From the NCBI RefSeq assembly GCF_022808915.1, contig NZ_JAKZFS010000001.1, forward strand, positions 248,001-312,000: a DNA stretch of 64,000 nucleotides. Direction: 5' to 3'. Positions 1 through 64,000 of this stretch are shown here, piece by piece. The position numbers and the translations under genes were made by a program. This stretch comes from Fundidesulfovibrio terrae. Lineage in GTDB: Bacteria > Desulfobacterota > Desulfovibrionia > Desulfovibrionales > Desulfovibrionaceae. The notes beneath the pieces are model-generated. The model was not told the origin of the DNA, ran no database searches, and worked only from the letters and a program-made list of their open reading frames with translations. The stretch's first letter is position 1. Each line of letters opens with the position of its first letter.

Positions 1-1349
1 GCGCGAGTTCTTGCCCAGTTGCGTAGGGCTTCGATTTCTTCACGCATTGTCCTTGAGAGAGGTATCACTGAGTGAAATGCCGTTTCCATGTCTGTGAACA
101 TGGATTCGCGGCATATCTGCTCAATCTCAGCTCCTGAATAACCGTTGAGGTTGGCAGCGTATTCGAGAGGTATCTTTGTACCGTATCGAGCGTTCATGAT
201 CTTGAGGATATCACGTCGCTCTCTGAGGCTTGGCAGGTCCACCATGAATATGGCATCAAACCGGCCAGCTCGTATCGTTTCGGGAGGGAGCTTGGTGATG
301 TCGTTGGCAGTCGCCATGACGAACACGGGTGAGGTGTTCTCCTGGAGCCAAGTGAGCAAATGGCTGAACATGCCAGAAGTAGTTCCAGCATCGGTCTCGC
401 CAGAGCTTTTGACTCCTGACAGGGCTTTTTCGAGTTCATCAAGCCACACGACGCACTCGCCAAATGACGAGATGATCTGTGTTGCCTGACGAATCTTCTT
501 CTCACTCTCTCCGACTAGGGAGCCCTTCAAGGCTCCGATATCTAATCGGATCAATGGCCAACCGAGTATTGACGCGGCGGCTTTGCAAGAGAGACTCTTT
601 CCTGTGCCGGGTATCCCGACGAGTAAGAGGCCTTTTGGCCTGGGTAAGCTTTCGTTACCAGGCGTAAACGCCTTCGCACGGGACTTGATGTAGGCTTTGA
701 GCTGACTCAAGCCTCCGACATTAGACAAATGCTCAGGTTCCCAGACTTCGAGAAGCCCTGATTTTCTGATCAGTTGCGCTTTCAGTTGGGCGATGATGTT
801 TGAGGAGAAGTAGCGGCGTTTGACGAGTGATAGGGCGTATGCGCATTCGGCTTCGTATTCGGTGAGTCCACGTGCCAGCCGAGCAGCTTTGCGGTTCGGT
901 CTGACATTCAGTGGGTTGCCGAGTTCATTCTGGAGTATGTAAAGGTCTTCAGTATCAGGAAGTGGAAGGTCAAGAACTGTAAATATAGATTTCAGTTCTG
1001 GACGCATTTGGATTTGAGGAGAGATCACGACGAGGCAGTTGCCTTTCGCTTTCCACGTATCAGATCCGTTTTGTATGCATTGAATCACCTCAACGGAATC
1101 CGTGAACAAGTGTAGATTGTGAGCTAACATAACTGCATCTTGAACAGTGTCCAACCAACGTAGCATCTCAACAGGGTCGCGTACTTCCTCCAGGATCTTT
1201 TGACTACCAGCGAGTCGTATGCCACGCTGGCAGTCCCAGGCGAAGAATCGCCAGTGACCGTCAAATGGGATGATCTTTTCGGCTCTTGCTGGCTCAGTTG
1301 TGAGCAGAAGCAATGCCGGAAAACCTGCCTTCAAGTATTCCTGTAGCAT
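1..1349 (-). CDS. Ycf46-like AAA+ ATPase (3' end cut by window edge)
   Basis: An open frame of 449 codons runs from ATG at 1349 off the left edge, so the C-terminus is missing. The start is supported by a GGAGG Shine-Dalgarno about 8 nt upstream. Residues 1-200 form an N-terminal domain of the Ycf46 kind. The AAA+ core follows: Walker A GIPGTGKS (246-252), Walker B VVWLDELEK (D304, E305), sensor-1 Asn in MATAND (349) and arginine fingers in IRAGRFD (360, 363). Ycf46-type proteins are predicted cytoplasmic ATPases of poorly known role. GC is lower than in the core genes right of 11.7 kb, so it is probably island cargo. Family assignment is by motif and layout; the substrate is unknown. Confidence 0.85.
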   Translation of the reverse strand, partial: MLQEYLKAGFPALLLLTTEPARAEKIIPFDGHWRFFAWDCQRGIRLAGSQKILEEVRDPVEMLRWLDTVQDAVMLAHNLHLFTDSVEVIQCIQNGSDTWKAKGNCLVVISPQIQMRPELKSIFTVLDLPLPDTEDLYILQNELGNPLNVRPNRKAARLARGLTEYEAECAYALSLVKRRYFSSNIIAQLKAQLIRKSGLLEVWEPEHLSNVGGLSQLKAYIKSRAKAFTPGNESLPRPKGLLLVGIPGTGKSLSCKAAASILGWPLIRLDIGALKGSLVGESEKKIRQATQIISSFGECVVWLDELEKALSGVKSSGETDAGTTSGMFSHLLTWLQENTSPVFVMATANDITKLPPETIRAGRFDAIFMVDLPSLRERRDILKIMNARYGTKIPLEYAANLNGYSGAEIEQICRESMFTDMETAFHSVIPLSRTMREEIEALRNWARTR

Positions 1350-1746
1350 GCTGAAAACCTCCATATATGTAGTTACAATACAATTTCTATATATGCAGGC
1401 AGAATGTTAAAACTCTTCAAAGCAATGATTGCGCGCGCAAAATAGTAACTTGCACATGCGAGTGTTCAGCAAAGGATTTCCTGGTGCGCCAGGAGACAGA
1501 AAAGATGTCTGAGCTCGTGAGATCAGGAGCAGAGGCTTCTGAGATCTAAGAGAAAGGGATTTCCTTGGGAGCCAACGCGAGCTTCCGATCAGGTCTTGAC
1601 GGGGCACATGATCCCGGAGACACACCCATGTTGTGGGTAAACGAGACCGTCTGGAGACGGTACGCCATGTCGAGCTGGCATGGTGTTGGAAATGACCGTA
1701 GGATGCCTTTGGGAGGACATCCTGGGATCAAAAAGACGGGAGAGAT
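1350..1746. other. Gene-free, hairpin-rich intergenic stretch
   Basis: No convincing long gene is seen. The first 60 nt carry the leader and SD of the minus-strand ATPase. From about 1479 to 1735 short inverted repeats follow one another: TCCTGG/CCAGGA (1479-1494), GATCAGGAGC/GCTTCTGAGATC (about 1521-1556), ACCCA/TGGGT (1624-1638), ACCGTC/GACGGT (about 1646-1661) and AGGATG/CATCCT (about 1700-1723). A 40-codon ORF (1628-1750) ends in an ATGA overlap with the next gene but has no good SD. The stretch could be a structured RNA or leader; this is inference from base pairing by eye. Confidence 0.4.
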
Positions 1747-2283
1747 ATGATCTACCAGCTACACGTGCAGCTGCTCGGGATAACCCCGCTGATTTGGCGC
1801 AGGATTCAGGTGCCGGGAGAAGTCTCCCTATTTCGACTCAATCTGCTCATCCAGCGAGCTATGGGCTGGAAGAATACTCACTTGAGTGAGTTCAACATAG
1901 ATAGCCGTAAATACGGTGCGACAGAACAAGACCACTTTGCAGAAGGTGTTTACGAATTCAAGAAATTCAAGCTGTCTCAAGTTGTGACAGCTGCTGGGCA
2001 AAGCTTTCTGTACGCATACGACTTCGGAGATGATTGGCTACACAAAGTTGTTGTCGAGGATATTTTGGCGCGCGAAAATGAAGTCAAATATCCTCTGTGT
2101 ATTGCCGGTGAACGAGCGTGTCCACCTGAAGACGTTGGCGGGATATACGGATACGATGACTTCCTAGAAGCCATCTCCGATCCAAAACACGAGAGCCATG
2201 CAGACTACAAGACTTGGATCAAGAAGTTTGACCCGGAAAATTTTGACGTGGACAAGGCGACTAAAGCGATGCAGCGGAGATAG
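1747..2283 (+). CDS. Plasmid pRiA4b ORF-3-like protein
   Basis: 178 aa. The sequence matches the pRiA4b ORF-3 family (PF07929) pattern: an N-terminal strand then PLIWRRIQVPGE, a helix with IQRAMGWKNTHLSEF, and the hallmark YDFGDDWLHKVVVE near residues 90-105, followed by a Cys-containing segment (CIAGERACPPED) and GGIYGYDDF. The family is common on plasmids and mobile elements and its biochemical role is not established. An SD-like GGGAGAG lies just upstream of ATG 1747. Its location beside the integrative element fits cargo status. Confidence 0.85.
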   Translation: MIYQLHVQLLGITPLIWRRIQVPGEVSLFRLNLLIQRAMGWKNTHLSEFNIDSRKYGATEQDHFAEGVYEFKKFKLSQVVTAAGQSFLYAYDFGDDWLHKVVVEDILARENEVKYPLCIAGERACPPEDVGGIYGYDDFLEAISDPKHESHADYKTWIKKFDPENFDVDKATKAMQRR

Positions 2284-2350
2284 CCAATACCAGTGTTATT
2301 TTATGCGATAAAAACCCTTTGGTTTAATCTCTTAAACAGCAGGTGCCTTT

Positions 2351-2722
2351 ATGCCCCGCATATTCTTCGCTATCGGTTCAATCTTTGCTTTTATCTCTGT
2401 CGGCGCAGGTGCTTTGGGTTCCCACGCGTTGAAGGGGAAGCTTACTCCAGATTTGCTGCCTATCTTTGAGATAGGAGTACGGTACCAAATGCACCATGCA
2501 TTGGCACTCATCGGGGTGGGTCTGGCATGCGCGAAATGGCCAAGCACTCTCATGACCGCTAGCGGATGGTTATTCATCGTTGGAACAGTATTTTTTTCCG
2601 GCAGCATCTACCAGCATTGTTTGACAGGAACAAGGTGGCTTGAAATGATCACGCCCATTGGCGGAAGTCTTTTGATGTTAGGTTGGATATGTGCGGCTGT
2701 CGCTGCTTTGCGCGCAAGTTAG
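2351..2722 (+). CDS. DUF423 family small membrane protein
   Basis: 123 aa, almost wholly hydrophobic, with four predicted membrane segments (about 5-25, 45-63, 68-88 and 98-119). The N-terminal GAGALGSHALKG and the central RYQMHHALALIGVG followed by TVFFSGSIYQHCLTG are characteristic of DUF423 (the E. coli YgdD family). It is an inner-membrane protein of unknown function. AGGTG lies upstream of the ATG. The gene is oriented with the preceding pRiA4b-like gene, 67 bp away, and may share its transcript. DUF423 genes are usually chromosomal, so this could mark older chromosomal DNA or captured cargo. Confidence 0.88.
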   Translation: MPRIFFAIGSIFAFISVGAGALGSHALKGKLTPDLLPIFEIGVRYQMHHALALIGVGLACAKWPSTLMTASGWLFIVGTVFFSGSIYQHCLTGTRWLEMITPIGGSLLMLGWICAAVAALRAS

Positions 2723-3191
2723 CAGCCTAAATACTTTTCCATAAGATCAGCAGCCTCACTGGAATATATGGTTTAAATTTTAATGCCTTTGACTTCACTG
2801 TTAAGCGCCCCTCAATTAGTGGCAGTTAATTTCGCGCACTAGAACTGCTTTAAAATATATGCCACATTTTGATAGTTTGAAATACTTTCTCGCTGAAAAT
2901 GAATTCTAAATTTGAAAGCTCGAATAAATCTACCTTTTGTCACAATAGAAAAAGGTAGGCTCTGCCAACCATCCAAAATTTGTGACAAGTAAAAAGACGG
3001 GCGACAATTCGCCCGTCTCTTCTTATATAGAGGCCTCAGAATCCAGAATCGATTGTATTTTCAATGGTTTAAACGTTCAGACAGTATTTTTGAATTGACT
3101 AGACTAAAAGCCTGGGAAGCCGCGCCATTCCTTTGATTCCGAGGTTCTCACCTGTTTTTGAATTCGGTCAGAATCCTGAATCGTAGAATCG
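2723..3191. other. Gene-free AT-rich intergenic region between convergent genes
   Basis: This AT-rich stretch separates the plus-strand DUF423 gene from the minus-strand primase-polymerase gene. Apart from the bidirectional terminator at 2991-3025 I see no ORF with an SD, no RNA gene and no long repeat. A short repeated phrase (tcagaatcc, about 3037 and 3168) is too short to interpret. Confidence 0.5.
2991..3025. terminator. Bidirectional Rho-independent terminator
   Basis: A perfect 10-bp stem AGACGGGCGA / TCGCCCGTCT (2995-3004 and 3009-3018) with a CAAT loop. It is preceded by AAAAA and followed by a T-rich tract, so it can stop transcription from both convergent flanking genes. Confidence 0.8.
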
Positions 3192-5108
3192 TCAGTCCTC
3201 CTGGCTGAAACCGACCAGGATGATCTTGTTGGAACGCCCCTCCTTTATCTGTTGAAATCTACCAAGCTTGATGCCTTTTTGAATTAGTCCATTTAATTGT
3301 GACTCCTTAACATTCTCTTCTTCCAACCCATGTTCACGACAGTACGTAGAATATTTTTCTGTTAATATTTTCTGGCTTTCCACTTCACCTCCATTTGCGG
3401 AAAGTACTTTATCTAGAATATGGAGCCGACGTTCTTCAGGGCTTACTTCATGTATGTAGCATCTCAAATCTTTGCCGCGTTTTAGACTTATCGTGCCAAA
3501 CTTTTCAAAATTTGACGCCTTAATGTGTCTCAGCTTGAATAAGTTCTTGTCTTTGCCATCAGCTTTGAACTCAAGAGTGTTTCTCGCCCAGTCACCAATG
3601 GCACTTGCCCCACGGCCACCAGAGTAGTCGGTTACATTGTCTCCCTTGCCGTCATGGTGTACAACAAGAACGTTAGTGTTTGTCAGTGATCCGAGCAAAC
3701 TGAATCTGTCCATGACCTTTCTCATGGCAGTATTTGAGTTTTCATCTTGACAATGAAAACTTACGAGGGGGTCAAACATTACGACATTCACACAATTTGA
3801 TTTGACAGTGCGAACCATCTTGTAGAAGAAAGCGTCGTCCAAGATATCTGCACTTATCATGATGTCGTCGTTCAGTTTTATGAACTGAATATTTTCAACG
3901 TGGCGCTCTGCAATATCATTGAGGCGCATGTTTGTTTGAATTTTATTCTTGATCGCGGCGGCTTTGTTTTCTGACTGGACGAATAAAACCTTGGATGGCC
4001 TCGCAACCTTATACCGATTCAGGAAGCCTAATTCTGTTGGTGCGGCTAGCTCACAGGCAAAATCCAGCGTGAACGTTGACTTGCCGATTCCGTTCTTACC
4101 GAATAGAATCATAGGCTCACACTTCGGCCAGAACCCTTCAACCAGAAACTCAAAGTTATCAGCGTTTAACTTAATATCACCAAGATTCATCGTATCGAAA
4201 ACATCACCTATATCTGCCTTGGCACCTGTTATGTTGCAGTGAATGTAACCAATTGCCTTCTGATATTGCTTGTCGAAGCGATTAAATCTTGATTCTCCTT
4301 TCTCCCGATGCTTTTCGCCAATCGGATAGTTTTCAAATATATCAAATATTTCATCGCGAGAGAATCCGGACCGCACCAACGAATCTATCACAGTCATTTC
4401 ATTTTCAGACCTTTCTCCGTCTGCAAATAAGTTCAACATTTTGCGAAGTGTTTCACCGCTAATACGTGACGTATCAATTGGAGCGATTTTCTTCGGTGCT
4501 GTTGTGGCTTTGGTTTCCCACTTCGGCTTCGCTTGATTCCTTGCCATTTCAAGAAACCATTGAGGTGCTTTTGCCGGGTGAAAGTTTTTTAAGATAGTGT
4601 ATGGCTTTCCAGTGTCTGGATGAACTGAACCGGGGCACATTACGTAGCCACCTATGCCCCTGATGTCGTATGCTCCTGAGTATTCTCCCTTTGCGCTTGA
4701 ATTGTGATACATGTAGCCGTCGTCAGGGTACATGAAATATATATGTAGCCCTTTGTTCGTTTTTACGACGAATGTTTCTGTGGCCATCAACTCTTGAAAG
4801 TTGTCATCCCCCACAAATTTTTTGAATTTATCAATATTATCAACGTCAAGCACAATGACTTTTGAGTAAGGACCGCAAACAATTCCGGCATTAACCCCAA
4901 GGTATTCATCAGAATAATATGGAGCATAGTCAAAGCTTCTTTTATTCCAGCCCCGTTCGATCGCTTGCTTTCCATTTTTAGCGCAGGAAACTAAGTTAAA
5001 GTGTTCTGAAAATTCACGGAATACCGATTCTCTTTTATTGTCATTGCCAGTTCCTCCGCTTGCAATCAAATCTACGATTTCTTGTTTTATAAAGTTGTTG
5101 TTTTGCAT
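3192..5108 (-). CDS. Primase-polymerase / RepA-like helicase fusion (element replication protein)
   Basis: 638 aa from ATG 5108; an upstream in-frame GTG at 5162 would force translation through a stem-loop. The N-terminal about 190 residues are an archaeo-eukaryotic-type primase-polymerase domain (PF09250-like): acidic VIVLDVDN (D88, D90), NKGLHIYF, and CPGSVHPDTGKPY carrying the catalytic His (about 163). A P-loop ATPase domain of the AAA_25/RepA hexameric helicase type follows, with FGKNGIGKST (about 336-344), Walker B VVMFDPL and VLVVHHDGKG. The C-terminus resembles a winged helix. Such fusions prime and unwind DNA for plasmids, satellites and integrative elements. GC is near 40%, unlike the chromosome, which supports transfer. 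Confidence 0.85.
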   Translation of the reverse strand: MQNNNFIKQEIVDLIASGGTGNDNKRESVFREFSEHFNLVSCAKNGKQAIERGWNKRSFDYAPYYSDEYLGVNAGIVCGPYSKVIVLDVDNIDKFKKFVGDDNFQELMATETFVVKTNKGLHIYFMYPDDGYMYHNSSAKGEYSGAYDIRGIGGYVMCPGSVHPDTGKPYTILKNFHPAKAPQWFLEMARNQAKPKWETKATTAPKKIAPIDTSRISGETLRKMLNLFADGERSENEMTVIDSLVRSGFSRDEIFDIFENYPIGEKHREKGESRFNRFDKQYQKAIGYIHCNITGAKADIGDVFDTMNLGDIKLNADNFEFLVEGFWPKCEPMILFGKNGIGKSTFTLDFACELAAPTELGFLNRYKVARPSKVLFVQSENKAAAIKNKIQTNMRLNDIAERHVENIQFIKLNDDIMISADILDDAFFYKMVRTVKSNCVNVVMFDPLVSFHCQDENSNTAMRKVMDRFSLLGSLTNTNVLVVHHDGKGDNVTDYSGGRGASAIGDWARNTLEFKADGKDKNLFKLRHIKASNFEKFGTISLKRGKDLRCYIHEVSPEERRLHILDKVLSANGGEVESQKILTEKYSTYCREHGLEEENVKESQLNGLIQKGIKLGRFQQIKEGRSNKIILVGFSQED

Positions 5109-5121
5109 TGTTTTGCTTTTC

Positions 5122-5149
5122 AAGCAGCCGAGTTCCAGCCCGGCCGCTT
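5122..5149 (-). promoter_or_regulatory. Stem-loop directly upstream of the primase-polymerase/helicase start
   Basis: On the minus strand AAGCGGCCGGG pairs over 11 bp (two G-T) with CTCGGCTGCTT around a 6-nt loop. The 13-nt gap to ATG 5108 has no normal SD. A matching arrangement stands before the paralogous gene at 5918, so this is a candidate translation-control or attenuator element. Confidence 0.5.
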
Positions 5150-5294
5150 TTTCCCCAGTCACCTAAACCAGGAAGTCGACCTCCGATTAGTTGATTTTGT
5201 ACAACAGTATGCTGTTGTCTGCGGCAAATATTTATACCTCTTGGAATGTTTTCTACTACAGTTACGGTCCCTAATTTATGTCCTATCGCCAACA

Positions 5295-5918
5295 CTATTG
5301 GAGTGATGTGATGTTAATTCCACCGTCGCTGCTCGTGCTTTCACCGCTCATCAAACTTAGCAACCAGCCTGGAGCCTGAGCAGGTCGAACGTTGTTTAGT
5401 ATTGTGTATGGTTCACCTGAGACTGGGTGTATCGATCCAGGACACATGACGTATCCTCCAGCCCCGATCACTTCAAAAATATTTTTGTTGTCATGGTTTT
5501 TTACTATTGAGTTTCCGCAGATACGACCTGCACTCGGATATTTAAAGTAGAAATGAAATCCTTTGTGCGTTTTGACTATAAAAGTATTTAGCGCCACAAA
5601 TTGTTTGTATTTTTCTATTCCGATATATTTTTCAAATTCTTGAATATCTTCAATGTCTACAACAATAACATTTGAAGCGGGACCGCAGGCAATTCCTGCA
5701 TTATTCCCCATAAATTTTACTGGCTCGTACTTTTCTCTTTTATTACATTTTCCACTCCAGCCTTGTTCAACTGCTTGCTTGTCATTTTTTACGCACGCTA
5801 TCATTGAAAATAGCGTTGACATTTCACAGAATACATATTCACGTGTCACATCGTTTTTTGTATTGCCTCTGTTAATAAGATTAAATGCGAGTTGTTTTAC
5901 AAACTTATTTCTTGCCAT
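5295..5918 (-). CDS. Stand-alone primase-polymerase domain protein (paralogue without helicase)
   Basis: 207 aa. It aligns over its whole length with the N-terminal domain of the downstream fusion protein: both start RNKFVKQ / NNFIKQE-like, then CVKNDKQAVEQGW, GNNAGIACGP, NVIVVDIED (acidic pair), KTHKGFHFYF, CPGSIHPVSGEPYTIL and RPAQAPGWLL. The primase-polymerase motifs are intact but no helicase domain follows. It ends about 20 residues after the domain in a Ser/Gly-rich tail, so it looks like a duplicated single-domain enzyme or a truncated copy. It is transcribed with the fusion gene (187 nt apart). GC is even lower, and its leader has the same hairpin layout. Confidence 0.75.
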   Translation of the reverse strand: MARNKFVKQLAFNLINRGNTKNDVTREYVFCEMSTLFSMIACVKNDKQAVEQGWSGKCNKREKYEPVKFMGNNAGIACGPASNVIVVDIEDIQEFEKYIGIEKYKQFVALNTFIVKTHKGFHFYFKYPSAGRICGNSIVKNHDNKNIFEVIGAGGYVMCPGSIHPVSGEPYTILNNVRPAQAPGWLLSLMSGESTSSDGGINITSLQ

Positions 5919-5929
5919 ATTGAGTTTTG

Positions 5930-5956
5930 AAGCATCCTTTTCAGATTTGGATGCTT
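5930..5956 (-). promoter_or_regulatory. Stem-loop directly upstream of the stand-alone primase-polymerase start
   Basis: On the minus strand AAGCATCC pairs perfectly with GGATGCTT around an 11-nt loop. The 11-nt gap CAAAACTCAAT to ATG 5918 lacks an SD. The layout parallels the stem-loop at 5122-5149. Confidence 0.5.
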
Positions 5957-5968
5957 ATTCTCTAGTTT

Positions 5969-6076
5969 TTAGACTAGTGAACCTATCCCCTTATTCTTCT
6001 TAATGGATTGCTGGCCGCAGCAGTCTTTAATATTCTTTTCACAATGGATACATTTTTTCTCAACTTTGTTTTGCAC
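5969..6076 (-). CDS. Small Cys-rich, possibly zinc-binding protein
   Basis: 35 aa from GTG 6076, chosen because AGGAG lies 7 nt upstream. A longer frame from GTG 6193 (74 aa) has no good SD at its start. The product has CIHC at residues 9-12 and CC about seven residues on, a spacing that could bind zinc, and a Lys/Asn-rich tail. I recognise no family. It is AT-rich, and transcription would run into the primase-polymerase pair. It may be a small regulator or may not be translated. Confidence 0.35.
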   Translation of the reverse strand: MQNKVEKKCIHCEKNIKDCCGQQSIKKNKGIGSLV

Positions 6077-6587
6077 TTCAGATCTCCTGTTTTTATTTTG
6101 CGGAATGTGCACCAGCCGCAGATTTTCAACGAAGTAAAATTCGTCTACACCTCCTCTTATCTCTTTATAGCCTGAGAAAAATAACTTCTGCACATTCTCT
6201 AGCGAGACTGCGTTGTGCTCAATTCAGATTTTACGTGACGTCTTGTTCTTTAAATTCTGTGGTCAGTGGGTGCTTCTCGTCAGAAGGCTTACCCTCCATG
6301 AGCCCTTAAAGGACCTCAAGACGAGTTCAACCCTGCCTATGCCAGTCAGGATGCAACACAGCCCGAATATGAGCCACAGCTTAGTTGTTGCATTTCAGTT
6401 GGTTAGCGCTACGCGAAGCAACATGGTCGATGCGGGGTGACATTGCGACCCCATATTGGTGGCAACACTCTTGAATCATTGTACGTCTGTGGGCGTTGGC
6501 GAGAGGGATACCAACAGAAAAGGGACCGGTCGCCCAGTCCCCTCCCCATGCCCGAGGGGCCCCCGGCCCCCCCCCGATGGCGGAAGG
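6077..6587. other. Gene-free stretch upstream of the AT-rich primase genes
   Basis: About 500 nt joining AT-rich DNA on the left to GC-rich replication genes on the right. No ORF with coding character is seen on either strand. It holds the terminator at 6517-6542 and a run of nine C near 6570. A promoter for the minus-strand genes to its left may lie here but no clear -35/-10 pair stands out. Confidence 0.45.
6517..6542 (-). terminator. Probable terminator downstream of the RepA-like gene
   Basis: Read on the minus strand, GGGAC pairs with GTCCC across a 10-nt loop and is followed by TTTT. It lies about 45 nt past the stop codon of the RepA-like ATPase. Confidence 0.5.
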
Positions 6588-7673
6588 CTACTGCTCGGTC
6601 GTCGTCGCCCCTTGGGTTACGGTGTATTTGTCGGTGCGCTTGCCTGGAGCTTTGACGACAAGTCCCTGATCCACCATTGTTTTCAGCATATTCCCCACGT
6701 TTGAGGCAGATTTTCCGGTCGCGGCGACAATCTCTCTAAACGCCAAGGGTTCGGAAGACGCCATGAGCACCCTGTAGACCTCAGCCTGCCCCGGTTTACC
6801 TAGAAGATCGACTCCTGCGATCTGCGAGTCCTCGATTCTCCAGACCCCTTTGTCCAGCCGAAGGGACAATGAGTCATCCTCGACGTCACGCCCGGAGATC
6901 ATGAGGTTTGCACACTGACCTTCTCCATCGCCAGTCCGGTCCAGCATGAGTAGACCGTCAGCACCGCCGGAGACGGCGTTCGTCCCATACAGTGCTTGCT
7001 TCCAGTTCTTCGATCTGGCGGTCTTCACCGTGTGGTGGATGACCAGAAGCGAGACACCCAACCTGTTCGCGACCTGGCTCATTTGTGCCATAACTTGGTA
7101 CTGGAAGGCGTAACTCTGTTTGACGCCCGCGCCCAGGAAGCACCCGAGGGTGTCGATGACCACGAGCTTTACACCCTCGATCTGCGGCACTAGATTTTCG
7201 AGGTGTTCAAGCCCCCGATGCTCGAAGTCAGGCCACCGGTAGTGGAAGTGCAGGTTCGACAGGTCGCCCTCGCCGCCGCTGGTTTTCTGGAGCAAGCGAG
7301 CCCTGAGCCGTCGCTCGGTATCCTCATACGTGATGTACAGCACCTTGCCCGCGTTGGCCGCGTATCTGCCAAGGAAAGGTGTCCCGCTGGCAACAGCGCT
7401 AGCGATATCCAATGCGAGGTAACTTTTCCCCGCTTTGGGCGCTCCTCCGAGTATCGAAAGCCCTACTGGAAGAACCCCGTCTATTACGAACTCCAACGGC
7501 GATAATTGCGATTCCATGATAGCTTGCGCAGTCACCAAGCCACCCAGGATTTCGTGGGCAATATCGGGTAGCGGTTTTGGCGAGAACGGGTTTTGGGGCG
7601 CTACAGCACCCGTTTCAGTCGAACTTGAGAACATTGAGGCAAGGTCATACGATCCGGTTTTGGAACCGAACAT
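6588..7673 (-). CDS. RepA-like hexameric replicative ATPase/helicase (AAA_25)
   Basis: 361 aa. AAGGAGG lies 9 nt upstream of ATG 7673. Layout: disordered N-terminus (1-55), RecA-fold core with Walker A GGAPKAGKS (76-84), YEDTERRLRARL, Walker B VVIDTLG, LLVIHHTVK, GTNAVSGGADGLLML and SGRDVEDDS, then a C-terminal winged helix (about 300-345). This is the RSF1010 RepA-type helicase family used by plasmids and integrative elements to unwind an origin. It differs in GC (about 57%) from the primase genes next to it, so the module is mosaic. The gene at 7798-8853 upstream is a diverged relative. Confidence 0.85.
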   Translation of the reverse strand: MFGSKTGSYDLASMFSSSTETGAVAPQNPFSPKPLPDIAHEILGGLVTAQAIMESQLSPLEFVIDGVLPVGLSILGGAPKAGKSYLALDIASAVASGTPFLGRYAANAGKVLYITYEDTERRLRARLLQKTSGGEGDLSNLHFHYRWPDFEHRGLEHLENLVPQIEGVKLVVIDTLGCFLGAGVKQSYAFQYQVMAQMSQVANRLGVSLLVIHHTVKTARSKNWKQALYGTNAVSGGADGLLMLDRTGDGEGQCANLMISGRDVEDDSLSLRLDKGVWRIEDSQIAGVDLLGKPGQAEVYRVLMASSEPLAFREIVAATGKSASNVGNMLKTMVDQGLVVKAPGKRTDKYTVTQGATTTEQ

Positions 7674-7753
7674 CGCCTCGTACCTCCTTGTGGGGTTTGT
7701 CGGCGAACGTCTTCATTCATTCATGACGTTCATACCTGCCGGGCGATTTGATA

Positions 7754-7788
7754 AACGGGTCGGCCCGGATAACCGAAACCGACCCGTT
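7754..7788 (-). terminator. Rho-independent terminator between the two RecA-fold genes
   Basis: A 10-bp perfect stem AACGGGTCGG / CCGACCCGTT is followed on the minus strand by TTTATC. It lies just past the stop codon at 7798, so the two ATPase-like genes need not be co-transcribed. Confidence 0.7.
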
Positions 7789-7797
7789 GTTGTGGTT

Positions 7798-8853
7798 CTA
7801 GGCGTTGGCCTTTGCCGCGTAGGTCCCCTTGCGGAGGCTCACGACCTTGCCCTTATCCTTCAAGGACTTGAGCGCGCTATCGATCTCGCTCTTGAGCAGG
7901 TCGGTCGAGTTCATGATGTCGGACTTTTTGGCACCACCCGGGCGCGACTTGAGAACGGTCAGGACCTCGTTCTCAGACGTGGTGGGATTCACCGTGACCT
8001 CGACCCACTTGCCGTTGTCCAGATGCAAGTCGAGCGAGAAGCCTTCGGAGGAAATGCTCACGGTCGGGACATTGTTCTCGTCCCTCGTGCCCGTGACCTT
8101 GAATACCGGGGAGCAGAGACTGACCCCTTTGAGGTCCTTCAGGAACGTATTCTGGTTCGGGATGTTGGTGTCCATGATGGCCACCAAGGCGATGTGATTG
8201 CTCACACCGGCGTTGTGCAGAGCCAGAATGTCACGCTGAAGAGCCGACTTGGTCTTGCTCTTCTCCCATTCCGGGAGGTTGCCGAGCAGGTTGTCGAAGA
8301 AGATCATCTTCAAGTTGGGGTTGTTCTGGGCCTGGTTACCGATGAAGGTCGCGGGATCACCCTCCTTGAGGGTCATGGGGCTATCGACGTAGGGTCTAAA
8401 GTCGACATGCAGGCTTTCGCTCGCGTCATTTGGCAGATGGGTGAAAACTTCCACCCACCGGTCCCTATCAAACAAGAAGCGAATGCCACCCTGGATGGTA
8501 TCGAACTTGTTGAACATGGACTCACCGGCGTGGACGCTCTGGCCCATGAGCGGGAAGGTTTCCACTCCCGGGTTGAGCGTGTTCGCCGAGGTCACGGCCG
8601 TGTTGAACACCATGATGGTGAGACCGGTGTTGATGAAGCCTTCGATCACCGGTTCCTCACGGGTCGATTCCTCGTCCTGCTTCGGAGCAGACGCCCCGAA
8701 AAGAGTGGCGATCTCCACGGTCGTGGTGTTGGAGGCTTCGTTCTCCTCGTTTTCGCCGAGCGTGGTGCTCGGGTTGGTGGTGGGCATGTTGTCCTGTTCG
8801 ACCGGAGTCGAATCGGAGGTGGCCTTTGTCATTTCGAAGTCGGTGTCTTGCAT
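7798..8853 (-). CDS. RepA-like RecA-fold protein lacking Walker A (element regulator or pseudo-ATPase)
   Basis: 351 aa from ATG 8853, picked for GGAGG with 5-nt spacing; an upstream in-frame GTG has no SD. Residues 1-75 are acidic and disordered. The rest keeps the order of a RepA/AAA_25 ATPase: a strand GLTIMVFNT where Walker A should be (no GxxxxGK[ST]), a Walker-B-like KMIFFDNLLGNLP, HIALVAIMDTN at the HHxxK position, a ligand-strand region and a C-terminal winged helix (LKSEIDSALKSLKDKGKVV). ATP binding is probably lost, suggesting a DNA-binding regulator or a structural subunit. The relation is inferred from motif order only. Iteron array 8941-8987 sits in its promoter region. Confidence 0.6.
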   Translation of the reverse strand: MQDTDFEMTKATSDSTPVEQDNMPTTNPSTTLGENEENEASNTTTVEIATLFGASAPKQDEESTREEPVIEGFINTGLTIMVFNTAVTSANTLNPGVETFPLMGQSVHAGESMFNKFDTIQGGIRFLFDRDRWVEVFTHLPNDASESLHVDFRPYVDSPMTLKEGDPATFIGNQAQNNPNLKMIFFDNLLGNLPEWEKSKTKSALQRDILALHNAGVSNHIALVAIMDTNIPNQNTFLKDLKGVSLCSPVFKVTGTRDENNVPTVSISSEGFSLDLHLDNGKWVEVTVNPTTSENEVLTVLKSRPGGAKKSDIMNSTDLLKSEIDSALKSLKDKGKVVSLRKGTYAAKANA

Positions 8854-8940
8854 GATATCCTCCATGCTTTGTGTGCTCGTGACAACCACGACCACTTGCA
8901 AATGAGGATACAACCGGCAGGAATAATTAGAAGTATGTCT

Positions 8941-8987
8941 CAACGGTAGGCGTCAACCTCTACGGCAGACGTTAGCATCTACCGTAG
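8941..8987 (+). repeat. Array A: three 19-bp iterons
   Basis: Three imperfect dyads with the core CTACnGTAG lie exactly 19 bp apart: CAACGGTAG (8941), CTACGGCAG (8960) and CTACCGTAG (8979). The central monomer reads GTCAACCTCTACGGCAGAC. The 19-bp period keeps the sites near one helical face. They lie 88 bp upstream of the Walker-A-less RecA-fold gene. Array B at 10295 shares the spacing and core. Confidence 0.75.
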
Positions 8988-9049
8988 AGGGTACCTTTCG
9001 AGGGGGCGAAACGATCGGCTGAATCGACTTTACTCTGAAGAAATGTGGC

Positions 9050-10264
9050 TCATTTTTTTGATGTAGCTTCAATCTTAGCAACATCATATGAATCATATTC
9101 AATTTCTTTTTCCAATTCTTTTTCGTCGAGAGTAATTCCGCTGATGTCGAAGTATTTCCCTACAGGCAGGTACTGCACCATTGAACAATTTTTTTCATAT
9201 TCTGGACACGGGCAAACATAGACCGTCCTTCCTACGCAGCCTGTCGCTCCATAAATAAAATCTTTGGGTGCAACTCGTTTCAATTCAGATGCAATTTTTT
9301 TGAGCTTTGGCTGTTTGTCAAAAATTGCAGCCCAAATAAGTATAGCCATTTGTTTGTGGAGCAACTTGCACCCATTCTTCCATGCTGGGTCAGCATACTC
9401 AAACAAGTGTTTGTCGAATTTTGTTGAGGCTTCCTTTTTTTGACTTGAAGTGCAAATTTCAGATCGCATCCTGTCGGTTAGCGGTTTGGTCACTCGATCG
9501 TCTGAAAAGTGCCCAGCGAACATAACGGCTTGATACAAAGCCCCTAATTCAAAAAAATACTTAGCGATTTTTGCAGTTGATTCTTCCTTGGCAAAATCTT
9601 CTTCTGCGAGACGAATTAATTCTTTGGCATTGAAATAATGGTGTGCGTATTCGACTTGAACAGACATGGGCGTTGGCCAGTTTTTAGTTTTAGAAGCAAG
9701 TTCAGTTAAAAAAGACTGAAGAGCAAAATACTTCGTATCTGCCTTGCAATCTTGCTCTTTAAATTCTTTGAGTAAGTCTCTAAGTTTATTTTTCCCGCCG
9801 GGAAAATCCAGTCCATGGCGATTTGCCAAGGAAACAATGCCCTCAACGTCTAGCCCAAGCAGTTCATCTAGATGTTCTGTAAATGTTTTCGGAAAGTCTT
9901 TATGGTTACACAATTCAAACCAAGACTTCACAGCATTCAAACATTCCCCTGCTGTTTCACCTTTCAGTAATTTTCTTTTAAAACTCTTTAGTCGAGTAAC
10001 CTTGTTGTCTAGATTGTCAAATTCACCTATCAAATTAATTGATTTCTTCGCAAAATTAAAATTGTAAACAACTTCGTCCAAAATACGATTTATATGCGGG
10101 GACAAATCCTCTTCACCAGGTTTTCCTTCTGCCTCGTTCATTGATTTGGCGAACGAACCCAGCAATAGTTCCCTTTCATTTTCATTTAACTCGTAATTTT
10201 CGAGTCCTTTTTTAAATAAATCTAACACTACTTCTTTTGTATTTTTCCCAGACTCTGCGCTCAC
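9050..10264 (-). CDS. Protein of unknown function, AT-rich, between two iteron arrays
   Basis: 404 aa. I do not recognise a family. It is predicted soluble and almost entirely helical, Lys/Glu-rich, with no signal or membrane segment. The one distinctive stretch is near the C-terminus: GATGCVGRTVYVCPCPEYEK with a further NC, a Cys cluster (CxC-x6-C) that may bind metal. GC is about 38%, well below both neighbours, and the gene is bounded by the two iteron arrays, so it looks like separately acquired cargo. Array B overlaps its promoter region (31 bp upstream of the start). A defence or regulatory role is possible but unsupported. Confidence 0.65.
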   Translation of the reverse strand: MSAESGKNTKEVVLDLFKKGLENYELNENERELLLGSFAKSMNEAEGKPGEEDLSPHINRILDEVVYNFNFAKKSINLIGEFDNLDNKVTRLKSFKRKLLKGETAGECLNAVKSWFELCNHKDFPKTFTEHLDELLGLDVEGIVSLANRHGLDFPGGKNKLRDLLKEFKEQDCKADTKYFALQSFLTELASKTKNWPTPMSVQVEYAHHYFNAKELIRLAEEDFAKEESTAKIAKYFFELGALYQAVMFAGHFSDDRVTKPLTDRMRSEICTSSQKKEASTKFDKHLFEYADPAWKNGCKLLHKQMAILIWAAIFDKQPKLKKIASELKRVAPKDFIYGATGCVGRTVYVCPCPEYEKNCSMVQYLPVGKYFDISGITLDEKELEKEIEYDSYDVAKIEATSKK

Positions 10265-10294
10265 AGCAAAACTCCTTTTCTCGAATCCCTGGTC

Positions 10295-10341
10295 CTACCG
10301 TAAAGGTCAACCTCTGCTGTAGACGTCCACCTCTACCGTAA
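10295..10341 (+). repeat. Array B: three 19-bp iterons in a divergent promoter region
   Basis: Cores CTACCGTAA (10295), CTGCTGTAG (10314) and CTACCGTAA (10333) are again exactly 19 bp apart. The middle monomer GTCAACCTCTGCTGTAGAC matches array A at most positions. The array fills the 109-bp gap between the AT-rich gene (starting at 10264, minus) and the excisionase-like gene (starting at 10374, plus), so a bound protein could control both. Confidence 0.75.
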
Positions 10342-10373
10342 CCATCATTCTTCTGTTTTTTCAAATAGATGCG

Positions 10374-10781
10374 ATGTTCCACCCCATGAAGGACATCGAA
10401 CCCGCAAGCTTCAATTCCAACCCGACCTGTGAGATACTCACTGTCGAGGAGGCCGCTCAGTTCCTGCGCAAGAGCCCTAGCTGGGTCTACAAGCGTTGGC
10501 AAGAATTGGGCGGTGTGAAGCTCGGGGGTTCTCTGTTTTTCCCAAGCAAAGAGGACCTTTATGAGCGTCTATTTCAAAAAAGGCAGGGGCTGGCGCTACG
10601 ACTTCATGATCAACGGCAAGCGGCACACGGAAGCCTGGTTCGAGACAAAGCTCCAGGCAAAACAAGCCGAAGCCAAAAGACGAGAGGAGGTGGAAAAGAC
10701 GGTCTTCATGGCGACGGAGGAGGTGACCCAAACCGACATAGGCTTTTTGGAGCTGGTGAACCGCCGTCTGGATCACGTTAA
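10374..10781 (+). CDS. Excisionase-like HTH (MerR/HTH_17) protein overlapping the integrase
   Basis: The first about 65 residues are a classic HTH_17/excisionase domain: ILTVEEAAQFLRKSPSWVYK, then LGGVKLGGSLFFPSKEDLYERLF. Such proteins steer integrase toward excision or repress the element. The frame stays open for 70 more codons inside the integrase gene and gives a low-complexity Arg/Gly-rich tail that reads like an out-of-frame shadow, so the biologically used end is uncertain. ATG 10374 has no strong SD; ATG 10389 is an alternative. Array B lies just upstream and is a likely autoregulatory site. Confidence 0.65.
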   Translation: MFHPMKDIEPASFNSNPTCEILTVEEAAQFLRKSPSWVYKRWQELGGVKLGGSLFFPSKEDLYERLFQKRQGLALRLHDQRQAAHGSLVRDKAPGKTSRSQKTRGGGKDGLHGDGGGDPNRHRLFGAGEPPSGSR

Positions 10782-11634
10782 AGCCTACAACTCCGATTCG
10801 CACTACCATGCGTATCTCTTCATGGCCCGAAGATGGGTCAAAAGATGGGAGAGCTTCAAGTGTTCGGAACTCAGTCCGAAGATGATCCAAGATTTCTTGT
10901 TGGAACGAAAAAAAGTATCTCCTTTCGTTGCCAACAAGGACCTTCGGTATCTCAGGGCGACAATCAACTTTGGGTTGCGGAAAAAATATATTGAGTACAA
11001 TCCAACGGAAGAACTCGAATTTTTTCCAGTAAACAAAAAGCTCAAGTATGTTCCACCGCTTGAAGACATCGAGAAGGTCATTTCCGTGGCAGATCAGGAT
11101 ACGCAAGACTACCTTCGCACCATCCAAGAAACTTTGGCGCGGATGGGTGAAGTAAACGGAATGCTCTGGGAAGATGTCGACCTCGCAAGGAGATTCGTGG
11201 TGTTGTACACCCGGAAGAAACTCGGTGGCCACCGCACACCGAGAAAGGTTCCCATGACCGACTGCCTTTACGCAATCCTTCGGAGGCGGTTCGAGTCCAG
11301 GGACGAATCAAAGCCTTGGGTTTTCTGGCATCGCTACTGGAGCAGGAAAGAGAGCAAATTCCTGGTCGGTCCCTTCGACGATAGGAAGAAGATTATGAAG
11401 ACATTGTGCAAGAAGGCCGGTGTGCGGTATTTCCGGTTTCACGCCATCCGCCATTCGGGTGCGAGTGTGATGGACGACCAGAACGTTCCGCTCGGAGCCA
11501 TCCAGCGAATACTGGGGCACGAGAACCGGAAAACGACCGAGATTTACTTGCACAGCATGGGCAGGACGGAACGAGAGGCAATGGCGGTGTTCGAGCAGTC
11601 TCGAAAAATTCACACACAGATTCACACACACTGA
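10561..11634 (+). CDS. Tyrosine recombinase / site-specific integrase
   Basis: 357 aa. ATG 10561 follows AGAGGA at about 5 nt and lies inside the excisionase-like frame. N-terminal arm-type and SAM-like core-binding regions (1-150) precede the catalytic domain. That domain shows Arg in LARMGEVNGMLWEDVDL, the HxxR box in FHAIRHSGAS, LGHENRKTTEIYLHS with the nucleophilic Tyr, and a His-rich tail IHTQIHTH. It catalyses integration and excision of the element. It points toward, and ends 42 bp from, the 3' end of tRNA-Phe, which is the expected attachment site. A terminator follows the stop. Confidence 0.93.
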   Translation: MSVYFKKGRGWRYDFMINGKRHTEAWFETKLQAKQAEAKRREEVEKTVFMATEEVTQTDIGFLELVNRRLDHVKAYNSDSHYHAYLFMARRWVKRWESFKCSELSPKMIQDFLLERKKVSPFVANKDLRYLRATINFGLRKKYIEYNPTEELEFFPVNKKLKYVPPLEDIEKVISVADQDTQDYLRTIQETLARMGEVNGMLWEDVDLARRFVVLYTRKKLGGHRTPRKVPMTDCLYAILRRRFESRDESKPWVFWHRYWSRKESKFLVGPFDDRKKIMKTLCKKAGVRYFRFHAIRHSGASVMDDQNVPLGAIQRILGHENRKTTEIYLHSMGRTEREAMAVFEQSRKIHTQIHTH

Positions 11635-11636
11635 AA

Positions 11637-11668
11637 AAGGGGCTAGGGACTTTTTGCCCTAACCCCTT
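11637..11668 (+). terminator. Rho-independent terminator after the integrase
   Basis: AAGGGGCTAGGG pairs with CCCTAACCCCTT (one mismatch) around an 8-nt T-rich loop, three bases after the integrase stop codon. It lies between the integrase and tRNA-Phe, so it can insulate both convergent genes. Confidence 0.7.
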
Positions 11669-11675
11669 GATTTCG

Positions 11676-11751
11676 TGGTGCCGAGGGACGGAATTGAACC
11701 GCCGACACGGGGATTTTCAGTCCCCTGCTCTACCAACTGAGCTACCTCGGC
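11676..11751 (-). tRNA. tRNA-Phe(GAA), attachment site of the integrative element
   Basis: 76 nt including an encoded CCA. Acceptor stem GCCGAGG / CCTCGGC, D-arm AGCTCAGTTGGTAGAGC, anticodon stem GGGGA / TCCCC with loop CTGAAAA (anticodon GAA), and T-arm GGTTCAATTCC. The 3' end faces the integrase gene, as expected when an element integrates into a tRNA 3' end and regenerates it. No second copy of this 3' end is seen to the left in the window. Confidence 0.95.
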
Positions 11752-11767
11752 TCGAGGAAGAGTGCGT

Positions 11768-13408
11768 TTACCGAGATTCCCCGGACTTGGCAACCCCTTT
11801 TTCCCAGTCCACCCTGCGAATTATTTCGGAAACCAGCGGTTCCAGGGTCTCGCGGGAGCGCGCCGAGATGGGTATGCCCTCGGGATAGCGGCTTAAAACC
11901 CAGAACTCGCGTTCCTGGTCCAGGCTGTCCCATTTGTTCAGGGCCAGGAGCCTGGGCACGGTGTCCAGCTCCATCTCCCTGAGGATGGACTCCACCGCCT
12001 CCACCTGACCGGCCAGCTCCGGATGCCCGGCGTCGGCCACCTGGATGAGCAGGTCCGCGCTTTCCAGCTCTTCCAGGGTGGCCCGGAAGGCCTCCTTGAG
12101 CTCCTTGGGCAGCTCGCGGATGAAGCCCACGGTGTCCGTGAGCACCAGCTCGCGCTCCTCGGGGAAGCGCAGGCGGCGGCTTACCGGATCCAGGGTGGCG
12201 AAGAGCTTGTCCTCGGCCAGCACCTCGGAGCGCGTAAGCGTGTTCAGGAGGGTGGACTTGCCCGCGTTGGTGTAGCCCACCAGCGAGACGATGGGCAGCC
12301 CGGCCTTGGCCCTGCGGTCGCGCACCTGGGCGCGCTGCTTGCGGAGCTCCGCAAGCTCCCGCTTGATCCGGGTGATGCGCTCGCGGATGCGCCTGCGGTC
12401 GATCTCGAGCTTGGTCTCGCCGGGGCCGCGCCCGCCGATGCCGCCCATGAGCCGGCTCATGGCCGGGTTCTTCCCCACGAGCCTGGGAAGGGTGTACTTG
12501 AGCTGGGCCATCTCCACCTGGAGCTTGCCCGAGCGCGACGTGGCCCGCTGGGCGAAGATGTCCAGGATCAGCTGGGTGCGGTCCAGGATCTTGCGCTCGG
12601 TGGTGTCGGCCAGGTTGCGCATCTGGGCCGGGGTCAGCTCGCCGTCGAACAGGAGCACCGCCGCGCCCGTGGACAGGGCCATGATCTCCAGTTCCGAGAG
12701 CTTGCCCTTGCCGATGATGGTGCGCGGGTTCACCTGGGGCACGCGCTGGATCACCCGGCCGGTGATGGTGAGCCCGGCCGTCTTGGCCAGGGCCTCCATT
12801 TCGTCCAGGGAGGCTTCCAGGTCCATGCGCGGGGCGCTGCCCACGCCGATCAGGATGGCCCGGCCGGCCACGCCCTCCTCGGTGCCGCCGGCCGTCCCTG
12901 CCACGGGCTGGGACAGGCGGGCGAATTCGTCCTCCAGGGCCTGGGTCTGGGCCTCGAAATCGGTCTCGCAGCGGTCCCAGGGGATGGGGGGCAGGATGTC
13001 CCAGGGCTTGCCCGTGCTCTCGAGGTCGACCTTGGGCACCAGGTGCGCCTGGTGCAGCCTGGCGGGCGAGGCCATGCCGTCCACGGTAAGCGCGGCCACG
13101 GAGTCCAGGCGCAAAAAGAGCATGTCCGTCAGGTCTTCCTGGTCCAGGCCGCCGTCATGCAGGTGGGTGTGCAGCAGGCGAAGGCCGCGCAGGCGCCCCG
13201 CCCCCAGGCGGGAGCGGGCCAGTTCCGGGATGTAGATGGCGTGGGGCTCGCCTACGATCACCATGTCCGGGCGGCCCTTGCGGTCGATGAGCAGGCCCAC
13301 CTGGCGGCCGATGCCGTGGGAGATGGCGGCCAGCTCGCGGGCCTGGTCGGTGGTGTAGCCGCCCTGGGAAGGGTAGCGCCGTGTGTAGAGACGTTCCAGG
13401 GCCTTCAC
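11768..13408 (-). CDS. hflX: GTPase HflX
   Basis: 546 aa from GTG 13408. HflX is a ribosome-associated GTPase that splits stalled 70S ribosomes. Features: a long N-terminal extension seen in deltaproteobacterial HflX (JAMM-like LLHTHLHDGG region), then an HflX N-domain (NPRTIIGKGKLSEL), the MGGIGGRGPGETKLE glycine-rich loop, a helical linker and the G domain with GYTNAGKST (G1), DTVGF (G3) and NKWD (G4). Homologous residues KVQGNTEGLKPSQ are encoded upstream of the GTG, so the real start may be a non-canonical ATC at 13456 with GGAGG 6 nt before it. It is the first core gene after the tRNA-Phe island junction. Confidence 0.95.
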   Translation of the reverse strand: MKALERLYTRRYPSQGGYTTDQARELAAISHGIGRQVGLLIDRKGRPDMVIVGEPHAIYIPELARSRLGAGRLRGLRLLHTHLHDGGLDQEDLTDMLFLRLDSVAALTVDGMASPARLHQAHLVPKVDLESTGKPWDILPPIPWDRCETDFEAQTQALEDEFARLSQPVAGTAGGTEEGVAGRAILIGVGSAPRMDLEASLDEMEALAKTAGLTITGRVIQRVPQVNPRTIIGKGKLSELEIMALSTGAAVLLFDGELTPAQMRNLADTTERKILDRTQLILDIFAQRATSRSGKLQVEMAQLKYTLPRLVGKNPAMSRLMGGIGGRGPGETKLEIDRRRIRERITRIKRELAELRKQRAQVRDRRAKAGLPIVSLVGYTNAGKSTLLNTLTRSEVLAEDKLFATLDPVSRRLRFPEERELVLTDTVGFIRELPKELKEAFRATLEELESADLLIQVADAGHPELAGQVEAVESILREMELDTVPRLLALNKWDSLDQEREFWVLSRYPEGIPISARSRETLEPLVSEIIRRVDWEKGVAKSGESR

Positions 13409-13470
13409 CTGGCTTGGCTTCAGGCCCTCGGTGTTTCCTTGTACCTTGCTTGCGATGGGATGCCTCCGGG

Positions 13471-13491
13471 GCCGGTCCGTGCCGGACCGGC
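13471..13491 (-). promoter_or_regulatory. Perfect hairpin upstream of hflX
   Basis: GCCGGTCCG pairs with CGGACCGGC around TGC, immediately upstream of the GGAGG (13463-13467) that would serve the upstream hflX start. The adjoining GGGATGCCTCCGG matches the start of the REP-like repeat at 42752, so this may be a degenerate REP element. Confidence 0.45.
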
Positions 13492-13567
13492 GAGATCGTC
13501 AAGGCCCGTCATGTAGGACAGGGTGGAGGCGGAAGCAAGAGGGGGCGGGAGATTTGCCGCCCCGGCC

Positions 13568-13807
13568 CTACCACCAGGGGAAGGAGAGGGTCTCGTGGTA
13601 GCCGCGCTCCTTCATGCAGGCGCGCGTGGTCTTGTTGATGCTGCCGTGGTCTTCGGGGGTGTAGTGGGCCAGGCAGCCCTTGGAGTAGCAATCCTGGTAG
13701 TCGGCCATGGCCCGTTCGCGCTCCACGCCCTTGGCGGAATACGGGGGGCTGCAGGCGCACAGGGCGGCGAGGGCGGCGATCGAGAGGGCTAGACGCAGGG
13801 TGCTCAT
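13568..13807 (-). CDS. Small lipoprotein of unknown function
   Basis: 79 aa. AGGAG is placed 7 nt before ATG 13807. A signal peptide with hydrophobic core LALSIAALAAL ends in lipobox ALCAC, with the lipidated Cys at about 19. The mature part is 60 residues with three Cys (DCYSKGCL, ACMKERGY) that could form disulfides. The CMKERGY ending is typical of small proteobacterial lipoproteins with an unassigned role. It stands alone, with a GC-rich hairpin (13542-13563) just past the stop. Confidence 0.75.
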   Translation of the reverse strand: MSTLRLALSIAALAALCACSPPYSAKGVERERAMADYQDCYSKGCLAHYTPEDHGSINKTTRACMKERGYHETLSFPWW

Positions 13808-13885
13808 GGCGGTCTCCTAGAATGAGTCTTCCTGAACCCTAGGACAAGGCCCCGCGGGCGTCAACGTTGTGTCACATCGGATACA

Positions 13886-13914
13886 TTGACCGTATCCCGC
13901 GAGAAGCCTACAAG
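13886..13914 (+). promoter_or_regulatory. Sigma-70-type promoter of the ferredoxin-AOR operon
   Basis: TTGACC (13886) and TACAAG (13909) are separated by 17 bp, predicting transcription from about 13921. That excludes upstream in-frame starts and supports ATG 13943 with CCGGAG as the ferredoxin start. Confidence 0.55.
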
Positions 13915-13942
13915 GCTCAAGTATCCAGAACCGGAGAAAACC

Positions 13943-14419
13943 ATGAAGATACTGCGCCCCACACGCATCGAGCGCTGCATAGGCTGCCAGTCCTGCTCGC
14001 TGGCCTGCGCGCGCCTGGTGCACCAAAGGATTTCCTGGTCCACGGCGGGCATCCGCATCGTGTCGTCCGGGGGCATTTCCACCGGGTACGAGGCCAAGCT
14101 CTGCCTGGCCTGCGACCCGGCCCCCTGCGTCAAGGCGTGCCCCACGGGCTCCTACACCCAGCGCAAGTCCGGCGGGGTGAAGGTGGACAAGTCGCTGTGC
14201 ATCCGCTGCGGGGAGTGCGCCAAGGCCTGCCCGGTGGACGCCATCTACATGGAGCCGGAAACCAACCTGCCCTACGTGTGCATCCATTGCGGCCGCTGCG
14301 TGCCGTTCTGCCCGCACAGCTGCCTGGAGCTCGTCCCCTCGCCGCACGAAGCGCCCGAGCCCGGCCAGCCCCAGCCTGTGGAGCCGCAGGATCCCCAGGA
14401 GGCCGCCCATGCAGGCTGA
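13943..14419 (+). CDS. Four-cluster ferredoxin partner of AOR
   Basis: 158 aa. Sixteen cysteines lie in four ferredoxin motifs: CIGCQSCSLAC (12-22), CLACDPAPCVKAC (about 54-66), CIRCGECAKAC and CIHCGRCVPFC. These would ligate four [4Fe-4S] clusters, as in the HycB/DmsB-like electron-transfer subunits. The last 25 residues are Pro/Glu-rich. It overlaps the AOR gene by 11 nt, so the two are translationally coupled, and it should carry electrons between AOR and the cell's ferredoxin or membrane carriers. The start follows an SD (CCGGAG) just after the predicted promoter. Confidence 0.88.
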   Translation: MKILRPTRIERCIGCQSCSLACARLVHQRISWSTAGIRIVSSGGISTGYEAKLCLACDPAPCVKACPTGSYTQRKSGGVKVDKSLCIRCGECAKACPVDAIYMEPETNLPYVCIHCGRCVPFCPHSCLELVPSPHEAPEPGQPQPVEPQDPQEAAHAG

Positions 14420-16154
14420 TTACTCCTTCCGCATCCTGGTGGCGGACCTGTCCTCCGGCAAGGGCGAGTACCGCCGCTTCGGCGACAAGCGCGAGGTGCT
14501 GGGCGGCTCGGGACTGGCCGCAGCCCTGTACGCCGAGTTCGGCAAGCCCGACCTCCCGGCCCTGGACCCCTCCCAGCCGCTCATTTTCGCCATCGGCCCG
14601 CTCACGGGATGCTTCCCCATGATGAGCAAGACCGTGTGCGGCTTCAAATCGCCCTACAACGAACGCTTCGCCGAATCCCACGCCGGGGGCCGTTTGGCCC
14701 TGTCCCTGCGCTTCGCCCATATCGACGCGCTGGTGGTGGTGGGGCGCGCGCCCACGCTCTCCTGCCTGGGGGCGGGCATCCGGCAGCTCGAGGTGAAGGA
14801 CGTCCACTACCTCAAGGGCATGGACGTGTTCACCACGGGCAAGATGCTGCGCAAGATGTTCTCCGGCGGGGCCGGGCACCGCAGCATCATCCGCATCGGA
14901 CCGGCGGGCGAGAGCCTCTCCGGCTTCGCCTGCATCAACGTGGACTCCTACCGACACTTCGGCCGCCTGGGCGCGGGCGCGGTCATGGGGTCCAAGAACC
15001 TGAAGGCCATCATGGTGGAAGGGGGCTCGGCCATGCCCGCCCCCGAGGGCAAGGACTACGCCGCGCTGTATAAGGACATCCACATGCAGCTCACCACCAC
15101 CTCCATGATGAAGAAGTACCACGATCTCGGAACCGCCGAGAACATGGCCGTGATGAACCGCATGCGCGCCCTGCCCTGGCGCAACCTCCAGACAACCCAT
15201 GACGACGAGCGCATCGACAGGATCTCCGGCGAGACCTTCGCCCGCGAGCTCCTGCTGCGCAAGACCGCCTGCACCGGCTGCCCCGTGGGCTGCATCCACG
15301 TGGGGTTACTGCGCGAGCAGTTCGCCAAGGACAACGACGTGCTCTACCGGCAGGTGGCCTACGACCACGAGCCGGTGTTCGCCACCGGGTCAATGCTCGG
15401 CATGGGGAGCGCCTCGGACGTGCTTTCGGTGCTGGACGAGATCGAGCGCCAGGGCCTGGACGCCATCTCCGGCGGCGTGGCCCTGGCCTGGGCCACAGAG
15501 GCCTTCGAGAAGGGGGCGGTGACCGAGGCCGAGACCCTGACGCCCCTGGCCTTCGGCGACGCCAAGGCCTACCGCGACGCGCTCATCCACCTGGGCACGC
15601 CGCCCAACGAGTTCTATTCCCTGCTGGCCAAGGGGACCATGGCCGCCGCCGAACGCTACAACGGCCAGGACTATGCCTGCGTGTTGGGCCAGGAGATGGC
15701 CGGGTACGCCACGGGCGAGGTGTTCTTCGTGTCCTCGGCCTTGGGGATGCGCCACTCCCACCTGGACAGCGCGGGCTACTCCTACGACCAAAAGTCCCAG
15801 GACAAGGACGTGGGCAAGGCCGTGGCCTTCATGCTGGAGGACGAGCGCCAGCGCTGCGTGCTGACCTCCATGGTCTCCTGCCTGTTCGCGCGTTCGGCCT
15901 ACACCGAGGAGGCCCTGGGCAAGGCCCTGGAGGTGCTGGGCTATCCGGAGATGGCGGCGAACCTCAGCGCCGCGTCGGAAACGGTGCGCAGGCTGCGCTG
16001 GAAGACCAAGTTCGCAACCGGATTCGATCCGGACCAGGTGAAGATCCCCAAGCGCTACCTGGAGGTGGTCACCTGGAAGGGGCCCATCGACGCCCAGTAC
16101 CTGAACGATCTCAAGCAGGCGTACGCCGTGGAGATCAGGAAGCTGGCCCAATGA
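14409..16154 (+). CDS. aor: Tungsten-containing aldehyde:ferredoxin oxidoreductase
   Basis: 581 aa, near the family's usual length of about 600. AOR oxidises aldehydes to carboxylic acids (or the reverse) with a bis-pterin tungsten cofactor and a [4Fe-4S] cluster in the cytoplasm. Visible features: N-terminal RILVADLSSG and GGSGLAAAL, AGGRLALSLRFAHIDALVVVG, a pterin-binding GRLGAGAVMGSKNLKAI, and cluster ligands C288, C291, C295 (CTGCPVGC) with a fourth Cys near 491 (MVSC). It is co-transcribed with a dedicated multi-cluster ferredoxin. Substrate cannot be read from sequence. A putative metal-enzyme maturase lies at 61947-63284. Confidence 0.93.
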   Translation: MQADYSFRILVADLSSGKGEYRRFGDKREVLGGSGLAAALYAEFGKPDLPALDPSQPLIFAIGPLTGCFPMMSKTVCGFKSPYNERFAESHAGGRLALSLRFAHIDALVVVGRAPTLSCLGAGIRQLEVKDVHYLKGMDVFTTGKMLRKMFSGGAGHRSIIRIGPAGESLSGFACINVDSYRHFGRLGAGAVMGSKNLKAIMVEGGSAMPAPEGKDYAALYKDIHMQLTTTSMMKKYHDLGTAENMAVMNRMRALPWRNLQTTHDDERIDRISGETFARELLLRKTACTGCPVGCIHVGLLREQFAKDNDVLYRQVAYDHEPVFATGSMLGMGSASDVLSVLDEIERQGLDAISGGVALAWATEAFEKGAVTEAETLTPLAFGDAKAYRDALIHLGTPPNEFYSLLAKGTMAAAERYNGQDYACVLGQEMAGYATGEVFFVSSALGMRHSHLDSAGYSYDQKSQDKDVGKAVAFMLEDERQRCVLTSMVSCLFARSAYTEEALGKALEVLGYPEMAANLSAASETVRRLRWKTKFATGFDPDQVKIPKRYLEVVTWKGPIDAQYLNDLKQAYAVEIRKLAQ

Positions 16155-16205
16155 CGCCGGGCGCTTCCGATGGGAACGCAAGAGGCGCGCGCGTGGAGTC
16201 CCGTC

Positions 16206-16892
16206 ATGGCCTTCCGGCTTGAGGACATAGTCCCCTGGGGGCGTTCGTTCGACGAGTACGCCGCCATGTTCGCCCTTGGCCCCGGCGACCTGGAGAAAAG
16301 GATTCTCGGTTGCGGGGACGGCCCCGCCGCCTTCAACGCCACGCTCACGGCCCGGGGGGGATCGGTGGTCTCGGCCGACCCGGTGTACGGTTTTCCGGCC
16401 GGAGACATCGCCAGGCGCCTCGACGAGGTGTTCGACGTCGTCTTGGAGCAGACCCGCCGGAACCGGGAGGAATTCGTCTGGACCCACGTTCGTTCGGTGG
16501 AGGAACTGGGACGGATCCGCATGCAGGCCATGCGCTGCTTCCTGGAGGACTTCGAGCGCGGCAAACAGGAGGGGCGGTACGTCTCCGCCGAATTGCCCGT
16601 GCTGCCGTTCGACGATGCCCGGTTCGACCTGGCCCTTGTTTCGCACCTGCTGTTTCTCTACAGCGCCCATCTGGACCTGGATTTCCATGTGAACTCGCTG
16701 CGCGAATTGTGCCGGGTCTCAAGCGAGGTCAGGGTGTTCCCCCTGCTCGAACTCGGCTCGGTGCGGTCCCGGCATCTCGAGGCGGTGCTGTCCAGGCTCG
16801 CCTCCGAAGGCTACGCCGTCGAGATCGAGCGGGTTGGCTACGAATTTCAAAGGGGCGGCAACGAGATGCTCCGGGTGTCGTCAGCCGGCTGA
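16206..16892 (+). CDS. Class I SAM-dependent methyltransferase-like protein
   Basis: 228 aa from ATG 16206, which has GGAG 7 nt upstream; an in-frame ATG at 16170 has none. LEKRILGCGDGPAAFNATL matches motif I of Rossmann methyltransferases, SVVSADPVYGF motif II, and LPFDDARFDLALVSHLLFLY the post-II acidic/hydrophobic strand. The C-terminal half ends in an Arg-rich strand FQRGGNEMLRV. Similar proteins are usually annotated as SAM-dependent methyltransferases with unknown substrate. It starts 51 nt after AOR on the same strand and may be the third gene of that operon. Confidence 0.65.
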   Translation: MAFRLEDIVPWGRSFDEYAAMFALGPGDLEKRILGCGDGPAAFNATLTARGGSVVSADPVYGFPAGDIARRLDEVFDVVLEQTRRNREEFVWTHVRSVEELGRIRMQAMRCFLEDFERGKQEGRYVSAELPVLPFDDARFDLALVSHLLFLYSAHLDLDFHVNSLRELCRVSSEVRVFPLLELGSVRSRHLEAVLSRLASEGYAVEIERVGYEFQRGGNEMLRVSSAG

Positions 16893-17072
16893 TTGGGCCA
16901 GGCGCTGGCGGGGGGCAGGCGGGGCGACGGGTTTTTGTTGGTTTTTCAGCGATTTGACGCAAAATGATTCGGAAAAAAGTCCTGGCGTCATGTAACAGCT
17001 TGGAATATAAGGAACGGCACGGCAGTTGTATAGAAGTACCCGCGAATAAACCTCACGGACGAGGGTACGACC

Positions 17073-18662
17073 ATGCGCACGCGGCTTCTCTCCCTGCTCT
17101 GCACCCTGCTCCTGCTGGCCCTTGTGTCGGGCTGCGCCGGGCCGTCCTACGACACCCGCGAACACAAGCAGGTCTCCAACCTCGAGACCGAGATCACCGA
17201 ACTCGACGCCCTGAAAAACAGCCGGGGCCGCCCCCTGACCCAGGCCGAGCGCCAGGCTCTCGACTCCAAGGCCGGGATCACCTTCCGCCTGAGCGCCGAG
17301 GAGTCCGAAGAGGTCAAGCAGTTCCTGCAGTACTTCACCCGGGAGAAGCGCGACACCGTGCAGCGCTGGATGCTCAGAAGCGAGCCGCACCTGGAGTACG
17401 TGCGCGCCGTGCTGGCCAGCCAGCGCCTGCCCCAGGATCTCCTGGCCCTGCCCTACATCGAGTCCGGCTACAACGTGCTGGCCCAGTCCGGGTCCGGCGC
17501 CGTGGGCATGTGGCAGTTCATGCCCGCCACGGCCCGGCGTTTCGGCCTCACCGTGGATTGGTGGCTGGACGAGCGCCGCGATCCCTATCTGGCCACCGTG
17601 GCCGCCGCCCGGTACCTGAAGGCCCTGCACGACCAGTTCGGCGACTGGCAGCTGGCCCTGGCCGCCTACAACGCGGGCGAGGGGACCATCTCCCGGGCCA
17701 TGACCGCAACCGGCAAGCAATCATTCAAGACCCTGGCCCACTCCTCGGCTCCCCTCAAGGAGGAGACCAAGCACTACGTGCCCAAGTTCCTGGCCATGCT
17801 CAAGATCACCCAGAACGCCAAGCACCTGGGCTTCAACGCGCCGGACATGCGGGCCTCCAAGGACCTGCAGGAAGTGCGCATCCCCGCCGGAACCGATCTG
17901 GCCGGGCTGGCCTCGCACCTGGGATTCTCCTGGGAGCAGTTCCACGCCCTGAACCCGGCCTACCGCCGCCAGGTGAGCCCGCCGGACCGCACCACCACCG
18001 CCTGGGTGCCCAAGCGCCTGGCCCAGCCCGCCCTGGCCTACGTCGAGAATCCTTCTCACGGCAAAAGCGGCGCGGTGCGCCTGGCGCGCGGCGGCGAGAC
18101 CTGGTGGACGCTCTCTCGCGAGACCGGCATCCCGGCCAACGTTCTGTGCGACGCCAACAAGGGCGTAAGCGCACCCATGCCCGGCAAGGCCGTGTTGATC
18201 CCGCTGGCCGCCTGTTCCCTGGACAACGGCGGCGGTTACGATCCGGTGGCGAAGCCCGGCAAGGCCGCGCCCGCTTCGACGGGCGTCGCCATGGCCCACG
18301 CCCAGGGCGCGCAGCCGTCCCAGTCCTCCGGTGCGGCGCTTGCGGCTGTGCCGGCCGCCTCGGGCCAGCCCGCCCTGTACATCGTGCGCAAGGGCGACAC
18401 CCTGGAGTCCGTGGCCGGAAAGACCGGAATCGCCGTGCAGGAACTGGCCAGCTTCAACAAGGCCAACCCCAAGGAAGCGCTCATCCCGGGCACGCCGCTC
18501 TTGATCCCGGCCAAGGCGCAGGCTCCGGCCCCGGCCCCGGCCCAGGCCGTGGCCTCGGCCAAGTCTCAGCCGGTGCAGGAGGCCCAGGCCGACAGGCCCG
18601 TGGAGAAGACCGAGCTGAACCCCAACCCCAAGTACAAGGTCATCAAGCGTTCCGGGACGTGA
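17073..18662 (+). CDS. mltD: Membrane-bound lytic murein transglycosylase D (lipoprotein with LysM)
   Basis: 529 aa. A signal peptide ends in lipobox LVSGC (Cys about 21), so it is an outer-membrane or periplasmic lipoprotein. The SLT catalytic domain (about 105-260) carries the glutamate in LPYIESGYN, then SGAVGMWQFMPATARRFGL and ALAAYNAGEGTI. A LysM-like segment lies near 270-320, a second weak one follows, and a clear C-terminal LysM (YIVRKGDTLESVAGKTGI) near 430-475 sits after an Ala/Pro-rich linker. It cleaves glycan strands to 1,6-anhydro-muropeptides for wall remodelling. GAGGG precedes the ATG; a strong terminator follows. Confidence 0.92.
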   Translation: MRTRLLSLLCTLLLLALVSGCAGPSYDTREHKQVSNLETEITELDALKNSRGRPLTQAERQALDSKAGITFRLSAEESEEVKQFLQYFTREKRDTVQRWMLRSEPHLEYVRAVLASQRLPQDLLALPYIESGYNVLAQSGSGAVGMWQFMPATARRFGLTVDWWLDERRDPYLATVAAARYLKALHDQFGDWQLALAAYNAGEGTISRAMTATGKQSFKTLAHSSAPLKEETKHYVPKFLAMLKITQNAKHLGFNAPDMRASKDLQEVRIPAGTDLAGLASHLGFSWEQFHALNPAYRRQVSPPDRTTTAWVPKRLAQPALAYVENPSHGKSGAVRLARGGETWWTLSRETGIPANVLCDANKGVSAPMPGKAVLIPLAACSLDNGGGYDPVAKPGKAAPASTGVAMAHAQGAQPSQSSGAALAAVPAASGQPALYIVRKGDTLESVAGKTGIAVQELASFNKANPKEALIPGTPLLIPAKAQAPAPAPAQAVASAKSQPVQEAQADRPVEKTELNPNPKYKVIKRSGT

Positions 18663-18688
18663 TTTTTAAGGACGATGCTGGAGAGGAG

Positions 18689-18720
18689 AAAGCCCCGGGC
18701 GGAAACGTCCGGGGCTTTTT
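18689..18720 (+). terminator. Rho-independent terminator after mltD
   Basis: AGCCCCGG / CCGGGGCT with a short GC extension and GGAAAC loop, followed by TTTTT, about 30 nt after the mltD stop. Confidence 0.85.
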
Positions 18721-18891
18721 GCGCCTGCGGGCGGGCCAGGGACAAGAGCATCCGCGGATACGGGAATTCCTCCCGGCGGCGTGGGTTGACCGGTTCCCGC
18801 AAAGGAGTATCCAGATTGGTTGGATACCTTGGACCGGCCCGGTTTGGCCCAGCCCGGTCCGGTCTGAAGACGCTCTTTCCCGGGAGGAGCC

Positions 18892-20511
18892 ATGAAAACC
18901 GCAAGAATCGTTTCGTCGCTTCTCATATCGGCGCTGGTTCTGGCCGCGTGCCCGGCCTGGGCCCAGCGCGGCAATCCCCGCATGGAGTACGGTGGCCAGT
19001 CCGTGGACGCCATGGCAGCCTCGTTCATGGCCGAGAACGGCGTGCCGGGCATGGCCCTGGCCATCGTCCAGGCCCCCTACATCCCGCGCGTCACCGGGTA
19101 CGGCCTGGCCGACATCGGAAAGAAGCTGCTGGTTGGCTCCAACACGGCCTTTGATCTCGGGCGCATGGGCGAGGCCTTCACCGCCGTTGCCGTCATGCAG
19201 CTGGTGGAGACGGATAGGCTGGGCCTCGACGACCCCGTGGGCAGGCATCTGGACAACCTGCCGGAATCCTGGCGTCCCGTGACCATCCGCATGCTCCTGT
19301 CGCACGCGTCGGGCATCCCGGACTATGCGCGCGATGCCTGCGCCGATCCGGCGCGCCCCCTGGACCTCGCCGCCGTCGTTTCCGCAGTCGGGGGCAAGCC
19401 CCTGGCCTTTGCCCCGGGCTCGGCCGTGTCCGGCAGCGCCACGGATTATTTCCTCCTGGCCCTGGCGGTGGAGGCGGCCGGCAAGGAGCGCTTCGAGGAT
19501 TTCGTGCGGGTCAACCAGTTCGAGCGCCTGGGGCTTCGCCAGACCTTCTTCGCTGGCGAGACGGAGAAGGGGCGCGGTGAGGCGGTGGAGCAGAACGGCA
19601 ACCGGCACAAGGAGTTTCTCAGCAATCCCGGCCTTATAAACCCGGTGGAGAGGGCAGCGGGGTACCGCGCCACGTTCAGGGGGCTTGCGCAGGCCACACC
19701 GCCCCACCCCAGGGCGCGGCTCGGGTCCGGGGGCATCTGGGCCTCGGCCATGGACGTGAGCCTGTGGGACGTGGGCCTGGCCGGAGGGATACTGGTGAAG
19801 GACCCGGCCATGCGGGCGCTCCTGTACAGCCCGGCCGTGCTGGCGGGCGGACGCAGGGAGCCGGTGATGGGCGCGTGGCGTTTTCCCGGGCGCGCGGGGC
19901 TCATGTACGTCACCGGGGACGCAGACGGCCAGTCGACATACCTGAGCCGCTTCACCGACCCCTCGGAGCTGGTCTGCGTCACCCTGCTGGCCAACAAGGA
20001 GGGGGTGGACCTGTCGCAGCTGGCCCGGCGCATCGCCGGGGCCTACGACCCCAGGCTCGGGCCGCCGCTCATGCTCGGCATGCGCATGCAGCAAAGTCCC
20101 TATCCGGTGAAGCAGACGCTCGCGCGCTTCCAGGCCGCCATGCGCGAATTCGGGGCCAAGGAGGCGGGCGAGGCGTCGACATCCAAGGCGAGCGCGAAGC
20201 CGGGGGCGGAAAAGGCCGGTATGGAGAAGCCGGGCCAGGAGGCCAAGGCGTCCGGGCCAGGGCATCAAGTCGCGGAGAGGATGGTGTTCGATTTTCCGGC
20301 GGCCCCGGGCAGGACCGTGCGCATCACGGCCAGGGCCTGGGAGCAGGACGGCCAGGTCTGGCTCGGCTGCACGGACCCGGCCGGAGCGGGCGGAGCGTCC
20401 GCCACCCCCGGCGGGTACGGCGCGTCCGTTCCGGTCGACCCCGCCTCCACGTCCGCCGTGATCCGCGCCAAGCTCGACCGGGCGCTCGTCGCGGCAGTGA
20501 CACCGTATTGA
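18892..20511 (+). CDS. Exported beta-lactamase/PBP-fold protein lacking catalytic residues
   Basis: 539 aa with a signal peptide (cleavage near AWA-Q, about 24). Residues 30-380 follow the class C beta-lactamase/serine hydrolase (PF00144) scaffold: VPGMALAIVQ, FTAVAVMQLVETDRLGLDDPVG, TIRMLLSHASGIPDY, and LGSGGIWASAMDVSLW. At the SxxK position the sequence is R91-M-G-E94, at the Tyr-x-Asn position it is G-S-A (181-183), and no HxG/KTG is evident, so hydrolysis is unlikely. A Pro/Ala/Lys-rich linker (about 420-460) joins a C-terminal beta-rich extension. It may bind peptidoglycan or another ligand. GGGAGGAG precedes the ATG. Confidence 0.8.
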   Translation: MKTARIVSSLLISALVLAACPAWAQRGNPRMEYGGQSVDAMAASFMAENGVPGMALAIVQAPYIPRVTGYGLADIGKKLLVGSNTAFDLGRMGEAFTAVAVMQLVETDRLGLDDPVGRHLDNLPESWRPVTIRMLLSHASGIPDYARDACADPARPLDLAAVVSAVGGKPLAFAPGSAVSGSATDYFLLALAVEAAGKERFEDFVRVNQFERLGLRQTFFAGETEKGRGEAVEQNGNRHKEFLSNPGLINPVERAAGYRATFRGLAQATPPHPRARLGSGGIWASAMDVSLWDVGLAGGILVKDPAMRALLYSPAVLAGGRREPVMGAWRFPGRAGLMYVTGDADGQSTYLSRFTDPSELVCVTLLANKEGVDLSQLARRIAGAYDPRLGPPLMLGMRMQQSPYPVKQTLARFQAAMREFGAKEAGEASTSKASAKPGAEKAGMEKPGQEAKASGPGHQVAERMVFDFPAAPGRTVRITARAWEQDGQVWLGCTDPAGAGGASATPGGYGASVPVDPASTSAVIRAKLDRALVAAVTPY

Positions 20512-20524
20512 GCGGCGCGCGTCT

Positions 20525-21394
20525 CTACGTCCCCAGCGCCCGCGCCAGAAGCTCCTTGGCCTCGTCCATGGGCAGTTCGAGCCCGGTCCAGAGCTTGAAC
20601 TGGGCCGCGCCCTGGGCCGCGAACATGGAGAGCCCGTCGATGACGGCGGACCCGGCCAGCCGGGCGTCCCGCAGGAACACCGTTTCGCGCGGGTTGTAGA
20701 CCAGATCGTAGGCCAGGCGTCCCGGCGTCCAGTATCCGGCGGGCAGGGGCGACTGGTCCACGGCCTTGCCGGACATGCCCATGGGCGTGGTGTTCACCAC
20801 CAGGTGCGCGTCCACATGGTCGCGCCGCTCCCAGGTCACGGCCGTGGCCTTGAATTGTCCGGCCAGGGCCTTGGCCCGCTCGAAGTCCCGGTTGGCCACG
20901 GTGACGTTGCCCACGCCGATCTCGCTCAGCCCCGCCATCACCGCCTTGGCCGCTCCGCCCGCGCCCAGCACCAGGGCCGAGGAAGGAATGTGCTCGCGCT
21001 CAAGAAGAGGCGAGAGAAACCCCGGCACGTCCGTGTTGTGGCCGGTGAGCTTGCCGTCCTCCCATACCAGGGTGTTCACCGCGCCCGTGCAGGAGCACAG
21101 GGGCGAGATGGCGTCCAGCAGGGGAATCACCGCTTCCTTGTGGGGAATGGTCACGGAGAGCCCGGACACCGGCAGGGTCCGCACCGCCTGGATGAACGCT
21201 TCCAGGCGTTCGGGCGGCGTGGGGAAGGCCACGTAGGCCGCCCTGACGCCGAGGCGAGAAAACCCCCAGTTGTGCAGAAGCGGCGACAGGGTGTGCCCCA
21301 GGGGGTGGCCGATGATGCCGAAGACGCGCTCGGGAACCATGGGGGCGTCCACCGGGGAAGAACTCGTGGAAGGGGAAATGGTGGGTATGGTCAT
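20525..21394 (-). CDS. aroE: Shikimate dehydrogenase (NADP+)
   Basis: 289 aa; GGGAG lies 6 nt before ATG 21394. It reduces 3-dehydroshikimate in aromatic amino acid synthesis. Substrate-binding N-domain: IGHPLGHTLSPLLHN, GLSVTIPHKEAV with the catalytic Lys, NTLV and GHNTDVPGF with the catalytic Asp. Rossmann domain: VLGAGGAAKAVMAGL, VANRDFERAKAL and VNTTPMGM. C-terminal FAAQGAAQFKLWTG is typical. The first about 20 residues are a Ser/Thr/Pro extension. It lies downstream of the kor terminator, so it depends on read-through or its own promoter. Confidence 0.96.
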   Translation of the reverse strand: MTIPTISPSTSSSPVDAPMVPERVFGIIGHPLGHTLSPLLHNWGFSRLGVRAAYVAFPTPPERLEAFIQAVRTLPVSGLSVTIPHKEAVIPLLDAISPLCSCTGAVNTLVWEDGKLTGHNTDVPGFLSPLLEREHIPSSALVLGAGGAAKAVMAGLSEIGVGNVTVANRDFERAKALAGQFKATAVTWERRDHVDAHLVVNTTPMGMSGKAVDQSPLPAGYWTPGRLAYDLVYNPRETVFLRDARLAGSAVIDGLSMFAAQGAAQFKLWTGLELPMDEAKELLARALGT

Positions 21395-21432
21395 GGAAAA
21401 CTCCCGCGCGCCCGCTGGCTCGCGGGCCGGAA

Positions 21433-21457
21433 AGAAAAAGGGGGCCTCGCGGCCCCC
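21433..21457 (-). terminator. Rho-independent terminator of the kor operon
   Basis: On the minus strand GGGGGCC GCGA GGCCCCC is followed by TTTTTCTTT, immediately past the korC stop. Confidence 0.85.
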
Positions 21458-21463
21458 GGTTGC

Positions 21464-22000
21464 TCAGACTGCGTCGTAGCCCGCCTGCAGGGCCTCGGCG
21501 TTCTTGGGTATCATGTGGGCGTAGTGGCCCGGGATGACGTGGGACAGCGCCTCCTGCAGGCACTTGAGGGGCAGCGCGCCCGAGGCCTTGGCGTAGGCCC
21601 CCAGGGCCACCATGTTCACCATGCGGGCGTTGCCCACCTTTTCGGCGATCTCGTTGCAGGCCACGGGGAAGGCTTTCACCCGCCCGCCCTGGGCCTGGGC
21701 GTCGCCGCACAGGCTCGAGTTGACCACCACCGCGCCGCCGTCCTGCACGCGGGGCAGGAACTTCTCCAGCGACGGCCGGTTCAGGGCGATGAGGCCCACG
21801 GGGCTTAAGATGATGGGCGAGCCGATCTCCTCGTCGGAGATGACCACGGTGCAGTTGGCCGTGCCGCCGCGCATCTCGGGGCCGTACACGGGCATGAAGG
21901 TGACGTTCAGGCCGTGTTCCATGGCCGCCTGGGCCAGGAGCGTCCCGGCCAGGACCACGCCCTGGCCGCCGAATCCGGCGATGATCACGTCGGCGTACAT
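21464..22000 (-). CDS. korC: 2-oxoacid:ferredoxin oxidoreductase, gamma subunit
   Basis: 178 aa, full length for the family. [35 protein letters not shown] and [10 protein letters not shown] are diagnostic of the POR gamma domain. With the alpha and beta subunits it forms the enzyme that oxidatively decarboxylates a 2-oxoacid to an acyl-CoA, passing electrons to ferredoxin. Its ATG overlaps the korB stop by one base. It is the last gene before the terminator. 2-oxoglutarate is the likely substrate from the subunit set, but a branched-chain 2-oxoacid enzyme cannot be excluded. Confidence 0.9.
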
Positions 22001-22758
22001 CAGCAGGCTCCGGAGGTTTTGAGGTCCTTGAACACGCCCAGGGGGAAGCAGGGGATGAGCTCGTTTTCGACGCGCTCGTTGGCCTGGACGGGAGTCATCT
22101 TCCAGTTGGTGGGGCAGGTGGCCAGAAGCTCCACGAAGCCCATGCCCCGGTCCTCGAGCTGGGCCTCGAAGGCGTGGCGCACGGCCTTCTTGGCCTGGAC
22201 GATGTTTTTCAGCGAGTTGAGCGCCACCCGGGCGGAGTAGGCCACGCCGGGCAGCCCGGCCATGATCTCGGCCATATGGAAGGGCTGGCCCTCGCGGGAA
22301 GCGCAGCGCCCGTCAGGGCAGGTGGTGGTCTTCTGGCCCACCAGGGTGGTGGGGGCCATCTGGCCGCCGGTCATGCCGTAGACGGTGTTGTTGACGAACA
22401 CCACGGTGATGCGCTCGCCCCGGTTGGCCGCGTGCATGATCTCGGCCATGCCGATGGAGGCCAAGTCGCCGTCGCCCTGGTAGGTGAAGACCACCTTGTC
22501 CGGGTTGGTGCGCTTGAGCCCCGTGGCCGTGGCCGGGGCGCGCCCGTGGGGGGCCTCCACGGCGTCGAAGAGCAGGTAGTTGTACAGGAGCACCGAGCAG
22601 CCGATGGAGGTAACCATCAGGGTGTTCCCGGCCAGTCCCTGCCCGTCGAGATACTCGGCCACGATGCGGTGGGCCACGCCGTGCTGGCAGCCGGGGCAGT
22701 AGTGGGTGGCCACGTCGGCCACGGAGGGGGTGCGCTCAAAGGCGACGGTCTCACTCAT
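22000..22758 (-). CDS. korB: 2-oxoacid:ferredoxin oxidoreductase, beta (TPP) subunit
   Basis: 252 aa. The thiamine-diphosphate site shows [11 protein letters not shown] followed by [19 protein letters not shown], the standard GDG-x(about 27)-NN signature. [12 protein letters not shown] at the N-terminus and [15 protein letters not shown] carry conserved cysteines that may bind the internal [4Fe-4S] cluster. The start overlaps the korA stop by 4 nt (ATGA), indicating translational coupling. Confidence 0.93.
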
Positions 22759-23822
22759 AAGGAAGCTCCCGCGCAGGCGCGCTCGATGGCGGCCTGGAAT
22801 TCGTCGGGGGTGGGCAGGTTGCCGGGCAGGGCCCCGAAGAAGTCTGAATCGGAAAGGCCGCGCACGGCCAGGCGCACGTCCTCCACCATCTGGCCCATGT
22901 TGTGCTCAATGGTCAGGAAGCGCTTGCCCGAATAGGCCAGGTCGCGCAGCACCTGCTCCGGGAAGGGGAACAGGGTGATGGGCCGCAAAAGCCCCACCTT
23001 GAGCCCCTTGGCGCGCAGCTTGCGCACGGCGGACTTCACGATGCGCCCGGTGGAGCCGAAGGCCACCACCACAAGCTCGGCGTCGTCAACCAGGAACTCT
23101 TCGGCCCGGGCCTGGGCGCGCATGTCCCGGTATTTCTCCTGCAGGCGCAGGTTCACTTCGGCGAGCTTGCCTTCGGCCAGGTGCAGAGAGCGCAGGATGC
23201 GCCGGTTCGGTCCGCTGGTCTGTCCCAGCCTCCAGCCGGAGGCTTCGTCCGGGTCGTCGGGGCGCGGGGCGCGGCGGATGAGGGGTTCCTTCATCTGGCC
23301 GAGGATCGCGTCGCCCACCACCAGCACCGGGGTGCGGTACTTGAAGGCCCAGTCGAAGGCCTCGCGGGTCATGTCGTAGGCTTCCTGGCAGGTGGCCGGG
23401 GCCAGGCAGGGGGTGCGGTAGTCGCCGTGTCCGCCGCCGCGCGTGGACTGGAAATAGTCGCCCTGGGCGGTGTTGATGTCGCCCACGCCCGGGCCGCCGC
23501 GCATCATGTTCACGATGACGCAGGGCACTTCGCCGCCGGCCATGTTGGAGATGCACTCCTGCATGAGCGAGATGCCCGGGCCCGACGAGCTCGTCATGGC
23601 CCGCTTTCCGGCCGCGGCAGCGCCCAGCACCATGTTGATGGAGGCCACCTCGCTCTCGGCCTGGACGAACGCGCCCCCGGCCTCGGGCAGGTGTTTGCTC
23701 ATATATTCGGGAATTTCGTTCTGGGGGGTGATGGGGTAGCCGAAGTAGCCCTTGAGCCCGGCGTCCAGGGCTCCCATGGCCACGGCCTCGCTCCCCTTCA
23801 CGAAGATGCGTCCGCCTTCCAT
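22755..23822 (-). CDS. korA: 2-oxoacid:ferredoxin oxidoreductase, alpha subunit
   Basis: 355 aa from ATG 23822, at the junction with the korD stop. A much longer in-frame ORF reaches 24524 but crosses the ferredoxin gene and is spurious. N-terminal GSEAVAMGALDAGLKGYFGYPITPQNEI, then AESEVASINMVLGAAAAGKRAMTSSSGPG and the GDYFQSTRGGGHGDY loop belong to the PFOR domain I that binds substrate. A C-terminal transketolase-type domain (VVVAFGSTGRIVKSAV, LLRPITLFPFP) follows. Subunit order D-A-B-C matches archaeal-type Kor/Vor enzymes. Confidence 0.93.
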   Translation of the reverse strand: MEGGRIFVKGSEAVAMGALDAGLKGYFGYPITPQNEIPEYMSKHLPEAGGAFVQAESEVASINMVLGAAAAGKRAMTSSSGPGISLMQECISNMAGGEVPCVIVNMMRGGPGVGDINTAQGDYFQSTRGGGHGDYRTPCLAPATCQEAYDMTREAFDWAFKYRTPVLVVGDAILGQMKEPLIRRAPRPDDPDEASGWRLGQTSGPNRRILRSLHLAEGKLAEVNLRLQEKYRDMRAQARAEEFLVDDAELVVVAFGSTGRIVKSAVRKLRAKGLKVGLLRPITLFPFPEQVLRDLAYSGKRFLTIEHNMGQMVEDVRLAVRGLSDSDFFGALPGNLPTPDEFQAAIERACAGASL

Positions 23823-24058
23823 CACGCGGCCTCCTTCTTTCCCTTGCGGGTGCGCCAGACCACGATGGCCAGGTCCGGGCACATCTGGGCGCAGGCGGTG
23901 CAGCCGGTGCAGGCGTTCGCCAGTTCCGGGTCGCACTCCACGATCTTGTAGCCCTGGGCGTTCATGGTCCGGGACTGGCGGATGATGTTTTCGGGGCAGA
24001 CGGTGGTGCAGAGCAGGCAGCCCTTGCAGCGCCCCTCGTCGATGACAATTCGCGACAT
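23822..24058 (-). CDS. korD: 2-oxoacid:ferredoxin oxidoreductase, ferredoxin-like delta subunit
   Basis: 78 aa. Two [4Fe-4S] motifs, CKGCLLCTTVCP (11-22) and CTGCTACAQMCP, are separated by a 27-residue linker, the standard delta subunit that wires the TPP site to soluble ferredoxin. Its stop shares a base with the korA ATG. AGGAGACC precedes ATG 24058. It is the first kor gene after queA, with only a 33-nt gap, so the genes probably share a transcript. Confidence 0.92.
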   Translation of the reverse strand: MSRIVIDEGRCKGCLLCTTVCPENIIRQSRTMNAQGYKIVECDPELANACTGCTACAQMCPDLAIVVWRTRKGKKEAA

Positions 24059-24091
24059 AGGATGGTCTCCTTGAATGCAAACCCTGCCTGG

Positions 24092-25174
24092 TCAGCGGAT
24101 GAGCATGGCGTCGCCATACGAGAAAAACCGGAAGCGCTCGCGGATGGCATGCGCGTAAGCGTTCAATATGACGCCCTTCCCGGCCAGGGCGGCAACCATA
24201 ATCACTAGGGACGAGCCGGGCAAATGAAAATTGGTGAGCATCCCGTCCACGACGGCGAACGTATGTCCTGGGCGGATGAAGATGTCCGTCCAACCGGTGA
24301 ACGGCGCGAAGGAGCCGGTGGCGGCGAAGGCTCCCTCCAGGGCGCGGGCAGAGGTGGTGCCCACGGCGAACACCGGGCGGCCCTCGGCCTTGGCCTGGGC
24401 CACGGCGTCGGCCGTCTCTTGCGGAACCTCCACGAACTCGGCGTGCATGCGGTGGTCGCGGATGTCGGCGGCGCGCACCGGGCTGAAGGTGCCGTAGCCC
24501 ACGTGCAGGCTCACCTCGGCCCATGCGAAACCGCTCGCGGCCAGGCCCGCGCGGAGCTCCGGAGTGAAGTGCAGCCCGGCCGTGGGCGCGGCCACCGAGC
24601 CCTGCTTGTCGTCGCGGGCGTGCAGGGTCTGGTAGCGGGAGCGGTCCTCGGCGGAGTCCGGGCGGTGGATGTAGGGGGGCAGGGGCATGTGCCCAATGCG
24701 CTCGAAGATGGATTTGAGGTCACCGCGCCAGTTGAGGACCACCCGGCTGCGTCCGAACTCGCCGCGTTCGATCACCGTGAGCGAGAGGTCCTCGGCGAAA
24801 TCGATCACCGCGCCCGGCTTGGGCTTCTTGGATGCGCGCAAGAGGCCTTCGGCCTCGGCCGTGGACCAGCCGCCCTCCAGCCCCGGCCTGGGCTCCACCA
24901 GCGGCATGGGGGTGAGCATGAGAAATTCCACGGCCCCGCCGGTGGGCTTGGTGGTCAGAAGCCTGGCGGGTAGCACCTTGGAGTTGTTGGCCACCAGAAG
25001 CGCCCCGGCGGGCAGAAGGTCCGTAAGCTCGATGAAGCGGGCCTCGCGGGCCACGCCGCGGTGCCTATCCACCACGAGAAGCCGCGAGGCGTCGCGTCGC
25101 GCCGCCGGGGCCTGGGCGATGAGGTCTTCGGGCAGCTCGAAGCTGTAGGATTCGAGGGAGGTGTCGTCGATCAA
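24092..25174 (-). CDS. queA: S-adenosylmethionine:tRNA ribosyltransferase-isomerase
   Basis: 360 aa. QueA builds epoxyqueuosine on tRNA by transferring the ribosyl moiety of SAM to preQ1. Family motifs: YSFELPEDLIAQAPAARRDASRLLVV, VANNSKVLPARL, GHMPLPPYIHR, GSVAAPTAGLHFTPEL, LHVGYGTFSPVR, FAVGTTSARALE, TDIFIRPGH and TNFHLPGSSLVIMVAA. The start is a TTG at 25174 with no clear SD; no ATG/GTG exists at a sensible position upstream. It begins 13 nt after the glycosyltransferase stop. Confidence 0.95.
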   Translation of the reverse strand: MIDDTSLESYSFELPEDLIAQAPAARRDASRLLVVDRHRGVAREARFIELTDLLPAGALLVANNSKVLPARLLTTKPTGGAVEFLMLTPMPLVEPRPGLEGGWSTAEAEGLLRASKKPKPGAVIDFAEDLSLTVIERGEFGRSRVVLNWRGDLKSIFERIGHMPLPPYIHRPDSAEDRSRYQTLHARDDKQGSVAAPTAGLHFTPELRAGLAASGFAWAEVSLHVGYGTFSPVRAADIRDHRMHAEFVEVPQETADAVAQAKAEGRPVFAVGTTSARALEGAFAATGSFAPFTGWTDIFIRPGHTFAVVDGMLTNFHLPGSSLVIMVAALAGKGVILNAYAHAIRERFRFFSYGDAMLIR

Positions 25175-25187
25175 GGGGCTGCGGGGG

Positions 25188-25886
25188 TCAGCGGCAGACG
25201 CCGAAACGCACGATCCAGTATATGGCGGCCAGGCCGTCGCGCCAGCCGATCTTTTTGCCTTCGCCGTAAGTGCGGCCGTAGTAGGACACCGGCACCTCGT
25301 AGACGCGGGACCGGTGCCTGGCCACCTTGGCGGTGAGTTCCGGCTCGATGCCGAAGCGGTCGCAGACCAGCTCCATGCCCTGGAGCAGCTCGCGCCGGAA
25401 GGCCTTGTAGCAGACCTCCATGTCCGTGAGGTTCAATCCGGTGAACATGTTGGACAGAAGGGTCAGGAAGCGGTTGGCCAGGTAGTGCCAGAAGTAGAGC
25501 ACCCGGTGCGTGCCGCCCAAAAAGCGCGACCCGAACACGGCGTCGGCCCGGCCGGCGTAGATGGGGGCCAGAAGCGCCGGAAAGTCGGCGGGGTCGTATT
25601 CCAGGTCGGCGTCCTGGATGAGGACGATGTCCTTGGAGGCCGCCGTGAACCCGGTGCGCAGGGCCGCGCCCTTGCCCCGGTTGCGGGGGTGGAAGAGCAC
25701 GGTGACGCGTTCCCGGCCCTCGATCGAGCGCAGGATGTCGCGGGTGCCGTCGGTGGAGAAGTCGTCCACCAGCACCACCTCGTCCACCTCGGGGCGCGCC
25801 AGAACCACATCGAGAATTTCGAGGATGGTGGCTTTCTCGTTGTAGACCGGGATCACCACGGAGAGGGTCATGCGGGTATCGTTCAT
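25188..25886 (-). CDS. Family 2 glycosyltransferase (dolichol/polyprenol-phosphate mannose synthase-like)
   Basis: 232 aa from ATG 25886, or ATG 25871 five codons on; neither has a strong SD. GT-A fold: [43 protein letters not shown], the DxD motif in [10 protein letters not shown], and [16 protein letters not shown] and [12 protein letters not shown] are typical of polyprenyl-phosphate sugar synthases of the DPM1/GtrB type. No C-terminal membrane helices are present, so it is the soluble catalytic form. It probably loads a sugar onto undecaprenyl phosphate for envelope glycans. It heads the queA-kor gene string. Confidence 0.85.
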
Positions 25887-26017
25887 GGCGGTAGCGGTTA
25901 TGGGCGAAAGCCGGGGGGGCGTCAAGCGGGGGGAGGGCGGCGAAGCGCAAGAACCCTTTGCCAACGCGCCCGGTCGTGCTATCCGGGAGCATATCCTCAC
26001 ATTTTCCGGAGTCGCCC

Positions 26018-29000
26018 ATGAGCCAGAACGGCCACCCCTCCTCGGTCAAGTCGCTCATCATCGTCATCCTGCTCATCATCGTCGGCATCCAGGCCTATCT
26101 GCTCTGGCGGGAGCATCCCCATGAGGGCCAGGCCCCCGCCCCGGGCAAGTCCGTCGAAGCGCCCGTCGCGCCATCCACGCCGTCAGGTCCGGCCGCGCCC
26201 GTGGCCGTCCCGGCCAAGGCTGCGTCCGGAAAGCCCGTCGCCGTGGAGGCCGTGTCATTCCAGCAGCGCCGGGACGAAATATTCATCGCCTTCAACAGGC
26301 CCATCGGCGAGGAGGAATCCTCGGGCGACCTGGTAAGCCCGCCCTTCGACACCGACCCGCCCGTGCCCGGCCAGTGGAACTGGATGGGCCCCTATGTGCT
26401 GCGCTTCAAGACCTCGGCCAAGAACGCCTTCGATCCGGCCCTCACCTACACGTTCACCGCGCGCCCCGAGCGTTTCCTTCCGTCCGGTGAGACCTTGGCC
26501 GGCCGCACCGTGTTCGACATCAAGGGCTCGGCGCTTCGCCTGTTCGACTGGAGTTCCGAACTCGACCCCGTGCCCGGCAAGCCCGGCTGGTACACCGTGG
26601 TCTGGGAGCTGCGCCTCAACCGGACCATGCGCCCCCAGGACGCGCTGGCGGGTTTCAGGCTCGTTGATCCCAAGCTCGGCGAGGCCGCGCCCGTGGCGCT
26701 TTCCTCCGGCCAGGACCCGGAAGAGGGTTCGAGCACCCTGCGCCTCGTCAGCGCTCCGGTCCAGGCCGACACCAAGGCCCGGACGTTCACGCTCCTGGGC
26801 GACAAGGACAAGGTGGCCGCCGTGGACGGCACCAGGCTGGATCAGCCCCTGGTCCTGACCGCGTCCGTGGTCCATTCCGCCGTGCTGGACGTCCGCCTCT
26901 CCAAGAAGCGTGACCGCGACCGCGACCTGGAAACGGCCGGCTTCCTCTTCACCTTTTCCGCCAGGACAGATCCCGAGGAATTCAAGCGTGTTGCCCGTGT
27001 GGAGCCTCCCGTGGAGAACCTCCTGGTGACGGCGGAGCCGGGCTCGGGCCTTCTGGTGTCGGGAGCGTTCAAGCCCGGCGCCAGCTACTCCCTCACGCTT
27101 CCCAAGGGGCTCACGTCGCTTTCCGGCGCGACCCTGGACAAGGACGCCAAGTTCACCCTCCGGGTGCCCGACCTCGAGCCCTCGGCCAAGTTCGCCCACC
27201 AGGGCATGTTCCTGCCCAGAAGCGGCGCGCGCAACCTGGCCATCGAGTCGGTGAACGTGAATTCCGCACAGGTGCGCATCGACCGGGTCTACCGCAACAA
27301 CGTCTTCTTCGCCCTCAACTACTACGACTACTCCTTCTACAACGACCAGGAGTACATGGATGAAGTCCTGCCCTACCTGGGCGACACCGTGGACAGCTTC
27401 GACATGGCCCTCAAGTCCCCGCGCAACCAGACGCGCCAGACGCCCTTCAACCTGGAGGAGCACGTGCGGGATCACGAGCCCGGGCTCTACCGGGTGATGG
27501 TCTCGGCCGAGGGCAGAAACGGCAACAGCGGGCAGAAGTGGATGCTGGTGACGGATCTCGGCATCGCGGCCAAGCGCGGGCGGGACGACATGCTGGTCTG
27601 GGTGGCCTCCTACAAGGACGCCGCCCCGGTGGCCGGGGCACGGGTGAAGATCGTCTCCACCAAGAACCAGGTGCTCTACCAGGGCGTCACCGACGCCAAG
27701 GGGTTGTGGCGGGTCACGGGGCTCTCCAAGCTGCCCGAGGACAAGGAACTCTTCATGATCACGGCGGAGAAGGACGCGGACTACTCCTTCCTGCAGCTTG
27801 CGCGCATGGGCACGGACATGACCGGCCTGGACGTGTCCGGCGTGGAGGTGGCCCAGGCGGGCTATCAGGCGTTCCTCTGGGGCGAGCGCGATATCTATCG
27901 CCCCGGCGAGACTGCCTCGGGCATGGTGGCCGTGCGCGATCCCAAGCTCGGCACACCCCAGCCCGTGCCGCTCAAGCTGCGCTGGTCCGACCCGCAGGGC
28001 AGGGAGCTTGCCGTGGACACGGTGAAGACCGACGCCCAGGGCCTGGCCGCCTTCACCCGGACCATGCCCGCCCACTCCCCCACCGGCCCCTATCTGCTGG
28101 AGGCCTTGGTGGGCGACGAGCCCATCGGGCAGTACCGCTTCCAGGTGGAGGACTTCAAACCCGACCGCATCGCGACCGAGGTCAAGCCCGAGACCGAGAG
28201 GGCCTCTCCGGGCAAGGACCTCTCCTACGCAGTGGTGGGACGCTACCTCTTCGGCGCTCCGGCGGCCGGGCTGGCAGTGGAGACCCAGGTGACGCTGACC
28301 CCCGCTCCCTTCGCCCCCAAGGGATTCGAAACCTACACCTTCGGCGATCCGGACCGGACTTTCGATCCGGTGGACCTCTTCCACGAGACCGGACAGCTTG
28401 ACGACGAGGGGCGCATGGTCTTCAAGGCCGCCGTGCCCGAAGGGCTCAAGCCCCCGGCCGCCCTGGTGGCCGTGGTGTCCGGGCGGGTGAGCGAGGCGGG
28501 CGGGCGCGGCGTGGCCGCCCGCGTCAAGATGCTGGTGGACGCCTATCCGCGCTATCCGGGCATCCTGAAGCTTAACGACTCGGGCCTGAAGCCCGGCGAG
28601 CCCCACGCGTTCGAGTACGTGGTGGTGGACGGCCTGGGCCAGGAGGCCAAGGCCGAGTCCCTGGTGGCGGAACTCTACCAGGACCGCTGGCAAACCGTGC
28701 TCAAGCGCACCGGGGAGGGCACGGGCTTCAAGTACGAGACCAAGCGCGATTCCAGGCTGGTGGAGCGCCGCGAGATCGCCGACCCCGGCTCCAGGGGGCA
28801 GGTGAGCTTCACCCCGCCCAAGTACGGCAGCTACCGCCTGGTGGTGAAGGAGCCGTCCACGGGCGCGGCGGCCCAGCTCAGCTTCTGGGCCGAGGGCCAG
28901 GGCTACAACCCCTGGGCCATGGAGAACCCGGCCAAGCTCGAGTTCGCCTCGGCCAAGCAGGATTACCTGCCCGGCGAGACGGCCAGGCTCCAGGTGCGCG

Positions 29001-31540
29001 CTCCCTTCGCGGGCAAGCTCCTGCTGACGGTGGAGTCGCTCGGGGTCATGGACACCATGATCGTGGACATGCCCGCCAACACCGGCGAGGTGAGCGTTCC
29101 CATCAAGCCGGGCTACAGCCCCAACGTGTACGTCACCGGGGTGCTCGTGCGAAAGGGCGCGGACGTGCGCCCGGGCGAGACCGGACGTGCCTTCGGAACC
29201 ATCAGCCTGGGCGTGGCCCGCGAGGCCGGACGCCAGAAGGTGTCCGTGCTGGCCCCCGAGCAGATCCGCCCCCAGACGCCCCTGACCATCACCGCCAAGG
29301 CCGACCCGGGCTCCATCGTGACCCTGGCCGCCGTGGACGAGGGCATCCTGCAGCTCATCGCCCAGAAGACCCCGGACCCGTGGGGGGCGTTCTACGCCAA
29401 GCGCGGCCTGGGGGTGGCCTCCTTCGACACCTGGGCCATGCTCCTGCCCGAGGTGAAGGCCGCCGGAGCCAAGGCCCCGGCCGGCGGCGACGACTGGAGC
29501 CGCTACCTGCGCACCGAATCGCCCCAGGGCGACAAGTCCGTGGCCTTCTGGTCCGGGCCGCTCAAGGCCGACGCGCAAGGCCGCGTGCAGTGGACCATCG
29601 ACGTGCCCGGATTCCAGGGGGCGCTGCGCATCATGGCCGTGGCCGTCTCCGGAAACCGCTTCGGCTCGGCCCAGCACATCACGCGGGTGAGGAGCCCGCT
29701 GGTGCTCCTGCCCACCTTCCCGCGCTTCGCCCAGACAGGCGAAACCCTGCGCCTGCCCGTGACCCTGCGCAACGACACGGGCGCGGACGGCTCCTTCGCC
29801 CTGGCCTTCGAGGCTTCGGGGGCCGTGAGCGTGGCCAAGGCCCCGGCCGCCGTGGACATCCCGGCGGGCAAGGAGCGCACGGTGTTCCTGGGGGTGAAGA
29901 CGTCCGGCTCGGAGGGCACGGCGGCGCTTGCCGTGAAGGCGTCCGGCAATAACGAATCCATGAGCGCGCGAACGGAGTTCTTCGTGCGCTCGCCATTGCC
30001 CGCCGAGAGCCGCATTCAGGACGGGACCAACCAGGGCCAGACAGTGGAGTTCCCGGCAGCCGACGCCCAGGGGCTTCTGTCCGGAACGGTGGCGCGCTCG
30101 CTGCGGGCCGGGCGTTTCCCGGCGGTGCGCTACGCGGGCAAGCTGGACGCGCTTCTGGGCTACCCCTACGGCTGCATGGAGCAGACCGTGTCCAAGGCCT
30201 TCCCGCTTCTCTACCTGGCCAATCTGGCCCGGGAGCTTGAACCCGAGGCCCTGGCCAAGTCCTCGCCCGAGGCTATGGCCCAGCAGGGCGTGACCCGGGT
30301 GCTCTCCATGCAGCTGCCCTCGGGCGGGTTCGGCATGTGGCCGGGCAGCGACCGGGAGCAGGAGTGGGCCACGGTCTACGGAACGCACTTCCTGCTGGAG
30401 GCGTCCAAGGGCGGCTACCAGGTGCAGGCCCGCGCCCTGGAGAGCTCCCTGGCCTTCATTGCCGACGCGGTGAAGAACGAGCACCACGGCGGCGGGCTCA
30501 AGACCCAGGCCTACGGGCTCTACGTGCTGGCCCGGGCGGGCAAGGCCGACCGGGGCATGATGGACCACATGCGCGACAAGCTCGCGGCCAAGCTCACGGC
30601 CGACGCCAAGGCATTGTTGGCCGCCGCCTACACGGCGGCCGGGAACGCCAAGGGCGGGGAGAAGCTGCTGGCCGGGCTTGGCGAGCCGGTTGCCGCGCCG
30701 CGCGCCGACGACATCTTCGATTCGCCGCTACGCGCCCGGGCTCTCATGCTGTCCGCCCTGGCCGACGCCGATCCCGCCGGGCAGGAAACCGCCAAGGCCG
30801 CCCGCGAGCTCACGAGGATGCTTGATTCGGCCAAGGCCTGCTCCACCCAGGAGTCGGGCATGGCCTTCATGGCCCTGGGCAAGCTCTTCGCAAGGCAGCA
30901 GGCCGCGCCGCCCTGCGGCGGGCAGCTCATGGCCGGGCAGACCCAGCTGGCCCGCTTCGACACCTCGAAGACGTTCGTCTTGAAAAACATCGGGGAGCAG
31001 GGTGCGCTGACCCTGGCGCTCGGCCCCGAATGCCAGCCCGGCGCGCTCTTCTACACCCTGGACACCCGGGGCATTCCGGAGCTGGCCTCCTACAAAGCGG
31101 CCTCGGCCGGGCTTGCGGTGTCGCGGGAGTTCCTGGGGCGCGACGGCAAGCCCCTGGACGCGTCCAGGCTGGCCCAGGGCGCAGTGGTCGTGGTCAAGAC
31201 CTCGGTCAAGTCCCTGTCCGGGGCCTTGGCCCACGTGGTGGTGTCGCAGCTCCTGCCCTCGGGGCTGGAGGTGGAGAACCCCAGGCTCGCCAGCACCGAC
31301 CGCCTGCCCTGGATGGCCGAGGAACCCGCGCCCACGGCCTACGCCGACTTCCGGGCCGACCGGGTCAACGTGTTCCTGGACCTCCCGGGGGACAAGCCCG
31401 TGGAGATATACACCCTGTGCCGGGCGGTGATCCCCGGCGACTACACCCTGCCGCCGGTGCGGGCCGAGGCCATGTACTATCCCGAGATCTTCGCCACGGC
31501 CGGGCTCGGGACCCTCAAAGTGGAGGGAGGCGGTGACTAG
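26018..31540 (+). CDS. Bacterial alpha-2-macroglobulin (MagD/YfhM-type), membrane anchored
   Basis: 1840 aa from ATG 26018 with CCGGAG 7 nt upstream. A single N-terminal membrane anchor (about 11-32) replaces the lipobox seen in E. coli YfhM. An Ala/Pro linker and a series of MG beta domains follow. The bait region lies near the middle, and the thioester motif GCMEQ (Cys about 1386, Gln about 1389) sits in an alpha/alpha-toroid complement-like domain with [10 protein letters not shown]. It is predicted to trap proteases covalently in the periplasm. It is followed 78 bp later by pbpC, the same pairing found in many proteobacteria and thought to couple protease defence with cell-wall repair. 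Confidence 0.93.
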
Positions 31541-31618
31541 AGGCGCGATTTTGGAAAACAGGAATATGTTTTTCAAAAGTAGAGTTAATAGCTTGAGCGT
31601 GTTGCACCATGAAGACAT

Positions 31619-34066
31619 ATGACCGGATTTCGTGGACGCCTCTTTAGAAGAAGCGAAGCGGGGCGGGACACCGGGTCCCGCCCCGTGAAGCGGTTGTATC
31701 GCGCCCTCGCGTGGGCGCTTGCGGCCGCGTGCTCGCTCTCTTTCGTGTTCCTCGCCCTGGACTGGCTCTTCCCCTTTCCCGTGGAGCGCCTGGCTCCTCC
31801 GGCTTCCACCGTGGTTACGGGCTCGCGCGGCGAGCCCATCCGCTTCTTCCTGGCCCGGGACCAGTCCTGGCGCTTCCCCGTGGCTCTTGACGACATCCCT
31901 GCCGTGTACCTGGACGCGCTGCTCTGCGCCGAGGACCGCCGGTTCTTCCGCCACCCCGGCGTGGACCCGGCGGCCCTGGCCAAGGCCCTGGCCGCCAACG
32001 TCCTGGCCGGGCGCGTGGTGCGGGGCGGGTCCACCATCACCATGCAGGTGGCTCGCCTGGCCGAACCCAAGCCGCGCACCTACGCAGCGAAAATCATCGA
32101 GTGCTTCCGGGCGTTCCAACTGGAGCTGCACTTCTCCAAGCCCGAAATCCTGCGCTGCTATGCCAACCTGGCCCCCTTCGGCGGCAACATCACGGGCCTG
32201 GGCGCCGCCAGCTGGTTCTATTTCGGCAAGTCGCCCGACAAGCTTTCGCTCTCCGAGGCGGCGCTTCTGGCGGCCATCCCGCGTTCGCCCAACCGCTTCC
32301 AGCCGGTGCGGCACCCACACGAGGCCCGCAAGGCCAGGACCCTCGTGCTGGCCGCCATGGCCGCCACCGGCGCGGCCGCCCCCGAACGGGCCGCCGAGGC
32401 GGCTGCGCAGCCCCTGCCCGGGGCGCTCAAGCGTCCGCCGCTCATCGCGCCGCACCTGGCCCAGATGGCCGTGGCCCAGGCCCGCGCCGGGGCCGCGCCT
32501 CCTGCCCGGACGCACGGCGGCTCGGATACTCTGCCCGCGCTCCAGACCCCGGCAGGGGCGTCCGCCATCCGCACCACCCTGGACAGCCGCATCCAGGAGA
32601 TTTCCCGCCAGGCCGCCCGCTCGCGCCTGGTCGAGTTGCGCGCCCAGGGCGTGGGCAACGCCGCCGTGGTGGTGCTGGACGTGAAAACCCGCGACGTTCT
32701 GGCCCTGGTGGGTTCGGACGACTTCCTGGACGAATCCCGCCGGGGCAAGGTCAACGCGGCCACGGCCCAGCGCTCGCCGGGCTCGGCCCTCAAGCCGTTC
32801 CTCTACGCCCTGGCCTTCCAGGATGGCGATATCTCCCCCCAGAGCCTGCTCCTGGACATCCCCATCACCGCCGGAAACTACGACCCGCGCAACTACGACG
32901 GAAACTACCGGGGTCGCGTGGAGGCCCAGGACGCCCTCATCAACTCCTACAACACCCCGGCCGTGCGCCTGCTGGCCCAGGCCGGTCCGGAGCGCTTCCA
33001 CAAGCTCCTGCTGGACGGCGGCCTGGCCGGGCTCTCGAGACCCACGGCCCACTACGGCCTCGCGCTCATCCTCGGCGGAGGAGAGGTGAGCCTCCTCGAC
33101 CTGACCAACCTCTACGCCACGCTGGCGCGCGGGGGCATGCACGCCCCGGCCTCGTTCCTCACGGGCGTCCGGCATCCGGAAAAGCGCCTGCTTTCGCCGG
33201 AAGCCTGCTCTCTGTCGGCATCCATCCTCTCGCGCCTGGAGCGCCCCGACCTGCCCGGCGGAGCGGAACGCGCATCCGGGCTGCCCACCGTGGCCTGGAA
33301 GACCGGCACCTCCTTCGGCCACAGGGACGCCTTCGCCGTGGGGTTCTCGTCGCGCTTCGTGGTGGGCGTCTGGACGGGCAACGTGGACGGGCGGCCCGTG
33401 AAGGGCATCTCCGGCATGCGCCAGGCCGCGCCGCTCTTCTTCGACATATTCCGCGCCCTGGAGCCGGACGGGTCCGGGCTGCCGCGACCCGAAGGCCTCA
33501 ACCTGGCCGAGGTGGAGGTCTGCGCCCTGTCGCGCCAGCTGCCTGGACCGGACTGCCGCGAGCGCGTCGCCATGACCGTCATCCCCGGCGTCACCAAGCT
33601 CACGCCCTGCCTGGTGCACCAGCGCGTGCTGGTGGACGCGGCCACAGGGCTGCGTGTGGCCGGAAGCTGCCTCGACGGCCGCGACGTGCGTCAGGAGGTC
33701 GTCACCCAGTACCCGGCAGAGCTCACCACCTGGTGGCGCGCCGGAGGCATGCCCGTGCCCGCCATCCCCGAGCCCAGCCCCGACTGCCCCGAAGCCCTGG
33801 CCGGGCAAGGGCCCCGCATCACCTCGCCCAAGGCCCAGGCCGTCTACCGCCTGCGGCCCGGCAGCCCCGAGGCGTTCCAGCGGGTGGGGCTGGCCGCCCA
33901 GGCCGGGACCGACGCCGGCGAGCTGCACTGGTTCCAGGACGGAATCCTGGTCCGGGAGCAGGGACAGGGAGAGGGACTGTTTCTCGAACTCGAGAGAGGC
34001 GAACACCGGCTCATGGTGGTGGACAGCCGGGGGCGGTCGGATTCGGTCAGGTTCTCGGTAGAGTAG
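31619..34066 (+). CDS. pbpC: Penicillin-binding protein 1C (bifunctional glycosyltransferase/transpeptidase)
   Basis: 815 aa. A short cytoplasmic tail and one transmembrane helix (about 30-50) lead to the GT51 domain (CAEDRRFFRHPGVDPAALAKA, GGSTITMQVARL). The transpeptidase domain carries SxxK in GSALKP (Ser about 389), SxN in NSYNTPAV and KTG in AWKTGTS. The C-terminal biPBP_C domain (about 725-815) is specific to PBP1C. It polymerises and crosslinks peptidoglycan. ATG 31619 lacks a convincing SD; a GTG at 31685 is an alternative start. It pairs with the preceding alpha-2-macroglobulin gene. Confidence 0.94.
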   Translation: MTGFRGRLFRRSEAGRDTGSRPVKRLYRALAWALAAACSLSFVFLALDWLFPFPVERLAPPASTVVTGSRGEPIRFFLARDQSWRFPVALDDIPAVYLDALLCAEDRRFFRHPGVDPAALAKALAANVLAGRVVRGGSTITMQVARLAEPKPRTYAAKIIECFRAFQLELHFSKPEILRCYANLAPFGGNITGLGAASWFYFGKSPDKLSLSEAALLAAIPRSPNRFQPVRHPHEARKARTLVLAAMAATGAAAPERAAEAAAQPLPGALKRPPLIAPHLAQMAVAQARAGAAPPARTHGGSDTLPALQTPAGASAIRTTLDSRIQEISRQAARSRLVELRAQGVGNAAVVVLDVKTRDVLALVGSDDFLDESRRGKVNAATAQRSPGSALKPFLYALAFQDGDISPQSLLLDIPITAGNYDPRNYDGNYRGRVEAQDALINSYNTPAVRLLAQAGPERFHKLLLDGGLAGLSRPTAHYGLALILGGGEVSLLDLTNLYATLARGGMHAPASFLTGVRHPEKRLLSPEACSLSASILSRLERPDLPGGAERASGLPTVAWKTGTSFGHRDAFAVGFSSRFVVGVWTGNVDGRPVKGISGMRQAAPLFFDIFRALEPDGSGLPRPEGLNLAEVEVCALSRQLPGPDCRERVAMTVIPGVTKLTPCLVHQRVLVDAATGLRVAGSCLDGRDVRQEVVTQYPAELTTWWRAGGMPVPAIPEPSPDCPEALAGQGPRITSPKAQAVYRLRPGSPEAFQRVGLAAQAGTDAGELHWFQDGILVREQGQGEGLFLELERGEHRLMVVDSRGRSDSVRFSVE

Positions 34067-34225
34067 AAAAGCGAAGAGGCCTCCGTCCATGGCCTTCTGT
34101 CGATATCGCGCAACAATGCCAGCATATCGAGACAGTTAGGCACGCAAGGCAGCCTTCCCGTATTCTTCAACATTTCGAAATGATTGACGACTTGTCCCGT
34201 GGCACCGATGTTGCCCCGGCTAGGC

Positions 34226-34241
34226 CGCTCCTTCGGGAGCG
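34226..34241 (+). promoter_or_regulatory. UUCG-capped hairpin in the leader of the class D beta-lactamase gene
   Basis: CGCTCC TTCG GGAGCG forms a stable tetraloop hairpin about 11 nt before the SD (TTGGAGG) of the gene starting at 34263. A weak promoter candidate, TTGACG-17-GATGTT, lies upstream near 34180-34210. The hairpin may stabilise the 5' end of the transcript or tune translation. Confidence 0.45.
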
Positions 34242-34262
34242 ACTTATTCTTGGAGGTCGTCC

Positions 34263-35081
34263 ATGCGTATGCGTCTTATCCTGTTCGCCGTGCTTCTGCT
34301 CCAGGCTTGCGCCGCCACCGCCAACCGCCAGCCTTCCACCACCGAGCGGGCCGACTGGGGCCGCCACTTTCAGGCCGCCGGGGTCGAGGGCACCATGGTG
34401 CTCATGAAGGAAGGCTCCGGCCGGATGCAGGTCTACAACCCGGCCAGGGCCAGGACGCAGTACCTGCCCGCGTCCACGTTCAAGGTGCTGAACAGCCTGA
34501 TCGCCCTGGAGACCGGCGTGTCCGCCGGGCCCGACACCATCTTCCCCTGGGACGGCAAAGAGCACCCCCTACCCGCCTGGAACCGCGACCTCACCATGCG
34601 CGAGGCCTTCGCGGTCTCAAGCGTCCCCGTGTACCAGGGCATCGCCCGCGCCATCGGCCAGGAGCGCATGGCCCGCTACGTGGACGCCGTGAAATACGGC
34701 AACGCAGACATCGGGGGCGGCCTCGACACCTTCTGGCTGGAGGGGAACCTGCGCATCAGCGCCGTGGAGCAGATCGACTTCCTGCGTCGCCTCTACGAGG
34801 AGCACCTGCCGTTCTTCAAACGCTCCATGGACACCGTAAAGGACATCATGGCCCAGGACAGGGGGGCCGGCTGGGTGATCCGCTCCAAGACCGGCTGGGC
34901 GGGGTTCTATCCCAAGCACACCAGCGGCGGACCCGACATCGGCTGGTGGGTGGGCTGGCTGGAGCGCAAGGGCGAGGTCTGGTTCTTCGCACTCAACATC
35001 GACCTGAAGGGCGCGGAGCAGGCCAAGGCGCGCAAGGACGTGGTGCTGGCGGTGCTTGGGGCCGAGGGTTTGTTGCCCTAG
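34263..35081 (+). CDS. Class D (OXA-type) beta-lactamase
   Basis: 272 aa, typical class D length. A signal peptide with LLLQAC could be a lipobox (Cys about 16). Active-site elements are intact: S71-T-F-K74 (STFK), SSV (S-x-V), YGN after the VDAVKYGNADIGGG helix, and K209-T-G. Conserved W in FWLEGNLRISAVEQIDFLRRL and GWWVGWLER agree with OXA enzymes. It should acylate and hydrolyse beta-lactams in the periplasm. Its position behind pbpC suggests envelope defence rather than a mobile resistance cassette, because codon use and GC match the neighbours. Confidence 0.92.
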   Translation: MRMRLILFAVLLLQACAATANRQPSTTERADWGRHFQAAGVEGTMVLMKEGSGRMQVYNPARARTQYLPASTFKVLNSLIALETGVSAGPDTIFPWDGKEHPLPAWNRDLTMREAFAVSSVPVYQGIARAIGQERMARYVDAVKYGNADIGGGLDTFWLEGNLRISAVEQIDFLRRLYEEHLPFFKRSMDTVKDIMAQDRGAGWVIRSKTGWAGFYPKHTSGGPDIGWWVGWLERKGEVWFFALNIDLKGAEQAKARKDVVLAVLGAEGLLP

Positions 35082-35234
35082 CATCGTGACCCGCATGGGG
35101 ATACATGGTATGGAAGGTGAAAATCCGTGGCGTTGCTGGTGAAGAAGTGACCGAACCTTCGGAAGATGTGCCGTGGAAGTGGCGGCATCGGCTCGTTGAG
35201 GCGTTTCGGGATGGGCGGCCGCAAGGAGAGGCTC

Positions 35235-36020
35235 ATGCGGATGCGCAAAGGATGGGCGGGCGTGGCGGCGCTGGCGGTGATCCTGGGAGTGCTTGCGTCC
35301 AAGTTGCTGTCCCTGGCCGCGGCGCCCAAGGTCATGACCTTCGTGAGCCTGAACTGGGAGCCGTACGCGGCCGAGACCATCCCGGGAAACGGGTTCACCA
35401 CGGAGATTATCGCCGAGGCGTGTAAGCGGGCCGGGTACGAGGCGCAGTTCACCTTCATGCCGTGGAAACGCGTGCTGGCTGAAACCGAGGCGGGGGACTT
35501 CGACGCCCTTTTCAACGCCTACCACTCCGAGGACAGGGCGAGAAGGTACGCCCTGTCGGAGCCGTATGCGGCCAGCCCGCTGGTGGTGTGCGCCAAAGCC
35601 GGAAGCGGCGTCCGTTACGACGGGACGCTCGAGAGCCTCAAGCCGTACAGGATCGGGGTTGTCGCCGGATACGTCAACACGCCCGAATTCGACGGCGCTT
35701 CATTCCTGAACAAGGAAGAGACGCTGAGCGACATCACCAATCTCAAGAAGCTCATACAGGGAAGAGTCGATCTCATCGTCATCGACAAATACACGGCGAT
35801 CCAGCTGCTCAAGTCGTCGCCTACCCTGGAAGCCGGGCTGAGCGATGTCGTGTTCCTCAGTCCGGAACTGGACAACAAGCCGCTCTACGCCATGTTTTCC
35901 AGGAAAAAGGATGGATACAGGGAAAAAAGGGATGCGTTCAACCGCGGCCTCAAGGCCGTCCAGCAGGATGGAACGGTGAACGCCATCCTGGAGAAATACG
36001 GCTTCTCCCGTCAGGAATGA
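35235..36020 (+). CDS. Orphan family 3 solute-binding protein (amino-acid ABC type)
   Basis: 261 aa from ATG 35235 with AGGAGAG upstream; the frame is open to 35166 but without an SD. A signal or anchor segment (about 8-27) precedes a two-lobed SBP_bac_3 domain: FVSLNWEPYAAETIPGNGFTTEI, FMPWKRVLAETEAGDFDALF, and the hinge KPYRIGVVAGYVNTPEF. It ends AILEKYGFSRQE, as in this family. It would bind a small polar solute in the periplasm. No permease or ATPase gene is adjacent, as is common for sulfate-reducer paralogues, so it may feed a distant transporter or act in sensing. Confidence 0.85.
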   Translation: MRMRKGWAGVAALAVILGVLASKLLSLAAAPKVMTFVSLNWEPYAAETIPGNGFTTEIIAEACKRAGYEAQFTFMPWKRVLAETEAGDFDALFNAYHSEDRARRYALSEPYAASPLVVCAKAGSGVRYDGTLESLKPYRIGVVAGYVNTPEFDGASFLNKEETLSDITNLKKLIQGRVDLIVIDKYTAIQLLKSSPTLEAGLSDVVFLSPELDNKPLYAMFSRKKDGYREKRDAFNRGLKAVQQDGTVNAILEKYGFSRQE

Positions 36021-36058
36021 CGGACGGGATTTGCCCAGGCGCTTCCCTCGAAACGCGA

Positions 36059-36090
36059 AAAGCCCGGCCGGAGCGCTCCGGCCGGGCTTT
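36059..36090. terminator. Bidirectional terminator
   Basis: A perfect 16-bp inverted repeat, AAAGCCCGGCCGGAGC and its reverse complement back to back, sits between convergent genes (plus-strand SBP, minus-strand Rho_N-like). A and T tracts on the two sides allow termination both ways. Confidence 0.85.
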
Positions 36091-36111
36091 AAAGCATCTC
36101 TTGATCTGCAA

Positions 36112-36450
36112 CTAGGCGGACTTGGCCAGGTTGCGGGAGCGCTTCTTCAGGCGGTTCACCTTGCGGCGAAGGATGTCCTTCTCCTTGCGGGAGGTGCCTT
36201 CGGCGGCCTTCTTGGCGCGCATGTCCTTCATCTGGGCCTTCATGCTCAGAATCTGGGCCTTGAAGGGGCTCGCGCCGCCCTTCTCCTCGGTGATGCCCAG
36301 GACTTCCTTGATCGCTGCGACCAGTGCGTCCTTGTCCATGCCGGAAGCGCCCTGAATCATGGGCAGCTGGTTGATGATGAGGTCGCGCAGTTCCTTGGCG
36401 GTCATCTTTTCCAAGGGTTTTTTCAGCTCGATAGTGATTTCTTCGGCCAT
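36112..36450 (-). CDS. Small Lys-rich protein with Rho_N/SAP-like domain
   Basis: 112 aa, no signal peptide. Residues 10-50 (PLEKMTAKELRDLIINQLP, then SGMDKDALVAAIKEVLGI) resemble the Rho N-terminal/SAP helix-extension-helix fold that contacts nucleic acid. The rest is a highly basic coiled coil (MKAQMKDMRAKKAAEG, RKVNRLKKRSRNLAKSA). It is probably a nucleic-acid-binding or ribosome-associated accessory protein conserved in sulfate reducers; function unknown. GGAGGCGGACC stands before the ATG. It shares the minus-strand string with the DciA-like gene. Confidence 0.75.
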   Translation of the reverse strand: MAEEITIELKKPLEKMTAKELRDLIINQLPMIQGASGMDKDALVAAIKEVLGITEEKGGASPFKAQILSMKAQMKDMRAKKAAEGTSRKEKDILRRKVNRLKKRSRNLAKSA

Positions 36451-36477
36451 GGTCCGCCTCCAATAGGGGAATTAGTG

Positions 36478-36915
36478 TCACCTGCCGGGGCCAAACTGGC
36501 GGACGTAGGCCGCATACGAGCGCCCCACGGCGGTGTTCGGGTCCAGGTTCAGGCCCCCCAGGCGTGCGATCCTTGGCGACGGCAGTCGCCAATAGGTCGG
36601 AGCCTCGCCTGATATGGCGCTCAGAGGGGTTTTGCCCTGTAGCAGATCGAATTGGACCTTGTCAAAGAGTTGTTGTCCCAGGAAGGCGTTGACCTTGTCC
36701 AGCACGTCGGGACCGTCGTAGATGCTCTCCTGCATGGCCATGGCGTCTTCCACGCCCAAAAGCAGGATGGAGCGGCGGTGCCCCAGGGGGAAGGCGTAGG
36801 GGGCCACGTCGCCCAGCACCTCGCGCCACCTGGGCCAGAGCATGGCCAGGCGGAACCCTAGGCCCGCGTCGCGGCGGCTGGCGAAGCCGATGATGAGCTC
36901 CCCCAGCGCGCGCAT
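36478..36915 (-). CDS. DciA-like (DUF721) protein
   Basis: 145 aa. LWPRWREVLGDVAPYAFPLGHRRSILLLGVEDAMAMQE and LDKVNAFLGQQLFDKVQFDLLQGKTPLS match the compact DUF721 domain (about 20-105), the conserved core of DciA, the ancestral loader of the replicative helicase DnaB. The C-terminal 40 residues are a proline-rich extension. A DnaC/DnaI-type loader was not seen in the window. Its stop-to-start distance to the next gene is zero (shared base at 36915), which implies coupling to the kinase-like gene. Confidence 0.75.
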   Translation of the reverse strand: MRALGELIIGFASRRDAGLGFRLAMLWPRWREVLGDVAPYAFPLGHRRSILLLGVEDAMAMQESIYDGPDVLDKVNAFLGQQLFDKVQFDLLQGKTPLSAISGEAPTYWRLPSPRIARLGGLNLDPNTAVGRSYAAYVRQFGPGR

Positions 36916-37424
36916 CAGAGCCGGGCCTTCTCGGCCACGTCGTCGAGCATCTCCTCGGGGGTGGCGTCCACGGAGAGGATGAAGTGCGCGGCGTTCATGA
37001 ACAGGGGCTCGAGCCTGGAGAGCTCGGCGGCGAGCGCCCCGGTGCGGGAGGGGTCATCCAGGCGCGCGGCCAGGACGTGGGGCATGCTCATGAGGTAGAA
37101 CACCTTGCCGGAGGCGCGCATGGCCGAAACCAGGGCCGCGTCCTCCACCAGGGCGGAGTTGGTCACGGCCACTGCCTGGCCGGATCGTGCGAGCAGGGCC
37201 TCGATCTCTCCGGCGCTTGCGGCCTCGGCCGGGGCGAGTCCCAGGCGGGCGGCCGCGTCGCGGGCAAGACTCTCGATGCCGGATCCCTCCATGCCGAGAA
37301 AGAAGAGGTTGCCCGACGCGCCGCCGATGGGGGCGCAGTCTTCGTGGCGGAAGGTCAGGGACTTGTCCTCTTCCAGGACGTCGAAACGTTCGCGGATGAT
37401 CTTCTGGGGGCGTGGCAGCGACAT
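36915..37424 (-). CDS. Shikimate-kinase-like P-loop protein with degenerate Walker A
   Basis: 169 aa. The fold order is that of shikimate kinase: LFFLGMEGSGIESLARDAAARLGL, an AMP/shikimate-like helix, VFYLMSMPHVLAARLDDPSRTG and FMNAAHFILSVDATPEEMLDDV. At the P-loop the essential Lys and following Ser/Thr are replaced (G44-M-E-G-S-G-I50-E51), so normal ATP-phosphate binding is doubtful. A residual regulatory or structural role is possible. It directly precedes the DciA-like gene and shares its junction base. Assignment to the AroK superfamily rests on this motif order. Confidence 0.6.
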   Translation of the reverse strand: MSLPRPQKIIRERFDVLEEDKSLTFRHEDCAPIGGASGNLFFLGMEGSGIESLARDAAARLGLAPAEAASAGEIEALLARSGQAVAVTNSALVEDAALVSAMRASGKVFYLMSMPHVLAARLDDPSRTGALAAELSRLEPLFMNAAHFILSVDATPEEMLDDVAEKARL

Positions 37425-37457
37425 GGGCGGAGGGTAGCCATTTTGGGACGGATGTCA

Positions 37458-37493
37458 AAAAAAAGCCGGGAGGACGCACGTCCTCCCGGCTTT
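37458..37493 (-). terminator. Rho-independent terminator after metK
   Basis: On the minus strand AAAGCCGGGAGGAC and GTCCTCCCGGCTTT form a perfect 14-bp stem with a 4-nt loop, followed by TTTT, just past the metK stop. Confidence 0.9.
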
Positions 37494-37513
37494 GATCGTC
37501 TGTGTGGCGGAAG

Positions 37514-38686
37514 CTAGATCTTCAGCGCGGTCTTGAGGTCGGCCACGGCGTCGGTCTTCTCCCAGGTGAACTCGGGCAGCTCGCGGCCGAAGTGGCCGTA
37601 GCAGGAGGTCAGCCCGTAGATGGGGCGCTTGAGGTCCAGGCGCTTGGTGATGAAGTAGGGGCGCATGTCGAACACGGCGCGCACGGCCTTGGTCAACTCG
37701 GCGTCGGAGAACTTGCTGGTCCCGGCGGAACTCACCAGCACGGAGACAGGCTCGGCCACGCCGATGGCGTAGGCGATCTGCACTTCGCAGCGGTGGGCGG
37801 CGCCGGAGGCCACCACGTTCTTGGCCACGTAGCGGGCGAAGTAGGCCGCGGAGCGGTCCACCTTGGAGGGGTCCTTGCCGGAGAAGGCGCCGCCGCCGTG
37901 GTGGCCCATGCCGCCGTAGGTGTCCTGGATGATCTTGCGTCCGGTGAGGCCGCAGTCGCCCAGGGGGCCGCCGATGACGAACCGGCCGGTGGGGTTGATG
38001 TAGATCTTGGTGTTCTTGTCCACCAGGTTCTCGGGCAGGGCCTTGCCGATGACCTCGTGCTTGATGGCGTCGACCAGGTCGTCGTAGGCCACGTGCTCGT
38101 CGTGCTGGGTGGAGACGACGATGTTGTCGATGCGCACGGGCTTGCCGTCTTCGTACTCCACGCAGACCTGGGTCTTGCCGTCGGGGCGCAGGAAGTCGAG
38201 GATGTTCTCCTTGCGGACGTAGGCCAAGCGGCGCGACAGCTTGTGGGCGTAGTAGATGGGGGCGGGCATGAGGGTGTCGGTCTCGTTGACCGCGAACCCG
38301 AACATCATGCCCTGGTCGCCGGCGCCCTGCTCTTCGGGCTTGGTGCGGTCCACGCCCTGGGCGATGTCGGCGGACTGCTTGTCGATGGAGGAGATGACCG
38401 CGCAGGTCTCCCAGTCGAAGCCCATCTGGGAGCTGTTGTAGCCCACGTTCTTCACGGTCTCGCGCACGATGCCCGCGAAATCGGCGAAGGCCGAGGTGGT
38501 GATCTCGCCGGCGATGAAGGCCACGCCGGTGGTCACGAGGGTCTCGCAAGCCACGCGGGCTTCGGGGTCCTGGCGGAAGATGGTGTCCAGGACGGCGTCG
38601 GAAATCTGGTCCGCGACCTTGTCGGGATGGCCCTCGGTGACGGATTCGGAGGTGAAGAGATACTTGCCTTTGGAAGCAGCGACCAT
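37514..38686 (-). CDS. metK: S-adenosylmethionine synthetase
   Basis: 390 aa from ATG 38686 with GGAGG at 7 nt; an in-frame extension to 39025 is spurious. It makes SAM from methionine and ATP. Motifs: [88 protein letters not shown] (shorter pieces GDCGLTGRK are enough to identify it), [21 protein letters not shown] and the C-terminal YGHFGR. All catalytic Asp, His and Lys residues expected are present. It is upstream of its own terminator and monocistronic in appearance. Confidence 0.98.
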
Positions 38687-38793
38687 GAAGGTTCCTCCCG
38701 GGGAGAAAATTCGCCGGTTTGGCGATGGAATAACGTGATGAGCGGCCGTGAAGACCGCTAGGCCATGTGTCACAAGACGGGAAGCCTTGTCAA
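38687..38793 (-). promoter_or_regulatory. metK promoter/leader with two small hairpins
   Basis: A perfect -35 TTGACA (38793-38788) is followed after 17 nt by a poor -10 (ACACAT). The leader contains AGCGG/CCGCT and TCGCC/GGCGA hairpins before the GGAGG. I could not fit any known SAM riboswitch class to it. Confidence 0.35.
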
Positions 38794-38910
38794 ATGCGGT
38801 CCCGGATTTTTCTTGAGCCTGTGAGCAAATGTGTACCGGCAAGCCGCGCAAGGGCTTTCCACACAACCGATACGATTGCGATTCTCCCGAAAAATACCGT
38901 CCTCGCCGGG

Positions 38911-39756
38911 TTAGTGCAGAAGCATGTTGTCGATGAGCCGCGCCCCCGAGAACTTCACGGCCACGGCCAGAAGCGCCGGACCGGCCACGTCGCCCACCGG
39001 CTGGATGGTCTCCGGGTGGACGCATTCTATATAATCCACGGACGCGCCGGGCAGCTTGGCCCGGTAATGATCGGCCACCGCCGCCAGGACTTTACGGGGC
39101 GAGCGCTCGCCGTCCGCGGCCATCTCCCGGGCCAGGAGCAGGCCCTTGTGGATTTCCGGGGCCTGGGCGCGTTCCTCGGGCGTGAGGTAGACGTTGCGGG
39201 AACTGAGGGCCAGCCCGTCGTCCTCGCGCAGGATGGGGCGGCCTTCGATGGCCACGGGGATGTCCAGGTCCGCCACCATGCGCCGGATCACCGCCAGCTG
39301 CTGCCAGTCCTTCTGGCCGAACACGGCGGTGGTGGGCATGGAAAGCATCAGCAGCTTGGTCACCACCACGGCCACGCCGTCGAAGTGGCCGGGCCGGGAG
39401 CGCCCGCACAGCCCCCCCGTGAGCCCGGATACGCTCACCGAAGTGGCGAATCCCGAAGGGTACATGGCGGCGGGTTCGGGCATGAAGAGCACGTCCACTC
39501 CGGCGTCGCGGGCCTTGGCGGCGTCGCCCTCGGCATCGCGGGGATAGCGGGAGAGGTCCTCGCCCGGGCCGAACTGGGTGGGGTTGACGAAGATGCTGGC
39601 TGCGAGCTTCTGTGCGTTGCTCCGGCCCCATTCCAGCAGGGACAGGTGCCCCTGGTGCAGGTAGCCCATGGTGGGAACGAATGCGCTGGTGACGCCCTGG
39701 GCGCGCCAGGACCAGCACAGGGACTGGAACTCTTTGGGAGAGGTGATGATCTGCAT
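38911..39756 (-). CDS. panC: Pantothenate synthetase
   Basis: 281 aa from ATG 39756, since homologues start [10 protein letters not shown]; the in-frame ATG 39771 has no SD. PanC condenses pantoate and beta-alanine using ATP in coenzyme A synthesis. Signatures: [15 protein letters not shown] (HIGH-like), [49 protein letters not shown], and the KMSKS-like region [21 protein letters not shown]. It lies between the flagellin-repeat gene and metK on the same strand. Confidence 0.97.
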
Positions 39757-39812
39757 GGTGTTTCCGGTCATGTGTGGAGTTGCCTAACCCTACTCCCGGG
39801 ACGCGGGCGTGT

Positions 39813-41888
39813 CTATCCCAGCAGCTTCACCAGCCGGTGCTTCTGCTCAAGCTCGAACTCACTTGTGAGTGTCGGGCGGTGTTCGTCGAAGGCCGTGGCG
39901 GGCTTGAGCCAGCTTTCCAGGCCCGCCGCGCGCACCCCGGCCACGGCCTGGCTCCAGGCCGGGACCATCCCGGCGGGAGCGTCCGCAAGCGTGGCCTGGG
40001 CCTTTCCCGCGTCCGCCGACAAGGACTTCCAGAACGTGTCCAGGTTGGTCCAGAGCATGCCGCTTCTGCCCATGCTGGACACGCCCATCCAGCGCAGGTT
40101 GGGCGCCTGGGCGGCCAGGGGGGCCTCCAGGCGCGCGCCCAGGGCGGGGTTCAACAGGTCCGAGTTGTTCTTGAGATACCTGGCCAGCCCGTTCCAGGCG
40201 TCCGTGACCCGGCTCCAGCCCTTCTCCACCTCGTCCATGGCCGAGGTCACCGACAGGGGCACGGCCTGGCCGGTGTCATTGAGCGCCGCCGCCAGCACCC
40301 GGCCCTGATCCAGGGAGTAGAGGTTGTTTTCCGAGACCGTCTCGCGCCCGTCCGCGCTGATCATGCCGTCCTGGCCTGGGCGCTGGTTGGCCGTGATGCC
40401 CATGGAGGACAGCGCCCCAGTGCGCCCGTCCAGGAGGTTCACCCGCTCCCCGATGCGCTGGTTCTGCTGGATGATGGCCAGAGAGACCCCCTGGTGCCAG
40501 AGATTCTTGCCGGGCGTCACCGTGGAGGGGATGGACGTGTTCACGGAGCCCACCGTGAAAGACTGTTGCGCCCCGTTCAAGGCCGAGGCCATGTGGTTGT
40601 AGACGTCCTTCCAGGTGTCGTTCGCTTCCACGTTGAAGCTTACTGGCGTGCCTGTGAGTTTCGTCGTGAGGCCGAGCGTGGAGAGCAGCCCTCCCGAGCC
40701 GTCCGACAGGGTGAGATCCTTTCCGGCCGCCCCGGCCACGGTGAGCGACTGCCCGTCCGTGTTCACGCCCTGCTGGGTGGAGGAGGGGATGGGCCAGGAA
40801 TCCACCGAGGCCGCGACGCCCGGCTGGGAATAGCTGGAGGTGGTCCCCGCCAGGGTGGGGCTTGAGGGTTTCACATAGGTGGGCTGGCCGTTCACCTCGG
40901 CTTTCACGGCGCTGAGCACGTCGCCCCAGGTCCAGCCGGAGCCGATGGTCAGGGAATGGTTGCGGGTCTCGCCGTCGTACTGCGAGGTGAAGCTGTAGGT
41001 CCCAGCGGCCAGGGTGGCGGCCTGGGCGGGGTCGTACACCTTGGAGATGTAGCTCTGCGGCTGGTCGCCCGTGCCCACGGCGTAGGCCATGTCGTGGCGG
41101 CCTAGGGCCAGGGTGGTGGAGGCGTTCGGGTCCACGGGGGTGGAGGTGTAGGCCGTGGGCGCGGCCTTTTGCAGGACTGAAATCTGGTACTGTTTGTCCT
41201 CGGCAGGTCCGATGGGATTGTCGGCGGCCTTGAGCCCAAGCTGCGAAAGGAGAGACCCGGACACGTCGGCCACGGAGAGGTCCTGGGCCTCGCGGGCCGG
41301 GTTCACCGACAAGGCGAGGATGCTGCCCGTTCCGGCCAGGGACGGGTCCAGCTGGTAGGAGGCGTTCTGGTAGACCACGTCGGCGCGCGCGGCCAGGGGC
41401 GAGCCGTTGACCGCGTCGCGCACGCGGCCCAGCACGTCCCCCCAGGTGTCGCCCGAGGCCACGTCCACGCCCAAGGTCGCGGTGTAGCCGCCAAGAGAGA
41501 GGTTGAAGCTGTAGGAGCCCGGAGCCACGCCGGTCCTGGCGTTGGCGTTAAAGCCTCCCGAGGCGATCTTGAGGGACGGCGTGGAGTCCTTGGTGGGGCG
41601 CACCACGCCGTCGAGAGCGCCCTGGGCGTCCTGGTTGCCGGTCACCAGGCGGGAGCCAAACCAGGGAGCCTTGTCGGCGGGCCATTTGAAGGAGGCTAGG
41701 GCATCCTCGAACGCGCCCAGCTTCCGGTCCAGGCCCTGAAGCACCGGCTGGGAGAAATCCTGGCGCAGGGCGCGGTCCAGGGACTGTTCAGCGCGGCCCA
41801 AAACCTCCTGCGCCGCCCAGTACTTCTTCACCTGAAGGGCGGTCTGGATGGTCCCTGCCTGGATCGGTTTGACCGGGTCGTCGCTCAC
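39813..41888 (-). CDS. Protein with repeated flagellin/hook IN-like modules
   Basis: 691 aa from GTG 41888, which lies inside the end of truA (101-nt overlap). No signal peptide. At least three repeat units occur, each beta-strand pair ending in a Trp-containing helix: VDVASGDTWGDVLGRVRDAV, SLTIGSGWTWGDVLSAVKAE and FNVEANDTWKDVYNHMASAL. They resemble the flagellin hook IN motif found in FliD and flagellins. The N- and C-terminal regions are helical, which fits a filament-cap or hook-associated architecture. Proximity to fliJ and motE supports a flagellar role. It is not a standard FliD, FlgK or FlgL by sequence. Confidence 0.65.
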   Translation of the reverse strand: MSDDPVKPIQAGTIQTALQVKKYWAAQEVLGRAEQSLDRALRQDFSQPVLQGLDRKLGAFEDALASFKWPADKAPWFGSRLVTGNQDAQGALDGVVRPTKDSTPSLKIASGGFNANARTGVAPGSYSFNLSLGGYTATLGVDVASGDTWGDVLGRVRDAVNGSPLAARADVVYQNASYQLDPSLAGTGSILALSVNPAREAQDLSVADVSGSLLSQLGLKAADNPIGPAEDKQYQISVLQKAAPTAYTSTPVDPNASTTLALGRHDMAYAVGTGDQPQSYISKVYDPAQAATLAAGTYSFTSQYDGETRNHSLTIGSGWTWGDVLSAVKAEVNGQPTYVKPSSPTLAGTTSSYSQPGVAASVDSWPIPSSTQQGVNTDGQSLTVAGAAGKDLTLSDGSGGLLSTLGLTTKLTGTPVSFNVEANDTWKDVYNHMASALNGAQQSFTVGSVNTSIPSTVTPGKNLWHQGVSLAIIQQNQRIGERVNLLDGRTGALSSMGITANQRPGQDGMISADGRETVSENNLYSLDQGRVLAAALNDTGQAVPLSVTSAMDEVEKGWSRVTDAWNGLARYLKNNSDLLNPALGARLEAPLAAQAPNLRWMGVSSMGRSGMLWTNLDTFWKSLSADAGKAQATLADAPAGMVPAWSQAVAGVRAAGLESWLKPATAFDEHRPTLTSEFELEQKHRLVKLLG

Positions 41889-42648
41889 GCTGTCCGAACT
41901 CCATCAGTTCGAGGCAGAGTCCCCTGGCCGGAGCCGTGGCCGGTGCAAGGGACCTGTCCTTCGTCGCCAATAGGGATCGGACGGTTTCCGCGTTTGCTTT
42001 ACCCCTGCCCACCTCCACCAGGCAGCCCATGATGTTGCGCACCATCTGCTTGAGGAACCCCTCGCCGGTCACGGCCCAGACGCTCTCGTGGGGCGGCTGC
42101 CCGGGGCGGAGCACGATGGCGTCCACGGTGCGCACGGTCTTCTTCACGGGGGTGCCCGCGTTCTGGAAGGCGGAGAAGTCGTGCTCGCCGGTGAGTTCGC
42201 GCGCGGCCAGCTCCATGGCGGCCAGGTCCAGGGGGCCCGTGTCCCAGACGAAGGGGCGGCGCTGGGGTAGCACGAAGTTGGACTGGTGCCAGAGGGTGTA
42301 GGTGTAGGTCTTGGAGGTGGCCGCGTAGCGGGCATGGAACGAGCGGTCCACGGTTTCGACGGACGTGACGGCCACGTCCCTGGGAAGCAGGGCATTGACG
42401 GCGCGCAGCCAGGGCAGGTGCAGGCGGGCGGCGGGCACGTCGGCGTGGGCCACCTGGCAGAGGGCGTGGACGCCGGAGTCGGTGCGCGAGGCCCCATGGG
42501 CGCGCACGAACCTCCCGGACAGGCGCGACAGGGCGTCTTCCAGGCATGCCTGCACGGAGCGGCCGAACCCCTCGGGCTGTATCTGCCACCCCGCGAAGTC
42601 CGTGCCCTGATAGGCCAGGGTGAATTTCAGGCGGACGGTGTCTTCCAT
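41788..42648 (-). CDS. truA: tRNA pseudouridine38-40 synthase
   Basis: 286 aa. VRLKFTLAYQGTDFAGWQ, the catalytic Asp in GASRTDSGVHALCQVAH, YAATSKTYTYTLWH, and GEGFLKQMVRNIMGCLVEVGRGK are diagnostic of TruA, which makes pseudouridine in the anticodon stem-loop. The product runs about 35 residues past the usual GLCLE end in an Arg/Gly/Pro-rich tail translated from DNA that also encodes the start of the next gene, suggesting loss of the ancestral stop codon. No SD is evident before ATG 42648. It is co-oriented with motE upstream, 188 bp away. Confidence 0.95.
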   Translation of the reverse strand: MEDTVRLKFTLAYQGTDFAGWQIQPEGFGRSVQACLEDALSRLSGRFVRAHGASRTDSGVHALCQVAHADVPAARLHLPWLRAVNALLPRDVAVTSVETVDRSFHARYAATSKTYTYTLWHQSNFVLPQRRPFVWDTGPLDLAAMELAARELTGEHDFSAFQNAGTPVKKTVRTVDAIVLRPGQPPHESVWAVTGEGFLKQMVRNIMGCLVEVGRGKANAETVRSLLATKDRSLAPATAPARGLCLELMEFGQRERRPGQTDPGRDHPDRPSGEEVLGGAGGFGPR

Positions 42649-42751
42649 GGCGAAGGCCCTACACCGGGGAGGCCCGGGAGGGAAGAGCAGGCGAAGCGGC
42701 GGCGATGTCGGAAACGGCCGGGGAGGGAGGCAGAAAGCGGGCGGAAGAGGG

Positions 42752-42795
42752 GGATGCCTCCGGCGGCCAGGGGGAGAAGCCTCCCCCTGGACCCG
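42752..42795. repeat. REP-like palindromic intergenic repeat
   Basis: GGATGCCTCCGGCGG leads into a perfect 10-bp stem CCAGGGGGAG / CTCCCCCTGG with an AAGC loop (42767-42790), then ACCC. Elements with this layout recur between genes in Desulfovibrionaceae (from memory, not searched). It lies past the motE stop and may act as terminator or mRNA stabiliser. A partial copy is near 13458-13491. Confidence 0.6.
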
Positions 42796-42836
42796 GCATT
42801 GAGCTTCGCGGGGCCTCTCGGCCCTCCTCAGGTGGG

Positions 42837-43583
42837 CTACGGCTTCTCGGGAAGGTCCGGGCCGATCTGGAGCTTGGTCAGCTCCTCGGAGAGCTTGGCG
42901 GCCTTCTTGGCCGAGACGCCGGTCAGGATCTCGCCCGCCTGGCGGCCCTTCATGCCAGACAGAATCTTGACGGCGATGTTCTCGTCCAGGGTCTCCAGCA
43001 CTGAGGCGGCCTGCTTGGGCTTCATGTTGGTGTACACGTCGATCAAGTGGCGCATCTTCTCTTCCTTGATGGACTTGGCTTCGCTGAGCATCCCCTTGAG
43101 GGTGGTCTCCAGCTCCTGGAGCTTGGCCAGCCGGGCGTTCAGGTCCGCCTCCAGGGTCTTGAGGGCCTGTTCCTGGCGGTCCAGGGCCTCGGCGCGGGCC
43201 TTGAGCTGCTGTATGGAGAGCACGGATTCGGGCTGCTGGGACTGGGCTGGTTTCTTCTCCGCCGGAGCCGGGGCCTGCTGGGCGGCCAGGGCCTGGGAAT
43301 CTTCGAGGATGGCGGCGCGGACCGCTTCCACGGCCTTGGCCGGAGCGGCGGGCAAAGCCTGCGCAGGGGCTGCGGTACGGGCGACGGGCTGGGCGGGCGC
43401 GAGGGCCACGGCCTTGGGCGCACCGGAAGGCTGGGAGACGAAGCCCATGGCCAAAAGCAACGCCAGCTTGGCGCCAGCCAGGACGGCAACGGCCAGGACC
43501 AGCTTAGAAAGCCGGAGCCTGGTAGCGAATGGTTGCCATTTCGTCGAAGCCTGCCTGTTCCTTGCGGAGTTCTTCTTGCTCAT
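42837..43583 (-). CDS. motE: MotE-like flagellar protein (MgtE N-terminal domain)
   Basis: 248 aa. One N-terminal membrane helix (about 27-48), an Ala/Pro-rich periplasmic linker (about 50-110), a coiled coil (LKARAEALDRQEQALKTLEADL, read in part) and a C-terminal MgtE_N-like helical domain with YTNMKPKQAASVLETLDENIAVKIL. This matches MotE, a chaperone that stabilises MotC/MotB-type stator parts in alpha- and deltaproteobacteria. The start lies within fliJ (80-nt overlap), so translation is coupled. Role is inferred from architecture and its FliJ neighbour. Confidence 0.8.
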   Translation of the reverse strand: MSKKNSARNRQASTKWQPFATRLRLSKLVLAVAVLAGAKLALLLAMGFVSQPSGAPKAVALAPAQPVARTAAPAQALPAAPAKAVEAVRAAILEDSQALAAQQAPAPAEKKPAQSQQPESVLSIQQLKARAEALDRQEQALKTLEADLNARLAKLQELETTLKGMLSEAKSIKEEKMRHLIDVYTNMKPKQAASVLETLDENIAVKILSGMKGRQAGEILTGVSAKKAAKLSEELTKLQIGPDLPEKP

Positions 43584-43947
43584 GGCGTTTTGCCTGTGTT
43601 TCCTTGAGTTTTTCCAGAAGCTTGCGATCCTTGGCCTTGGTCACCAGCTCTTGCCTGCGTGAAATCACGTCCTGGGCCAGCCGGGCTTCGGTCTGCCGGG
43701 AGACGACGAGATCGGCCGCCAGTCTTTTGGCGTAGTTGCGCCCGAGCCAGATCTCGGCGGAACTGGAGGTGGCCTTGGAGGCCATGTTCTCCAGGTGCGC
43801 CGTCAGGGTCTCGTCCAGGGACTTGATCAGGCGCAGTTGCTCCTGGTGGAGCTGCTGGGCCTTGGCCAAGGCCAGTTTGGCCTGGTCTTCCAGCTGGGCG
43901 CGGTAGTCGAGGACCTTCTGCAGGTTGAAGCGAAACGGTTTGGCCAT
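43504..43947 (-). CDS. fliJ: Flagellar export protein FliJ
   Basis: 147 aa, the usual FliJ length, nearly all coiled coil. The start FRFNLQKVLDYRAQLEDQAK is the classic FliJ N-terminus, and LEKLKETQAKRHEQEELRKEQAGFDEMAT the C-terminal helix. FliJ is the central stalk of the flagellar type III export ATPase FliI and helps recycle chaperones. Directly before the start a stem-loop (43951-43976, CCCGGTT/AACCGGG) replaces a normal SD. No other export genes are adjacent, so the flagellar locus is split. Confidence 0.9.
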   Translation of the reverse strand: MAKPFRFNLQKVLDYRAQLEDQAKLALAKAQQLHQEQLRLIKSLDETLTAHLENMASKATSSSAEIWLGRNYAKRLAADLVVSRQTEARLAQDVISRRQELVTKAKDRKLLEKLKETQAKRHEQEELRKEQAGFDEMATIRYQAPAF

Positions 43948-44088
43948 GGTGCCCCGGTTTTAGCAACAACCGGGCCAGAGAGATAACGCTGGGAGGGCGG
44001 AGATGAACTGCTCCCGTTCCGGCCTTTCGACGCCCGGGCACCAAGTCCAGGATGCCTGATGCCCCGCGCCCGTGCGCTCGCGGCGGAG

Positions 44089-44787
44089 CTACTTGAGCTT
44101 GATCTCGCCCTCGGCCAGGTCCCAGAGGCGGTCGCGGTCGGCTATGGTGATGGTGCGGTTGTCCATGGAGATGAACCCCTGGTCCTCCAGCTTGGCCAGA
44201 GCCCGCGACAGGGCCTCGCGCGTGGCCCCGAGAAATCCCGCCAGGTGGCCCTTGCTCATGTCCAGCACGAAGGTCTCCGAGTCCTTTTCGTCCGCCTTGT
44301 GCAGCAGGTAGGCGGCCAGGCGGGCCGGGACCTCACGCAGGGTGAGCTGGCCGATCATGGTGGACATCTGGCGCAGACGCTGGGAGAGCGCGGCCAGCAT
44401 GGCCATGGCCAGCCCAGCGTCGCGCTCCATGAGGCGCATGAGCACGGTCTTTTCGATGTAGAGCACGCTGCTCGGCTGGATGACCATGGCGTTGGCCGGG
44501 AACTTGGATCCCTGGAACATGGGCACTTCGGCGAAGGGTTCGCCGGGGCCGAGCACGTGGAGGATCTGCTCCTTGCCTTCGGGCGAGGACTTGTAAATCT
44601 TCACCTGCCCCGCCAGGAGCACGTAGAGCCCGTTGGCGTCTCCCCCCTCGAAGAACACAACCTGACCCTTGTCCATCTTCATCACGGCGGAGTTGTTCTC
44701 GAGCGTGGAGAGCTGCGCGGAGCTGAGGCTCGAAAACAGGGGGACCTTGGCCAAAATGGTCTGGGTGGCGCTGGGTTTGGTTGTCAT
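44089..44787 (-). CDS. Crp/Fnr family transcriptional regulator
   Basis: 232 aa from ATG 44787; a longer frame to 45042 is spurious. A cyclic-nucleotide-binding-type domain (about 12-120; VFFEGGDANGLYVLLAGQVKIYK, ILHVLGPGEPFAEVPMF), a dimer helix and a C-terminal winged HTH with GHLAGFLGATREALSRALAKL. The recognition helix has E191-x-x-S194-R195, as in FNR, which reads TTGAT-type half-sites. The protein has no cysteine, so it cannot hold an FNR Fe-S cluster and probably senses a heme-bound gas or another ligand. An FNR-like box lies upstream, and the polyferredoxin gene is divergent. Confidence 0.9.
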   Translation of the reverse strand: MTTKPSATQTILAKVPLFSSLSSAQLSTLENNSAVMKMDKGQVVFFEGGDANGLYVLLAGQVKIYKSSPEGKEQILHVLGPGEPFAEVPMFQGSKFPANAMVIQPSSVLYIEKTVLMRLMERDAGLAMAMLAALSQRLRQMSTMIGQLTLREVPARLAAYLLHKADEKDSETFVLDMSKGHLAGFLGATREALSRALAKLEDQGFISMDNRTITIADRDRLWDLAEGEIKLK

Positions 44788-44808
44788 GGGCAGACAGGTA
44801 GCGCGTTT

Positions 44809-44822
44809 TTGACGCAAATCAA
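44809..44822. promoter_or_regulatory. FNR-like operator between the regulator and the polyferredoxin gene
   Basis: TTGAC-GCAA-ATCAA, a 14-bp dyad one base from the FNR consensus TTGAT-N4-ATCAA, lies 22 bp upstream of the regulator start and 78 bp upstream of the divergent gene. A sister site is at 61766. Confidence 0.55.
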
Positions 44823-44899
44823 ACCCCTTGATGTCTTCCGTGTCTATGGAACATCTAGGAAAATGAATCAGTGGGCCGCAGGCCCCTCTGGAGACGTTG

Positions 44900-46357
44900 A
44901 TGTTCAAAAAGACGTTGCTTATTCTGGCGGTGGTCCTGGGCGGACTGATCCCGGCGGCCCACGCCAACCGTTGGCACGGCCTGCCTGAAGCCCTGGCGTG
45001 GCTCGTGCCGCTGGCCTTTCTCTTCGCGCGCCGCGAATTCATCCGCCGCGTCTGTCAGGCGCTCATGCTGGCCGGAACCTGGGTCACGCTCGAATCCATG
45101 TTCTTTTTCATCAAGCTGCGCCTGTCCATGGGGATGCCCTGGGTGCGCCTGGCAGCGATTCTGACCCTGGCCTCCCTGGTTCCCCTCCTGGCCGTCTGGG
45201 CCCTGCAGCACCCTTTCTTCCGCCCACGCCGGAGCTCGTCGGGGCCTGACAATGCATCCTCCGACGCGAAGCGAATCGGGAGTGCAGAGGACGAATCCCT
45301 TTGCCCGCCGGAGGCTTCTTCTCCCCAGCCTCTTCGTCCCGTCCCCGTACCCCTGCCTCTCACCCCTCTTCGCCTTGTCTCCGGCGCTCCCTCCCCCTGG
45401 CCCGCCTTCACGGCGAGCCTCCTGACATTCCTCGGCCTGACCATGGTGCAGCTCAAGGTGCCCACGCCCATGCTGCTTGCGGAGCGCTTCGTGCCGGGCT
45501 CCGGATGGCTGGAGGCCGTGCTGCTCGCGCTCTACGCAGGCTTCGTGGTGGAGGCGATGCTCCTTCCCCGCCGCTCCCCGGTGGTGCGCAGGCGCATCTG
45601 GAGCCTCTTCTCCCTGGTCTTTTTCGGTCAGCTGGCCTTGGGGCTCCTGGGATTTGGGCGCTTCCTCATGACCGGGGCGCTGCACCTGCCGGTGCCGGCG
45701 CTTATCGCGGCGGGGCCGCTGTACCGGGGCGAGGGGCTCTTCATGCTGATCCTGTTCGGGGTCACGGTGCTTCTGGTGGGGCCGGGCTGGTGCAGCCACC
45801 TGTGCTACATCGGGGCCTGGGACTCGGCCATGGCCGGAGCGAAAAAACGCCCCGGCCCTGTCCCGGCGTGGCTGCGGCGCGGGCGCATGGTCCTGGCCGC
45901 GACGGTGTTCGCCTCGGCCTGGATCATGGGCCGGGTCGGTGTCCCGGTTGCGTGGGCGGCGGGGCTGGCAGCGGGGTTCGGGCTGATTGGGGTGGGCATC
46001 ATGGTGGGGGCGTCGCGCCGCGCGGGGGTCATGACCCACTGCACGGGCTGGTGCCCCATGGGGCTCGTGGCCGGGGTGCTGGGCAAGATTTCGCCTTGGC
46101 GGCTGCGCATCCGCGAGGGCTGCACGTCCTGCGGGGCCTGCTCCCTGGCCTGCCGTTACGACGCCCTGCGCCCGGAGGACCTAGCGTCCGGGCGTCCGGG
46201 CGTCTCCTGCTCGCTGTGTGGCGACTGCCTGGAGCGCTGCCCGCGCGGTGAGATGGAGCTGACGGTCTTCGGACGCGGCGGCAAAGGCGTCCGGGCGGCG
46301 TATGTTGCGCTGGCGGTGGCGCTGCACGCGGTGTTTCTGGGCGTGGCGCGGCTATGA
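44900..46357 (+). CDS. NapH/CcoG-type membrane polyferredoxin
   Basis: 485 aa from ATG 44900 with TGGAG upstream. A signal-like first helix, then about eight membrane segments. A Pro/Ser-rich insert (about 115-160) sits after the third helix. WCSHLCYIGAWD and HCTGWCPMGL carry the Cys pairs of NapH/YccM-type proteins, and two C-terminal [4Fe-4S] motifs follow: CTSCGACSLACRYDAL and CSLCGDCLERCPRG. Such proteins pass electrons from the quinol pool or a cytoplasmic donor across the membrane. It is divergent from the Crp/Fnr gene, which probably controls it. Confidence 0.85.
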   Translation: MFKKTLLILAVVLGGLIPAAHANRWHGLPEALAWLVPLAFLFARREFIRRVCQALMLAGTWVTLESMFFFIKLRLSMGMPWVRLAAILTLASLVPLLAVWALQHPFFRPRRSSSGPDNASSDAKRIGSAEDESLCPPEASSPQPLRPVPVPLPLTPLRLVSGAPSPWPAFTASLLTFLGLTMVQLKVPTPMLLAERFVPGSGWLEAVLLALYAGFVVEAMLLPRRSPVVRRRIWSLFSLVFFGQLALGLLGFGRFLMTGALHLPVPALIAAGPLYRGEGLFMLILFGVTVLLVGPGWCSHLCYIGAWDSAMAGAKKRPGPVPAWLRRGRMVLAATVFASAWIMGRVGVPVAWAAGLAAGFGLIGVGIMVGASRRAGVMTHCTGWCPMGLVAGVLGKISPWRLRIREGCTSCGACSLACRYDALRPEDLASGRPGVSCSLCGDCLERCPRGEMELTVFGRGGKGVRAAYVALAVALHAVFLGVARL

Positions 46358-49300
46358 CCGGGAGCGACCGGGCCAACACAGAAGAGCCGCCACGGCCAGG
46401 GCGAACACGATCCAGCCGGCGGTTGAGATGGAGAGGCCCAGGTCCCGGTATTTCTCGGGCGAGAAGGCCAGGCGCAGGGAGTCCGGCGCGTCCTGCGGCA
46501 GCGGATAGGCGTTCATGAAACCGTAGGCCTTGAGCGGCTTGATGGCCGGACCCGAATCCGGGAGTGCCTCCCACGAGGGATGGTAGGCTTCGCTGAAGAG
46601 GAGAAGGCCCCCGGCGGGGAGAGTCCCCTTCACCTGATAGCGCGCGGAACTCAGGCGTTCGGAGTCCGGGGCGTCCGGAGCGGGCGGCGCTGCCGCATCG
46701 GGCAGGGAACGCAGCTCCAGCACGTCGCAGGCCGCGCCCGACGAGGCGTCGACGTCCAGGCGGACGAGGCCCGACGCGTCCGGTTCGAATGTTCCCAGAT
46801 CCTTCCAGACCGGCCCCTGCGGGGTGAGCAGGCGCGCCCGGGCCAGCTGCGGACCGGGGCCGAAGGCATGCAGCGCGAAGCGCGCCGGCAGCATTGCCGC
46901 CTGCCCCATGGATGGCGCGCCGGGGAAGGGTTCGTCCGGGGCGACGCTCACGGTCATGGGTTGGTTGGGCGGGTTGGCGAGCGACGTAAGCTGCGCCTGG
47001 CGCAGGTCGAAGCGTATCCAGACCGACGACAGGCGCCGGCGCGCGGACACTTCCTCGCGCCTGGCGTACACGTCCTCCCACTTGCCGTCCGTGGCTCCGG
47101 CCAACTCGTAAAGGGGCTGGAAGGTCTTGCCATTGGCGGACCAGGAGGCCCGCGCGTAGGCTTTTCCCCCGGGGTCGCCGAAGAGGCGCGGGTAGCTTAC
47201 CAGGGTGAAGCCGGACACCGGGTAGGGAAAATCCATCTTGAAGGTGGCCTGTCCGGGGAGGTCGCCCTCGGCGGCCAGGGTGCCCGCGCCGGAGCCCTCC
47301 AGGCCGTCCTCGCGCAGGCCTGAGGTCTGCATGGCCAAGCCGGGAACCTTCGCCAGCAGGGCGATGTCTCTTACCGGTGAGTACACTCCCGGGCTCTTCT
47401 CCACGCAGAATTCCGCTTCTGCCGTCACCGAGGTATGGGGACTGGGGGAACTGGGGGCATTGGGGGGGCCGGGTTGTCCGACGGCGCGCAGGGCGCTCTC
47501 GAGGGCGGCCCGGAACGTGGCCTCGGGCACGGCCAGCACGCCGGACACTACCGCTCCCCTGCCCCTGGCGCTCAGGACGAGAGGGCTGCCGTCCAGGTTC
47601 TGGACGCCCAGGTCCAGCCAGCGCCAGCCCCGGTCGAAGGGGTCGCCCGAGGGCGTTTGCGCGAGTTCCCGTCCGGCCAGGGATATCGCGAGCCCATGCT
47701 GTGCGGGCATGGACGCCACGCGCGCCAGCAGGCGGTGCGGTCCGGCGCCGGGGAGGGGAATCTCCATGGCGGAGGCGGCTTGCGAGATCATGGCCCCGGC
47801 ATTGAGGGGCGATCCCTCCAGCCAGAGCGCGTGGTGCCAGCGGTCCGCTACGCCGCTCCAGCCGGCCGGGGCGGCTCCGCGTGGCCTGGCGGGCAGCCAG
47901 TATGACGCGGGCAGAAAGGGCAGGGCGAACTCCGGCCAGGCGTCGTTGTGCACGGCCAGGCCACGCAGGGTTGCGCCCAGGCGCTGGATGCCCGTCGCGT
48001 CAAGGTCCGTGGCGAAGAAGAGTGCCTGGCTCGCGAACGGGTTGTCCGGAAGCTGGGCCATGCTCGCAAGCAGCGGGAGCCCCCCGGCGGCCAGGGTGGC
48101 GGTCCGGACCGCGCGGATGCGCGGCAGGAAGTCCTTGTTGTCGAGCACCGTGAAGGGCCCCCGGGACCAGCCCGGATCCGGGACCAGGTCGCGCTGGGCA
48201 GTGAGGAAGGGTCGCAGGACGTCCCTGGGGTCCGGCAGGGTCTCCGAGCCCCTCTTGGTGGCGGGCATCCAGCCGTAATCCAGGTACGAGAGATAGGGCT
48301 CGTCCTTGTCCCAGACCACCCGGCGCACCGCTCCGAGACCCAGAAGCCGCCCGTACTCGTCGGTGGAGGCGGCGCGGCGGTGGGCCAGGGACAGCATGTA
48401 GCGCCCGTAGGGGTTGCCGACGAAGGCCGGGCCCACCAGGGAATCCTTGCCGAGCATCCCGAAGTTGCGCGTGAGGCTCGACGCCGGAGGCGCGGGGATG
48501 TTGCCGGTGGGGCTCGAAATTGTGGGGAAGACGCTCACGCGGTACAGGCCCGGGTCTCGGTCGAGGGCCTCCACCAGCTCACGCTCCTCGGTGCGCAGGG
48601 GCTGGGGCGTAAGCGACATGGTCTGCGTGGTCTCGTTCTTGGGCACGGCCAGTTGGCCCGACCACCAGGGCTGGAGGTAGACCGCCAGCACGGCGGCGGC
48701 CAGGGCGGCGGCAACCCGGTCCGGCCAGCGGTGGGCCGTCCAGAAGGTGCGGCGGCGCACGGCCTCCAGGCCCAGCCCGACCAGCAGGGCCAGCCCTGCG
48801 TAATAGATGTACAGCCAACGCGTGGGCCGGGCCATGAGGAAGAACACCATCTTCACCCGCGCCAGAATCACTTCGTAGAGATAGGCCCCGGGCAGGGTCT
48901 TGGAGCCGGTGAGCAGCACGAAGCCCAGAACGAGGCTCAAGGCTGCGAACCACTTGAGCGCGGGGCTGGCCGTGCGGCCGAGCAGGCCCAGGAGCGCCAG
49001 GGCCAGCAGGGCGTATGCCGAAGGCTTCCACCAGGCGTCCAGGGGAGGGGCCACCGGGTAGGCGTACTCCGTGCCCATGCCCAGGTTGTCGGTGTGGCCG
49101 ATCATGGCCTGGCGCGGCGGTACCGAATATTCCCGGTACTTGTGCGTGTATTCGGCCTGGATGTCCTCTGCGTTCAGGTTGTACTTGAACGAGTCGGAGC
49201 CCGTGGCGCCCAGGGCCGTGGGCAGAATCCAGTGCAGGTGCAGGACAAGCGCGGCCGAGGCGGCCAGCGCGAAAACGGAGGCGGCCCGTTTCGGCCGCCG

Positions 49301-49945
49301 GATCGCGGCCGCCGCGCAGTAGACGGCCAGGATCACACCGGCCGAGGTGACGCCGAACGGGGAAGAGCAGGCCAGGGCCAGGACCATGCCCAGGCCCAGG
49401 GCGGCGGCGAGCATGCGGTGCCGGCTCGCGGCCGTCACGGCCATGTCGGCCAGGCAGACGGCCCAGGGGGTCAGGGCGTAGGCGAATCCGGCCTCGGTGT
49501 GTCCGCTGAGGGCCAGGGAATAGGTCTTGGGGTTGAACTGGGACACGGCGCAAACCACGAAGGCGCAAAGCCCGGAAAGCCCCATGCGCCGCGAAAGCGT
49601 CCAGAATCCGGCCGCTCCGGCAAGGGCGTAGGCCAGACCCAGCCAACGGGCCAGGATTCCGCCGCCGAGGCCAGCCAGCCCTTGGCGCACCAGCAGGTCG
49701 AGATAAAAGGTCATCCCGGTCATGGGGCCGGGGGAGCCCATCTCGTAATTGCCGTTCCAGGTGGAGGCGGAGATGCTCCCGTAGGCGCGCACCTGGGAGG
49801 CGAAGGCCGGGAAGGTCTGGTCCCAGTTCTGGTAGATGTGGCCCGGAGCCCACAGGACGGGCCCGTACGCCAGGAGGTACAGGAGCGTCACCGCGGCCAG
49901 GACGCAGGGGAGCCCCCAGGGCGGTGGAGAAGTCCTGTTCACCAT
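46352..49945 (-). CDS. Very large polytopic membrane protein, GT-C/YfhO-like
   Basis: 1197 aa. About 12 membrane segments occupy residues 10-440, a long extracytoplasmic region (about 445-1165) of beta-rich, probably carbohydrate-binding character follows, and a last helix closes the chain (ISTAGWIVFALAVAALLCW). The first loop contains NWDQTFPAFASQ and TWNGNYEMGSPGP, with acidic residues placed as in GT-C glycosyltransferases that use polyprenol-linked sugars. It probably adds a sugar to a surface polymer on the periplasmic side; substrate unknown. It overlaps the convergent polyferredoxin gene by 6 nt and is the last gene of the minus-strand glycan operon. Confidence 0.65.
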   Translation of the reverse strand: MVNRTSPPPWGLPCVLAAVTLLYLLAYGPVLWAPGHIYQNWDQTFPAFASQVRAYGSISASTWNGNYEMGSPGPMTGMTFYLDLLVRQGLAGLGGGILARWLGLAYALAGAAGFWTLSRRMGLSGLCAFVVCAVSQFNPKTYSLALSGHTEAGFAYALTPWAVCLADMAVTAASRHRMLAAALGLGMVLALACSSPFGVTSAGVILAVYCAAAAIRRPKRAASVFALAASAALVLHLHWILPTALGATGSDSFKYNLNAEDIQAEYTHKYREYSVPPRQAMIGHTDNLGMGTEYAYPVAPPLDAWWKPSAYALLALALLGLLGRTASPALKWFAALSLVLGFVLLTGSKTLPGAYLYEVILARVKMVFFLMARPTRWLYIYYAGLALLVGLGLEAVRRRTFWTAHRWPDRVAAALAAAVLAVYLQPWWSGQLAVPKNETTQTMSLTPQPLRTEERELVEALDRDPGLYRVSVFPTISSPTGNIPAPPASSLTRNFGMLGKDSLVGPAFVGNPYGRYMLSLAHRRAASTDEYGRLLGLGAVRRVVWDKDEPYLSYLDYGWMPATKRGSETLPDPRDVLRPFLTAQRDLVPDPGWSRGPFTVLDNKDFLPRIRAVRTATLAAGGLPLLASMAQLPDNPFASQALFFATDLDATGIQRLGATLRGLAVHNDAWPEFALPFLPASYWLPARPRGAAPAGWSGVADRWHHALWLEGSPLNAGAMISQAASAMEIPLPGAGPHRLLARVASMPAQHGLAISLAGRELAQTPSGDPFDRGWRWLDLGVQNLDGSPLVLSARGRGAVVSGVLAVPEATFRAALESALRAVGQPGPPNAPSSPSPHTSVTAEAEFCVEKSPGVYSPVRDIALLAKVPGLAMQTSGLREDGLEGSGAGTLAAEGDLPGQATFKMDFPYPVSGFTLVSYPRLFGDPGGKAYARASWSANGKTFQPLYELAGATDGKWEDVYARREEVSARRRLSSVWIRFDLRQAQLTSLANPPNQPMTVSVAPDEPFPGAPSMGQAAMLPARFALHAFGPGPQLARARLLTPQGPVWKDLGTFEPDASGLVRLDVDASSGAACDVLELRSLPDAAAPPAPDAPDSERLSSARYQVKGTLPAGGLLLFSEAYHPSWEALPDSGPAIKPLKAYGFMNAYPLPQDAPDSLRLAFSPEKYRDLGLSISTAGWIVFALAVAALLCWPGRSRS

Positions 49946-49993
49946 GATGCTCCAGGCGCGGCGTTTGGCGAGGCTTTCCGGATACCCGGGCTC

Positions 49994-51286
49994 TCAGCGG
50001 CTCGCGAGATCGAGGACGCTCTCGGTATAGTGGGCGACTTCCTTTTTCATGATCTGGCGCCAGTCGAATTCGCGTTCCACGAGTTCGCGTCCGGCCGCGC
50101 CCAGGCGTCGGGCCAGCTCGCGGTCCTCGATGAGGCGCAGGAATGCATTCGTATAGGCGTCCACGTCCTCGGAGGGGCAGACCAGCCCGTTCTCGCCGTC
50201 CTTGACGATGCGGCCGATGGCCTTGAGCTTCGTCACCACCACGGGCAGCCCGCAGCCCCAGTACTCGAAGAGCTTGAAGGACAGGTAGTTGTCGTGGTTC
50301 AGGGTGGCGCGCAGGGTCATGGCCCCGATGTCGCAGGCGTTCAGGTAGGCCGGGACCTCCTGGTGGGGAATCCAGCCGGGGGAGACGATGTTGCCCGCAA
50401 GCCCCAGTTCGTCGATGAGGGGCTTGATGACGGTCTCGAAGTAGGGGCCGCCCCCGCCCAGAACGAGCAGGCGCACGTCCGGGCGGACCTTGGCCACCTT
50501 GGCCAGCACGTGCAGCAAAACGTCCACGCCGTCGTCGTGCTTGATGTCGCCATGGAAGATGATGAGCGGGATCTCCTCCGAGAGGCCGAGCTTGCGGCGC
50601 ACAGCCGCGCCGTCAAGGCCCGGCCTGAACGTCTCGGCGTCGGTGCCGTCGGGCACCACGATCACCTTGTCCGGCGGCAAGCCCTTGTTGGCCACCAGGT
50701 GCTCGCGCATTACGTCGCTGACCACGAACACGCGCCTGGCCCGGGACAAGACCAGGTTCTCGAGCCACACCAGAGGCTTCGAGAGAAGAGGCATGTCCGT
50801 GCGGGCGATGTCGGAATAGAAGTCGGTGAAATCCAGGAACACCGGGCGGCGAATGATGACGCCCGCCACCACGGCGGCCATGCCGGCCAGGGGATTCCAG
50901 GCGTGGATGGCGCAGAAGCCGCGCGCCCCGGCCCGGCGATACCACATCTCGAGCACCACGATGGAGATGATGGAGGCCAGGAAATGCCAGAGGCGCACGG
51001 GCAGGCGGAACGCCCCGTAGAGCGCCTTGCCGAAGCCCGGGAACTGGTTCATCCAGATCCATTCGATGAAATAGGAGCGGCGCGAAGGGAGGTCCCGGCT
51101 GGGGGCGATCATGTTCACCAGGGCCTTCTTCTGGGAGATGATCTCCCTGGCCAGCCAGTACATGCGCAGGTTGGCCCTGGACACCGGGGGGATGGTGGTC
51201 TCCACGATGATGGCCACCTTGGGGTGGTTGTCCAGGTCGAAGCCTTCGGGGACGTTTTGGGCGGCGGTTTTGCGGAATGAGGTCAT
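49994..51286 (-). CDS. GT4-family glycosyltransferase
   Basis: 430 aa. GT-B fold: N-terminal domain with SRANLRMYWLAREI and VFLDFTDFYSDI; C-terminal UDP-sugar domain with VIVVPDGTDAETFRP, LIIFHGDIKHDDGVDVLLHV, LLVLGGGGPYFETV, SPGWIPHQEVPAYLNACDIG, and the E-x7-E-like FKLFEYWGCGLPVVVT. It probably extends a surface glycan in the cytoplasm. It begins 4 nt after the B12-radical SAM gene stop. Confidence 0.88.
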   Translation of the reverse strand: MTSFRKTAAQNVPEGFDLDNHPKVAIIVETTIPPVSRANLRMYWLAREIISQKKALVNMIAPSRDLPSRRSYFIEWIWMNQFPGFGKALYGAFRLPVRLWHFLASIISIVVLEMWYRRAGARGFCAIHAWNPLAGMAAVVAGVIIRRPVFLDFTDFYSDIARTDMPLLSKPLVWLENLVLSRARRVFVVSDVMREHLVANKGLPPDKVIVVPDGTDAETFRPGLDGAAVRRKLGLSEEIPLIIFHGDIKHDDGVDVLLHVLAKVAKVRPDVRLLVLGGGGPYFETVIKPLIDELGLAGNIVSPGWIPHQEVPAYLNACDIGAMTLRATLNHDNYLSFKLFEYWGCGLPVVVTKLKAIGRIVKDGENGLVCPSEDVDAYTNAFLRLIEDRELARRLGAAGRELVEREFDWRQIMKKEVAHYTESVLDLASR

Positions 51287-51290
51287 GGTT

Positions 51291-52700
51291 TTACTCGGTG
51301 AGGCTCACTGTGGAGTGGCCCTTGCGGAGCATGCTGATGAATTCGCGCAGGTCTTCAAGGAGATACTTGGGGTTGGCCAGATCACGCCTGATGCGGCTGA
51401 AGATGTACCCTGGGCGCAGGTAGTATTTCATGTAGCCTTTCTTCTTGAGCTCCAGGACTTTTTCCTTCGAAATGCCATCTGGATAATATTTGGGCCATCC
51501 TGAAAAGAAGTCTTCCCCATACTCGAAGTTGATGTAGCGATCGATGAAGTCCTCGGGGATTTTGCCCTCGCGCTTGGCGATGGTCCAGAGCCTGGAGCCG
51601 GGCATGGGAACGGCCAGCTTGAAGCCCACCTGGGTGAGGCATTTGATGCCCATGCTCTTGAGCTTGGCGGGGAAGAAGCACGTCTGGGCCAGCTCTTCCT
51701 CGGTCTCGGTGGGATGGCCCAGGACGAAGGACGCCTCCACCTCGAAGGGATGTCGGTCCAGGATCTTGAAGGACTCGAAGATCTGCTTGTCGCTGATCCT
51801 CTTGCCCACGATCTCCTTGCGGACCCGTTCGCTGCCCGTTTCCACGCCGACGAAAAAGTCCCTGCACCCGGCCTTCCACATGATGTCGATCACGTCGGGG
51901 TTGATCTGGTCCAGGCGGATGCCGCCCGCCGTCCAACGCACGGGCTTACCCCACTTGATGAGCCCCTCGCAGAAGGCGATAACGTTCTTTTCGCGCAGGG
52001 TGAAGCTCTCGTCCAGGAATCCGTAACGCCCTTCGAAGACGTCGTAGCCGCGCTTCATCTCCTCCAGCAGGTTTTCCGCGGAGCGGAAGCGCACCTTGCG
52101 CGACATGGGCGCGCGCGAGCAGAAGACGCAGTTGAAGGGGCATCCCCTGGTGCCGAGCAGGGGGTAGTATTGCAGCCCTGCCTGCTTGTAGCGCTCCAGG
52201 GGGGTGAGGTCGTAGGCCGGGAAGGGGATGTCGTCCAGGCTTGGGATCATTTCGCCCGTGAATGTCCCCCGCACCTTCTCCCCGCCGAGCACTCTCTGGG
52301 CCAGCTGGGTGAAGGTGATGTCCCCGTCGCCGATGACCCCGATGTCGATCTGGGGATAGCGTTCGAGGAAAGTCGGGTCGTTGCTGATGTGGAACCCGCC
52401 CAGGGCGATGGTCAGGTTCTTGCCGAAGCGCTCGCGCAGCCCGCACACGAAGCGCATGGTGTTGTGTATCTGTGTGGAATTGGAGGAGAACCCCACCAGG
52501 GGGATATTTTCCTTGGCAATGATCTCGGCGACGTCCTCCACCGTGAACGGCTCGATGCCGAGGTCCACGATCTTGGGGGTCATGCCCTTCAGGCGCAGGG
52601 ACGCGGCCAGGTAGTTGAGGCCGATGGGCGGGTAGAATTGGATGCCCCGGCCCACCTTCCCGTAGGCGAACGAAGAGTTGACAAGCAGGACGTCGGTCAT
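51291..52700 (-). CDS. B12-binding-type radical SAM protein (BchE/HpnJ-like class)
   Basis: 469 aa. The N-terminal about 140 residues have the Rossmann-like cobalamin-binding layout (YPPIGLNYLAASLRLKGM, IPLVGFSSNSTQIHNTMRF, LGGFHISNDP, GVIGDGDITF) but no DxHxxG His motif, as in many class B members. The radical SAM core starts LLGTRGCPFNCVFCSRAP (CxxxCxxC) and continues with FLDESFTL, GVETGSERVRKEIVGKRIS and FVLGHPTETEEEL. Such enzymes often methylate or rearrange unactivated carbons. Within this operon the target may be a sugar or lipid carrier. ATGA overlap with the methyltransferase gene upstream. Confidence 0.85.
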   Translation of the reverse strand: MTDVLLVNSSFAYGKVGRGIQFYPPIGLNYLAASLRLKGMTPKIVDLGIEPFTVEDVAEIIAKENIPLVGFSSNSTQIHNTMRFVCGLRERFGKNLTIALGGFHISNDPTFLERYPQIDIGVIGDGDITFTQLAQRVLGGEKVRGTFTGEMIPSLDDIPFPAYDLTPLERYKQAGLQYYPLLGTRGCPFNCVFCSRAPMSRKVRFRSAENLLEEMKRGYDVFEGRYGFLDESFTLREKNVIAFCEGLIKWGKPVRWTAGGIRLDQINPDVIDIMWKAGCRDFFVGVETGSERVRKEIVGKRISDKQIFESFKILDRHPFEVEASFVLGHPTETEEELAQTCFFPAKLKSMGIKCLTQVGFKLAVPMPGSRLWTIAKREGKIPEDFIDRYINFEYGEDFFSGWPKYYPDGISKEKVLELKKKGYMKYYLRPGYIFSRIRRDLANPKYLLEDLREFISMLRKGHSTVSLTE

Positions 52701-53572
52701 TGGCTGCCTTCCTTGCGGGCGATGGCCACCAGGTTCCCTCCGCCCAGGGGGCCTTGCAGTTTGAGCCCCCCTACAACCAGGGCCAGCAGGTGAGTCCAGG
52801 CGGAGGTGTAGTGCACGCCCCGGACGAAGCGGTGCGGGTCGCCCATGCCTTCGATGCGGATGGACAGGGGCGTGAAGCCGGAGGACTCGAGAGCCCGTGT
52901 CATGGAGCGCCTGTCAAAGTAGCAGATGTGCTCCAGGAAGAAATGGACGGCGAAATCCTTGCGGCCGATGAGATTCGAAAGCGTAGTCTGGAGCGAGGAT
53001 TGCCTGGGGACCTCGCAGTAGAGAACTCCACCGGGTTTCAGGAGCTCCCACACGCGGCGCAATGCTTCCATGGGGTCGAAGAAATGCTCCAGCACGTGGT
53101 TGAGATGGACAAGGTCGAAGGATCCGGCCGGGAAAGGGCATTCTCTGGGAAAAACGCCGAACGCCAGCTCGGCCAGGGGCACGATCTTTTTCAGGACCTC
53201 CACGGTACCTTCGGCGAATTCCTGGCCACTGGCTTTCCAGCCGCGTTCGATGGCGGCCTCCAGGAATTGCCCCCGCCCGCAGCCGACCTCCAGCACCCTG
53301 CCGGGGCCGCCGGTCAACTTTTCGAGCGCGGCCAGCCTGTGGGCAAACATGGCTTTGCGTTCGGCGAACTGGGCCGGAAAATACTGGCCGTCGTAGTAGT
53401 CCTGGGAAGCGTAGAGGGCGCTTAGCGCCTCCATGGTGGGGAAGGGATTCTGGTATTTGAGCCCGCAATCTCCGCAGCGCACGAGCCGCACGGTGGCGTC
53501 GGCGTGGTACTCGTTGGCCTGAGCTGAGCGGCAGACGGGGCAGGCGGCGTCAGATACGGGCGTGGAGGTCAT
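52697..53572 (-). CDS. Zinc-ribbon SAM-dependent methyltransferase
   Basis: 291 aa. An N-terminal zinc ribbon CPVC-x(about 18)-CGDC (11-36) precedes a class I methyltransferase: RVLEVGCGRGQFLEAA (motif I), ASGQEFAEGTVEVL, FDLVHLNHVLEHFFDPMEALRRV, LKPGGVLYCEVP. Members with this ribbon often methylate nucleotide-linked or lipid-linked sugars in polysaccharide loci. It overlaps both neighbours by 4 nt (ATGA junctions), so the three genes are tightly coupled. Confidence 0.88.
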   Translation of the reverse strand: MTSTPVSDAACPVCRSAQANEYHADATVRLVRCGDCGLKYQNPFPTMEALSALYASQDYYDGQYFPAQFAERKAMFAHRLAALEKLTGGPGRVLEVGCGRGQFLEAAIERGWKASGQEFAEGTVEVLKKIVPLAELAFGVFPRECPFPAGSFDLVHLNHVLEHFFDPMEALRRVWELLKPGGVLYCEVPRQSSLQTTLSNLIGRKDFAVHFFLEHICYFDRRSMTRALESSGFTPLSIRIEGMGDPHRFVRGVHYTSAWTHLLALVVGGLKLQGPLGGGNLVAIARKEGSQ

Positions 53573-54846
53573 TCGAAGGAGCCTAGCCTTTGATTTGCAG
53601 GGCGGTCAAGGGCGGCCGGGGAATACCCCATGGCCGAAAGCGTCCGGCCGTAGATGTTCTCCCACAGGTTCTCGCGAGAGGCGGCGACCACATTTTTGCG
53701 CACCGCGAAATAGGCCTCCCGGTCCGACAGCAGGTCGGTCACGGCCTGGGCCAACGCCCCGGGGGAGTACTCGATGACCCGTCCCAGGTTCTTGTCCCGG
53801 ACCTCCACGTGGGAGGGGGGCACCTCCGTAGTGATGATGGGCAGGCCGCAGCCGATGGCCTCGCGGATCTTGATCACGTCGCCGAAGCGCTTCACGCTGG
53901 TCGTAAGCGGCGCGTAGGGGGCCAGGGCCAGGGCCGCGCCCAACTGGGCGTCCAGGATGCGCCGCCGGTCGGACACGAACCCGTGCCAGGCGACCGCGTC
54001 GTCCAGGCCGAGGGCGGTGGCGCGGGCCTTGAGCCCGGGCAGGTCCGGCCCGTCGCCGAGCACGTCCAGGCGGATGTGCGGCAGGCTCTCCCGGATGCGG
54101 GGCATGGCCTCGATAATGACGTCCAACCCGTTTTCCGGGCCGATGCCCCCGCAGAACACCAGGCGGTTCAGGTCCACCGCGTCGTCGGGCGGGATGGACA
54201 CCCCGTCCGGGATGAAGCCGAAGGGCACCCAGTGCTGGCGGCCGAAGCGGGAGTCGTCAAATTTCAGGATGTCGCGGCGGGCGCCTTCTATGGCGTAGGT
54301 GTAGTTCCAGATGTGGCCGCTCAAGAGGCAGGCCATGCGGTCCATCTCGATGTAGATTTTATTGAGGGTCTTGTTCTTGAACTTCCAGGGGGACCAGTCG
54401 GAGATGTAGTAGACGCTCTCGCGGACAAGGCCCAGTTTCTTGAGCCAGCCCCCGCAGATGGCCAGGAGCGACTCCACCCCGATGAACAGGTCGTGGCGAC
54501 GCGGGGGGCAGGTGGCGGCCCAGAGGCAGGCCATGAGGTCCCGGATCTTCAGGCGCATGTAGGTGCGCGGCCCGGCTTCGCCTTCCTCCACCGAGAATGG
54601 CCGGGTGGCCAGAGGGCCCCAGGTGCGAAACGACACCTTTTTCCCATCGACGAAACGGGTGAGCTGCGGCCGGCAGACCATGCCGGGGCGGGGCACGGAG
54701 AGTTCCAGCAGCGTAACCGTCCGGCAGCGCTTGGAGAAATAGTCCAGCATGGGCCAGGCCGGGCTGTTGTGCCGGATGCGCTCGCCGGACTCGTCCAGGA
54801 TGTCCGAGCAGGTGGCGATGAAGACCGAATCGAGTCTCTTGACCAT
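53569..54846 (-). CDS. GT4-type glycosyltransferase
   Basis: 425 aa. GT-B architecture: N-terminal domain with FIATCSDILDESGERI and HDLFIGVESLLAICG; C-terminal domain with LNRLVFCGGIGPENGLDVIIEA, LDVLGDGPDLPGLKARA, VAWHGFVSDRRRILDA, and the acceptor/donor loop KRFGDVIKIREAIGCGLPIITT. Close in design to glycosyltransferases of O-antigen or exopolysaccharide clusters. The gap to the membrane protein upstream is 3 nt. Sugar specificity cannot be read. Confidence 0.85.
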   Translation of the reverse strand: MVKRLDSVFIATCSDILDESGERIRHNSPAWPMLDYFSKRCRTVTLLELSVPRPGMVCRPQLTRFVDGKKVSFRTWGPLATRPFSVEEGEAGPRTYMRLKIRDLMACLWAATCPPRRHDLFIGVESLLAICGGWLKKLGLVRESVYYISDWSPWKFKNKTLNKIYIEMDRMACLLSGHIWNYTYAIEGARRDILKFDDSRFGRQHWVPFGFIPDGVSIPPDDAVDLNRLVFCGGIGPENGLDVIIEAMPRIRESLPHIRLDVLGDGPDLPGLKARATALGLDDAVAWHGFVSDRRRILDAQLGAALALAPYAPLTTSVKRFGDVIKIREAIGCGLPIITTEVPPSHVEVRDKNLGRVIEYSPGALAQAVTDLLSDREAYFAVRKNVVAASRENLWENIYGRTLSAMGYSPAALDRPANQRLGSFE

Positions 54847-54849
54847 GGA

Positions 54850-56349
54850 TCAGGCGTCCGCCTTCTCGAAGAGGATCAGGTTGTCCTGGCGGAAGGTTAT
54901 TTCGTAGCCGGGCAGGTCCAGCTCCTCGGGCTTGACGAAGTTGGTGCTCACTAGGAATGCGTTGAGATCGTACTTTTCGGCGATGCCGGTCAGGGGCTTG
55001 GTGATGAGGGGGAACCAGTCCACCAGTTCCCACACGCCCACTGAGTTGTCGGACAGGAGCACCTTGCCGTTGTCCAGGAAGTAGGTCACGGCGTCGGCCA
55101 GCCCGTGGGGTAGACAGGCCAGGCGAACCTCGCGGGGGCGCGAGTTGAGATGGTCGATGAGCGCGCGCAGGGCCGGCGTGATGGACTTGTCCGGGTTCTT
55201 GACCACCAGCTTGAGCTGGAAGAAGAGGATCAGCGCAAGGCACCCCAGGCCGATGACGCAGGGCAGGTGGCGCACCACGCTCCACACTTCGGGGTTGGAC
55301 TGGAACCGGAGGATCATGGCACCGGCCACAGCCGCGGCGGCCGAGGTGCCGAACTCCAGGTAGCGCTGGCCTTCGCCCAGGTAGCGCAGGAGTCGAAGGT
55401 TGAAAAGAATCCCCAGGAAGAAGAGCGTCACGCTCCAGAGCACGTAGGTCTTCATCCACGGGTCGGCGGCGTGGGGCAGCACGCTGAACACCGCGCAGAA
55501 GGAATAGAGTATCCAGGGGTTCACCGCCAGGAACGGGGCTACGGGGATGGTCCAGATCAGGTGCTCGATGCGCCTGACGAAGTCGGTGTGCTTGCGCTCC
55601 TTGGTGGGGTTGCCGCGCACCTGGTGGGCTAGGCGGTTGTGGATGTTGTACATCCAGAAGGTGATCATGAGCAGGTGCCCGCGCAGGTAGCGCAGGTAGA
55701 GCCCCCTGGTGAGGAACACAGAACCCAGGATGCCCGCGGCGAAGACCAGCAGGTGGTTCACGTCGCGGGTGGCCATGGCCATCCAGAACAGGGTGAAGAA
55801 GAGCACCTGCATGGCCATGCGGTGGGTCATGGACAGGAGCATCACGCCCGCCACGCCGATGAGGAACGTCCACCAGGACGGATGGATCACGTAGCTCTGC
55901 ACCATGAGCATGGCCCAGGTGAAGATGAGGCTCCCCAGGGTGCGCAGCGACAGGTTGGAGGCTTCCAGGGGCACCACGGGGGTGAGCAAGTAGGCCATCT
56001 GGGCGAAGTGGCCCCCGGCGGCCTGCCCGGTGGCCGAGTAGCCCATGAAATAGACGGTCAGGCTGCCCAGCACGTCGAAGGCCGGGGAGACGAGGCCCTG
56101 GTTGCGGTCCAGCCAATCCTTGGGCAGAAGCGAGCACAGCCAGGGCAGAAGCGGCGGGTTGTCCACCGAGCCCGGAACGATGTACTTGTGCGGCAGGCTC
56201 TCGGGGAGCTTCTTGTTGTCGCGGATGTACTGGGCCAGCAGGGTGAAACGCCAGGTGTCGATGCCGAAATAGCGGTTCAGGAGCCTGGGCCATACCTGCA
56301 GGCCGAACCCGGCCAGGCTTAAGCCCAGGGCGATGAGGAGATCGAGCAT
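54850..56349 (-). CDS. Polytopic membrane protein, GT-C-like glycosyltransferase candidate
   Basis: 499 aa with about 10 membrane segments (1-390) and a soluble C-terminal domain (about 400-499). The first loop contains FGIDTWRFTLLAQYIRDNK with an acidic residue in the place used by ArnT/GT39-type enzymes, and VDNPPLLPWL. The tail, with LPHGLADAVTYFLDNGKVLL, is unlike the usual GT-C lid. It opens the minus-strand glycan operon and probably acts on a polyprenol-linked substrate. No SD is obvious at ATG 56349. A flippase-like role is an alternative. Confidence 0.65.
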   Translation of the reverse strand: MLDLLIALGLSLAGFGLQVWPRLLNRYFGIDTWRFTLLAQYIRDNKKLPESLPHKYIVPGSVDNPPLLPWLCSLLPKDWLDRNQGLVSPAFDVLGSLTVYFMGYSATGQAAGGHFAQMAYLLTPVVPLEASNLSLRTLGSLIFTWAMLMVQSYVIHPSWWTFLIGVAGVMLLSMTHRMAMQVLFFTLFWMAMATRDVNHLLVFAAGILGSVFLTRGLYLRYLRGHLLMITFWMYNIHNRLAHQVRGNPTKERKHTDFVRRIEHLIWTIPVAPFLAVNPWILYSFCAVFSVLPHAADPWMKTYVLWSVTLFFLGILFNLRLLRYLGEGQRYLEFGTSAAAAVAGAMILRFQSNPEVWSVVRHLPCVIGLGCLALILFFQLKLVVKNPDKSITPALRALIDHLNSRPREVRLACLPHGLADAVTYFLDNGKVLLSDNSVGVWELVDWFPLITKPLTGIAEKYDLNAFLVSTNFVKPEELDLPGYEITFRQDNLILFEKADA

Positions 56350-56413
56350 GGAAACTCCGGAAGACGGGGATGACGAACGGCACAGGGCTTACGGCCGAAG
56401 GAGGGGGAAGTCA

Positions 56414-56932
56414 ATGAGGACGCGGATTGAGGGGGTGGCGGGGATGACGGCCCGGGGCGCGTTGCTTTTGGCGTTGCTGCTGGCCTGGAGCTGGAACGGA
56501 GCCCTGGCCGCGGACACGGCGGAGCTGGAGAAGTCCCTCAAGCCGGGCGTGGACGCCTTCGCCCGGGTGGCGCCACAGCTGGACGCCCTGTCCGGGCCCA
56601 TGAGCCGCGACGTGCTGGACGGCAAGGCCGACCTGCACGTGTTCTACGGCATGGTCATGGCGCGCCTGCTCTATGAGCAGTGCCAGGACACGCTTTCGCT
56701 CATGCGTTCGGCCCAGATCCAGGAATGCCCGGCCCTGAACGCTGCCCTGGAGAAGCGGTTGGGCGACTCGGCGGCGCGCCTGGAGGGAGCGGCCCAGCTT
56801 ATCGCCGGGAGCCTGCCCATGACCGCCAGCCCCCGCGTGGGGATCGTGGGCAAGGCGGCCGTGGAGGCCCTGCGGATGTATCTGATTCCGCTCATGGAGT
56901 TCACGGGGAGCCGGGAGCGGCGGGAACTATAG
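56414..56932 (+). CDS. Exported protein of unknown function
   Basis: 172 aa from ATG 56414 with GGAGGGGG upstream; ATG 56444 is an alternative. A signal peptide with ALLLALLLAWSWNGALAA is cleaved near residue 30. The mature part is helical, with one Cys pair (EQCQDTL, QECPAL) about 20 residues apart that could form a periplasmic disulfide. I do not recognise a family. It diverges from the glycan operon and converges on recN with a 34-nt gap. Confidence 0.6.
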   Translation: MRTRIEGVAGMTARGALLLALLLAWSWNGALAADTAELEKSLKPGVDAFARVAPQLDALSGPMSRDVLDGKADLHVFYGMVMARLLYEQCQDTLSLMRSAQIQECPALNAALEKRLGDSAARLEGAAQLIAGSLPMTASPRVGIVGKAAVEALRMYLIPLMEFTGSRERREL

Positions 56933-56966
56933 CAGAGTTTGCGCGGAACGAGGACTCGGAGGCGAA

Positions 56967-58580
56967 TCAGGAAAGAGGCAGGAGCAGCTTTTCGGCCAGG
57001 GCCTGGCCCTGCTCGCCGCCGCCAGCCATGCGGGAGAGTTCGCCGCGCAGGGCCTCGCCTTCGAGGCTTCCCACCGTGGTCTCGGTCTGGTGGTCGCTCA
57101 CGTGCTTGGCCACCAGGAAGTGGCGTCCGGCCAGGGCGGCCAGCTGGGGCCAGTGGGTGATGAGGAGCATCTGGCGCTCGGCGGCCAGGGCCTTCAGGCG
57201 CTCGCCCACCCGCGTGAGCGTCAGCCCGCCGATGCCGGCGTCGACCTCGTCGAAGATGAGCGTGGCCTGGTCGTTCTCCGAGCGCAGGCTGGTGAGGGCC
57301 AGGAGGAACCGCGACAGTTCGCCGCCCGAGGCGATGCGGTCCAGGGCGCGGGGCGGCTGGCCCGGGTTGGGCGCGAACATGAGCCTGGCCGCGTGCTCCA
57401 CCAGGGCCGGGGAGGACTCGTCCGCCGCGAACAGATCGGAGGCGACGAACTCGAAGATCACCTTCACATGCTCCGAGAACCCCAGCCCCCGAAGCTCGCC
57501 CTCGATGCGACCGGCCAGTTCCCCGGCGGCCTCGCGCCGGGCCTCGTCCAGGCGCGCGAGCGCCTCGGCCAGCCTTCCGCGCAGGTCCGCGCGACGGCGC
57601 TCCAGGCGCTTGAAGTCCAGGCCCGCGTTGTCCAGGAAGTTCAGGTTGTCCTCGATCTCGCGGCCCAGGGCCAGCACCTCGGGCATGGAAAGCTTGAGCT
57701 TGCGCTTGAGCTGGGCCAGCTCCCACAATCGGGACTCCACGGCCTCGGGGTCGTCCTCCAGGCCGGGCACCCCGGCGCGCAGCCGTCCGGCCAGGTCGGA
57801 CAGGGCGTGGCGCGCCTCGCGCACGGTTTCCAGATCGGGGGCGTAGGCGTCGCTCACCTGCCCCAGGGCGGAGAGCTCGCGTTCCAGCCGCGCAAGCCCG
57901 GCCGGAAGCCCGTCGTCGCCGTAGAGCATGTCCAGGGCGGCGTCGGATGCCTCGCGGGCCTTGCGGGCGTGGCGCAGAGCCTGCTGGCGCGTAAGCAGCT
58001 CCTCCTCCTCGCCCTCGCGCGGGGCCACCTTGTCGATCTCGGCCCGCTTCATCTCCAGCACCTCGCGGCGCTCCTCCAGGTGGGCCAGGCGCTCGTGCAG
58101 GGCCAGCACCTCGCGCTCCAGGCCGGAAAGTTCCCCCGCGAGGGAGCGGCGGGCCTCGAGGAGCGCGGGATCGGGCAGGAAGTGGTCCAGAAGCCGGGCC
58201 TGGAAGGCCGGGGAGAGAAGCTTCTGCTGGCCGTTCTGGCTGGCGTGCAGGAGAAGCCTCGGCTTGAGCTCGCGCACGGCCTCCTGGGTGGCCAGCTGGT
58301 CGTTGATGTACAGGCGCGCGCGTCCGGTCTGGGCGGAAAGCTCGCGGCGCAGGATCAGGTCCTGGCCGTCCAGGACGAACAGGGCCTCCACTTGGGCCTT
58401 TTCCGCGCCGGGCCGGACCATGTCCGGGCTCAGACGCTCGCCAGTCAAGAACTCCAGGGCCTTGAGGACGAAGGTCTTCCCCGCGCCGGTTTCGCCGGTG
58501 AGCACGTTCAGCCCCGGTCCGAATTCGAGTTCGACGTCGGCGATGAGGGCCAGGTTCTTGATGCGTAAAAGTTCGATCAC
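56967..58580 (-). CDS. recN: DNA repair protein RecN
   Basis: 537 aa from GTG 58580. SMC-like ATPase acting early in double-strand break repair. LLRIKNLALIADVELEF and FGPGLNVLTGETGAGKTFVL (Walker A) open the chain; a long coiled coil spans about 170-370; the signature IASGGELSRFLLAL and Walker B TLIFDEVDAGIGGLTL follow, then LLITHWPQLAA with the switch His. Length is typical. It starts 12 nt after the permease gene, so it may be carried on the same transcript. Confidence 0.96.
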   Translation of the reverse strand: MIELLRIKNLALIADVELEFGPGLNVLTGETGAGKTFVLKALEFLTGERLSPDMVRPGAEKAQVEALFVLDGQDLILRRELSAQTGRARLYINDQLATQEAVRELKPRLLLHASQNGQQKLLSPAFQARLLDHFLPDPALLEARRSLAGELSGLEREVLALHERLAHLEERREVLEMKRAEIDKVAPREGEEEELLTRQQALRHARKAREASDAALDMLYGDDGLPAGLARLERELSALGQVSDAYAPDLETVREARHALSDLAGRLRAGVPGLEDDPEAVESRLWELAQLKRKLKLSMPEVLALGREIEDNLNFLDNAGLDFKRLERRRADLRGRLAEALARLDEARREAAGELAGRIEGELRGLGFSEHVKVIFEFVASDLFAADESSPALVEHAARLMFAPNPGQPPRALDRIASGGELSRFLLALTSLRSENDQATLIFDEVDAGIGGLTLTRVGERLKALAAERQMLLITHWPQLAALAGRHFLVAKHVSDHQTETTVGSLEGEALRGELSRMAGGGEQGQALAEKLLLPLS

Positions 58581-58592
58581 GGCAAAAGACCC

Positions 58593-59426
58593 TTACTGCC
58601 GAAGCCTGGGGTCCAGCAAGTCCCGCAAGGACTCCCCGAGCAGGTTGTACCCCAGCACCGTGAGCAGGATGGCCACGCCCGGAAAGATCGAGAGCCAGGG
58701 CGCGATCTCCAGCACCTCCTTGCCTTCCAAGAGCATGTTGCCCCACGAGGGCGTGGGCGGCTGCACGCCGAGGCCAAGAAAGGACAGCGAGGATTCGGTC
58801 AGGATGGCCCCGGCCACCCCGAGCGTGGCCGACACCAGCACCGGCGCGGCGGCGTTGGGCAGGATGTGGCGCGCGAGGATGCGCGCGCTGCCCGCTCCGG
58901 CAAGCCTGGCCGCGCGCACGAAATCGCGGTGCTTGAGGGTCAGGGCCTCGGCACGCACCAGGCGCGCCACCCCCATCCAGGAGGTCAGGCCTATTATGAT
59001 CATGATATTGGTCAACGACGGCTCCAGAAAGGCGATCACGGCCAGGATCAGGAAGAACGACGGGAAGCAGAGCATCACGTCCACGCCGCGCATGATGACC
59101 TCGTCGGCCAGGCCGCCGAAGTAGCCCGCGATCAGCCCGAAGAAGAGGCCCACGGCAACCGACAGGCCCACGGCCAGGAAGCCCACCCACAAGGACACCC
59201 GCCCGCCGTAGAGCATGCGTGAGAAGATGTCCCGGCCCAGGGCGTCGGTGCCCAGGGGATGTGAGGCGCTGGGGGCCTGGAGCACGCGGGAGACGTCCAG
59301 GGCGTTGGGGTCGTGGGGGGCGATGAGCGGGGCCAGGATGGCCGCCAGTGAGATCGATCCCACCAGCAGGAGCCCGGCCACGAACATGGGGTGCGCCGCG
59401 GCGCGCCGGGCAAGCGAGCTAGCCAC
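58593..59426 (-). CDS. Oligopeptide/dipeptide ABC transporter permease (DppC/OppC type)
   Basis: 277 aa from GTG 59426 with GGAGG 5 nt upstream. Six membrane segments. N-terminal [30 protein letters not shown] and [19 protein letters not shown] are hallmarks of DppC/OppC subunits, and the EAA loop [21 protein letters not shown] contacts the ATPase. It overlaps the DppB-type gene by 8 nt. No binding protein or ATPase gene is present within the window, so the locus is incomplete or split. Substrate (peptide, nickel or other) is not predictable. Confidence 0.93.
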
Positions 59427-60414
59427 GTCCGCCTCCGGAGCGTATGCGCGGGTCCGCGAAGGCGTATCCCACGTCGGCCAGCATGTTTCCGGCCAGGGTC
59501 AGCACCGCGCCCAGCACCAGGTTGGCCATGATGAGCGGATAGTCGCGGCTCATGACCGCCTGGTAGAAAAGCTGCCCCAGGCCGGGCAGGGAGAATATCT
59601 GCTCGATGATCACCGATCCCCCGATGAGCCCGGGAATGGACAGGCCAAGCAGCGTGATCACCGGCAGGAGGGCGTTCCGCAGGGCGTGGCGGTAGATGAC
59701 GGCGCTCTCGGGCAGGCCCTTGGCCCGGGCGGTGAGGATGTAGTCCTGCCGGAGCACCTCGAGCATGGCCGAGCGCATGTAGCGGCTCATGCCGGCCAGC
59801 CCGCCGAACACGTAGATGAACATGGGCATGGCCAGGTGGGCGCAGACGTCCTGGATTTGCCGCCACCAGGGCATCTGGGCGTGGTCCAGGGAAGTGAGTC
59901 CGGAGATGGGCAGCACGGGCCAGGCAATGCCGAGGCCCAGCATGAGGAGCAGGGCCAGCCAGAACCCGGGCATGGCGAAGCCGAAAAAGACGAAGACCGT
60001 GGAGGCGCGGTCGAAGAGCCCGTTCTGGCGGGCGGCTGCGCTGACGCCGATGGGGATGGACAGCGACAGGGTGAGGATGAGCGCGGCCATGTTCATGCCG
60101 AAGGTGAGGGGCAGGCGCTCCTTGATCTTGTCCCAGACGGGGCGGCGGTCGCCGGTCAGGGCGTTGCCGAAGTCGAACTTGGCGAGGCGGCCGAGCCACA
60201 GCCAATACTGCACGTGCACGGGCTGGTCCAGGCCGTAGAGCTTTTCCAGGCGGGCCACGGCCTCGGGCGTGATGAGGGGGTTCAAGTCGGTCTGGAGGTC
60301 GGTGGGCTTGCCGGGGGCCAGATGAATGACCCAGAAGCTCACCAGGGTGATGCCGAGAAACACCACTGCGAGCCAGAGCGATTTGATGAGCAGGCGCTTA
60401 GCGAGAGCGAGCAC
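59419..60414 (-). CDS. Oligopeptide/dipeptide ABC transporter permease (DppB/OppB type)
   Basis: 331 aa, GTG start at 60414. Six membrane segments. [20 protein letters not shown] at the N-terminus, the periplasmic loop [41 protein letters not shown], and the EAA loop [22 protein letters not shown] are DppB features. It forms the channel with the overlapping DppC-type subunit. The start has no convincing SD. It is the first gene of the string that ends with recN. Confidence 0.93.
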
Positions 60415-60507
60415 GTTTTGTGGGCCTCCGGACGAGCTTCGTGTAACAGGGGGGGCGGCCGGCAGGGAAGGGGGGAGAAGAAATTTTCACGAAACGAAAA
60501 AAAGTGA

Positions 60508-60536
60508 TTGACGAGAGGGCCCCTCTCGGGCAAAAG
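60508..60536 (+). promoter_or_regulatory. Promoter of tRNA-Ala with palindromic spacer
   Basis: TTGACG (60508) and CAAAAG (60531) are 17 bp apart, placing the start about 8 nt before the tRNA. The region between contains a perfect dyad CGAGAGGGCCCCTCTCG (60512-60528), a possible operator or cruciform-prone spacer. Confidence 0.45.
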
Positions 60537-60550
60537 CTGTCTTCCCGAGC

Positions 60551-60626
<76 letters not shown>

Positions 60627-60638
60627 CCGCACGGAACA

Positions 60639-60667
60639 AGGGCCGCCTGAAAAGGCGGCCCTTTTTT
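60639..60667 (+). terminator. Rho-independent terminator of tRNA-Ala
   Basis: AAGGGCCGCCT GAAA AGGCGGCCC followed by TTTTTT, 12 nt after the tRNA. A diverged copy with compensating stem changes lies at about 61597-61625. Confidence 0.9.
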
Positions 60668-61030
60668 CATTTGTTGTCCAGGGAACTGGGCAAGCCCTTC
60701 GAATTTTCACTGAGCCAGCATCCGCCAACAAAAGATGTTGGCCCCCCCAGGCTGAGCTGACCCAGCGAAGCACAATCACCCCTGTTTGAGCAATCGAAGA
60801 GAAGGCATCTTGAGAGAATTCAAGTTATTGTCTTTTCGTGCGTCTTGTCGCTTGGGTATTAAAAGATTCTTCGGAAGATCTCTTGATGAAAAAAACAAGG
60901 GGATGCGAATGCTTGGCCTGTTTGCTTATTCTGCTTCGTCGGTTTGGACTTTTGGACATTTTCGGTGCATACCATGGAGCAAAAGGGAGAGATGAGGAGT
61001 AACGAAGCCCTTTAAAAGGAGGGGTGAAAT
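60668..61030. other. Gene-free, lower-GC stretch between tRNA-Ala and the OmpA-like gene
   Basis: GC falls below that of the flanking chromosome. A short hairpin CCAACA/TGTTGG lies near 60726-60742. A 69-codon ORF (60786-60995) has no SD and no recognisable sequence. The last 20 nt hold the strong AAGGAGG of the next gene. Nothing else is seen. Confidence 0.5.
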
Positions 61031-61549
61031 ATGAGTTATTTTATGAATGCGATGCGTTGCGTTGCGATCATTCTCGGCATGGCCAGTGCTTTAGCGTTCT
61101 CGGGGTGCGCGACGAGCGAGAACAAGAGCACCAGGATCGGCGAAATGTCCAAGTTTGACATAGCCACGGCGTCGCCGGACGAGATCGCGGAGGCCCTTGA
61201 GAAGGATGGCAAGGTCGTGATCAGCGGAGGAGTCCTGTTCGAAACAGACAGCGCCAAGCTGGCGCCGAGCACCGGGGATCTGGTCAGGCGGATTGCAAAC
61301 GTGATGAAGAAGAATCCAAACCTCAAGATCTCCGTGGTCGGACACACTGACAGCACGGGCGACTACAACTACAATGTCAAGCTGTCGGAGCGGCGGGCCA
61401 AGGCTTTTGTCGCCGCCCTGATTCAGGATGGTGTGGCGGCCAACCGGCTCACCGGGGTGGGTGTCGGCCCGCAGAGCCCGGTTGCGACAAACGATACCGC
61501 CGAGGGGCGGGCACAGAATCGGCGTGTGGAACTCGTCGTGATCCGCTGA
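61031..61549 (+). CDS. OmpA-family (Pal-like) outer-membrane lipoprotein
   Basis: 172 aa; AAAGGAGGGG precedes ATG 61031. The signal peptide ends in lipobox AFSGC (Cys about 26). The OmpA C-terminal peptidoglycan-binding domain (about 68-170) contains VLFETDSAKLAPST, ISVVGHTDSTGDYNYNVKLSERRA and the NRRVEL end, with the Asp and Arg that bind diaminopimelate. It ties the outer membrane to the wall. It lies between tRNA-Ala and a degraded duplicate of that tRNA's 3' end, in DNA of lower GC, so it may have arrived by integration. Confidence 0.9.
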   Translation: MSYFMNAMRCVAIILGMASALAFSGCATSENKSTRIGEMSKFDIATASPDEIAEALEKDGKVVISGGVLFETDSAKLAPSTGDLVRRIANVMKKNPNLKISVVGHTDSTGDYNYNVKLSERRAKAFVAALIQDGVAANRLTGVGVGPQSPVATNDTAEGRAQNRRVELVVIR

Positions 61550-61562
61550 CAATGGAGCCCGC

Positions 61563-61625
61563 TGGTTCGATTCCGTCCAGCCCGCCACCGCAAGGAAAAG
61601 GGGTCGCCTGAAAAGGCGACCCCTT
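61563..61625 (+). repeat. Degraded copy of the tRNA-Ala 3' end plus terminator
   Basis: GGTTCGATTCCGTCCAG is identical to the T-arm/acceptor region of tRNA-Ala (60602-60618), followed by GCCACCGC and a terminator GGGGTCGCCT GAAA AGGCGACCCC matching the real one in position but with compensating stem changes. There is no upstream tRNA half. This is a tRNA fragment of the kind left as an attachment site or by duplication. Confidence 0.7.
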
Positions 61626-61946
61626 GTTCATTTGGAATGTCCATGGGCTGGGCAGACATTTTAGGCTTTAGGGGTACGGGTGACCTGCCGGGATTCTTCG
61701 GATCAGTTAAACTTTGGGATGTCACTAAGTTACTGTGCTTTTTGCCGCATTGCTCCTGGGTTTTGTTGACATAGATCAAAGCAGTCGCAATTACTTGGAG
61801 GGTAAACGGCTGGTGCAAACTGATGGCAAGAAAGAGGCTGGGGGCTACACCCCGTACCCGACCATTCGCGAGAGCTTGTCCTGGAACCTGAGTAACCCAC
61901 TTGAATTTCTACTGAACGTAAACTCCGCCGACCTTAAGGACGTTCC
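61626..61946. other. Leader region of the radical SAM/SPASM gene
   Basis: No long gene is seen. It contains the FNR-like box at 61766-61779 and about 165 nt of leader. A 22-codon ORF (61823-61891) has no SD at a workable distance and is probably chance. Confidence 0.45.
61766..61779. promoter_or_regulatory. FNR-like operator upstream of the radical SAM/SPASM gene
   Basis: TTGAC-ATAG-ATCAA has the same two half-sites and spacing as the box at 44809-44822. A transcript starting about 40 bp downstream would be FNR class II-like. Confidence 0.5.
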
Positions 61947-63284
61947 GTGCCAGAATCGACTTTTCTCCCTGCCGAGAGTGAATCCGCGCCCTTCCCGTCA
62001 CGCCTGTTCGTGGAAGTCACTTCCAGATGCAACCTGCTCTGTCCGATGTGCGTCAAGCATTCCGGCGCCGGGAGCGTCAGCGAAGGCGACATGTCTTCCG
62101 AGATCTTCGGGGCGTTGGCGCCGGCGTTCCCGCATCTGCGGGCCCTAATCCTCAACGGCATCGGGGAGCCGCTCATGCACCCCCGGCTGGCTGAATTCAT
62201 ACGCTGCGCCAAGAAGTCCATGCCGTCGGAAGGTTGGATCGGATTCCAGACCAACGGCCATCTGCTGGACGAAGTTCGCGGGATCACGCTCATCGAGGCC
62301 GGCTTGGACAGGATATTCCTGTCCGTGGATTCGGCTACTCCGGACCTTTTCAAAAGTGTCCGGGGTGGCGGCAATCTGAGCCATGTGGAGAGGGCTCTGA
62401 GGGCGCTGTCAGGGGCTCAGGCGCAACGTCCGGAGTCGCGGCTTGAGATCGGGGCGGAGTTTGTGCTCATGCGCGACAACTTCCGCGAACTGCCGGACAC
62501 GGCGGCTTGGCTTGCCGAAAGAGGGGTCACTCGTCTCGTCGTCTCCCATATCCTGCCCTATGGCGACATCATGGCCGACCAGCCGTTGTTTGGCGTCAAC
62601 ACCGAAACCTCGGTCCGTTTCTTTGAGAAGTGGGCCGCCCGGGCGCGGCAGGAAGGCATCGATCTCAGCCGGTATTTGAAAATACTGTGGAAATACAAAA
62701 AGAGCCCCGAGGAACGCCGGATAGTGGAGTTTGTCAACACAATGGCCACCTTGGCTGTCCGGGAGGACATTCCTTTCCATGTCGGCAACCTCATGTCCGG
62801 CGACGACCTGGACCAGGCCGAGGAGGTCTTCCGCAAGGCGGAAACCGTCGCCCGGGAAAGAGGCCTCTCCCTGGTCCTGCCGCCTCTCAGGCCGCTGAAC
62901 GGCCGGGCCTGTCACGCCGTGGAGCAGGGAGGGGCTTTCGTTACCTGGGACGGGCGCGTCTCTCCCTGTCATTTCCTGTGGAGAGGATTCAATTGCTACT
63001 TCTATGGGCGGAAAAAGCAGGTTTTCCCGAGGTTCTTCGGCGAACTGCACCAGATGCCCTTGCTGGAAATATGGAACAGCCCGGCCTACAAGGAATTCAG
63101 GGCCAGCGTCCTGCGGCGCGGCTATCCTCATTGTCCCGGCTGCAACGTCTACCCGTGCAGCGAGGTCGAAACCACCGACTTCGAGTTTGACTGTTACGGC
63201 GAGACGATACCCTGCGGGGATTGCCCCTGGAGCATGGGCCTTCTTCAGTGCATGGGGCAGGAAAATGAGGATTATTCAAGATAG
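61947..63284 (+). CDS. Radical SAM/SPASM protein, putative tungsten/metalloenzyme maturase
   Basis: 445 aa from GTG 61947 (AAGGA upstream). The radical SAM core begins FVEVTSRCNLLCPMCVKHSG (C28, C32, C35), with LNGIGEPLMHP and FLSVDSATPDLFKSVRGG. The SPASM-like C-terminus contains CHAVEQ, SPCHFLW, CPGCNVYPCSEVETTDFEFD and CGDCPWSMGLLQC, giving ligands for auxiliary [4Fe-4S] clusters. From memory this tail is typical of the SPASM family annotated as tungsten-cofactor oxidoreductase maturase. An AOR gene is indeed present at 14409, but 46 kb away, so the link is inference. An FNR-like box lies upstream. Confidence 0.8.
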   Translation: MPESTFLPAESESAPFPSRLFVEVTSRCNLLCPMCVKHSGAGSVSEGDMSSEIFGALAPAFPHLRALILNGIGEPLMHPRLAEFIRCAKKSMPSEGWIGFQTNGHLLDEVRGITLIEAGLDRIFLSVDSATPDLFKSVRGGGNLSHVERALRALSGAQAQRPESRLEIGAEFVLMRDNFRELPDTAAWLAERGVTRLVVSHILPYGDIMADQPLFGVNTETSVRFFEKWAARARQEGIDLSRYLKILWKYKKSPEERRIVEFVNTMATLAVREDIPFHVGNLMSGDDLDQAEEVFRKAETVARERGLSLVLPPLRPLNGRACHAVEQGGAFVTWDGRVSPCHFLWRGFNCYFYGRKKQVFPRFFGELHQMPLLEIWNSPAYKEFRASVLRRGYPHCPGCNVYPCSEVETTDFEFDCYGETIPCGDCPWSMGLLQCMGQENEDYSR

Positions 63285-63332
63285 ATGCCTAGCCAGGGCT
63301 CCGCTGGCTAGGCATACACCGCCTTTTGGCGG
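63285..63332 (+). terminator. Stem-loop(s) after the radical SAM gene
   Basis: A perfect 12-bp stem ATGCCTAGCCAG / CTGGCTAGGCAT with a 7-nt loop starts directly after the stop codon, followed by a smaller CCGCC TTTT GGCGG. No T-tract follows the main stem, so it may be a weak terminator or an mRNA 3' stabiliser. Confidence 0.5.
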
Positions 63333-63600
63333 ATCGTTGGCTCTGACCTGCTCGGCTCTTTTCGGACCAGCTGAGGCTTGAGGGTGCTTGGAGGGAGCCC
63401 GGCGGTCCACGTCCCGTTGAAATGTTGGTCAAAGTACATATTGATCAACACTTCAGGGCGAAGCCGTTGCCGAAAGCAGCTTCCAGGGAATTTCAGCTTC
63501 GGCAAGCTCTTCAGACACTTGATCGCTTCTGGCGTGACCAGCAGATGAGCTTGGGAATGCTTCTTTGCTCATTGTGGCTTTCTTTCAAAGCTGGAAGTAT
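63333..63600. other. Intergenic region between convergent genes
   Basis: No gene, RNA or long repeat seen. The plus-strand frame at 63422-63667 lacks an SD and overlaps the minus-strand DUF2845 gene. Confidence 0.4.
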
Positions 63601-63918
63601 TCAATACACGATGGAGCTGAGGAAGCCGTTTATGAAGATGAAAATCCGTTGTTTGTCTATGAAATAGCCCCAGTGCTCCTCGACAATACGATTGTTGTCT
63701 CCGGTAGAGATGATCTTGCGAAATTGCGGCTCGCCGCACTTGGCCAATACAACCGCCTGGTGATCGCCTGTGGAAGCAATCCCATTCGTGCAGATCATGG
63801 AATCCGCCCGGGCATCACCCGGAGCACACGCCAGAGTGAGGACAAGGGCTAGCCAGAGGATCGGGGCCAATCTTCGCGCCCCGTGTCCCTTCTTCTCCAG
63901 TTCGAGTTTCAGTTTCAT
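63601..63918 (-). CDS. DUF2845 family exported protein
   Basis: 105 aa from ATG 63918 with GAGG about 8 nt upstream. A signal peptide (basic N-terminus, LAPILWLALVLTLACAP, cleavage near ARA-DS) precedes a mature domain with ICTNGIASTGDHQAVVLAKCGEP, IVEEHWGYFIDKQRIFIFINGFL, the DUF2845 pattern of a conserved Cys-Gly and a terminal beta hairpin. It is a small periplasmic protein of unknown role. The product ends at the final strand, slightly shorter than many relatives. Confidence 0.8.
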   Translation of the reverse strand: MKLKLELEKKGHGARRLAPILWLALVLTLACAPGDARADSMICTNGIASTGDHQAVVLAKCGEPQFRKIISTGDNNRIVEEHWGYFIDKQRIFIFINGFLSSIVY

Positions 63919-63961
63919 CAACTCACCCTCGAAGTTATATAAGGTTTCATAGCGTACAAAA

Positions 63962-63991
63962 CATTTACGCGTGAGTATTTCTGTTTGTCAA
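63962..63991 (-). promoter_or_regulatory. Probable promoter of the DUF2845 gene
   Basis: On the minus strand TTGACA (63991-63986) and TAAATG (63967-63962) are 18 bp apart, about 45 nt upstream of ATG 63918. Confidence 0.4.
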
Positions 63992-64000
63992 CGCGGTGGT

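What the first reader, a model, noticed from the sequence alone, without database searches (positions are those of the whole stretch)
8941..10341. Two arrays of three 19-bp iterons flank an unknown gene in the element
Cores at 8941, 8960 and 8979 and at 10295, 10314 and 10333 all fit CTACnGTAG-like dyads at an exact 19-bp period, with shared flanks (GTCAACCTCT). Array A is upstream of the Walker-A-less RecA-fold gene; array B fills the divergent promoter of the unknown gene and the excisionase-like gene. This could be a replication origin with iterons, or an operator pair through which one element protein controls replication, cargo and excision.
Basis: seen in the sequence. Interest (0 to 1): 0.72.

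Follow-up and report, generated by a model that had tools for sequence, protein, structure and literature searches.

The report
Twin protein-binding arrays in mobile element
A 24-kb mobile DNA element carries two matching sets of three short mirror-image repeats on either side of one uncharacterised gene, and they look like docking sites through which one protein could control both the copying and the excision of the element.

Summary
Array A (cores 8941-8987) and array B (10295-10341) each carry three CTACnGTAG-like dyads at an exact 19-bp period. Searched with up to 3 mismatches, the triple-dyad pattern hits 1 of 348 genomes of the order (the own one, at A and B only) and 2 of 395 of the phylum (the other hit is an unrelated repeat). 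They are the only two arrays above z 4.8 in the element (24.2 kb; its left half lies outside the window).

B lies in the 109-bp gap between the unknown gene and the divergent excisionase-like gene, 30 and 32 bp from their starts. A heads the operon of a P-loop-less RepA paralogue and a RepA-like helicase.

The unknown gene has relatives. In one (L105) it is again flanked on both sides by a repeated cis-element, of different sequence; in two more of five that element lies on one side.

Best reading: iteron/operator sites for an element-encoded protein that coordinates excision and replication, as in FIB or IncQ plasmids. Origin function and the binder are unproven. No convincing DnaA box was found at the arrays, the closest int/xis relatives lack them, and a general helicase-array link failed out of sample (0 of 16).

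The parts
8941..8987 (.). Array A: three dyad cores (8941 CAACGGTAG, 8960 CTACGGCAG, 8979 CTACCGTAG), period 19
10295..10341 (.). Array B: three dyad cores (10295 CTACCGTAA, 10314 CTGCTGTAG, 10333 CTACCGTAA), period 19, in the 109-bp gap between divergent genes
9050..10264 (-). Unknown gene ('unk'), 404 aa, no Pfam/PHROG/NCBIfam/PADLOC match at the thresholds used; C-terminal GCKLLHxQM-like and CxC...C motifs shared with most relatives read
   Evidence: no families; relatives
7798..8853 (-). RepA/RecA-fold paralogue lacking the P-loop, with C-terminal winged-helix-like region (DUF7343 hit, just below Pfam cut-off)
6588..7673 (-). RepA-like (AAA_25) helicase with intact P-loop and C-terminal winged helix; PDB 1g8y RepA E 5e-6
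3192..5162 (-). Prim-Pol + AAA_25 primase-helicase
5295..5918 (-). Second Prim-Pol domain, 45% identical to the first over 194 aa, without helicase part
10374..10781 (+). HTH_17 excisionase-like gene (HTH_17 hit just below Pfam cut-off); overlaps the integrase ORF
10561..11634 (+). Tyrosine integrase
11667..11720 (.). Right att copy in the 3' part of tRNA-Phe (tRNA 11676-11751, -); 50 of 54 bases identical to a left copy at G000:C1:235440-235493 (about -12560 to -12507 in window coordinates)

Best explanation
The arrays are a matched pair of iteron/operator-type binding arrays for one element-encoded protein. A two-fold symmetric protein (probably a dimer) binds each 11-bp dyad, three in a row. 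On B it covers the promoters of both the excisionase-like gene and the unknown gene. On A it controls the helicase operon that begins with the P-loop-less RepA paralogue. Excision and replication of the 24.2-kb element are thereby switched together, and bridging of A and B across the unknown gene (handcuffing) may lock the quiet state. Shown: the arrays, their rarity, their positions, the gene families, and a recurrence of the layout in a related element with another repeat sequence. Inferred: that a protein binds, that it is element-encoded, that it represses, and any bridging. Candidate binders: the unknown protein (about 0.4), the P-loop-less RepA paralogue or its helicase partner (about 0.35), the excisionase-like protein (about 0.1), other or host (about 0.15). 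That one array also serves as a replication origin: about 0.35.
For: Array quality and rarity. Mirror-image half-site variants (GCAG on the right of A2, CTGC on the left of B2), as expected for a symmetric protein. B leaves 30 and 32 bp to the two start codons of a 109-bp divergent gap, so ordinary promoters there should overlap it. A lies 87 bp upstream of the paralogue's start codon. In L105 a relative of the unknown gene is flanked on both sides by copies of a 76-bp cis-element. One copy lies just downstream of the relative in L097, L098 and L105; in L098 and L105 a D5 helicase-primase gene follows, in L097 the contig ends first. Apart from these, the third L105 copy and duplicate loci, the pattern has no other hit in 934,665 bases scanned. 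L052 also has a RepA-like gene with a damaged P-loop ahead of a second RepA-like gene, with two perfect 20-bp tandem repeats upstream of the first. [quoted passage not shown] IncQ-3 RepA helicase with three 20-bp putative iterons (PMC7557826, passages); semi-palindromic RepA_N iterons and PLE (PMC7145576, passages).
Against: No binding data. Relatives of unk and xis in L027 and L028 show no array. The repeat sequences of the L105 group and of this element do not resemble each other. No exact DnaA box in 1-11720 and none convincing in the array gaps; AT-rich tracts are short. Promoter predictions do not exceed shuffles (for 8600-10600, where only gap A was shuffled). The out-of-sample test of a general helicase-array link gave 0 of 16. 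The second RepA-like gene of L052 is split between frames as deposited, so that parallel is weak. Structure models of both candidate proteins failed (mean pLDDT 33 and 40).
Confidence: 0.55

Rival explanations
1. Purely transcriptional operators: an element repressor binds A and B to silence xis, the unknown gene and the helicase operon. Neither array is part of an origin and there is no bridging.
For: Both arrays sit ahead of genes. Origin hallmarks (DnaA box, long AT-rich tract) are not evident. In L105 the third copy of the 76-bp cis-element is not beside a replication gene: the nearest gene with a family match is a DUF4405 gene, with a 79-aa ORF between, and the copy overlaps the end of a 127-aa ORF.
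Against: Array A lies beside a primase/helicase set, and two relatives of the unknown gene precede replicative helicase genes. No recognisable repressor was found among the element genes scanned.
Confidence: 0.3
2. Excisionase sites: the HTH_17 protein binds both arrays, autoregulating itself and acting as excision factor.
For: B is 32 bp from the xis start codon; HTH_17/AlpA-type proteins are known to do both jobs (recalled).
Against: Closest xis relatives (72% and 68% identical, L027 and L028) have no array upstream of xis. B is 1335 bp from the tRNA end, too far for ordinary attP arm sites (recalled). A is not near xis.
Confidence: 0.08
3. Insertion scar: the AT-rich unknown gene is cargo that arrived with a duplicated copy of one ancestral array, so only one array is functional.
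For: A and B are homologous (75% over 44 nt); the gene is 38% GC against 57% for the helicase gene and its paralogue.
Against: All dyads are kept in both arrays despite 25% divergence. The gene has relatives at the same position beside xis and, in L105, the same two-sided layout with other repeats.
Confidence: 0.1
4. Chance or decayed repeats without function.
For: B alone is reached by 8 of 200 shuffles in a generic score.
Against: Two arrays with the same core and period 1.35 kb apart; reversed-pattern control 0 in 348 and in 395 genomes.
Confidence: 0.03

Closest known systems
RepFIB / mini-F type iteron replicon (PMC11983097, passages read)
   Same: Two sets of short iterons, one upstream and one downstream of a single gene, with autoregulation by Rep-iteron interaction and predicted handcuffing between the sets.
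   Different: The flanked gene here has no Rep-family match; each array has three dyadic units; no convincing DnaA box; the neighbourhood includes a P-loop-less RepA paralogue and an excisionase-like gene.
IncQ (RSF1010-type) replicon (PMC7557826, passages read)
   Same: RepA-type helicase family (PDB 1g8y hit), a primase, and three direct repeats of about 20 bp.
   Different: No RepC match; Prim-Pol instead of RepB; the IncQ 15-bp conserved site is absent from 1-11720 at up to 3 mismatches.
SGI1 oriV between rep and xis (PMC7433901, passages read)
   Same: Integrated island with iterons next to rep and the xis promoter region.
   Different: SGI1 has four 17-bp iterons whose consensus shows no dyad (my reading), a putative DnaA box and a RepA_C-type Rep.
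PLE of Vibrio cholerae and RepA_N iterons (PMC7145576, passages read)
   Same: Semi-palindromic iterons bound by an initiator that crystallises as a dimer, in an integrated satellite.
   Different: RepA_N initiator and large serine recombinase; no helper phage known here.

Membership tests
Iteron-controlled replicon (FIB/P1/F type) | Three or more direct repeats of about 17-22 bp | tested here: met
   two arrays of three units, period 19
Iteron-controlled replicon (FIB/P1/F type) | Iterons flank or adjoin a gene for a recognised Rep initiator | tested here: not met
   the flanked gene matches no Pfam, PHROG, NCBIfam or PADLOC family at the thresholds used
Iteron-controlled replicon (FIB/P1/F type) | DnaA box and AT-rich unwinding region at the origin | tested here: not met
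   no exact box in 1-11720; one poor 1-mismatch match in gap B, none in gap A; AT-rich tract at most 80% over 20 bp; the left half of the element was not scanned for boxes
Iteron-controlled replicon (FIB/P1/F type) | Rep binds the iterons and they support autonomous replication | not testable with these tools
   needs purified protein and a host
IncQ-type replicon | RepA-type helicase | tested here: met
   AAA_25, PDB 1g8y E 5e-6, intact P-loop
IncQ-type replicon | RepC initiator gene | tested here: inconclusive
   no RepC match in family scans; the adjoining winged-helix RepA paralogue could be an analogue
IncQ-type replicon | Conserved IncQ 15-bp site near iterons | tested here: not met
   0 sites at up to 3 mismatches in 1-11720
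tRNA-integrated mobile element | Integrase next to a tRNA gene with a direct att repeat at the far end | tested here: met
   50 of 54 bp repeat, 24.2 kb apart

The most novel reading that the evidence does not exclude
The unknown gene founds a family of replication/excision switch proteins of integrative elements. Its gene is bracketed by its own binding arrays, whose sequence has diverged between lineages (19-bp dyad arrays here, 76-bp TGTCAC clusters in the D5-helicase elements) while the two-sided layout is kept. Here it works with a P-loop-less RepA paralogue as helicase-loading partner, so one protein decides whether a defence-carrying element stays silent or excises and replicates.
Probability: 0.2. 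Interest if true: 0.65.

Novelty: new variant of a known kind. Interest (0 to 1): 0.45.

Why it matters
If true, it would give a compact, testable control region that couples excision and replication in a defence-carrying integrative element, and would give a role to a protein family with no annotation. It would also ask what a RepA paralogue without a P-loop does ahead of a RepA-like helicase gene.

Tried and rejected
Array relatives in viral contigs: 23 stretches matched two exact dyads at period 19. Nearly all have only that pair; L074 has a third perfect unit and L079 a one-mismatch third, but both lie in GTAGCTAC-like low-complexity repeats, and tblastn of the eight window proteins against the 23 gave no hit at E 0.01. 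The G490 triple hit is an unrelated intergenic repeat.

Relatives of the P-loop-less paralogue: none in genome contigs, viral contigs, plasmids or phages, and among 149 genomes of the family only the own one. A 19% match (E 0.004) exists in L052.

General claim 'RepA-like helicases come with tandem arrays': 5 of 10 helicase ORFs against 5 of 120 other ORFs in the discovery loci, but this was unblinded, and for L052 the upstream paralogue was counted as the helicase. With the criterion fixed in a note beforehand it gave 0 of 16 helicase ORFs and 3 of 108 others in plasmid and phage loci. Of the 18 hits named in that note I fetched 16 (H21 and H32 were not fetched); for L118 the script took an antisense ORF as target, which does not change the result because L118 has no non-coding array at all. 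In hindsight two Vibrio plasmids have 21-bp arrays near the head of the helicase operon (L112, L116), which the criterion does not count. I do not rest on this link.

Inverted A/B similarity extending into AT-rich tracts: tract alone 119 of 1000 shuffles, rejected. Promoter prediction: not above shuffles. Structure prediction: both models unusable, so no fold search was run. The Vibrio 341-aa protein beside the helicase resembles neither candidate.

The D5 gene was seen in L098 and L105, not in L097.

Full report
OBSERVATION. Six dyad cores lie at 8941, 8960, 8979 and 10295, 10314, 10333, at exact 19-bp steps. One is a perfect CTACnGTAG and five carry one mismatch; in the whole 64-kb window only nine sites have at most one mismatch. 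The dyads extend to TCTACnGTAGA with 0-2 mismatches. The weak half-sites mirror each other (GCAG on the right in 8960, CTGC on the left in 10314), which fits a symmetric binding protein. A and B are 75% identical over 44 nt directly and 73% complementary over 45 nt inverted; both alignments beat 300 of 300 shuffles. The flank GTCAACCTCT is shared exactly only by the first spacer of each array.

SIGNIFICANCE. A periodicity scan of the first 13 kb ranks A first and B second. With composition correction A and B are the only arrays above z 4.8 in the element. A generic dyad-array score was reached by 1 of 200 shuffles for A and 8 of 200 for B, each alone, over any of 29 periods. The specific triple pattern at up to 3 mismatches is found in 1 of 348 genomes of the order, the own one, at A and B only. 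In the phylum it is found in 2 of 395 genomes, the second being an unrelated intergenic repeat in G490. The reversed-pattern control gave 0 in both searches. Six other genomes of the same genus were among the 348 and have none.

THE ELEMENT. The integrase (10561-11634) ends next to tRNA-Phe (11676-11751). A 54-bp stretch at 11667-11720 has a copy with 50 of 54 identities at G000:C1:235440-235493, outside the window, so the element is about 24.2 kb, half of it left of the window. Its outer part carries a HerA-like helicase with a SIR2_2 protein, a type III restriction-like pair, and AAA_24, PDDEXK_1, DUF3150 and DUF1257 genes (the HerA and SIR2 antiphage NCBIfam models hit below their cut-offs). 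The inner part carries two Prim-Pol genes, a RepA-like helicase (AAA_25; PDB 1g8y, E 5e-6), the P-loop-less paralogue, the unknown gene, the HTH_17 excisionase-like gene and the integrase.

POSITION. Array B lies in the 109-bp gap between the unknown gene (start 10264, -) and the excisionase-like gene (start 10374, +), leaving 30 and 32 bp. An ordinary promoter for either gene should overlap it. This follows from promoter geometry and would not hold for leaderless messages; the promoters themselves could not be predicted above shuffled background. Array A lies 87 bp upstream of the start codon at 8853 and 62 bp from the stop of the unknown gene. B is 1335 bp from the tRNA end, which speaks against att arm sites.

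THE P-LOOP-LESS GENE. BLASTP against the neighbouring helicase is not significant (E 0.19), though its two best segments are collinear. Profile comparison with eight RepA-like proteins gives probability 92.7 and E 4e-7 over residues 144-348. It has no P-loop motif, while the helicase has GAPKAGKS. L052, from another family of the phylum, has a comparable arrangement: a RepA-like gene with a damaged P-loop, then a second RepA-like gene, with two perfect 20-bp tandem repeats upstream of the first. The second gene there is split between frames as deposited, a P-loop-coding stretch lying just upstream in another frame, so it cannot be called an active partner.

THE UNKNOWN GENE. It matches no family in four libraries. 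A protein search of 149 related genomes found weak relatives in three others. A five-row profile, which finds its own rows by construction, added G088 (5 of 149 genomes including the own; G023 holds two). Five relatives were read. In L027 and L028 (both in G023, both beside relatives of this xis and integrase, 72% and 68% identical in xis) the gene stands divergent to xis as here (for L028 the pairwise match is weak, E 0.007). In L098 and L105 it precedes a D5-type helicase-primase gene. In L097 the contig ends before such a gene could be seen. L028 also shares DUF3150, PDDEXK_1, AAA_24 and type III restriction genes with this element, so it is a relative of the backbone; no RepA-like helicase or array was found in the 17.5 kb read, which starts at a contig end.

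RECURRENCE OF THE LAYOUT. In L105 the relative of the unknown gene is flanked on both sides by a cis-element of exactly 76 bp: two TGTCAC boxes three bases apart and an inverted GTGACA 55 bases on. A third copy lies further upstream; the nearest gene with a family match there is a DUF4405 gene, and the copy overlaps the end of a 127-aa ORF. L097 and L098 have one copy each, just downstream of the unknown-gene relative. A pattern written after seeing these found, in 934,665 bases of loci held (duplicates L099-L104 left out), only these five places plus two hits in duplicate loci L095 and L096. So a repeated cis-element on one or both sides of this gene occurs in four of six members read (this one, L097, L098, L105), on both sides in two (this one, L105), and was not detected in two (L027, L028). 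The periodicity scan also missed the 76-bp elements, so absence in L027 and L028 is only absence of a detectable motif. The 76-bp element and the 19-bp dyads do not resemble each other.

MECHANISM. The most economical reading is that one element-encoded dimeric protein binds both arrays, holds down xis, the unknown gene and the helicase operon together, and may bridge the arrays. FIB plasmids give the precedent for iterons on both sides of one gene, with autoregulation and predicted handcuffing (PMC11983097, passages). IncQ-3 plasmids give the precedent for a RepA helicase with three 20-bp putative iterons (PMC7557826, passages). SGI1 gives iterons between rep and xis in an island (PMC7433901, passages), and PLE with the RepA_N plasmids gives semi-palindromic iterons bound by a dimeric initiator (PMC7145576, passages). 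Binding, direction of control and bridging are inference. Origin function lacks a convincing DnaA box and a long AT-rich tract at the arrays.

WHICH PROTEIN. For the unknown protein: it lies between the arrays, and relatives share the layout while the helicase type differs. Against it: L027 and L028 have the gene and no detectable array. For the RepA paralogue: the array heads its operon, it has a winged-helix-like end, and L052 is a partial parallel. Against it: no wider association of arrays with RepA-like helicases, 0 of 16 in a test whose criterion was fixed beforehand, after an unblinded 5 of 10. For the excisionase: only position. Against it: close relatives lack arrays.

LITERATURE. Eight paper searches were answered. 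Among the papers they listed (some lists were capped), none by its title and abstract start describes such twin dyad arrays in an element of this type; the library holds only openly licensed PMC papers.

VERDICT. The interpretation as an operator or iteron pair is likely; as an origin it is open. It is best filed as a new variant of a known kind (iteron/operator control regions).

Noticed in passing
L105 8232-8307, 9447-9522, 11243-11318; L097 344-419; L098 6581-6656: A 76-bp cis-element (two TGTCAC-type boxes, 55-bp spacer, inverted GTGACA-type box) lies beside relatives of the unknown gene (third L105 copy further off); no other hit in the loci held apart from duplicates.
   Followed up: partly
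L052 5956-8582 and 8639-8678: RepA-like gene with a damaged P-loop followed by a second RepA-like gene that is split between frames as deposited; two perfect 20-bp tandem repeats upstream of the first.
   Followed up: partly
left of the window, L057 7440-20000 (G000:C1:235440-248000): The element continues 12.6 kb beyond the window and carries HerA-like + SIR2_2 genes and a type III restriction-like pair.
   Followed up: partly
10561-10781: The excisionase-like ORF overlaps the integrase ORF by 221 bp in another frame; tblastn matches of xis run into the overlap in several relatives.
   Followed up: no
3192-5162 and 5295-5918: Two tandem Prim-Pol genes about 45% identical; the second lacks the helicase part.
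   Followed up: no
L112 2520-2880, L116 near 2866: Vibrio plasmids carry 21-bp arrays (in L112 ATTTACCGAT-type repeats) upstream of a two-gene operon ending in the RepA-like helicase.
   Followed up: partly
L091 1500-1700 (G490): Intergenic tandem CTGCGGTAGGGCAAACTC-like repeats, period 19, unrelated to the element.
   Followed up: no
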